Shown here: one piece after another, positions 1 to 32,153 of the stretch | How the letters are laid out: each line of letters opens with the position of its first letter | Numbering within the stretch: the first letter of the stretch is position 1 | Assembly: GCA_013151215.1 (NCBI GenBank) | Contig: JAADIS010000011.1 | Span: 1 to 32,153, forward strand | Reading direction: 5' to 3' | Source of the DNA: Chlorobiota bacterium | Lineage (GTDB): Bacteria; Bacteroidota; Bacteroidia; Bacteroidales; F082 | Length of the DNA: 32,153 nucleotides | Notes under the pieces: generated by a model | Database searches by the model: none | The model's input: the letters and a program-made list of their open reading frames with translations, nothing else | What the model was told of the DNA's origin: nothing | Translations under genes and position numbers: made by a program

Positions 1-284
1 GAATGGATGTTAAGGTCGTTATAAACATAGAGTTTCCGGTTTATGGGATCGGGGCAGAGCCTCAAGGCCTGGAAACCTGTTTGGACGCTTGCCGTATGGG
101 CATTGCCGGTGAATATTTCATAAGCACTTTTGCCGCTAGTTATTAACTCGCCCACAATACTATAATTCTCGCCCAGACCTACGGGGATATCGATTTGTTG
201 GTTTTGCGCAAATAAGTTAAGGCTATAAAAAAGAACAACGGGCAAAATGAAGAAATTTGTTGATTTTTTATTTAATGTTTCCAT
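1..284 (-). CDS. Secreted protein of unknown function, N-terminal part only (runs off left edge)
   Basis: The reading frame opens with ATG at 284 and stays open for 94 codons to the window edge, so the C-terminus is missing. The first ~26 residues form a signal peptide: a Lys-Lys pair, a hydrophobic stretch (FFILPVVLFYSLNLFA), then a likely cleavage before QNQQ. The mature start (QIDIPVGLGENYSIVGELIT) is beta-rich and suits an envelope or secreted protein. I do not recognise the family. It is divergent from the acyl-AMP ligase gene. Real as a gene start; function unknown. Confidence 0.75.
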   Translation of the reverse strand, partial: METLNKKSTNFFILPVVLFYSLNLFAQNQQIDIPVGLGENYSIVGELITSGKSAYEIFTGNAHTASVQTGFQALRLCPDPINRKLYVYNDLNIH

Positions 285-549
285 TTTACAATTGTTCCTT
301 AAGGTTTTATAACATACGCAATGTCAGACACTTGCAAAATCCGTAATAAGTAGTCATAATCCAGATAGTAAGTGCTTAGCGGTTTTGCCGCTTAGCGTGA
401 CACAAAAACTATTGATCCGATAAAGATAATAAAATTTCCACAATGTCGCTGGCTTGCCGCTATATTGCGATATGCCGGATTCATTTTGTATAAAAAAACT
501 ATGGCTGAAATGGCCGATTTATTTTTTACTTTTGACGAAAATTAAATAT
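285..549. other. Divergent intergenic region
   Basis: About 265 bp separate the leftward secreted-protein gene from the rightward acyl-AMP ligase gene. I see no gene in it. It holds an imperfect hairpin at about 377-397 (CTTAGCGG / CCGCTTAG around TTTTG) without a clear T-tract, and a TAnnTTTG box at 527-534. An open frame runs upstream of 550 as far as an ATG at 454, but those 32 codons do not look like the start of this enzyme family. Confidence 0.5.
527..534 (+). promoter_or_regulatory. Putative Bacteroidota -7 box for the acyl-AMP ligase gene
   Basis: TACTTTTG matches the Bacteroidota -7 element TAnnTTTG. It lies 15 nt before the ATG at 550 and would give a short leader, supporting that start over the upstream ATG at 454. 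No matching -33 TTG at ideal spacing was found. Confidence 0.4.
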
Positions 550-2595
550 ATGCCCCACGATTTTTTAAAGGATTTTAAAGATGCGGCCGTAAATGGTAGC
601 GAAACATATATAGAAGTAATAAAAAACAGGGTCCTTGAAAAGCCCGAACATGTGGTTTTCAGGTTTTTGAACGACGGCGTCAACGAAAACGAATCGCTGA
701 CCTACAGGCAGCTGGAACTCAGGTCGAAGGCCTTGGGCGCCAAAATGCAGGAATACGGCAAGAAGGGCGACAGGGTGCTGCTGCTCTTCCCTCCGGGACT
801 ATCCTATGTGGCCTCCATATTCGCCTGCTTTTATAGTGGTTTTATTGCGGTGCCTGCTTATCCTCCGCGGAGGAATCACAAGCTCACCAGGCTAAACACC
901 ATTATCGCCGATTCGGGAGCCGGCATCAGCATTATCTCCCGTAAGGTTTATAATGATATTGAAAGGAATTTTGCCGATGACGAGAAACTAAAAAGCATAA
1001 GGTGGATAATTTATGAGGATGTTAGCGACGATGATGCCCTAAAATGGGCCGATACTGGGATATTCCCCGGCGACATTGCCTTGCTTCAATACACTTCCGG
1101 TTCTACTGGTAACCCTAAAGGCGTGATGCTGAGCCAGTTGAATCTTTTATATAATTCGGAATATATTCATCGCACTTTCGAGTTCAACAGCAGTTCGGTA
1201 GGGGTAAACTGGTTGCCGATTTTCCATGATATGGGCTTGATAGGCGGTGTGTTGCAATCGGCTTACCTGGGTTTGACGAATGTGGGCATGCCACCTACGG
1301 CTTTTCTTAAAAACCCCCTTAACTGGTTAAAGGCAATGGAAAAATATGGCGGCACCACCGGCGGCGGACCTAATTTCGGCTTCGACTATTGTTTGGAGAA
1401 AATTTCGGACGAGGACAAAAAGCTCCTGGATCTGTCAAAGGTAAAAACCTTTTATTGTGGCGCCGAGCCCGTTAGGAAACCTACCATGGAGGCTTTCTCG
1501 AAAGAGTTCGGCATAGAGACGAGACAGATGTACCCTGTTTACGGAATGGCTGAAACAACATTGATTGCCAGCGGAGGTTATCAGAGCGAAGCCCCGAAAT
1601 ATATCAGCCTGAAATCCGATAAGCTGTCGAAAGGGAAAGTAGAAATCGCCACCGATGATTATGACAGGAAAGTGGAGCTTGTGGGCTGTGGCCATGCATG
1701 GATGGAAACGGTGATAGAGATTGTTGACCCGGGGACTTTCAACAAGCTGCCTGAACTAAATGTAGGTGAGATATGGGTCGCGGGGCCAACAGTGGCAAAG
1801 GGATACTGGGAGAAGCCGGAAGAAACGGAACGGACTTTCAATGCTTTCATAAAAAATAGCGGTGAAGGGCCTTTTCTCAGGACCGGCGACCTGGGATTTT
1901 TAAATGATGGCGAGCTTTATATTACCGGAAGGCTTAAGGACATGATTATAATTAGGGGGGTTAACTATTACCCCAACGATATTGAGTTTACCATACAAAA
2001 AAACTCGGCTGATTTCAGGCAAAACGGCGGTGCTGCCATCCCGGTAATAAAAGATGGTAAGGAAAAACTTGTTATTGTACAGGAACTGGAACGTACCGCA
2101 CTCAGAAAAGACAATCACGACGAATTGATTTCCCTTATAAGGGAAAGGATATCAGATGAATACGAACTGGATGTTTATGCTGTTTGTTTGATCCGCACAG
2201 GCAGCATCCCTCTTACCTCTAGCGGCAAGATACAAAGGCGGCAAACAAAATACGACTATCTTAACAAACAGCTGAACATAGTAAAGGAATGGAGCAGGGG
2301 CGAGGCTGGCGAGGATACAGCGGAAACAGCTTCGTCGATAGTTCCCAGCGAGGAGGCAATTAAAGAATGGCTGATAAGCTGGATTATCCGCAATCAGCAG
2401 TTCCGCCGCGATGAAATCGATCTCGACAAGAATATTATGTCGTATGGAATAGACTCTCTTTCGGCCGTTACCCTGGAGCAGGAAATAAGCGGGAAGTTCG
2501 GTTTTCAGTGGCATGTATCATCCTTTATGCTCAACCCCACAATAAACAAGCTTGCCGAAGAAGGCATGGAAATTTATAAGGAAGGGCTCGAATAA
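550..2595 (+). CDS. Fatty acyl-AMP ligase with C-terminal acyl carrier domain
   Basis: The product (681 aa) belongs to the ANL adenylating superfamily, fatty acyl-AMP ligase branch: it activates a fatty acid as acyl-adenylate and passes it to a carrier protein. Seen: the AVPAYPPRR segment typical of this branch, the AMP-binding loop YTSGSTGNPKG near residue 180, the YGMAE motif, the TGDLG motif and the hinge ITGRLKDMIIIRG. From about residue 600 there is an acyl carrier domain with the phosphopantetheine site GIDSLS (Ser ~636). Loading and carrier functions are therefore on one chain. I start it at 550 because an N-terminal extension to 454 is hydrophobic and unlike the family, and a -7 box sits at 527. 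No polyketide, peptide or lipid synthase lies beside it, so the acceptor is unknown. Confidence 0.88.
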   Translation: MPHDFLKDFKDAAVNGSETYIEVIKNRVLEKPEHVVFRFLNDGVNENESLTYRQLELRSKALGAKMQEYGKKGDRVLLLFPPGLSYVASIFACFYSGFIAVPAYPPRRNHKLTRLNTIIADSGAGISIISRKVYNDIERNFADDEKLKSIRWIIYEDVSDDDALKWADTGIFPGDIALLQYTSGSTGNPKGVMLSQLNLLYNSEYIHRTFEFNSSSVGVNWLPIFHDMGLIGGVLQSAYLGLTNVGMPPTAFLKNPLNWLKAMEKYGGTTGGGPNFGFDYCLEKISDEDKKLLDLSKVKTFYCGAEPVRKPTMEAFSKEFGIETRQMYPVYGMAETTLIASGGYQSEAPKYISLKSDKLSKGKVEIATDDYDRKVELVGCGHAWMETVIEIVDPGTFNKLPELNVGEIWVAGPTVAKGYWEKPEETERTFNAFIKNSGEGPFLRTGDLGFLNDGELYITGRLKDMIIIRGVNYYPNDIEFTIQKNSADFRQNGGAAIPVIKDGKEKLVIVQELERTALRKDNHDELISLIRERISDEYELDVYAVCLIRTGSIPLTSSGKIQRRQTKYDYLNKQLNIVKEWSRGEAGEDTAETASSIVPSEEAIKEWLISWIIRNQQFRRDEIDLDKNIMSYGIDSLSAVTLEQEISGKFGFQWHVSSFMLNPTINKLAEEGMEIYKEGLE

Positions 2596-2720
2596 TACCG
2601 ATGACGATTTAGCCCCGAGGCTTAGGCATCAAATATTGTTCGGAATAGTTGCCTCACAAAGAGGGCGCGGGGATAGCTTATCAATAAGCCTGATCTTTTC
2701 ATGCTGATAGGTTACACAGG

Positions 2721-3239
2721 CTAAATTATTTCAACGACTTCAGACAAATCCTTCCTGATTTTATTGTCACGCTTTTTATAATGGGGATGCTGATATCCCA
2801 AGGGCGTGATACAATAAATTACTTCGTCTTTTTTAAGGCCTATCGCATCTGCAAGCAGCTCATAGTCGTAAGCTATTATCCAACATGTCCCGATGCCTTC
2901 ATTCTCGGCCGCCAGAATCATATAATCCATGGCGATCGTCAAATCGATTTGGACGGAGTCGAAGCCATCGTACGAGCGTTTCCACGATTGTGATTTGTCG
3001 CCCACTATTACCAGGACGTGAGGGGATTGCTTAAACCAGTCGCGACGATAGCTGTCATGCACTTGCGCTAACTTTTCAGGTGAAGAAACCAAGACGAACC
3101 TCCACGGCTGCCTGTTTGATGCCGAAGGCGCCAGCCGGCCCGCATTGAGTATCCTGTCCATCACTTCCTTGGGGATTTTCTTGTCAGGATTATAATCCCT
3201 GACGCTTTCGCGGCTTTTTATCAAGTCATAAAATTCCAT
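2721..3239 (-). CDS. Nitroreductase family protein (FMN-dependent oxidoreductase)
   Basis: The product (172 aa) is a short member of the nitroreductase family, FMN flavoproteins that reduce nitro compounds, quinones or flavins with NAD(P)H. Seen: N-terminal SRESVRDYNPDKKIP, the FMN-contacting stretch APSASNRQPWRFVLV, the central DLTIAMDYMILAAENEGIGTCWI helix region, and C-terminal ITPLGYQ before a basic tail. Length is usual for the small subfamily. The gene converges on the acyl-AMP ligase and has its own -7 box at 3256-3263. The substrate cannot be told from sequence. Confidence 0.88.
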   Translation of the reverse strand: MEFYDLIKSRESVRDYNPDKKIPKEVMDRILNAGRLAPSASNRQPWRFVLVSSPEKLAQVHDSYRRDWFKQSPHVLVIVGDKSQSWKRSYDGFDSVQIDLTIAMDYMILAAENEGIGTCWIIAYDYELLADAIGLKKDEVIYCITPLGYQHPHYKKRDNKIRKDLSEVVEII

Positions 3240-3255
3240 GCTGAATATTTTTTTA

Positions 3256-3263
3256 CAAATTTA
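3256..3263 (-). promoter_or_regulatory. Putative -7 box for the nitroreductase gene
   Basis: Read on the minus strand this is TAAATTTG, a full match to TAnnTTTG, 17 nt upstream of the ATG at 3239. Confidence 0.45.
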
Positions 3264-3337
3264 AAAAAGAAAGCCTTGATTGTACGCGTGTTTTTTGTGC
3301 TGTACTGCGGCGAACAAAAAAAAACCTAAATTGCGGC

Positions 3338-4150
3338 ATGCAATTATTCTACAGGAGATATGGCGAGCCGGGCGATCAGGCAGTTATAATTCTGCACGGA
3401 TTATTCGGTATATCAGACAATTGGGTTACTTATGCCCGCAGGCTCTCGCAGGAGGGCTTCGATGTGCTTGTCCCCGACCAGCGTAATCACGGGCAATCGC
3501 CCAGGAGCGACAATTTTAATTATCTGGCCTTGACCGACGATCTTTTCGACTTTATCGATGATCACGAAATAGAAGACCCTATAATTATCGGTCATTCCAT
3601 GGGCGGCAAGATCGCTATGCGCTTTGCCCTAGAAAACCCTATGCTGCTCAAGAAACTCGTAGTCGTTGACATATCGCTCAAAGCTTACGGCCCCAGAAAA
3701 CAACACCTCAGGATTATTGAAGCAATAAAATCCATAAACCTGGAAGAAATAAGCAAGCGGGGCCAGGTGGAGGAACAGTTGAAAGAGTTCATACCGGAGG
3801 AGAAAATCAGGTGGTTTGTCTTAAAGAACCTTCATCGCCTCGACAAGCAGAAATTTGAATGGAGGTTGCACTATGAGGGCATAGAGAAAAGCCTGAGCCA
3901 AATGTTCGATGCCATAAACACATCCGTAAAATTCAACAAGCCCACACTTTTCATAAAAGGTGGCGCGTCCGATTATATTTTGCTGGAAGACTTTGAACAG
4001 ATAAGGTACAATTTCCCGAATGCCGAAATAATAACCATTGAAGACACGTCGCACTGGGTCCATGTGGAGGCTGCCGAGAAGTTTTACCAGTTAACGTCAG
4101 GTTTCGCGACGGGCAGTCCTACTTGGTATGAAGAAACATTGCAGCCCTAA
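3338..4150 (+). CDS. Alpha/beta hydrolase (YbfF-like esterase)
   Basis: The product (270 aa) has a complete alpha/beta hydrolase core: the oxyanion-loop HG in ILHGLFGISDNW, the nucleophile elbow GHSMGG (Ser nucleophile), an acidic residue region after the sixth strand, and the catalytic His in DTSHWVHVEA near the C-terminus. The arrangement and the VPDQRNHGQSP segment match YbfF-type esterases that cleave acyl-CoA or short esters; the natural substrate is unknown. There is no signal peptide, so it is probably cytoplasmic. The stop codon TAA (4148-4150) is the first three bases of the direct repeat made by the mobile element inserted immediately downstream, so the protein end appears undisturbed. 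Confidence 0.88.
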   Translation: MQLFYRRYGEPGDQAVIILHGLFGISDNWVTYARRLSQEGFDVLVPDQRNHGQSPRSDNFNYLALTDDLFDFIDDHEIEDPIIIGHSMGGKIAMRFALENPMLLKKLVVVDISLKAYGPRKQHLRIIEAIKSINLEEISKRGQVEEQLKEFIPEEKIRWFVLKNLHRLDKQKFEWRLHYEGIEKSLSQMFDAINTSVKFNKPTLFIKGGASDYILLEDFEQIRYNFPNAEIITIEDTSHWVHVEAAEKFYQLTSGFATGSPTWYEETLQP

Positions 4151-4154
4151 AATA

Positions 4155-4388
4155 GGGTCTGCTGAAAAACGCCTAACAACGTGAGGTATATGTTGTTACA
4201 CGAATTTTGTTAGTTACGGATGCAAACTTTTTTCAAGGATTTATTAAAGAAGCCTGCATTTTTCCTAAAAATCTTGTTTGCTAGCCCGTAGTACATCATC
4301 TACTTCATTGCGGCGGTTCGCAGTATTATTATACATCTTCACCTTGTGGCTTCGTATATGATGCACTACGGACTTTTTCAGCAGACCC
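4155..4388. mobile_element. MITE-like non-autonomous element, 234 bp, with perfect inverted ends and target duplication
   Basis: The two ends are perfect 15-bp inverted repeats: GGGTCTGCTGAAAAA at 4155-4169 and TTTTTCAGCAGACCC at 4374-4388. They are flanked by the direct repeat TAAAATA (4148-4154 and 4389-4395). Because the flanks are A/T, the split is ambiguous: a 16-bp inverted repeat with 5-bp duplication AAAAT fits equally well. An inner, imperfect inverted repeat lies at about 4288-4307 and 4352-4370. No transposase gene is present, so it must have been moved by an enzyme encoded elsewhere. A 40-codon open frame runs on the minus strand from inside the right inverted repeat to a TAG at 4265. 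I cannot assign the insertion-sequence family. Confidence 0.8.
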
Positions 4389-4390
4389 TA

Positions 4391-4424
4391 AAATAAAAAA
4401 ACCGCCCTGAAACATCAAAGCGGT
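4391..4424 (-). terminator. Rho-independent terminator of the DUF2795 gene
   Basis: On the minus strand ACCGCTTTGA pairs with TCAGGGCGGT (two G-U pairs, 4-nt loop TGTT), followed by a run of seven T. It lies 25 bp past the stop of the 73-aa gene. The T-tract touches the right duplication of the mobile element. Confidence 0.75.
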
Positions 4425-4448
4425 ACGAGATAGTAATTATTCTTTCTT

Positions 4449-4670
4449 TTAGTATTCATCTTCGTTAAAGAAGAAGTCTTCTTTTGTCGGGTAATCCGGC
4501 CATAAATCTTCGATGCGGTCATATGCTTCGCCTTCATCTTCAATCTCTTTTAGATTTTCGATTACCTCGGCCGGGACGCCTGTGCGGATGCCCCACTCTA
4601 TCAACTCGTCTTTGGTTGCCGGCCATGGAGCGTCTTCTAGTTTTGATGCTAACTCTAAAGTCCAATACAT
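4449..4670 (-). CDS. DUF2795 family small acidic protein
   Basis: The product (73 aa) is a small, strongly acidic protein with the motif APWPATKDELIEWGIRTG, a middle ENLKEIEDEGE and the ending WPDYPTKEDFFFNEDEY. This pattern is familiar from DUF2795-like proteins, very common in Bacteroidota and of unknown function. No signal peptide or membrane segment is visible, so it is probably cytoplasmic. It has a well-formed promoter (4698-4727) and its own terminator, so it can be a single-gene transcript although it follows the adenosyltransferase gene by 82 nt. Confidence 0.85.
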   Translation of the reverse strand: MYWTLELASKLEDAPWPATKDELIEWGIRTGVPAEVIENLKEIEDEGEAYDRIEDLWPDYPTKEDFFFNEDEY

Positions 4671-4697
4671 ATAACAAATGTTCTATTTTAATTTTTG

Positions 4698-4727
4698 CAA
4701 AAATAATTTTTTTTTCATGCAAGTCAA
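4698..4727 (-). promoter_or_regulatory. Complete Bacteroidota promoter (-33 TTG, -7 TATTTTTG) for the DUF2795 gene
   Basis: On the minus strand TTG (4725-4727) is followed after 19 nt by TATTTTTG (4698-4705). Sequence and spacing match the Bacteroidota promoter consensus. It is the best formed promoter in the window; the leader would be about 20 nt. Confidence 0.6.
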
Positions 4728-4752
4728 GCAAAAAAAATATTTTCTCAAAAGC

Positions 4753-5310
4753 CTAGGATTTATCAGGTATCCAAGGGGTTTCAGCGATATTGTTAATCCT
4801 AGCCAGCGTTCTCGACAGCATAAAAAAGTAATCGGAAAGGCGATTCAAATACTTTATGAATAGTGGATCAACTTCATGCCTTTCTATCACATCAACCAAT
4901 AACCTTTCGGCGCGCCTACAAATAACGCGGCAGATATGTGCAGCCGAAACGGTTGGGTGGCCACCCGGTAGGATGAAATTCTTTAAGGCCGGCAGATCTT
5001 TATCCATTAAATCGATTTGCTTTTCCAAAAATTCGATTTTTACCGCGCTAAGCGATGGCATTTTTACTTTTGACGAACCATCGTTGGCCAGTAAAGAGCC
5101 GAGGATAAATAAATCGTTTTGGATAATGATCAAAATTTTGCTTATCCGTTCCTGTTCAACAATATCCCTAAGGGCCCCGACAAACGCATTCAGTTCGTCA
5201 ACGGTTCCATAAACCATGATGCGCTCATGGTTCTTAGGGACTCGTTTCCCTCCTGCCAATGATGTTTGGCCGCTATCGCCGGTTTTTGTATAGACCTTAA
5301 AATCAGCCAT
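4753..5310 (-). CDS. Cob(I)alamin adenosyltransferase, PduO type
   Basis: The product (185 aa) transfers the adenosyl group of ATP to cob(I)alamin to make adenosylcobalamin. Seen: the N-terminal ATP-binding motif YTKTGDSGQTSLAGG, then RIMVYGTVDELNAFVG, a helical core, and the C-terminal helix motif RVICRRAERLLVDV that contributes the active-site Arg residues. Length is normal for PduO-type enzymes. Its ATG lies 1 nt after the stop of the ABC ATPase gene, so the two are almost certainly cotranscribed. A user of the cofactor, methylmalonyl-CoA mutase, is encoded at the right end of the window. Confidence 0.93.
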   Translation of the reverse strand: MADFKVYTKTGDSGQTSLAGGKRVPKNHERIMVYGTVDELNAFVGALRDIVEQERISKILIIIQNDLFILGSLLANDGSSKVKMPSLSAVKIEFLEKQIDLMDKDLPALKNFILPGGHPTVSAAHICRVICRRAERLLVDVIERHEVDPLFIKYLNRLSDYFFMLSRTLARINNIAETPWIPDKS

Positions 5311-5311
5311 C

Positions 5312-6043
5312 TTAAACAGCTTCTGTTTGGTAGCTGCTAACAGTTACTATGTTTTCGTTCATTTTGTCCGATTCTATCCGCCCGTCTTTTAAGCGGATGA
5401 TCCTATGGGCATGCTTCGCAATGTCCTCTTCGTGAGTAACAACAATTATCGTATTGCCCTGGCGGTGGATTTCTTCCAGCAAGCCCATAATCTCGACGGA
5501 TGTTTTTGAGTCGAGGTTGCCGGTTGGCTCATCGGCAAGTACTATGGACGGGCTATTGACCAACGCCCTGGCAATGGCAACCCTTTGCCTTTGCCCGCCC
5601 GACAGCTCGTTAGGCCGGTGGCTCATGCGGTCGGCCAGCCGAACCCTCCCCAAAGTCTCCGTTGCGGTCTTCTGGCGGTCTCTCTTTGTAACTCCAGCAT
5701 AAATTAACGGAAGCATGACATTTTCGAGTGCTGTTGACCGAGGCAAAAGGTTAAATGTTTGAAAGATAAAACCTATTTCCCTATTTCTAATATCTGCCAG
5801 CTCATTGTCGGTCATCTTGCTTACATCAGTGCCATTTAAGTGATAAGTGCCTGCGGTAGCCGTATCAAGACAGCCCAATATGTTCATCATTGTTGATTTC
5901 CCCGACCCTGATGCGCCCATCAAAGCAACAAACTCATTTTTTGCGATACTCATGCTCACGGAGTTTAGTGCCTTAACAGTTTCGGTTCCAACTTTATAAA
6001 AGCGGGATATGTCTTTTAGCTTTAATATTTCCTGATTAGCCAT
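5312..6043 (-). CDS. ABC transporter ATP-binding protein, MacB/LolD type
   Basis: The product (243 aa) is the ATPase subunit of a transporter of the MacB/LolD/FtsE group. Seen: Walker [10 protein letters not shown] near residue 43, the Q-loop [18 protein letters not shown], the signature [15 protein letters not shown], Walker [14 protein letters not shown] and the switch His in VVTHE. A short tail of ~20 residues follows the usual end. No permease gene is in the window, so the transported substrate (lipoprotein, peptide, drug or other) cannot be named. The stop lies 1 nt before the adenosyltransferase start; functional linkage is not obvious. Confidence 0.92.
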
Positions 6044-6060
6044 TGTCTTATTTTAAATTT

Positions 6061-6068
6061 CAAAGTTA
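6061..6068 (-). promoter_or_regulatory. Putative -7 box for the ABC ATPase-adenosyltransferase operon
   Basis: TAACTTTG on the minus strand matches TAnnTTTG, 18 nt before the ATPase ATG at 6043. Confidence 0.45.
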
Positions 6069-6089
6069 GTAATTAAAATATTAACTGAA

Positions 6090-6881
6090 TTAATAACGGA
6101 TAATAAAATGTTGCTTTGCAAAACCTTTTTTGAAAAACAGCAAACCGGCCCAATAAATGTCGATCGTAAAAGCCGTTTCAGGATGTTTTTTGATTTTTTC
6201 CCAGGCCCTGGTCATCCCTTTCGACCAATGAATATCATCAAAAATGAAAACACTGCCCTCGTTGGCCAGTTTCAGGCATTGCTCAAAATAGTTTAGCGTT
6301 GGCCCCATTTTATGGTTCCCATCGAAGAATACCATGTCGAGGGACTCGAGCTTGTTCAATAGCTCGGGCAGGGTGTGATCGAAGTTCCCGATAACGATTT
6401 CAATGTCGTCAGCATGGTTTAAGGCAAAGTTTTCTTGGGCTATATTAGCCAGTCCGGCACAACCTTCCATGGTGATAACGCGGGATGCGGGATTTCCTTT
6501 TTTGAGATATAAGGAACTAAACCCCGTCGCGGTACCCATTTCCAGAATAGTTCCCGGCTTGAAATATCTGCTGATCTTATACAAATCCTCCAATTGAGCA
6601 GTCGAATGGGTCCGTTTTCTTGCCAATTTGCCAATTTCAACAATAAAGGTTTTATAGGCTGAACTTCCTGCCCCGCTTCCGAAATCAACCGTTTCAACAG
6701 GAGTTTTGCTTTTAAGCAGTTTCTTCTTGTAATCCTTGAGCTTGTTGAAGTCAGCGGGCTCGTCCTCGCCTTTCAATGCTCCTTCTATAAAATTATAAAC
6801 AAAGGGGGAATGTGTCTTATACCTAGACCTTGACAGTGCGAGATACTTGATAAAGGTGTAGATGTGCCAAAATATTTTCAT
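6090..6881 (-). CDS. Class I SAM-dependent methyltransferase
   Basis: The product (263 aa) carries a Rossmann-type methyltransferase core: motif I LEMGTATGFSSLYL, the acidic end of strand two in VITMEG, the motif LDMVFFDGNHK, and FIFDDIHWSKGMTRAW. The order and the D-D-H pattern resemble O-methyltransferases of the Methyltransf_24 group. The first ~90 residues (FIKYLALSRSRYKTHSPFVYNFIEG) are a conserved lead-in seen in Bacteroidota members. Substrate unknown; no signal peptide. A -7 box at 6950-6957 suggests its own transcript. Confidence 0.85.
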   Translation of the reverse strand: MKIFWHIYTFIKYLALSRSRYKTHSPFVYNFIEGALKGEDEPADFNKLKDYKKKLLKSKTPVETVDFGSGAGSSAYKTFIVEIGKLARKRTHSTAQLEDLYKISRYFKPGTILEMGTATGFSSLYLKKGNPASRVITMEGCAGLANIAQENFALNHADDIEIVIGNFDHTLPELLNKLESLDMVFFDGNHKMGPTLNYFEQCLKLANEGSVFIFDDIHWSKGMTRAWEKIKKHPETAFTIDIYWAGLLFFKKGFAKQHFIIRY

Positions 6882-6949
6882 GCGTTTGTATGTGATTTCA
6901 TCTGTTTACTATGTGCTTTTAATATAATCATCCCCATATATTTTTCTTT

Positions 6950-6957
6950 CAAATATA
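6950..6957 (-). promoter_or_regulatory. Putative -7 box for the methyltransferase gene
   Basis: TATATTTG on the minus strand, 68 nt upstream of the ATG at 6881. It lies just downstream of the Fic-like fragment. Confidence 0.4.
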
Positions 6958-6973
6958 ACACAATTTTTGTTTC

Positions 6974-7150
6974 TTCCCATTCTATCAAAAACCACAATCT
7001 TCGTGAGTACTGACCGGTTGGCCCTATACTTAATAATTGCGTTAACTCTATTTCGCTATAATGATTGCTTATAGCTTTTAAAACCAACAAATCAACCCCT
7101 TCGTGTTTTAGCGCAAATACAAGGTGCTTGTGTAAAATTCTGTTTTTGTT
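6974..7150 (-). pseudogene. Remnant of a Fic-family-like gene (about 59 codons, both ends missing)
   Basis: Minus-strand translation from just after an in-frame TAA near 7153 gives a stretch containing HKHLVFALKHEGVD, then LVLKAI, then GPTGQYSRRLWFLIEWE. From memory this resembles the region ahead of the catalytic domain in some Fic proteins (an ALKHEGVNL-like motif followed by PTG.Y.RRIWFLYEW). There is no ATG, and the HPFxxGNGRxGR catalytic motif is absent. After EWE the frame goes on into sequence without similarity to its stop at 6878, overlapping the methyltransferase start by 4 nt. I read this as a decayed fragment, not a gene; the family match needs a database search. Confidence 0.5.
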
Positions 7151-7159
7151 TTACGGCAG

Positions 7160-8731
7160 CTATTTGTATGCGACCTTATTCATGTAAAAAACAACTCTTA
7201 CATCTTTTTTTGACAATGATCTGTTGTTTATCTTTTGATATCCATAAATCAGGAAATAATTGTCGTACCACTCCTCTATATGGTTGTTCTCGTCTTCAAC
7301 CACCCTGTCTTTATCGTTGCCCGAGGCGATTATTGTTTCGTCGCTGCCAATGTCTATTCTCCCATCAAAGGTTTTTGAGTATATCTTACCGTTGTTTACG
7401 TAAGCGGCGCTAACATAATTTTTGTCGGGAAACACTAAGGAATGCCTTTTAAGCGAAAATGACCGCAGGTCGCGCAGGACAAAATCGTTGTTCCAGATCA
7501 TGTTTCCGCTATCATCTATTGAAACAATTATAACATCGAAAAACAGATAACCGGCAAAAACGCTATATGAATATGGATAAGGCCTTCCGTAGAAATCGTA
7601 ATCCATGCGCGTTTCGGTAACATAATGAGGCTTGTAAACCTCGGCATTAAAAAGATAGCCCCCGGTGGTTCTTCGAATGTCGGGTTTGTTGATGTTGAAA
7701 AAGGTGCTTACGCGGCCATTGCCGGTTTCAACAGCACCAGTGTTTTTACCACCTGAGGTACCTCTCCATTGATTTATGCTTCCATGAATATTGTCCAATT
7801 TCATGAAACTTATGAATTTGATGTTTTTCACCGCTTCCTTGTTGAACTCAAAAAAGAACAAGCCTGCTGTTTTAGGGTTGTCCTCATTGTCGAGTTTATC
7901 GATCGACGGTGGCCGCCCTTTGTGGATATCGTAAACGCCAAATACTGCCATCGCTTTGTTTTTTGAGGCATAAAACCTAAATTTCCTCAACACCTTGCTT
8001 TTGTCGTTGTTATCTATCTCGTTAACCGACAATGTTTTGCCATTGGCATTGAGAACATGGATAAAGTCAGACAATTTATTGCCGTCTTGCTTGACTTTCA
8101 GGGCCACATAAAAGCTGTTGTCAGTTTTGTTGGCAAAAACGGCTTCAATAACACTTGGGTAGTCCTCGGCCAGCTTGAGGGGGTTTATTTCGCCGGTATC
8201 AAGGTTTATAAACAACAAGTCCGTTTGATTGCCCGAAATATTAATGCCCATGCAAGCGGTATTCCCCAATGTTTCAAAAGCCATTACTTCGGCTTTAGCC
8301 GGAAAAGTACCTGAAATTTGTTCAAACTTATTTTTTTTGAAGTTTAGGCTAACAATTTCATAATAACCAGCCTCGTTTCTCCTTCCCTCTGTGTTCCTGA
8401 AGAAGAAATGAATAGCATCGCGGGTGCTTGACGCGAACTCAAATTGCAATTTATCCTCCAAAGGAACAAATTTCAGCCATTTTTGATTTAAGTCGGAGTC
8501 GAAGAGCCCGAAATACCACTTACGTCTTTTCTCGGGGGCATATTCATTACTCTCATAAAATATTATGACACCCCTTTTGCCAACTTGCTCCACATGATAC
8601 GACTCAACATCGATATCAGCGGGGACCTCCAAACGCAAAGTGTTCAGCCCCTGTGCAAGGACAACTGTTGTAAAAGTCGCTATTACAAGTGTTAAAGATA
8701 TTTTAAGAATGGTTTTCAATCTTTTTATCAA
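7160..8731 (-). CDS. Exported protein of unknown function
   Basis: I do not recognise this family. The product is about 523 aa if started at TTG 8731 or 519 aa from TTG 8719; both give a good signal peptide (KTILKISLTLVIATFTTVVLAQ). The next in-frame ATG upstream (8812) sits inside the terminator hairpin of the preceding gene, and its extra N-terminus looks non-coding, so I reject it. The mature part is made of short beta-strand-rich segments, for example WYFGLFDSDLNQKWLKFVPL, which may be a propeller fold, but I cannot show repeats. No T9SS domain, lipobox or membrane anchor is seen at the C-terminus. It follows two T9SS cargo genes on the same strand. Confidence 0.7.
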   Translation of the reverse strand: MIKRLKTILKISLTLVIATFTTVVLAQGLNTLRLEVPADIDVESYHVEQVGKRGVIIFYESNEYAPEKRRKWYFGLFDSDLNQKWLKFVPLEDKLQFEFASSTRDAIHFFFRNTEGRRNEAGYYEIVSLNFKKNKFEQISGTFPAKAEVMAFETLGNTACMGINISGNQTDLLFINLDTGEINPLKLAEDYPSVIEAVFANKTDNSFYVALKVKQDGNKLSDFIHVLNANGKTLSVNEIDNNDKSKVLRKFRFYASKNKAMAVFGVYDIHKGRPPSIDKLDNEDNPKTAGLFFFEFNKEAVKNIKFISFMKLDNIHGSINQWRGTSGGKNTGAVETGNGRVSTFFNINKPDIRRTTGGYLFNAEVYKPHYVTETRMDYDFYGRPYPYSYSVFAGYLFFDVIIVSIDDSGNMIWNNDFVLRDLRSFSLKRHSLVFPDKNYVSAAYVNNGKIYSKTFDGRIDIGSDETIIASGNDKDRVVEDENNHIEEWYDNYFLIYGYQKINNRSLSKKDVRVVFYMNKVAYK

Positions 8732-8755
8732 ACTAATTTTTAAGTAATATATTGC

Positions 8756-8786
8756 TTGTGCACTTTGTATTGTGCTTGCACAAAGT
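8756..8786 (-). promoter_or_regulatory. Overlapping alternative inverted repeats in the leader of the exported-protein gene
   Basis: TTGTGCA (8756-8762) pairs with TGCACAA (8777-8783), and ACTTTGT (8762-8768) pairs with ACAAAGT (8780-8786). The two stems share bases and exclude each other. They could form an operator or a switching leader, or be chance in A/T-rich sequence. Confidence 0.25.
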
Positions 8787-8800
8787 TGCGCTAAATTAAT

Positions 8801-8833
8801 AAAACCTGCCATGTTGGTAAACAGGCAGGTTTT
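8801..8833 (-). terminator. Rho-independent terminator of the 549-aa T9SS protein gene
   Basis: AAAACCTGCC (8801-8810) and GGCAGGTTTT (8824-8833) form a perfect 10-bp stem with a 13-nt loop, just after the stop at 8855. The A/T base of the stem provides the T-run on the minus strand. Confidence 0.75.
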
Positions 8834-8854
8834 AAAAATTATTAAAATGTGCTT

Positions 8855-10501
8855 TTATTCAACGGTCAGCTTTTTAGTTAAGGTCTCACCATTTTTGGTG
8901 TTAATCCGGACAACATACATTCCAGACCGAAGGCCACTTATATTTATGGAGTTATCACCCTGGCTGATTGATGTTTCCATTAACCTTTGCCCATTTATGG
9001 AATAAATTACCACATCGGCATCGGTATTTGAGTTCAGGAATAGCTGCTGTTGGGCTGGGTTTGGGAATAAGCGTATGTCGGCAAAAGCATTTTCGCCCAA
9101 GCCAACATGGATGTTTCCGAAAACAAGAAAGCTGTCGAGTTCCCAGGTTGCGGACCCATCGGTAGTGGATGTATATTTAAAGGCCAAGTAAACGCCATTT
9201 TGCAAATAGTCCTTTAAATTAAGGTCGCCTGATTCCACAAAATTCCAGCTTCCGTCAGACCAAACAGCCATATCGCTAATATCAGTCCAGGAAAAATCGT
9301 TGGGGTTGCCAACTCCGTCATAATCGGTTGAAATAAATAATTGCATCGCAGGGCCGCTATAATTATAAGCAGACTCGAAATTAAAGAAAACGGAGTCGAA
9401 GTCAACCATGTTCAGGACAGGGGATATCAGCCAGTCTTCATTATCGAAGGAGCCACCGTCGTAGCCGCTCATTTTGGCAAATGTCTTGCTGCCGAAATCC
9501 GACTGATACCATTCTTGGTTACCCAAAACGTTGTATGGGGTCCAAGTGCCAAGGCCGTTGTCAAAATCCTCCTGGTTAATGATAATAACTGCCGGTATCT
9601 GTGCATCGGCAACAGGGACATCGCCATCGGTTTTGTAATCAATATTATCACCTGAATTGGAATAAGGGAAAATATAGAAAACATAAGTTTCGCCGGGGGA
9701 CAAACCACTAAAAGTATAATTTTCGACACCATAAGCGACATTAACGGCCCCTGTTCCGTCGCTCCAGTCGAGATCGTCGGCTTCAGGCGTCCCGTCAACG
9801 GGAAAATCAATATTCGCCGAGGCCGAGATGGGTGCCAGCTCCCCTTTTATTAGGTAGCCAACAGGCAGGACGTCGCCAATAGCATCGGTCCAGTTTAATT
9901 CTATCGTGAGCCCGGCGGCCGCGGCAATAAAATCCGTTGGGTAATTTGACGGTTCAGGGTTGTTGGTAACATCGGCTTCCAGTGAGAAATCGTCATAATA
10001 AACATTGCCATCCGTCAAACCGTCTTGTTTATAAACCCTGATCTCGAAGCGGAACTGGGCCGCAGTGGAAGGTGCAATCAATGTTTCGTCAAAATGCTGC
10101 CAATCGGGACTGTCCACGCTATAATCAGCAGGGCGCAGAACATCGGCGTTATCATCAAGATAATTTCCGTCCACGTCCATCCAATAGGACCAAATCCGGG
10201 TTCTCGCCGTTGCCGAGTTATCCAGATAATAATATTGGATCCTGTATTGTTGTCCTCCTACAATACCGTTAACATCCTGACTTAAATCCTTAGTCGAGCT
10301 AGCAGACAGATGTGCTGCCGAAAATGTTCCCGCATGGATATTAGTTGCTTCTTTTGAGATATTTTCTGCTTTATCCCATGAGGATGGAGTAGCGTCGTCG
10401 TCCCAGTTTTCCATTCCGGGGTTCTGAACAAGGTTTTGACCCATCATCGATACTGATGCAAAAATCAAAAGAAAAAGTCCGAGTAAATTTATTTTTTTCA
10501 T
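8855..10501 (-). CDS. Secreted multidomain protein with T9SS type A sorting domain
   Basis: The product is 548 aa starting at ATG 10501 (MKKINLLG); an ATG two codons upstream is possible. Order of parts: signal peptide 1-21 (FLLIFASVSMMG|Q); a CBM4/9-like jelly roll ~23-176, beginning NLVQNPGMENWDD and ending YYDDFSLE; a fibronectin III-like domain ~186-300 (SGLSPGETYVFYIFPYS); a choice-of-anchor J / cleaved-adhesin-like domain ~308-464 (SGYDGGSFDNEDWLISP, STDYDGVGNPNDFSWTD); and a C-terminal T9SS sorting domain from ~472 (RLFPNPAQQQLFLNS to YVVRINTKNGETLTKKLTVE). It should be exported, moved through the type IX machinery and attached or released at the cell surface. No catalytic domain is seen; binding to sugar or protein polymers is plausible. 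Confidence 0.88.
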   Translation of the reverse strand: MKKINLLGLFLLIFASVSMMGQNLVQNPGMENWDDDATPSSWDKAENISKEATNIHAGTFSAAHLSASSTKDLSQDVNGIVGGQQYRIQYYYLDNSATARTRIWSYWMDVDGNYLDDNADVLRPADYSVDSPDWQHFDETLIAPSTAAQFRFEIRVYKQDGLTDGNVYYDDFSLEADVTNNPEPSNYPTDFIAAAAGLTIELNWTDAIGDVLPVGYLIKGELAPISASANIDFPVDGTPEADDLDWSDGTGAVNVAYGVENYTFSGLSPGETYVFYIFPYSNSGDNIDYKTDGDVPVADAQIPAVIIINQEDFDNGLGTWTPYNVLGNQEWYQSDFGSKTFAKMSGYDGGSFDNEDWLISPVLNMVDFDSVFFNFESAYNYSGPAMQLFISTDYDGVGNPNDFSWTDISDMAVWSDGSWNFVESGDLNLKDYLQNGVYLAFKYTSTTDGSATWELDSFLVFGNIHVGLGENAFADIRLFPNPAQQQLFLNSNTDADVVIYSINGQRLMETSISQGDNSINISGLRSGMYVVRINTKNGETLTKKLTVE

Positions 10502-10531
10502 AAGCATAAAATTTATTTGATTAATTATAAT

Positions 10532-10581
10532 GACGACAAAACCAGATGCCTGCCTTGAGCCCAGTATCTGGTTTTATCGTC
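10532..10581 (-). terminator. Long hairpin terminator after the 1488-aa T9SS protein gene
   Basis: GACGACAAAACCAGAT (10532-10547) pairs with ATCTGGTTTTATCGTC (10566-10581): 16 bp with one mismatch and an 18-nt loop. It lies 15 bp past the stop of the upstream gene and before the next same-strand gene, so it probably separates the two T9SS genes. Confidence 0.7.
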
Positions 10582-10595
10582 AAATTTAATTTTAT

Positions 10596-13500
10596 TTATC
10601 TAATAATCAGTTTTCTAACAGTAATATCACTTGATGATTTATCTATTAAACTAATAAGGTAGATACCCTTTTTAAGATTAGATGTGTTAACAGTAGTAGA
10701 TTGATGTATAAGCTTCTGGTAAACAACTTTTCCTCTGATGTCCATTAATTTCACATCGTAAACCGCATCGGCGGAAATTTCGATAGTAAAAAACCCATCG
10801 GAAGGATTCGGATATACTGAAATATTGTCTCCTTCAATCTCATCGATATCAGTAACAAGGAGGGTAACCACATTTGAGGCTTCCGACTCGCCCAGGTCGT
10901 AAACGGCCGTAACATAATAATCATGCGAGGCTATCGGAGGCTGAAGGTCGGTATATTCGGTAAGCGTTACCAATGCGGTATTAATTTTAACATCGTCGCG
11001 ATATACATTGTATCCGAGCATGTCGCGGTTTCCGTTAATATTGTTTATGGGGTCTACAGTTACCACATCAGGATAATCAGTTGGATGTGCAACATTTGCA
11101 AAACCAGCCCTGTTAATTTTGATATCAGCGCTTAGGTTTCCGATCTCAGCAATCTTACCATCCGTATATTGAACCACCGCCCTAATCAGATAGGCTTCGT
11201 TCCATGGGGTCCATGTTGAAACATTATCGAAATCCCAGCTTCTCCCGTTGTCGAGGTTTCCATCGTAACCGACGAAAGTAGTGGCGTTTATAGATCCAAA
11301 TCCAACAACGAAATCGCCGTCGAAGAAAATGTCCTGTGCAGAAACATCAATTTCCAACCAGTCCTGATCGATAGCGGTAGCTACTTCCGTATAGATCAGA
11401 TCTGTGCCCGGGGCATCTGTTTCCCAGCCGAACACATTGGCATTGAATGTGTTGTCTCCGTCCTGTATTGTCGTGAAATATTTGAGCGACAACACTTTAC
11501 ATGCTGATTCAGGCGACATGTGAGTTGACATAGTATAGCCTTCATAACTATAAGCATCGGTTATTTCATTATTATCATAAATCAACTCGCTGCTTGCCAC
11601 GGTACCGGGAGCGTCCCAGTTAAGCAAAACATCATCCTCAGGACTTACATCGCCAACAAGGTTGAGGGGCGGGTCGAGATAAACAACCTCAATATAGTCA
11701 ATATATGTTATTTCATCTTCATTGTTGCCATCGGATACATAAAGAGTTACATCGTAAACCCCTGCGGTATCATAGGTGATTGGAGGAGGGGTCTGTCCGT
11801 CGTAGGTTGCCGGGGTTCCGCCCTCGAAAGTCCAGGTCCATATAGTGGGATCCCCGATGGTGAGGTCAGTAAAGTTAACCGAGCCGCCGACTAATATCTG
11901 TGTTAAATCAGCTTCAAAACCTGCTAATAACTCGATTTGACATCCAAAACCGGGAGTGGCCCAAATGGAATCGCCAACCGAATTAGTTGCAATAAAGTTT
12001 ACTGAATGCGTCCAGTTTTCTGCGATATTATTGTCAACTTCGGGATTACAAAGAGTAAGCGAGGGGCCATAGCCGTCGGCTAAAGTATCCCATGGCAGAT
12101 AATCATCGTAGTCAACATAGTCGATTACATTATCATAATTATCCATGATCTCGATGTCTTCGCCCCCATTGCTCAAGCCACCGCTGGCCCATTGATAAGC
12201 ATTAACATTAAAAGTTGCCAGCATCGACAAGGAATCCTTAGCTACCAAGAGGAATGAATCAGGTAGGATATCGATATCCGGGAAATCATATTCAACACCT
12301 TGTGAGAAATAAAGGTTATCCATATTAACGGTATCGTCGCCATTATTGTAGATCTCAATAAACTCTAGGGAATCCTCTCCTGCCTCGGGGGGGTTGTACA
12401 TAATTTCGGTCAAGACCAGCTGAGGGATATTATAATGCGGGACGATCGAGAAATAATCATCACTTTCGTCATTAACATCTTCGTCGTCGAGGCTGGTGAT
12501 AATTATTTTATAATCGTTGGCAAGTTCGAGGGTCTCGAAAACATACCATGAATATACTGTATCGGCCACGTCTATCCCGGAAGTAATAAGCTCGGGGTTT
12601 TGGCCTTCCCTTGCGATTTCAATTTTTATATTGCCTTCCCAAACGCCATATTCCCATGTTATATCGAAATAGGAATCGAGCTGGATGCTTTCGCCCCCAT
12701 TGGGTGATGTAACGGTAACATAAGGAAGGGGGGGGAAATTTTCCTCGCCGGGGCTGCCGCCATCCTGGCGACTAGCGTCCCAGCTGGCGCCCAGGCTGTT
12801 ATCCGTATCGGGATCTATAAGCGAGAGCGAAGGGCCGTTTCCGTCAGGTTCCGTTGGCCAGTCGCCATTATCAAGATAAGGTACATGGTCTATCAGGATA
12901 CCGTCGGCATTATACATCCTGACATTATCACCTCCGTTGTTGAGGCCGAAGTTTCCGGAACCATCAAAGTCGGGAGTAAAAGGAAAGTTGCCGTTATCTG
13001 TAACCTGTATGGTGAAATATCCTTCGGCAGGGATTGAGTATCCGGCCGTAATAACAATTGGGGTATGGCCGGCATCGCTATCCAAGAGTTTCCAGTCCTC
13101 AAGGTCAATAGAACTTGATGTAGGATTATAAAGCTCAACCCATTCTTCATCGGCACCGGGTGAGTTATACATTATTTCGTTAATGATGACATAGGGTGAA
13201 TCAGGCACTTCCCACGATTGAGTCTGGGCTGTGCTGTCTATTACCTGGAAAGTCCAGTTTCCGTCCACCCAATTATGTTCGGTATCGTCAACACCCCATT
13301 CCCAGGTATTTGCACCGTCGTCGGAAGTAAGGTCTTGTTGGCACGTCCACACATTATCGTCAGCGGTTAGGTCGCCGTTGGTGCCATCATCATAAAAAGG
13401 AGTATGCTCATTGCCATTATTCCATGAAGGGTCATAATTACCATCCGCATCCCAGCTTCCTTTAAGGTAAAAGCCGTCATAGTTTTGGCCCAGAGTGTCG

Positions 13501-15062
13501 TAAACAATAAACGTAACCGTTGCCGATGGTGGTGCGGGCCCGGAAATAGTTGTGGTATTTGTAGCAAATTCGTAAGTAAAAATCGTTGGTGTTACACCAT
13601 CAGTCGTAAAGGGCACATTACCTCCCGTACTTTGGTCCCAGTTGTGGTTGAGGGTAACCTTGCATTCATAACTTCCCTGAGGTATCGTAAGCTGCAATGT
13701 AAAGACATCATCACCGTCGGGGTCGCTCATTTCGCCCATTAGCTCGGTGGGGTCCCAATCGTTTCCGCCAAGCGTGCTCAAAAAGTTTCCAGCCACAACC
13801 GGGAGTGTATGTGTAACCAGGTTGTCATGATAATTCCACTTCCACGTGATATCCTCTGAGGCTGAAAGGTTTATTGTTTGATTGGTTCCGGGATACCATG
13901 ACCCGTCTTCCACGATTTTATATTCGTGATTTGCTGCCGGGAGGTTTTTGGTAAGCTCCATGACATCGTTGGCATTCAACGACAGCTCGTAAGCCGGGTC
14001 GGAGGCGTTCCATGAATTGAAAGTACCGGCAACATAAGCCGTTATATTGAAGTCGCCTTCGACTTTAACGTTATCCACCTCCCATGTTGCGGCGGCGGCG
14101 GTCGTACTTGTATATTTAAACGCTATATAAGTGGATGCTCCCGAATTCGCTGTAATATCCACGGTTCCTGCATCGATGAAGGTCCACCCGCCCGGGTCGG
14201 GAAATGTAAATTGACTGGTCAAATCGGTCCATGTGAAACTATTGGGGTCGCCAACTCCGTCATAATCAGTGGAAACCATAACAAACAAGCCTGTGTTGTC
14301 GGCATAGTTCCTGGCATGGTCGAAACGAAGCTTGATATTCGTATAGTCGGAACAATCGATGGCATCGGTGATCAGCCAGTCCTCGTTGTCCTGTGCCCCC
14401 CCGTTATAACCGTTCATTTTGGAACAGCCGGGTGGCAGGCCATAACTTGAGACAAATTCCCATACTTCCGCCCCGGTAGCCGAGTATTGTGTTGTTTGCC
14501 CGAGGTTTGCATCAAAGCCCTCCAGATATAGAACAGTTGCCGTCGATACCTGTGGGGTCATCACAAAATCGTCAACATAAACAATTTCGGACCCATCGAA
14601 ACCGGTTTGGTCATAAAAACGGAGACCTATTTCTATAGTCCCTGTTGACCCTGCCGAGTAGGTATATGTCATTTCCTGCCAGGAACCCGTAATCGTGTTG
14701 TCGGAATAACCTTGATAAGTGCCAACATATAATCTTGCTTTTACATTACCTTCGGTGTGATAAACCCAAACACTAACATCGTAAGTTGTTCCGGCAACAA
14801 CATTAACGTCTTGGCGGAAATCAGTATCGCCTTGTGTTGTTGTTGTAACATCGATTGAAGCAGAACTACTACCACCGTGGATAGTTGTAGTTTCCTCTGT
14901 AACGGTAATTCCGGCGTCAATGGTCGTCCAGCCATCGGGAACGCCTGCTGTCCAGCTTTCAAAATCGCCGTTTGTAACTATTGTTTGAGCATTTAGGCCC
15001 ATACTAAACAACATTACGAAAAACAATTGAAGCGCATTTTTAAGAGTAATTTTCTTTTTCAT
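10596..15062 (-). CDS. Very large secreted multidomain protein with lamin-tail, PKD and T9SS sorting domains
   Basis: The product is 1488 aa from ATG 15062 (MKKKITLKNALQ); an ATG at 15098 adds 12 residues that are not signal-like. Parts in order (approximate): signal peptide 1-25; CBM4/9-like jelly roll 28-170 (VTNGDFESW); choice-of-anchor J domain 178-338 (MNGYNGGAQDNEDWLI); CBM48/starch-binding-like modules 340-610 (VAGTFNSWNASDPAYEL, LKGSWDADGNYDPSW); lamin-tail domain 624-775 (VIINEIMYNSPGADEEW); Ser/Thr-rich GPI-anchor-type domain 781-875 (VTSPNGGESIQL, FDITW); second lamin-tail domain 882-1010; PKD domain 1045-1127 (PTIWTWTFEGGTP); fibronectin-III-like halves around an inserted beta domain 1130-1400; T9SS sorting domain ~1414-1488 (VYPNPSDGFFTIEI). 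No catalytic domain is recognised. It is probably a surface adhesin or polymer-binding scaffold. Confidence 0.88.
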   Translation of the reverse strand: MKKKITLKNALQLFFVMLFSMGLNAQTIVTNGDFESWTAGVPDGWTTIDAGITVTEETTTIHGGSSSASIDVTTTTQGDTDFRQDVNVVAGTTYDVSVWVYHTEGNVKARLYVGTYQGYSDNTITGSWQEMTYTYSAGSTGTIEIGLRFYDQTGFDGSEIVYVDDFVMTPQVSTATVLYLEGFDANLGQTTQYSATGAEVWEFVSSYGLPPGCSKMNGYNGGAQDNEDWLITDAIDCSDYTNIKLRFDHARNYADNTGLFVMVSTDYDGVGDPNSFTWTDLTSQFTFPDPGGWTFIDAGTVDITANSGASTYIAFKYTSTTAAAATWEVDNVKVEGDFNITAYVAGTFNSWNASDPAYELSLNANDVMELTKNLPAANHEYKIVEDGSWYPGTNQTINLSASEDITWKWNYHDNLVTHTLPVVAGNFLSTLGGNDWDPTELMGEMSDPDGDDVFTLQLTIPQGSYECKVTLNHNWDQSTGGNVPFTTDGVTPTIFTYEFATNTTTISGPAPPSATVTFIVYDTLGQNYDGFYLKGSWDADGNYDPSWNNGNEHTPFYDDGTNGDLTADDNVWTCQQDLTSDDGANTWEWGVDDTEHNWVDGNWTFQVIDSTAQTQSWEVPDSPYVIINEIMYNSPGADEEWVELYNPTSSSIDLEDWKLLDSDAGHTPIVITAGYSIPAEGYFTIQVTDNGNFPFTPDFDGSGNFGLNNGGDNVRMYNADGILIDHVPYLDNGDWPTEPDGNGPSLSLIDPDTDNSLGASWDASRQDGGSPGEENFPPLPYVTVTSPNGGESIQLDSYFDITWEYGVWEGNIKIEIAREGQNPELITSGIDVADTVYSWYVFETLELANDYKIIITSLDDEDVNDESDDYFSIVPHYNIPQLVLTEIMYNPPEAGEDSLEFIEIYNNGDDTVNMDNLYFSQGVEYDFPDIDILPDSFLLVAKDSLSMLATFNVNAYQWASGGLSNGGEDIEIMDNYDNVIDYVDYDDYLPWDTLADGYGPSLTLCNPEVDNNIAENWTHSVNFIATNSVGDSIWATPGFGCQIELLAGFEADLTQILVGGSVNFTDLTIGDPTIWTWTFEGGTPATYDGQTPPPITYDTAGVYDVTLYVSDGNNEDEITYIDYIEVVYLDPPLNLVGDVSPEDDVLLNWDAPGTVASSELIYDNNEITDAYSYEGYTMSTHMSPESACKVLSLKYFTTIQDGDNTFNANVFGWETDAPGTDLIYTEVATAIDQDWLEIDVSAQDIFFDGDFVVGFGSINATTFVGYDGNLDNGRSWDFDNVSTWTPWNEAYLIRAVVQYTDGKIAEIGNLSADIKINRAGFANVAHPTDYPDVVTVDPINNINGNRDMLGYNVYRDDVKINTALVTLTEYTDLQPPIASHDYYVTAVYDLGESEASNVVTLLVTDIDEIEGDNISVYPNPSDGFFTIEISADAVYDVKLMDIRGKVVYQKLIHQSTTVNTSNLKKGIYLISLIDKSSSDITVRKLIIR

Positions 15063-15155
15063 ATAAACTATAATTAATTTGTGATAAATAATGTTCAAAT
15101 TTGTATTTAATTTCCGGTGTCAAAATATTCAAATGATTATTAAATAGTTAAAAAA

Positions 15156-15171
15156 ACTCCTCGAGAGGAGT
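15156..15171 (-). terminator. Second terminator-like hairpin between dnaK and the T9SS gene
   Basis: ACTCCT and AGGAGT pair around CGAG, followed on the minus strand by six T. It lies about 85 nt beyond the dnaK terminator and 94 nt before the T9SS start codon. Confidence 0.5.
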
Positions 15172-15250
15172 AAAACAAATTAACTCGAAGCGAAGTTAAA
15201 ATGGCATTAAAAACAGAACCTACGAAGGTAAAAACATATTTAGATAAACA

Positions 15251-15284
15251 AAAAAAAAGTTGCCGGTTTTCACCGACAACTTTT
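15251..15284 (-). terminator. Rho-independent terminator of dnaK
   Basis: On the minus strand AAAAGTTGTCGG pairs with CCGGCAACTTTT (one mismatch, 6-nt loop), followed by a run of T. It starts 21 bp past the dnaK stop. Confidence 0.8.
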
Positions 15285-15304
15285 CAACAGTTAAATTTTC
15301 ATGT

Positions 15305-17215
15305 TTATTTATCATCAACTTCCTCAAAATCAACGTCTGTAACCTCATCATCACCGCTTCCGGCCCCGTCGTTCCCGTTTTCCGGGGCTGCGTTTGGAGG
15401 CGTTTGACCTGCCTGAGTATCTTTATACATGTCCTCGCTTGCTTTCTGCCACGCTGCATTAAGTTTCTCCATTGCAACATCGATAGCAGGGATATCCTGA
15501 CTTTTATGAGCTGTCCTTAAGGCTTCGAGACCGCTTTCGATCTCCGATTTTTTATCGGCGGGAAGTTTGTCGCCGTATTCCTTAAGTTGTTTTTCCGTTT
15601 GGAAGACAAGTGCATCGGCAGCATTAAGCTTGTCAATTTTTTCCTTGGCTTTCTTATCGGCATCGGCATTGGCCTCGGCATCGGCTTTCATTTTTTTAAT
15701 TTCCTCATCGGAAAGGCCCGAAGAAGCCTCGATCCTGATACTTTGCGATTTCCCGGTTGCTTTATCTTTAGCGGAAACATTCAAGATGCCGTTCGAGTCG
15801 ATATCGAAAGCCACTTCGATTTGAGGGACGCCTCGAGGTGCTGGTGGAAGCCCGTCAAGGTGGAATCGTCCGATACTTTTATTTTGATTTGCCATCGGGC
15901 GCTCGCCCTGGAGTACATGTATCTCGACAGATGGTTGGTTATCGGCTGCGGTAGAGAAGGTCTCCGACTTCTTAGTAGGTATTGTTGTATTCGACTCGAT
16001 CAGTTTTGTCATAACACCACCTAAGGTTTCGATACCCAAAGAGAGAGGTGTTATGTCAAGAAGGAGCACGTCTTTAACCTCACCGGTAAGAACTCCGCCC
16101 TGTATGGCTGCACCAATGGCAACAACTTCGTCGGGATTAACACCTTTTGAAGGTTCTTTTCCGAAGAAATCCTTGACAATAGCCTGAATGGCCGGTATGC
16201 GCGTCGATCCCCCAACGAGTATTACATCGTCTATATCGCTTGCCGTCATTGAAGCATCCTTGAGGGCTTCTTTACACGGGGCAAGGGTTGCTTGTATCAA
16301 ATGATCGGCCAATTGTTCGAATTTAGCACGTGTAAGCTTGCGGACCAAGTGTTTTGGCACACCGTCAACGGGCATGATGTATGGCAGGTTGATTTCTGTT
16401 TCAGTCGAGCTGGAAAGCTCTATTTTTGCTTTTTCGGCAGCTTCTTTCAAACGCTGGAGCGCCATTGGATCTTGTTTTAAATCAAGCCCTTCATCGGACT
16501 TAAATTCGTCGGCAAGCCAGTTTATAACAACCTCATCAAAATCATCGCCGCCAAGGTGGGTGTTGCCGTTAGTTGATTTTACCTCGAAAACGCCATCTCC
16601 GAGCTCGAGAATTGAGATATCGAAAGTACCGCCACCAAGGTCGAAAACTGCAACAGTGCGGTCTTCCATCTTTTTATCGAGGCCGTAGGCGAGGGATGCC
16701 GCTGTGGGCTCGTTGATAATCCTCTTTACTGTTAAACCTGCTATTTCCCCGGCTTCCTTTGTGGCCTGGCGCTGCGAGTCGTTGAAATATGCAGGAACGG
16801 TAATTACTGCTTCAGTTACCGTTTGCCCAAGATAATCCTCGGCGGTTTTCTTCATTTTTTGAAGAACGATGGCCGAGATTTCCTGAGGCGTGTACATCCT
16901 GTCATTAATTTTCACGCGAGGCGTGTTGTTGTCACCTTTAACGACATTATAAGGCACGCGGTTGATCTCCTTCGAGACTTCGCCAAAGGAGTTGCCCATA
17001 AATCGTTTTATCGAGGAAACGGTATTTATTGGATTTGTAATTGCTTGTCTTTTTGCGGGATCACCTACTTTTCTTTCTCCATTGTCGGTAAAGCCAACTA
17101 TAGAAGGAGTAGTACGGCGTCCTTCACTGTTTGGAATAACTACCGGCTCGTTACCTTCCATTACGGCAACACATGAGTTTGTAGTTCCTAAGTCGATTCC
17201 GATTATTTTTCCCAT
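15305..17215 (-). CDS. dnaK: Molecular chaperone DnaK (Hsp70)
   Basis: The product (636 aa) is a full-length Hsp70: an ATP-driven cytoplasmic chaperone working with DnaJ and GrpE. Seen: N-terminal [16 protein letters not shown], the phosphate loop [29 protein letters not shown], the linker [15 protein letters not shown], a substrate-binding beta domain ([20 protein letters not shown]), a helical lid rich in Lys/Ala/Glu, and the acidic tail [10 protein letters not shown]. Neither dnaJ nor grpE is next to it; it stands alone with its own terminator. No TAnnTTTG box was found upstream, so it may use a different promoter class. Confidence 0.98.
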
Positions 17216-17280
17216 TTTATCTTTATTTAATTATTTGTATTAATCTTTAACTCTAATTTATGTGATCGGTTTTGTGCTTT

Positions 17281-17295
17281 TCAAGTATTATGCCA
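17281..17295 (-). promoter_or_regulatory. Sigma-54-like sequence upstream of dnaK
   Basis: On the minus strand TGGCATAATACTTGA fits the -24/-12 pattern TGGCAc-N5-TTGCa, except that the -12 GC is GA. It lies 66 nt upstream of the dnaK ATG. A tentative call, made partly because no -7 box is present. Confidence 0.2.
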
Positions 17296-17413
17296 CTAAA
17301 TGAATAATGACAACATGGCAGAAAACTGATAACGGCCTTTGCCGTACGGGAAAAACTATCACGGAAGGGCATCAAATGTGCACGGCTGGGAAATATAGAC
17401 GGCTTGCGTTTTA

Positions 17414-18388
17414 TTATTGTTTGGGCTGGAACCCCAGGTCAGGATACTCGGAGATCAGTTTCAGCTCAGTCTGGACAGAAAGGCCAACCTCTTTTATAAT
17501 TGTTCTCCTGGAAGCAAAAATCCCGTAACCGCCTTCGATGTTCGTATAAACGGGCACTTCCGACAAGAGGTTGTCGTTACCTTCGTTTACTTCGATATAA
17601 GTATCAAAAACCTGTGATGCGCTGGCGATAACAACATCTACATTGCCAGCCCACCTTTTAACATTCAGAGGTTTGTCCAATTGGTTTTCAAGTGTCGAAT
17701 AAAACGCATTCCCTAAATAACCTATATACATATCCTCGCCGCCGTCAAGGGTGTTCGATTTACGCATGCCCAGATACCAACCTACTGATCCATAGGTAGT
17801 ATCGGACGAACCTGCAAGGAGCTCCTTATAGTGAAAAACAAGGCTTGCCTCGTAACGCTTGCCGTTTTTCCCGCTATACCATTCAATATCCTTGTCCGAC
17901 ATGAAATTAATATAGCGATTAGGGTAGCTTATTGTAAAGTCGTTGACCAAGCCGGTTTCGGCTGTTAAATTTTCTTGTTGCTTGTTAATGGTCAGGGTAT
18001 ATTTATAATCTGCGTCGAGTGCTTGTGTAGTATAGTAAACCAGCTGGTTAGGAAAATAAAAAACGCTATCGCCCGGCTTCTTGTTCTTGATCGTGATAGT
18101 GTCAAAAACTATGGTCTGCTTTTCAATCCCGTTTTCAATCCCCTTGATCTTAACATCCAATTTATAACTATAATTACTGGAATCAGGATCTTGGGCAAAC
18201 ACAATTGCGTTTCCGGGGCCGGAAAATGCTTTGGTAACCTTCAACCATGTAGTGTCGTCCGACGAATCCAACAATCCGTAAACAACAGTTATATCCTTAT
18301 AATCGGCATAAATGTCAACATCGTTGCTGCATGATGAGAAAAGTGAGGAAGCAAGTAATATTACGAATATAGGTTTAAAAATTCCCAT
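17414..18388 (-). CDS. Lipoprotein of unknown function, DUF4249-like
   Basis: The product is 324 aa from ATG 18388. A lipoprotein signal is clear: MGIFKPIFVILLASSLFSSC with Cys 20, followed by SNDVD; an acidic stretch just after the Cys is a known surface-export signal in Bacteroidota. The mature part (DITVVYGLLDSSDDTTWLKVTKAFSG) resembles a Bacteroidota lipoprotein family close to DUF4249, whose members often sit with TonB-dependent receptors; none is here. An in-frame ATG at 18484 lies within the pepA terminator hairpin and upstream of the -7 box, so I reject it. Exact family not certain. Confidence 0.75.
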   Translation of the reverse strand: MGIFKPIFVILLASSLFSSCSNDVDIYADYKDITVVYGLLDSSDDTTWLKVTKAFSGPGNAIVFAQDPDSSNYSYKLDVKIKGIENGIEKQTIVFDTITIKNKKPGDSVFYFPNQLVYYTTQALDADYKYTLTINKQQENLTAETGLVNDFTISYPNRYINFMSDKDIEWYSGKNGKRYEASLVFHYKELLAGSSDTTYGSVGWYLGMRKSNTLDGGEDMYIGYLGNAFYSTLENQLDKPLNVKRWAGNVDVVIASASQVFDTYIEVNEGNDNLLSEVPVYTNIEGGYGIFASRRTIIKEVGLSVQTELKLISEYPDLGFQPKQ

Positions 18389-18414
18389 TGTTGTTTTAAT
18401 TAAAATTGAAAGGT

Positions 18415-18422
18415 CAAAATTA
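18415..18422 (-). promoter_or_regulatory. Putative -7 box for the lipoprotein gene
   Basis: TAATTTTG on the minus strand, 27 nt before the ATG at 18388, which supports that start. Confidence 0.45.
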
Positions 18423-18476
18423 GGATTTATTTTCAATATAGTATAGAACAATACTGTTAAAAACCCCATCTGCGAC

Positions 18477-18503
18477 AAAACCACCTTGATTTTAGGTGGT
18501 TTT
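18477..18503 (-). terminator. Terminator of the hpt-adk-pepA operon
   Basis: AAAACCACCT (18477-18486) and AGGTGGTTTT (18494-18503) form a perfect 10-bp stem with a 7-nt loop, 26 bp past the pepA stop. The four T of the stem base give the T-run on the minus strand. Confidence 0.8.
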
Positions 18504-18529
18504 GAGATTTTTTGATCTAAAGCGGGTTT

Positions 18530-19966
18530 CTATAAGCTCTTTTCTTTTATGAAATCATAAAGCAACCTCACCCCGACCCCGGTGCCCCCGGCAGGTTTGT
18601 AGGCATCCCTTTTCGTAAGGAAGGCAGGCCCGGCAATATCCAGGTGGACATAAGGGTAATCGGTAAAATGCTCAAGGAACTTACCGGCTGTAATGGCGCC
18701 TGCATCTACGCCGCCAATATTTTTCAGGTCGGCGATTTCCGATTTTATCATTTCCTTATACTCATCCCACAGAGGGAATTCCACAATTCGCTCATGAACC
18801 CTGAAGGCCGCCTTTTGAAGCTCCGCGAAGTCCTGTTCGCATTTCGATTGCATGCCTACCATTGCGTTTGGCCCTATTGCCCTTGAGGCGGCGCCTGTCA
18901 AGGTGGCAACATCGATAACAAGCCCGGGCTTGAATTTCTTGGCGTAACTAAGTGCGTCGGCCAAGATCATCCTTCCTTCGGCATCGGTATTTAGTACTTC
19001 AACGGTAGTGCCGTCATGCATTGTAATTATGTCGCCGGGCGTATAGGCATTTCCGTCAGGACGGTTGTCAGTGGCCGGAATCAAGACAACTACATAAACG
19101 GGAATCTTGGCTTTGGCTATGGCATAAATTGCTCCGGCCACGGCCGCACCGCCACCCATATCGCATTTCATGGTATCCATAAAATTTGACGGTTTCAAGC
19201 TAAGCCCACCGGTATCGTAAACAACACCTTTGCCTACAAAAACATAGGGGTCTTTATTTATTGCGCCCTCAGGTTTCCATTCCAGCACCGAAAAAGTGGG
19301 CGGGTCGATACTGCCCCTGTTAACTGCGAGCAGGCCGCCCATCTTAAGGCTTTCGATTTTCTTTTTGTTAAAAACCTCGACCTTGAACCCGGCTTCCTTC
19401 CCCAAGGATTTAAATTCTTCTGAAAACTGCACAGCCGTTAGGTATTGAACCGGCTCGTTCACCATGTCCCTGGCAATATATACCGCCTCGACGATTATCC
19501 TCAGTTCCTCGATGTCGTCTTCCGTTGCATCGTTGCAGTATATATCAAGCTGCTCGAAACAGGATTCCGCTTTTTCGCTGTCCGTCTTGTATTTTGCGAA
19601 TTTGTAATTTGCCAGCAACAGCCCCTGCGAAAGGCTGAACACATCGTCCTTCACTCCGCCGGCTGTTTGCAGCACAACTCTTTCTATTTTATTTTTAACA
19701 ATCAGCAACTGGGTTTCAGCCCCAAGCTTGCGGAGGTTTTCGGCTCGCTCCACCTTAGTGCCCTGCCCGTCGCAAAAAACAATGAACAGGTGGTTTTTAA
19801 ACCTGTTTATCTCAACGACGCCGGATTTCGACCGGTGCATTTTTTTTACCCATTTGATTTCATCATCACTTAAACCAAGCTTGTTTAAGTCGTTATTGGC
19901 TTTTATTAAAAAAACCGTATCGGCGGCAGTTGGTTTGCGCAGCGCCTTGCGAATAATTGTATCCAT
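18530..19966 (-). CDS. pepA: Leucyl aminopeptidase (peptidase M17)
   Basis: The product (478 aa) is a two-metal cytosolic aminopeptidase that removes N-terminal residues from peptides. Seen: an N-terminal regulatory half, then the catalytic half with VGKGVVYDTGGLSLKP (metal-binding Lys and Asp), MKCDMGGGAAVAG, and the family signature NTDAEGRMILADAL, which holds metal-binding Asp and Glu and the catalytic Arg. The C-terminal GVGVRLLYDFI is usual for the family. It starts 27 nt after the adk stop and ends at a strong terminator, so it is probably the last gene of hpt-adk-pepA. Confidence 0.94.
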   Translation of the reverse strand: MDTIIRKALRKPTAADTVFLIKANNDLNKLGLSDDEIKWVKKMHRSKSGVVEINRFKNHLFIVFCDGQGTKVERAENLRKLGAETQLLIVKNKIERVVLQTAGGVKDDVFSLSQGLLLANYKFAKYKTDSEKAESCFEQLDIYCNDATEDDIEELRIIVEAVYIARDMVNEPVQYLTAVQFSEEFKSLGKEAGFKVEVFNKKKIESLKMGGLLAVNRGSIDPPTFSVLEWKPEGAINKDPYVFVGKGVVYDTGGLSLKPSNFMDTMKCDMGGGAAVAGAIYAIAKAKIPVYVVVLIPATDNRPDGNAYTPGDIITMHDGTTVEVLNTDAEGRMILADALSYAKKFKPGLVIDVATLTGAASRAIGPNAMVGMQSKCEQDFAELQKAAFRVHERIVEFPLWDEYKEMIKSEIADLKNIGGVDAGAITAGKFLEHFTDYPYVHLDIAGPAFLTKRDAYKPAGGTGVGVRLLYDFIKEKSL

Positions 19967-19993
19967 TAAAGTTTTATTTAATTGGGAACAGCA

Positions 19994-21163
19994 TTAATAG
20001 TTCGATCTGCAAATTGAATCTACCTGTTCCGAAAGCAGTTCAAAAACCTTGTGGGCGTTCATCTCTGCTTTAACTGAAATATATTTATCTTGTTTTTTAT
20101 AAAAATCCAAGACCGGCATGGTCTTGTCGTTATATTGTTCGAGCCTGTTGACGATAAGTTCCGCACTCTCGTCATAGGGCCGTTTTCGGTCAGTTCTCGA
20201 TCGTGCCGACAACCTCTTGACGGCTTCGAGGGTTGACACTTTCATGTCGATAACACCCGACACTTTCATTCCTTCCCTGCGGAGCAGTCCGTCAAGAATA
20301 TATGCCTGTACAATAGTCCTCGGGAAACCCTTGAATATAAATCCGTTGGCATGAGGGTTCTTCTTGATCTGTGTCTCGATGAGCTTAATCGGTATCTCGT
20401 CCGGGACAATCTCACCTTTGTCCATATAAGGTTTGGCGATTTTTCCTATTTCCGTATTATCGGCAACTTCCTTTCTCAGCAGTTTGCCTGTTGAAATATA
20501 AATAAGGTCGTGCTTATCGGCAAGAAGCCTTCCTTGAGTGCCCTTGCCCGAGCCCGGACGACCCAATAAAACAATATTGGAATAGGCTTTCTTCCGGTTT
20601 TTCTCAACCACATCAACTATATTACCGAATATATCATCTATTTCGCCAACCCCGTTAATGGGAAAATATTTATGTTTTTTGTCGTAAAAATCGGCAACGG
20701 GTTTTGTCTTGTCGTTGTACTCCTGCAATCTCACCTTGATCACTTCCAAGGTATCGTCGGACCGGCCCGAGGTTTTAGCCCTTAGGATCAAGCGGTCTAT
20801 GAGCTCTTTGTCAGGCACTTCCAAACTTATCATGCAGTCGAGCTTGCTGTTAAGCTTAAGCAATAAGCCTTCCAATATATAGGCCTGGACGGTAGTCCTC
20901 GGGAAACCGTCAAAAAGAATTCCTTTCGACTCGGTATCGGTTTTGATCTTCTTTTCGATTATCCTCACGATCAACTCATCGGATACCAGCCCGCCTGTTT
21001 CGATAACCGACTTGGCCTCCATTCCCAGCTCGGATCCTTCTGCGATCTCGGAACGGAGCATGTCCCCGGTGGAAATGTAAGTTAGATTGTATTTATGCAG
21101 TAGTTTTTCGGATTGAGTGCCCTTGCCAGCGCCGGGAGGGCCAAATAACGCAATATTTAACAT
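19994..21163 (-). CDS. adk: Tandem adenylate kinase (two fused domains, the second degenerate)
   Basis: The product (389 aa) is twice the usual core length. Domain 1 (~1-190) has a complete active site: P-loop GPPGAGKGT (8-16), STGDMLR (31-37), FDGFPRT (84-90), Arg residues at 124 and 128, a short lid with GRSDD (133-137), and VRLQEYNDKTKPV. Domain 2 (~194-389) repeats this order: P-loop GRPGSGKGT (201-209), STGKLLR, FKGFPRT, lid RTDRKRPYDES and NRLEQYNDKTMPV. In domain 2 the Asp of STGD and the Asp of FDGFPRT are both Lys, and the lid DD pair is changed. Domain 1 should interconvert ATP, ADP and AMP; domain 2 may bind nucleotide but is probably inactive or altered. It follows hpt by 37 nt. 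Confidence 0.92.
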   Translation of the reverse strand: MLNIALFGPPGAGKGTQSEKLLHKYNLTYISTGDMLRSEIAEGSELGMEAKSVIETGGLVSDELIVRIIEKKIKTDTESKGILFDGFPRTTVQAYILEGLLLKLNSKLDCMISLEVPDKELIDRLILRAKTSGRSDDTLEVIKVRLQEYNDKTKPVADFYDKKHKYFPINGVGEIDDIFGNIVDVVEKNRKKAYSNIVLLGRPGSGKGTQGRLLADKHDLIYISTGKLLRKEVADNTEIGKIAKPYMDKGEIVPDEIPIKLIETQIKKNPHANGFIFKGFPRTIVQAYILDGLLRREGMKVSGVIDMKVSTLEAVKRLSARSRTDRKRPYDESAELIVNRLEQYNDKTMPVLDFYKKQDKYISVKAEMNAHKVFELLSEQVDSICRSNY

Positions 21164-21200
21164 AGAATTTGTTTTTAATAGATTAGAAATTTAACCGGCT

Positions 21201-21737
21201 TTATTCTTCAATTATATAAATATCTTTTAAATTCCGTCCCTGTCTGTTATAATCAAGTCCGTAACCAATAATAAATTCATTGCCAATATCAAAACCTTTA
21301 TAATGAATCTCATAGTCGCGCTTAAAAGCAGCGGGCTTAAACATCAGTGTCGCAACCCTGACCTCATGTGCGCCCCTGTCCTTCAATTGTTCCAATACCC
21401 TTTCCATGGTAAGCCCCGAATCGATAATATCCTCTAATACAACGATGGTCTTCCCGTAAATGTCTTCATCGAAACCTATCAGCTGACGAACGTTTTGCGT
21501 CGATTCGGTGCCTGAGTAGGATGCGAGCTTCACGAAAGAAATCTCACAGTTCAAGGTGATATGTTTGAGCAGGTCGGCGGCAAACATAAACGACCCGTTC
21601 AAGACCGATAAAAACAAAGGCTTCTGACCTTCAAGGTCTTTGTTGATCTCCCAGGCTATTCTTTTAACCTCTTCCTCAATCTTCTCAAACGGTATAAAAG
21701 GCCTGAAAAATTTATCGTGAACCTGAATTACATTCAT
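21201..21737 (-). CDS. hpt: Hypoxanthine phosphoribosyltransferase
   Basis: The product (178 aa from ATG 21737) salvages hypoxanthine/guanine to IMP/GMP using PRPP. Seen: the PRPP-binding motif VVLEDIIDSGLTM, upstream LFLSVLNGSFMFAADLLKHI, SFVKLASYSGTES, and C-terminal FIIGYGLDYNRQGRNLKDIYII, all characteristic of HPRT. A TTG nine bases upstream is possible, but ATG 21737 gives the usual N-terminus (MNVIQVHDKFFRPFI) and lies 27 nt after a -7 box. First gene of the probable hpt-adk-pepA operon. Confidence 0.93.
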   Translation of the reverse strand: MNVIQVHDKFFRPFIPFEKIEEEVKRIAWEINKDLEGQKPLFLSVLNGSFMFAADLLKHITLNCEISFVKLASYSGTESTQNVRQLIGFDEDIYGKTIVVLEDIIDSGLTMERVLEQLKDRGAHEVRVATLMFKPAAFKRDYEIHYKGFDIGNEFIIGYGLDYNRQGRNLKDIYIIEE

Positions 21738-21764
21738 AATTATCAATTATTTAACAAAAGTTTA

Positions 21765-21772
21765 CAAAGATA
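21765..21772 (-). promoter_or_regulatory. Putative -7 box for the hpt operon
   Basis: TATCTTTG on the minus strand, 27 nt before the hpt ATG. Confidence 0.45.
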
Positions 21773-21780
21773 TAATTTAG

Positions 21781-21811
21781 CCTGAAAAGAAATCTATTTC
21801 AGGGTATTTTT
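21781..21811 (+). terminator. Plus-strand terminator-like hairpin between divergent hpt and ridA
   Basis: CCTGAAA (21781-21787) and TTTCAGG (21797-21803) form a 7-bp stem with a 9-nt loop, followed on the plus strand by GTA and eight T. No plus-strand gene ends just upstream, so its purpose is unclear; it could stop transcription running antisense out of the hpt region before ridA. Confidence 0.5.
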
Positions 21812-21896
21812 TTTGTTTTAAAAAATATTTGGGGAATTTAACAATCATGTATCGCAAATAAAATAAGACTACAATAAAACTTATTGCTAGTTTTTG

Positions 21897-21904
21897 TAGA
21901 TTTG
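21897..21904 (+). promoter_or_regulatory. Putative -7 box for ridA
   Basis: TAGATTTG matches TAnnTTTG, 27 nt before the ATG at 21932. Confidence 0.45.
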
Positions 21905-21931
21905 AAGTTTAAACAATAATAATAATTAGTG

Positions 21932-22315
21932 ATGAAAAAAGTAATTTATACACCCAATGCCCCTGCGCCAATAGGGCCTTATAGTCAAGCAATTGAACAA
22001 AACGGCATGCTCTTCGTTTCTGGCCAGATACCCGTTGACCCGGTTACCGGAAATGTTGTTTCGGGAGGTATCGCACAGCAAACCGACCAGGTTTTAAAGA
22101 ACATACAGGCAATTGTTACCGCTGCCGGCTATGGCGCCGATTTGTCGAAAATCATAAAATGCACTATTTACTTGAGCGATATGTCCAATTTTGGCGGGAT
22201 GAACGATGTTTACGCCACTTATTTCCCGACAGATCCGCCTGCTCGTGCTGCTTTTGCCGTAAAAGATCTGCCTTTGGGAGTGATGGTGGAAATAGAAGCC
22301 GTTGCGATGATATAG
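21932..22315 (+). CDS. ridA: RidA family protein (reactive intermediate deaminase)
   Basis: The product is 127 aa from ATG 21932; a GTG at 21929 directly before it is possible. It has the full RidA/YjgF pattern: APIGPYSQAIEQNGMLFVSGQIPVDP, the middle VTAAGYGADLSKIIKCTIYLSDM, and the end PPARAAFAVKDLPLGVMVEIEAVAMI with the Arg and Glu that bind imino acids in the family. RidA clears reactive enamines such as 2-aminoacrylate formed by PLP enzymes. It converges on pabA with 50 bp between stops, in which I see no gene or strong terminator. Confidence 0.94.
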   Translation: MKKVIYTPNAPAPIGPYSQAIEQNGMLFVSGQIPVDPVTGNVVSGGIAQQTDQVLKNIQAIVTAAGYGADLSKIIKCTIYLSDMSNFGGMNDVYATYFPTDPPARAAFAVKDLPLGVMVEIEAVAMI

Positions 22316-22365
22316 AAGCCAAGACAAATTCTACTTTTTAATGTATAACACTTTGGCATCCAACA

Positions 22366-22932
22366 TTAAGCCGAAAGCCAGTTGCCGATCATCTCTTTTC
22401 CGAAATCGGTCATTATAGACTCCGGGTGGAACATCAACCCTTTGATGTCCAGGCTTCTATGTCTTACAGCCATAGGCATGCCGTTTTCATCTTTTAGCAG
22501 GATGCCCAATTCGGCGGGCATATCTGTTTCATAAATAATCCACGAATGATAGTGGCCTATAGCAAAGCGGCCCGGCAGGCCCGTGAAAATTTTATCGTTC
22601 ACGATAATTTCCCCGTGATTTTTTATCCCGTGCATGGGCTCGTCCATTTTGCTAAGCCGGGCCCCAAACATTTTGCCTATAGCCTCGTAGCCCAGGCAAA
22701 TTCCAAGGATCGGCTTGCTCTTATATACTTTTAACAGAAACTCCATAAGCTCACCGGCTTCGGCCGCTGTGCCTGGCCCCGGGGATATCAAAACCTTTTG
22801 GAAAACATTTGGGTCAATGTTCAACAGCTTGTCGTTTTTTACTATCATATAATCGAAAAGCCCGCATTGCTCAACCAGCTGAACAACATTGTAAGTGAAG
22901 GAATCGTAATTATCGATGATGAGAAGCCTCAA
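22366..22932 (-). CDS. pabA: Aminodeoxychorismate/anthranilate synthase component II (glutamine amidotransferase)
   Basis: The product (188 aa) is a class I glutamine amidotransferase supplying ammonia to a chorismate-using partner. Seen: NYDSFTYNVVQLVEQ, ISPGPGTAAEAGE, the nucleophile elbow GICLGYEAIG with the catalytic Cys, IGHYHSWI, and the catalytic His-Glu in GLMFHPESIMTDFG. I choose PabA over TrpG because pabB and pabC are next door and no tryptophan genes are. The start is TTG (22930-22932): this gives the usual N-terminus, no in-frame ATG lies between it and the -7 box, and the leader would be very short. Confidence 0.88.
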   Translation of the reverse strand: MRLLIIDNYDSFTYNVVQLVEQCGLFDYMIVKNDKLLNIDPNVFQKVLISPGPGTAAEAGELMEFLLKVYKSKPILGICLGYEAIGKMFGARLSKMDEPMHGIKNHGEIIVNDKIFTGLPGRFAIGHYHSWIIYETDMPAELGILLKDENGMPMAVRHRSLDIKGLMFHPESIMTDFGKEMIGNWLSA

Positions 22933-22947
22933 AACTATATTTTTCTA

Positions 22948-22955
22948 CAAAAGTA
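22948..22955 (-). promoter_or_regulatory. Putative -7 box for pabA
   Basis: TACTTTTG on the minus strand, 15 nt before the TTG start at 22932; it fixes the possible start region. Confidence 0.45.
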
Positions 22956-22975
22956 AAAAAACCCCTGTCTAAAAT

Positions 22976-23491
22976 CTAAAAACTGTAACTAAGGCCGAAC
23001 AAAGGGCTCAGGAGCATATAATCCCAAACCAAGACCTTTGCGCCAACTTCAAAACCAAAGTGCCGGAACTGAAAACCAATACCGGTCCCCAGGTTCAGTT
23101 CACCCCTTAAATTACCATCGTCAACAACCAGGTCGGCACCACCTTGTGCAAAGAAATCCAAACTTTTAATATTCATATATCTGCGATAAGCGATTCCAGT
23201 TTTGACAACAGTGAGCGTATTGCGAAAACCAAAATAACTAAACTTGGCAAAAAGCATATTGTCGTTGCTTAAAAAATATCCATATCTTACACCAAGGGTG
23301 GACGTCACGAAACCCTGGCCAAAACCGAAAGATAAATCTTGCAAGGCTAACTGGCTGCTCCCCTTTTTCAGGTAATTATTCGTAAAAGGATTTTCCCCCG
23401 ATATGGATGAACGAGTATCTGTCTGTGAGAAGAGGTTGTTACCAACTGCACCTAAGATGAGCAATAAGGTTAATAAATAAAATTGTTTCAT
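22976..23491 (-). CDS. Small outer-membrane beta-barrel-like protein
   Basis: The product (171 aa) begins with a signal peptide (MKQFYLLTLLLILGAVGNNLFSQ). The mature part has alternating short strands (FVTSTLGVRYGYFLS, MLFAKFSYFGFRNTLTV, GTGIGFQFRHFGFEVGAKV) and ends in Phe (SPLFGLSYSF), as outer-membrane barrels often do. Function unknown. It lies between pabA and pabB on the pabA strand with its own -7 box, so a role in p-aminobenzoate synthesis is unlikely. Confidence 0.75.
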   Translation of the reverse strand: MKQFYLLTLLLILGAVGNNLFSQTDTRSSISGENPFTNNYLKKGSSQLALQDLSFGFGQGFVTSTLGVRYGYFLSNDNMLFAKFSYFGFRNTLTVVKTGIAYRRYMNIKSLDFFAQGGADLVVDDGNLRGELNLGTGIGFQFRHFGFEVGAKVLVWDYMLLSPLFGLSYSF

Positions 23492-23532
23492 GATGTTTTA
23501 CGTTTTTTGTTGATAATTGATGTTTTCACCGA

Positions 23533-23540
23533 CAAAATTA
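23533..23540 (-). promoter_or_regulatory. Putative -7 box for the small outer-membrane protein gene
   Basis: TAATTTTG on the minus strand, 41 nt before the ATG at 23491; divergent from the pabB box at 23593. Confidence 0.4.
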
Positions 23541-23592
23541 TCTTTTAATAAAAACAAATCCTATTATTTTAAGTTTTTTCGATCAATAATTA

Positions 23593-23600
23593 TATTTTTG
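23593..23600 (+). promoter_or_regulatory. Putative -7 box for pabB-pabC
   Basis: TATTTTTG matches TAnnTTTG, 31 nt before the pabB ATG. Confidence 0.45.
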
Positions 23601-23631
23601 TTATCATTTCAAGAAAATACCAAAGCCGAAT

Positions 23632-24606
23632 ATGCCAAATAAATCAGACCATATAATATCCAGTTTGAATGCTTTAGGCAAAGAGAAAGTCCCTTTTCTC
23701 TTCGTCTTCGACTTTCTATGTGAGAAACCCATAATTATAAAGTTAAAAGAAATTGATAATAAAGCGGTTATGTATTCGGTAAATGGAATAACGAATGCTC
23801 AGAGCTATGATTTCGGGAACAGGCCGCTTAGTTTTGATGTTGAAGTCGTTGGGAAAAGCCGATACCGAAAAGCTTTCGATATAGTGCAGCGACATATTCG
23901 CCATGGCGACTCTTTTTTGTTGAACCTGACGTTTCCCAGCCCAATCGAATCGAATTTTGGCTTAAAGGATATTTTTTATGCAAGCAAGGCCAAATATAAA
24001 CTTTGGGTAAAGGATGGTTTCGTTGTTTTTTCGCCCGAGATATTCGTAAGGACAAAAAACAACATTATCAGCTCTTTTCCAATGAAAGGCACTATTGACG
24101 CCGATGTTCCAGAAGCAGAAGAAAAATTGCTGTCGAGCGAAAAAGAGCTGGCCGAGCATTATACCATAGTGGACCTGATAAGGAACGACCTAAGCATAGT
24201 TTCAAAGAATGTGAGGGTAGAAAGGTTCAGGTATTTAGAGAAAATAAAAACCAACCGTGGCAACTTGCTGCAAATGAGCTCTAAAGTCAGCGGCGACTTG
24301 ACTGTGGGATGGCAGGAAAACTTAGGGGGGATTTTGATGAGATTGTTGCCGGCCGGATCAATTTCAGGGGCGCCTAAAAAGAAAACCATCGAGATAATCA
24401 AGAAAACCGAAAAATATGACCGGGGATATTATACCGGTGTTTTTGGCATTTTCGACGGGGAAAATATCGATAGCGGGGTAATGATACGCTTCGTGGAAAA
24501 AACAGATAGCGGGTTAATATACAAAAGCGGCGGCGGAATCACTGCAAGGAGCGATCCTGAAGAGGAATATGACGAGTTGCTGCAAAAGGTCTATGTTCCT
24601 TTATAA
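23632..24606 (+). CDS. pabB: Aminodeoxychorismate synthase component I
   Basis: The product (324 aa) is the chorismate-binding subunit that turns chorismate and ammonia into 4-amino-4-deoxychorismate. Seen: FVVFSPEIFVR, the PMKGTI motif with the Lys (152) typical of PabB rather than anthranilate synthase TrpE, HYTIVDLIRNDLSIV, LLPAGSISGAPKKKT, and the end GYYTGVFGIFDG to SGGGITARSDPEEEY. It is shorter than E. coli PabB because most of the N-terminal region is missing, as in other Bacteroidota. pabC follows after 23 nt on the same strand; the amidotransferase gene is 0.7 kb away on the other strand. Confidence 0.92.
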   Translation: MPNKSDHIISSLNALGKEKVPFLFVFDFLCEKPIIIKLKEIDNKAVMYSVNGITNAQSYDFGNRPLSFDVEVVGKSRYRKAFDIVQRHIRHGDSFLLNLTFPSPIESNFGLKDIFYASKAKYKLWVKDGFVVFSPEIFVRTKNNIISSFPMKGTIDADVPEAEEKLLSSEKELAEHYTIVDLIRNDLSIVSKNVRVERFRYLEKIKTNRGNLLQMSSKVSGDLTVGWQENLGGILMRLLPAGSISGAPKKKTIEIIKKTEKYDRGYYTGVFGIFDGENIDSGVMIRFVEKTDSGLIYKSGGGITARSDPEEEYDELLQKVYVPL

Positions 24607-24629
24607 AACCCGCCCAAACGACAAAAAGC

Positions 24630-25232
24630 ATGAAATTATTGGAGACCATAAAGTTCGAGAATGGACATTTTGCCAATCTAGACCTACATTCCGAAAGGAT
24701 GAACAATGCCAGGAAACAGCTCTTCGAGGCTGAAGGGAAAATAGATTTATCTTCGGCCCTAAGCCATTTGGGGTCCTCTGCCGCCTTTAGTAATCCCGTT
24801 TATAAATGCAGGATACTGTACGGGCTCCAAATTGAGAAGCTCGAGATGCTGCCCTACACTTTTCCAACTATCGAATCGCTAAGAATAATCTCCTGCGACC
24901 AAGTGGAATACGGCTTTAAATATGCCGACAGGCATGAACTGGACAAACTCTTCGCCAGGCGAAAAAACTGCGACGATATTTTAATCGTAAAAGACAACTT
25001 GATAACCGACAGCAGTTTTTGCAATGTGCTTTTTTACAACGGGAAAAAGTGGCTTACGCCCGAAAAACCACTGTTAAAAGGAGTCCAGCGCCAGTATTTG
25101 CTCGATAATGAGCTAGTTGAAACAGCCAACATAAGTGTTTACGACCTGCATAACTTTGAAAAGTTACGCCTTGTGAATGCTATGATCTCTTTCGAGGCCG
25201 CAGCGGATATTGCTGTTGATTCCGTTTTTTGA
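24630..25232 (+). CDS. pabC: 4-amino-4-deoxychorismate lyase (class IV aminotransferase fold)
   Basis: The product (200 aa) is a short fold-type IV PLP enzyme. It should release pyruvate from 4-amino-4-deoxychorismate to give p-aminobenzoate. Seen: ETIKFENGHFANLDLHSERM at the N-terminus, the likely PLP Lys in FKYADRHELDKLF (Lys 97), DDILIVKDNLITDSSFCNVLFY and PLLKGVQRQYLL near the C-terminus. It is shorter than the E. coli enzyme (about 270 aa). The assignment to PabC rather than another class IV aminotransferase rests on its position 23 nt after pabB. Confidence 0.87.
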   Translation: MKLLETIKFENGHFANLDLHSERMNNARKQLFEAEGKIDLSSALSHLGSSAAFSNPVYKCRILYGLQIEKLEMLPYTFPTIESLRIISCDQVEYGFKYADRHELDKLFARRKNCDDILIVKDNLITDSSFCNVLFYNGKKWLTPEKPLLKGVQRQYLLDNELVETANISVYDLHNFEKLRLVNAMISFEAAADIAVDSVF

Positions 25233-25268
25233 ATTAATCGCCCTTAAATTTCAAGAAGGTTTTTTTCA

Positions 25269-25276
25269 TAAATTTG
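25269..25276 (+). promoter_or_regulatory. Putative -7 box for the S46 peptidase gene
   Basis: TAAATTTG matches TAnnTTTG, 25 nt before the ATG at 25302. Confidence 0.45.
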
Positions 25277-25301
25277 ACCCCTTCATTAAAAACCGATTAT
25301 C

Positions 25302-27470
25302 ATGAAAATAAGAAATTCGATATTAATTGTTTGCCTGATTGTTTTAAGCAAAAGCATCCTTATTGCCGGTGAAGGCATGTGGATACCTATGCTGCTGCAA
25401 AGTTTGAACGAAAAAGAAATGCAGGATATGGGCATGAAGTTTACTGCCGATGATATTTATTCGATCAATCACTCGAGCATGAAAGATGCAATATTGCTGT
25501 TTGGCAGGGGGTGCACTTCAGAGATAATCTCCGATGAAGGATTATTGCTCACAAACCACCATTGCGGTTTTGGTGCCATACAAAAACACAGTAGTGTTGA
25601 ACACGATTATCTAACCGACGGCTTTTGGGCTATGAGCCGTGAGGAGGAACTTGTTAACCCCGGCCTGACAGCCACCCTCATGCTTGAAATGCGCGATATT
25701 TCAAAAGAAGTAAATAATGGTGTACGAGCCGATATGACGGAGAATGAACGCAATGCGATGATATCCGACAATATAAAAACACTAGTTGAAGGATTCGAAA
25801 AACAATCGGAATACAAAGCCAAAATAGTTCCTTTTTATAAAGGCAACCAATATTATATGATAATTACGGAGACTTTCAAAGACATCCGCCTTGTAGGGGC
25901 GCCACCGTCCAACATTGGGAAATTCGGCGGTGATACCGACAACTGGATGTGGCCCCGTCATACCGGCGATTTCTCATTGTTCAGGATTTACGTCGGGAAA
26001 GATGGCAAACCAGCAGAATATTCCGAGGACAACATTCCTTATACACCAAAATATCATTTTCCCATTTCGCTGCAAGGTACTGATTTAGGAGATTTTACGA
26101 TGGTGTTCGGCTATCCGGCACGTACTAACGAATACTTGCCTTCCTATGCTCTCGAACTGATAACGGAAATAGGAAATCCCCAGAAAATAAAGCTTAGGGA
26201 AACACGACTTGACATTTTCCGGAAGTATTCGGAAAAAGATCCTGAAGTAAGAATTCAGTATGCCACAAAACATGCCAGGGTAGCCAATTACTGGAAGAAG
26301 ATGATCGGGGAAAGCAGCGGCGTGAAACGCATGCATGCTATTGAGGATAAACGTGAATACGAAAAACAATTCGTGCAATGGGTAAACTCTTCCGACTATA
26401 CAAAAAACGAATACTCAGGCATGATTTCAGGATTCGAGAATTATTATTCCCAGTTAAAACCACTTAGCCTGGCCCGCGATTATTTTTCGGAAGCAGTTAT
26501 GGGAATGGAGATTGTTTCTTTCTCTTTTCAATACAAAAACCTTGTAAATTTGAGTCGGGTGAAAAACCCCGATAAGGAAAAAATTGCTAATGAAATTGAG
26601 AAACTGAAAAAGCGGAATACAACTTTTTTCAAAGATTATTATAAACCCATCGACAAAGAAGTAGTGGCTCAAATGCTAAAATATTACGACCAGAATATTG
26701 AAGGGGATTTTAAACCGGAATTTTTTGCCGTCATTCACAAAAAGTATAAAAGTGATTATTCCGCCTATACCGACATGATATTCAAGAAATCGATTTTCGA
26801 TGATGAAGCCGCGTTAAACAATCTTTTAAACAATTATAAACCAAAAGATTACAAAGTAATATTAAAAGATCCTGCCTTTCATGTCTCTGACGAGTTTTAT
26901 GATATTTATATGTCGAAAATAAAAACACCCTATTTCAATATAAGCAAGAACATAGACAGTTTGCAGCGCAAATTCATGAAGGCCCAAATGGAAATGAATC
27001 CCGGTAAAAGATTTTACCCTGACGCTAATTTCACACTAAGGGTAAGTTACGGAAAAGTTGATGGTTATAAACCGAGGGATGCCGTAAATTTCAGGCATTT
27101 CACTACGCTTGAGGGCATTATGGACAAAGAAAACCCCGATATTTATGATTATGTGGTTGAAGACCGCCTAAAGGAACTTTATATGCAAAAAGATTACGGC
27201 AAATATGCCGATAAAGATGGGAGCCTGCATATATCGTTTATTGCCAGCAACCATACTACCGGTGGAAACTCCGGTAGCCCCGTTATCGATGCAAACGGCA
27301 ATTTAATCGGTGTCAACTTCGACCGTGCCTGGGAAGGGACCATGAGCGACCTTGCCTACGACCCTGACGTTTGCCGTAACATATCGCTGGATATCAGGTA
27401 TTTCCTGTTTGTTGTTGATAAGTTTGCCGGTGCGGGATATCTCGTTGATGAAATGGATCTGGTACAATAA
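25302..27470 (+). CDS. S46 family dipeptidyl peptidase, DPP11 type (Asp/Glu specific)
   Basis: The product (722 aa) is an exported S46 serine exopeptidase that removes dipeptides from peptide N-termini in the periplasm. Seen: signal peptide 1-23 ending IAG before EGMWIPMLL (the usual mature N-terminus), GRGCTSEIISDEGLLLTNHHCGFG with the catalytic His (~86/87), the probable catalytic Asp 223 in WPRHTGDFSLFRIY, and the nucleophile in TTGGNSGSPVID (Ser 657). Eighteen residues after that Ser is Arg 675 in NFDRAWEGTMSD. In Porphyromonas gingivalis the equivalent residue is Arg 673 in DPP11 (acidic P1) and Gly in DPP7, so Asp/Glu specificity is likely. Length is normal. Confidence 0.93.
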   Translation: MKIRNSILIVCLIVLSKSILIAGEGMWIPMLLQSLNEKEMQDMGMKFTADDIYSINHSSMKDAILLFGRGCTSEIISDEGLLLTNHHCGFGAIQKHSSVEHDYLTDGFWAMSREEELVNPGLTATLMLEMRDISKEVNNGVRADMTENERNAMISDNIKTLVEGFEKQSEYKAKIVPFYKGNQYYMIITETFKDIRLVGAPPSNIGKFGGDTDNWMWPRHTGDFSLFRIYVGKDGKPAEYSEDNIPYTPKYHFPISLQGTDLGDFTMVFGYPARTNEYLPSYALELITEIGNPQKIKLRETRLDIFRKYSEKDPEVRIQYATKHARVANYWKKMIGESSGVKRMHAIEDKREYEKQFVQWVNSSDYTKNEYSGMISGFENYYSQLKPLSLARDYFSEAVMGMEIVSFSFQYKNLVNLSRVKNPDKEKIANEIEKLKKRNTTFFKDYYKPIDKEVVAQMLKYYDQNIEGDFKPEFFAVIHKKYKSDYSAYTDMIFKKSIFDDEAALNNLLNNYKPKDYKVILKDPAFHVSDEFYDIYMSKIKTPYFNISKNIDSLQRKFMKAQMEMNPGKRFYPDANFTLRVSYGKVDGYKPRDAVNFRHFTTLEGIMDKENPDIYDYVVEDRLKELYMQKDYGKYADKDGSLHISFIASNHTTGGNSGSPVIDANGNLIGVNFDRAWEGTMSDLAYDPDVCRNISLDIRYFLFVVDKFAGAGYLVDEMDLVQ

Positions 27471-27475
27471 TTATC

Positions 27476-28318
27476 TTAAAACGGCTGAATGTAAAAGCCC
27501 ATTCCAATCCAAGAAATGGCTCTTCCGGCATAAACGGAATATGGCAGAGGTCCGTTGAAATATGTCAACAGGATTTCAAAAGGATGCCTTTCGGCCTTGC
27601 CAAAAATAAAGCCGCTGCCGATATTTACCGCAGGACGAAAATCATAGTCTTGTCTTGTATCCGCATAAAAACCAAGAAAGAAACTTATCGTTTCGGCTTT
27701 GTTTACAGCAGTAACAAAATCTGTTGTTGCAGTAAGAACAAAAGGCTTCCGGGGCTGGGAGGCCCTAAGAATTGATCCCGCCCCCATGCCGAACGACCAT
27801 TTTTTAATATGAAAGACCGCTGTAAAATCCAGTTGTTCGTAATTGTTGTTGTTCCTGTAATATCCCGTTATATTATTGCGAATTATATAATCATCGCCCA
27901 TATGGGCTGAAAGATGATAAACCCTCAACCTCAACAGCCAATTGTTTCGTTTCCAGGTCAGTGGCATGCCTATGAGAAAGTCGGTGCTAACAATGTTCCT
28001 TTGAAATTCCCCTGTGCGGTCTGTCCACTCAAACTGTGTAAAAGCAGCCCCTTCAAAGCCCAGGTCAAAACTTCTGTTTTCGCCTTTGGGCCATGCAAAT
28101 ATCGAACGTTGGAAACCGAATGCAAAGCCGGCAATATAGTAATCTGCCTGAGCACCTGAATTATACGCAATGGCCATTTGCCCATAACCCTGACTTGCCA
28201 AAGGATCCAAAATTTGTGTTTCCCAAAGGTTCTGTTCAGGTAAAAAATCCATCTTCTGTCCCAGAACGGAATTCGAAATCAAGCAAAACAATATTGTCCA
28301 GCAATAAATTTTCTTCAT
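27476..28318 (-). CDS. DUF1207 family outer-membrane protein
   Basis: The product is 280 aa from ATG 28318 (MKKIYCWTILFCLISNSVLGQ, a clear signal peptide); the 56 codons open upstream look like A/T-rich spacer. The mature part has the DUF1207 pattern: FLPEQNLW at the start, a beta-rich body with SIFAWPKGENRSFDLGFEGA, IGMPLTWKRNNWLLRLRVYHLSAHMGDDY and a barrel-like end MGFYIQPF. The family is found in Bacteroidota and Planctomycetes and has no known function. Its stop is 5 bp from the stop of the peptidase gene. Confidence 0.82.
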   Translation of the reverse strand: MKKIYCWTILFCLISNSVLGQKMDFLPEQNLWETQILDPLASQGYGQMAIAYNSGAQADYYIAGFAFGFQRSIFAWPKGENRSFDLGFEGAAFTQFEWTDRTGEFQRNIVSTDFLIGMPLTWKRNNWLLRLRVYHLSAHMGDDYIIRNNITGYYRNNNNYEQLDFTAVFHIKKWSFGMGAGSILRASQPRKPFVLTATTDFVTAVNKAETISFFLGFYADTRQDYDFRPAVNIGSGFIFGKAERHPFEILLTYFNGPLPYSVYAGRAISWIGMGFYIQPF

Positions 28319-28422
28319 ACGGTTATGATAAAATGCTAAATAAGCAATAAATGAAATTAAGGTATTGTTTGTCTGAAAAATATTATCAACAGGTTTATGG
28401 GGACTTATAAAACTTAATTGAT

Positions 28423-28430
28423 TATATTTG
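28423..28430 (+). promoter_or_regulatory. Putative -7 box for the penicillin acylase family gene
   Basis: TATATTTG matches TAnnTTTG, 18 nt before ATG 28449; it argues against any start upstream of 28430. Confidence 0.5.
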
Positions 28431-28448
28431 GGGAATAAAAATAATAGT

Positions 28449-30839
28449 ATGAAATTAATTGTTAAGATCTTGCTCGGGATATTCACCTTGCTTCTTTTAG
28501 TATTTGTTGCTGCCTACTCTTGGATAAAAGGTACTGCTCCCACCTACGAAGGACAAAAAACTTTTAAATCGCTTTCGCAGGCTGTAGAAATTTATTACGA
28601 CGACTTTGGGGTGCCTCATATTTATGCGGAAAATGCCGAAGATGGATATTTCGCCCTGGGATATGCCCATGCACAGGAACGCCTTTTCCAGATGGTGATG
28701 ATAAGGCGGGCCACCAGCGGGCGACTTTCTGAGATATTGGGAAAAGATCTTATAAAAACAGATGAAGTAATGTTGAGCTTGGGCATAGGACAGGCGGCTG
28801 AGAAAAGCAGCGACCTTGCATTCGAAGATTCGCAAAAGACAATAAACAAACAAGCCCAGGCCTATCTTGACGGAATCAATGCCTTCATCGACGAAGATAA
28901 CCTACCCATTGAGTTTAAGCTCATCGGTTTTAAACCCGAGCACTTTAAACCTGTTGATATTTATAAGGCCATAGGTTATATGTCGCTGTCGTTCACCTCT
29001 GCATTATCGCTGGAGCCCATGATGAGCAATATTTATAATACGCTGGGCGAAGAGTATTTAGTCGATTTCCTACAAGATTCTGCTTCTAACTCAAATCTTT
29101 ATGATAATGAAGATAGCGAAATTATGTCAAGCATCATAAAACCCCTCGATTTGCAAGAAATTTTGCCAATTCCAATTTGGGAAGGCTCCAACAACTGGGT
29201 GATGGGCAAGGACAGGTCGGAGAGCCGGAAGGTCTTGCTTGCCAACGACACACATATAAAATACTCGCAACCGGCAGTCTGGTTTGAAGCCAACCTCAAT
29301 TATCCGGGTTTTGAGATGTCCGGATATTATCTGGCAGGAGTTCCTTTTGCCATTATCGGGCACAACAGCAATCTAGGCTGGGGAATTACGATTTTTCCTT
29401 TCGACAACATGGATCTTTATCGGGAGAGAACAAATCCCGAAAACCCTGATCAGTACTGGCATAATGGAAGATGGCATGATTTCGCGGTCAAATCCTTCGA
29501 CATAAAAGTAAAAGGTGCCGAAGATGTTGATTTTAAAATAAGATACAGCATTCATGGCCCTGAGATGAACCCGGTTTACGAAAGCATGAGCACTCTGGAA
29601 AGCAATCCCGTTTGTTTATGGTGGTCCTTGCACGATATTAAGACCACTTCGCTGGAGGCATTATACGAAATAAATAAAGCAAAGGATTTTGATGAATTTC
29701 AGCAAGCAATGCATCTAATTGATATTGTAGGACTTAACGTTGTTTACGGCGATACGGATGATAACATTGCTTTATGGGCTAGCGGCAAAATCCCCATTCG
29801 GGATGCCTCGGTCAACTCTAAATTAATCCTCGACGGGGCCGATTCCACCAAAGATTTCAAGGCTTACTACTCCTTCGACAAAAATCCAGCGATAATCAAT
29901 CCCGAAGATGGTTTTATTTGCACTTCCAATGACGCCCCTATAAGAGTTGACGGAATTGAATATCCGGGCTATTATTATCCGGGTTACCGAGCAAACAGGA
30001 TTAAGCAACTGGCAAACAGTCGTAATAAATGGAGCTTGGAAAGCATGAAAACCATTCAAAACGACGTAAAATCCGAACGAGACCTTAAATTGAGAAATTT
30101 GATCCTAAAAGTCTCGAACACCAAGCTGCTTTCGAGCGAAGGCGCGACTTATGCCAAAGCTATTAATTATTTTTACGAATGGAATGGTGAGTATCAGGTA
30201 AATAGTGTGGGAGCCAGTATATTTACAAGTAGTATCTATAATATCCTAAAGCTGGCAATGCTGGATGAGCTTGGCGAAAAACAATTTGCCGATGTCATGA
30301 ACTCCATGCCCGTCCGCTCATCCATCGAACGTTTGTTCCTAAACCGGAATTCACCCTGGTGGGATAATATAAATACTAAGGATATTGTTGAAACAAGAAA
30401 TGAGATATTGGCCGCCGGCTTTAAGAACGCTCTTTTTGAACTACAGAAATATCTGGGAGATGATTTTAATTCATGGCAATGGGGGAAACTGCACACTTTA
30501 ACTCATGTTCACCCAATTGGAAGAAAAGAGCCTTTTGACATGATTTTTAACGTTGGCCCTTTTGCTGACCGCGGAGGAAACGAAGTTGTTTTAAAAGAGG
30601 CATTTAAATACAACGGCCATGGCCCGTATAAAGTGTTTTCAGGCCCGGCTATGCGCATGCTGGTTGATTTCGCAAATCCTGCGACCTCGTTCTCGATTCT
30701 CCCGACAGGGCAATCGGGCAATTTCGTAAGCCCCCACTACAAAGACCAGGCAAGGATGTTCATAAACGGTAAGTACCGCACTCTCGAACTCGACAAGGAA
30801 AAAGTAAAAAGCGGGAGCTTGCTCGAGCTTATCCCATAA
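28449..30839 (+). CDS. Penicillin acylase family protein (Ntn hydrolase)
   Basis: The product is 796 aa from ATG 28449. It starts with an uncleaved or cleavable membrane helix (IVKILLGIFTLLLLVFVAAYSWI), so it is exported. Family features: VEIYYDDFGVPHIYAENAEDGYFALGYAHAQERLFQM, the new N-terminus exposed by self-cleavage in WEGSNNWVMG (nucleophile Ser 247), PGFEMSGYYLAGVPFAIIGHNSNLGWGIT in the beta chain, and C-terminal PTGQSGNFVSPHYKDQ. Members hydrolyse amide bonds of penicillins, acyl-homoserine lactones or N-acyl amino acids; the substrate cannot be read from sequence. Length fits unprocessed precursors of the family. Confidence 0.92.
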   Translation: MKLIVKILLGIFTLLLLVFVAAYSWIKGTAPTYEGQKTFKSLSQAVEIYYDDFGVPHIYAENAEDGYFALGYAHAQERLFQMVMIRRATSGRLSEILGKDLIKTDEVMLSLGIGQAAEKSSDLAFEDSQKTINKQAQAYLDGINAFIDEDNLPIEFKLIGFKPEHFKPVDIYKAIGYMSLSFTSALSLEPMMSNIYNTLGEEYLVDFLQDSASNSNLYDNEDSEIMSSIIKPLDLQEILPIPIWEGSNNWVMGKDRSESRKVLLANDTHIKYSQPAVWFEANLNYPGFEMSGYYLAGVPFAIIGHNSNLGWGITIFPFDNMDLYRERTNPENPDQYWHNGRWHDFAVKSFDIKVKGAEDVDFKIRYSIHGPEMNPVYESMSTLESNPVCLWWSLHDIKTTSLEALYEINKAKDFDEFQQAMHLIDIVGLNVVYGDTDDNIALWASGKIPIRDASVNSKLILDGADSTKDFKAYYSFDKNPAIINPEDGFICTSNDAPIRVDGIEYPGYYYPGYRANRIKQLANSRNKWSLESMKTIQNDVKSERDLKLRNLILKVSNTKLLSSEGATYAKAINYFYEWNGEYQVNSVGASIFTSSIYNILKLAMLDELGEKQFADVMNSMPVRSSIERLFLNRNSPWWDNINTKDIVETRNEILAAGFKNALFELQKYLGDDFNSWQWGKLHTLTHVHPIGRKEPFDMIFNVGPFADRGGNEVVLKEAFKYNGHGPYKVFSGPAMRMLVDFANPATSFSILPTGQSGNFVSPHYKDQARMFINGKYRTLELDKEKVKSGSLLELIP

Positions 30840-30893
30840 TATTGTAAGTGCTGATGCTTTTTAAGGCTAGAGCACATAACAACATTATTAGTT

Positions 30894-30923
30894 AAGTACA
30901 AAAAGGCTTCGCTTTTAGTACTT
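30894..30923 (+). other. Stem-loop in the spacer between the acylase and mutase genes
   Basis: AAGTACAAAAAG pairs with CTTTTAGTACTT (12 bp, one mismatch) around the loop GCTTCG. It lies 55 bp past the acylase stop. There is no proper T-tract after it, so it is only a possible terminator or processing site. The rest of the 187-bp spacer holds the mutase -7 box and nothing else I can identify. Confidence 0.45.
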
Positions 30924-30990
30924 TGTCCAGGATGCTTATTTATACTGTTAATAAATTCACAAATTAGGGGGCGTATATCTCAAATTAGAG

Positions 30991-30998
30991 TATTTTTG
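30991..30998 (+). promoter_or_regulatory. Putative -7 box for the methylmalonyl-CoA mutase gene
   Basis: TATTTTTG matches TAnnTTTG, 28 nt before the ATG at 31027. Confidence 0.45.
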
Positions 30999-31026
30999 CA
31001 AATTATTTTTTTGAACATATAATATT

Positions 31027-32153
31027 ATGAAGGAAGAAAAACTTTTTCAGGAGTTCAAGCCCGTTAGTACGGATGAATGGAAGAAAAAGATAATCAAGGA
31101 CCTGAAAGGTGCCGACTACGACAAGAAACTGGTTTGGCATACTGATAGCGGCTTTGATCTGCAACCGTTTTATCGTGCCGAAGACCTGGAAAACTTAACA
31201 TATTTGGAAAGTTTCCCGGGCAACTTTCCCTATACGAGAGGCAACGAACAAAAATCAAATAACTGGAAGGTTAATCAGTTAATTGATGTTAAAGACATTG
31301 CTGAAGGCAATAAACGGGCTGTGGAAATCAGGGCGAAAGGCGTTGATTCGCTGGCCTTTACATTCAAAAGCGATTATAAACCAACGGAAAGCGACATTGA
31401 CAGCTTACTCGATAATATCAGGATCGACGAGGTGGAAGTTAATTTCAGAACCGATTTTCCTGAGAAGATGATAAAGATACTCGAAAATATTGCCAGAAAG
31501 GATAATCGCGATCTTGAGAAAATACGAGGAAGCGTTTATTGCGATCCTTTGTCGGAATACAGTACTGGCCAAAAAAAAGATTTCGATGCCGAAAGAGAGT
31601 TTCTTGATGTTGCCAATAACTTCAGAAAAGCAAAAAACCTATGTAATTTTCATTGCTTAACTGTTGACGGCAGCATTTTCCACAATTCGGGAGCAAGCAC
31701 CGTCAGTGAAATTGCGTTCACACTATCTATGGCAGTTGAATATCTCAACAGGCTTACCGACAGCAAATTAGATGTCGACATGATAAGTAGGCACATCCGT
31801 TTCAACTTGGCTGCCGGGCCTTCATATTTTGTCGAGATCGCCAAGTTGAGGGCCGTGCGGTTTTTATGGGCTAAAATCATGAAAGAATACGGTATCAACA
31901 ACAGCAGCTCAGCCAGGATGTGTGTTCATTCCGTTAGTTCGTCAATCAACAAAACAATTTACGACCCCTATGTCAACATGCTCAGAACAACTACCGAAAC
32001 CATGTCGGCAGCATTGGGAGGAGCCGATTCCATTACTGTTCTTCCGTTCGATTTTACAATGGAAAAAACCTCTGAACTTGGTCAAAGGATAGCACGCAAC
32101 CAGCAATTATTACTCAAGGGCGAATCGCATTTCGATAAGGTTAACGACCCTGC
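31027..32153 (+). CDS. mutA: Methylmalonyl-CoA mutase small subunit, N-terminal part (runs off right edge)
   Basis: The frame starts with ATG at 31027 and stays open for 375 codons to the window end. The product begins KLFQEFKPVSTDEWKKKIIK, followed by LKGADYDKKLVWHTDSGF, and later carries FNLAAGPSYFVEIAKLRAVR, RFLWAKIMKEYGI, ARMCVHSVSS, YDPYVNMLRTTTETMSAAL, GGADSITVLPFD and LGQRIARNQQLLLKGESHF. These are hallmarks of the methylmalonyl-CoA mutase barrel domain. The lead-in is that of the small (beta) subunit, which in Bacteroidota pairs with a large subunit gene, expected just beyond the edge. The enzyme interconverts methylmalonyl-CoA and succinyl-CoA using adenosylcobalamin; the small subunit itself is non-catalytic. 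Confidence 0.93.
   Translation, partial: MKEEKLFQEFKPVSTDEWKKKIIKDLKGADYDKKLVWHTDSGFDLQPFYRAEDLENLTYLESFPGNFPYTRGNEQKSNNWKVNQLIDVKDIAEGNKRAVEIRAKGVDSLAFTFKSDYKPTESDIDSLLDNIRIDEVEVNFRTDFPEKMIKILENIARKDNRDLEKIRGSVYCDPLSEYSTGQKKDFDAEREFLDVANNFRKAKNLCNFHCLTVDGSIFHNSGASTVSEIAFTLSMAVEYLNRLTDSKLDVDMISRHIRFNLAAGPSYFVEIAKLRAVRFLWAKIMKEYGINNSSSARMCVHSVSSSINKTIYDPYVNMLRTTTETMSAALGGADSITVLPFDFTMEKTSELGQRIARNQQLLLKGESHFDKVNDP

Follow-up and report, generated by a model that had tools for sequence, protein, structure and literature searches.

Tandem adenylate kinases of Bacteroidales with a putatively retired second domain whose Mg-site acids are replaced by lysine or other residues

Textbooks present adenylate kinase (ADK) as an essential enzyme, and it is mostly regarded as a single-domain equilibrator without regulation; two Mg-site Asp residues hold its Mg2+ water shell, and the Gln of the FPRTxxQ motif contacts the AMP adenine. 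Multi-domain adenylate kinases with two ADK domains per chain are known from eukaryotes, namely AK5, AK8 and AK9. In the open-access literature we found no description of a bacterial tandem ADK in which one half is dead, and nothing on the role of the Mg-site Asp residues in ADK; a Walker B role described in PMC9599734 agrees with an Asp holding the Mg2+ shell. The pseudokinase STRAD-alpha offers a measured precedent, since its Arg215 and His200 stand in for the cation and ATP is bound cation-independently (PMC4718504). The proposal made below for the second domain (D2) of a tandem ADK would be analogous, in that basic side chains would take the place of a divalent cation and a dead domain would support an active kinase. 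However, STRAD-alpha has a protein kinase fold and is a separate polypeptide, whereas D2 has an ADK fold, is fused in cis and is a candidate nucleotide binder. With stand-alone bacterial Adk (PF00406; NCBIfam NF001381), the first domain (D1) has its fold, motifs, hpt–adk gene order and catalytic residues in common; unlike stand-alone Adk, the tandem protein carries a fused D2 with Lys at the position of the DGFPR Asp, a lid insertion and lost acids.

The window analysed here is a stretch of 32,153 nucleotides, in which the tandem ADK open reading frame occupies positions 19994..21163 of the minus strand and encodes 389 aa from an ATG start. An earlier note on this DNA had described two ADK domains in one protein, and Pfam ADK (PF00406) indeed matches two separate stretches of it. 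A search of the full assembly (3.7 Mb in 154 contigs, 98.57% complete) with the same profile gave 168.4 bits for D1 and 154.4 bits for D2, both above the cut-off of 26.8, and no further ADK beyond these two halves. D1 and D2 are 41% identical (80/193 aligned positions). The gene lies between hpt upstream and a leucyl aminopeptidase gene (18530-19966) downstream; an hpt match recurs in the flanks of 73 of 80 named relatives (the best 80 of 548), the pepA neighbour of the window in only 4 of these 80 loci. Rfam gave no match at gathering scores over positions 17000-24000. The features referred to below are as follows.

19994..21163, minus strand: tandem ADK gene (389 aa), with no other ADK found in the assembly (Pfam, genome profile search)
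20582..21163, minus strand: D1, residues 1-194, intact ADK (profile, alignment)
21116-21142, minus strand: D1 P-loop GPPGAGKGT (codons checked)
21062-21064, minus strand: D1 D34 (codons checked)
20909-20911, minus strand: D1 D85 (codons checked)
20861..20887, minus strand: D1 helix QAYILEGLL, same signature as the D2 helix (alignment)
19997..20581, minus strand: D2, residues 195-389, modelled as a complete ADK fold, with the Mg-site acids replaced
20537..20563, minus strand: D2 P-loop GRPGSGKGT, which holds K207 (alignment, codons)
20483..20485, minus strand: D2 K227, replacing the STGD Asp (alignment, codons)
20474..20476, minus strand: D2 R230, AMP-site Arg, equivalent of A. aeolicus R36 (alignment, codons)
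20330..20332, minus strand: D2 K278, replacing the DGFPR Asp (alignment, codons)
20282..20308, minus strand: D2 helix QAYILDGLL, whose signature recurs in D1 and in a minority of single ADKs
20168..20188, minus strand: D2 lid segment RKRPYDE around a two-residue insertion (alignment, codons)
21201..21746, minus strand: hpt (hypoxanthine phosphoribosyltransferase), upstream neighbour

Residues were compared in an alignment of 253 tandem sequences, 187 of them non-redundant; many are close relatives, and the counts below are not independent events. D1 of the window carries STGD, FDGFPRT and GRSDD exactly as first reported, and its P-loop Lys, five catalytic Arg, DGFPR Asp and lid Asp pair are all present. 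K14, T16, R37, D85, R89, Q93, R124, R128, R134, D136, D137 and R145 are each found in 187/187 D1s; position 34 is Asp in 161, Glu in 24 and Asn in 2. The catalytic cage, made up of one Lys and five Arg according to PMC11835391, comprises K13, R36, R85, R124, R150 and R161 in Aquifex numbering and was mapped via aligned ranges and motif spacing; its D1 counterpart (K14, R37, R89, R128, R134, R145) is complete in 187/187.

The D2 motifs GRPGSGKGT, STGK, FKGFPRT and KRPYDE were likewise read correctly, and the codons bear out the claim that two Asp have become Lys in this domain, at K227 and K278, where a competent ADK has Asp. The earlier note had reasoned that many homologues with a normal Asp would mark the change as a sequencing error or a local oddity, and had called for an alignment of second domains across adk–adk fusions. 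That alignment has Lys at position 278, that of the DGFPR Asp, in 181/187 tandem proteins (with Asn, Asp and Thr in 2 each), which rules out both explanations for K278. The two D2s with Asp278 (L273, L274) have both lost R282, a cage Arg, and the two with Asn also lack another cage residue each. Thr or Asn stands at this position in L299, L300, L254 and L255, the last of which keeps the STGD Asp; these D2s are possible intermediates. Among short ADKs (150-260 aa, 55 fetched), 53 have Asp at the DGFPR position, and the other two (L303, L306), which have Lys, are D2 halves of tandems truncated where the contig stops. Position 227, that of the STGD Asp, reads Lys in 84 of the 187 D2s, Glu in 29, Ser in 29, Ala in 16, Pro in 12, Gln in 4, Asn in 3 and Asp in 3, with others in the remainder.

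The phosphate cage of the window D2 is present in full (K207, R230, R282, R321, R328, R340), with R328 shifted by the lid insertion. Across the 187 D2s, position 207 (P-loop Lys) is Lys in 121, Arg in 65 and Met in 1; position 230 is Arg in 128; position 328 is Arg in 126 and Met in 53; position 282 is Arg in 174, Ser in 8 and otherwise varied; Q286 and R340 are found in 187/187 each. A full cage of Lys and five Arg occurs in 109/187 D2s, all of which carry K278 (109/109) and none Asp or Glu at 227 (0/109); a full cage combined with Asp or Glu at 278 was found in none of the 187 tandem proteins. Loss of canonical catalytic residues throughout a family, one mark of a pseudokinase, is what D2 displays, and judging from these residues it is very probably catalytically inactive.

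Were K227 and K278 to replace the Mg2+ ion in function, D2 could instead be a metal-independent or altered-specificity ADK, a reading suited by the full Lys and five-Arg cage of the window protein, to which two Lys are added, and by the purifying selection reported below. This we consider highly improbable. Phosphate transfer by the Aquifex enzyme falls from >500 per s with Mg2+ to 7.5e-4 per s without it (PMC11835391), and K278 persists in 63 of the 65 D2s whose P-loop Lys is replaced by Arg; in 57 of these 65 the AMP-site Arg R230 is missing too (8 keep it), and activity is very unlikely there.

The lid required a correction. The earlier register, which set KRPYDE against GRSDD plus T, is replaced by one in which the D2 lid is two residues longer than that of D1, D331 aligns with D136 and E332 with D137. 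The claim that the lid pair is changed therefore holds for the second acid, which is E332 in the window and variable elsewhere, and not for the first, which is kept as D331 in 186/187 D2s, next to a Tyr (Y330) in 185/187. R328 is likely the match of D1 R134, with one extra residue on either side, a correspondence judged by spacing, as MAFFT sets R328 beside a gap. The proposal of an active kinase joined to a pseudokinase thus stands in modified form, with an intact D1 and a D2 that appears to have lost part of its chemistry; the loss of lid acids had been overstated.

Close tandems (type A, 60-97% identical to the window protein) were counted by eye in 61 of the 119 genomes drawn from the window's family, its own included; the others comprise one with the tandem in pieces (G076), five without a match and 52 with single-length matches only, and one of the 61 sequences (L012) runs off the end of its contig. 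Besides type A, 22 of the 61 genomes have another tandem paralog (type B, 46-54% identical), 5 a separate single ADK and 1 a further fragment, whereas 33 show no second ADK (all by eye). The draw from the order gave a tandem in 71/295 genomes (own included; by eye), spread over 35 families, and no match in 9/295. In the phylum draw, tandems were found in at least 7 of 395 genomes besides the window's own, all from other classes, a count that may be low as at most four candidates were scored per genome. A contig scan with the D2 alignment returned 551 stretches matching two peptide patterns, of which 548 were confirmed as relatives; one of the two patterns lacks the Lys, and 548 is thus not a count of Lys-bearing D2s. 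The best 80 of the 548 are all tandem. The nearest named relative among these 80 is from a Bacteroidetes MAG (JAJRQZ010000053.1, 97% over D2), and the other labels include Bacteroidales, Lentimicrobiaceae, Marinilabiliales and Salinivirgaceae, with one Chlorobiota and one Sphingobacteriia.

The types differ in their cages. All six residues K207, R230, R282, R321, R328 and R340 are present in 61/61 type A D2s. In types B (22 sequences) and C (7 sequences, from other classes), the P-loop Lys is Arg in 29/29, R230 is present in 0/29 and position 328 is Met in 27/29 (one Val, one gap); K278 and Y330-D331 are nevertheless kept in 29/29, and Pfam finds two ADK stretches in 6/6 of the type B/C proteins tried. 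By eye, no shared neighbourhood was evident in 11 type B/C loci (5 B, 6 C; ORF beginnings), one of which (L323) has an hpt match about 2.5 kb off. Elsewhere in the order the D2 grades intergrade, as the 8/65 P-loop-Arg D2s with R230 illustrate. The conservation of these residues speaks for nucleotide binding by D2s of the window type. It would not be a property of the whole D2 family, given types B and C and the 65/187 D2s in which Arg replaces the P-loop Lys, R230 being absent from 57 of them. What types B and C retain suggests that some D2 role can survive partial loss of the cage.

Which domain serves the cell can be approached through the genomes themselves. The 32 that we checked with Pfam comprised 16 chosen type A genomes, 7 type C genomes, 2 that carry two tandems and 7 of other kinds. 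Each of the 16 type A genomes has two ADK matches and no more, both belonging to the tandem; one of these genomes (G002) is a single contig, 99% complete. In a genome of another class (G314, 100% complete), the sole ADK is a type C tandem whose D2 lacks the P-loop Lys and the AMP-site Arg; D1 must therefore do the work there. The other 6 of the 7 type C genomes also carry a separate single ADK, so that a type C D1 need not be the main enzyme. Moreover, one genome has a D2 in decay and a second has probably lost it (below), so that D1 looks like the working enzyme.

Selection on D2 was gauged in 28 chosen pairs of close relatives of equal length; pN/pS is quoted rather than dN/dS because synonymous changes are saturated in many pairs. 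It ranges from 0.015 to 0.200 in D2, lies above that of D1 in 19 of the 28 pairs, equals it in 1 and is below it in 8, with a gap of at most about two and a half fold; between the window protein and L004, dN/dS is about 0.04 in D1 and D2 alike. D2 is under purifying selection, somewhat weaker than that on D1. Neutral decay is opposed by pN/pS values at or below 0.20 in 28/28 of these pairs. D2 could still be relaxed, non-functional baggage on its way out, as the 19 pairs with higher pN/pS, its greater divergence (mean identity 51%, as against 62% in D1) and its decay or absence in two genomes would allow. Besides the pN/pS values, the near-invariance of K278, Q286, R340, Y330 and D331 over several classes and the occurrence of tandems in 35 families of the order draw argue against such a reading, to which we give very little credence.

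In one of these two genomes (G076, L115), the reading frame is open through D1, whereas numerous stops and frameshifts interrupt D2, which is apparently decaying; an assembly error, if that were the cause, would have to have left D1 untouched. Genus g234 includes two species with the tandem and another, G758, with a single ADK, followed directly by obgE, that best matches the D1s of those two (74%), and D2 has probably been lost in this lineage. Some single ADKs also fall among D1s in a quick tree, which we rejected as proof of D2 loss because an AU test allows all 30 single ADKs to form one clade (p 0.576); it is G076 and G758 that make the case for loss. Genera g2 and g12 have single ADKs that are each other's best matches, and these may either have lost D2 or be older than the fusion. 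In view of the losses and the 19/28 pairs, the role of D2 would be weaker or not universal.

The same tree (115 rows, quick method, no bootstraps) separates 44 D2s (SH-aLRT 99) from the D1s and single ADKs (99), with the type B/C D2s as a subclade of D2 (SH-aLRT 99). The tandem sequences of other classes (type C, L033-L039) lie interspersed among type B sequences from the window's order, a pattern that makes transfer of a degraded tandem ADK between classes likely. On this comparative evidence, many Bacteroidales ADKs carry an old D2 that is kept by selection and in which the acids are swapped for Lys or other residues. Because the swap is old and the copy kept, D2 probably binds nucleotides without catalysis.

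An AlphaFold2 model of the whole protein has a mean pLDDT of 91.1 and a pTM of 0.65, and the placement of D1 relative to D2 is accordingly uncertain. Modelled D2 (194-384) superimposes on 5ycb_B with Z 28.6 and rmsd 1.2 over 185/186 residues, as expected of a predicted complete ADK fold. In ten-residue blocks of the AMP-site and lid regions, pLDDT is 75-86 in D1 and 93-97 in D2, a weak hint from the model that D2 prefers one conformation. By sequence, 97 distinct solved structures match D2, the best 60 of which are all named adenylate kinases, and none of the 51 best matches to the whole protein exceeds 245 aa, so that no tandem ADK relative was found among them. The top Foldseek match for the whole protein is a sperm axoneme chain, PDB 9fqr_G8, presumably AK8; at a TM-score of 0.40 and rmsd of 14.2, a common domain arrangement is not supported.

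D2 might instead be purely structural, packing against D1 as a built-in pseudo-dimer that stabilises it, with the D2 pocket residues kept for folding. The helix after the FPR motif, QAYIL[ED]GL, is near-invariant and in the same place in both halves: Tyr and Gly are found in 248/253 and 249/253 D1s and in 253/253 and 252/253 D2s (redundant set), compared with 11/55 and 12/55 short ADKs, two of which are D2 pieces. QAYIL.GL may be a D1–D2 contact or a trait that predates the duplication, and since some single ADKs carry the signature too, it may be older than the fusion. Types B and C, which keep K278 and Y330-D331 (29/29) though much of the cage is gone, also fit a structural role. Against it, six cage residues in 61/61 type A D2s are more than one would expect folding by itself to require, and D2 can be lost. 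We regard a purely structural D2 as doubtful.

Our preferred reading is of an active ADK joined to a retired, metal-free, nucleotide-holding D2 that tunes or steadies it, to which we assign a probability of about 0.5. D1 would perform 2 ADP <-> ATP + AMP for the cell, and D2 would be an old fused duplicate whose chemistry was lost. Type A D2s keep the phosphate pocket, with Lys in place of both Mg2+-shell Asp in the window, and D2 would bind an adenine nucleotide without Mg2+ and hold it without phosphate transfer; in this nucleotide-bound state it would tune or steady D1. Of the separate parts, metal-free nucleotide binding by type A D2s seems to us an even call, and an effect on D1, which might be regulation, stabilisation or localisation, is moderately favoured over D2 acting by itself. 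The remodelled pocket might also hold another ligand, such as a dinucleoside polyphosphate, an alarmone or a partner protein: K227, K278 and the five Arg would suit a multi-phosphate ligand, and the lid insertion has a near-invariant Tyr. Yet Q286, the Gln of FPRTxxQ, is present in 187/187 and fits plain adenine nucleotides, and we think another ligand very unlikely.

A stronger form of the metal-free, nucleotide-holding reading, in which D2 is a lysine-for-magnesium sensor of metal-free ATP, ADP or AMP with allosteric control over how fast the cell's only ADK works, is a tentative possibility. If it were true, ADK would be under an inbuilt feedback from energy charge (or free Mg2+) that is found across many Bacteroidales families and has been passed in degraded form to other classes. 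A widespread, old and selected ADK–pseudoADK serving as the only ADK would give this enzyme an in-cis regulator, and the natural variants (full cage with Lys, degraded cage, D2 lost) form a test set for Mg2+-free nucleotide sensing.

Some further arrangements were encountered. L331 (1424..5137, G597) has hpt, a tandem ADK, a single ADK (199 aa) and obgE in order (hpt and obgE by eye), so that three ADK domains follow one another; the D2 of this tandem still has Asp278 but lacks the FPR Arg. By eye, a single ADK lies behind an Hpt-like domain in L141 (316..1500, same class, family f7) and L307 (2..952, G656). L141 resembles the tandem in that an ADK is fused to a further domain, here its usual gene neighbour Hpt, and differs in that the partner is Hpt and the ADK a single normal copy. 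In the window itself, beside dnaK, 17414..18484 encodes a protein with a borderline DUF4249 match (28.8 bits, cut-off 28.5).
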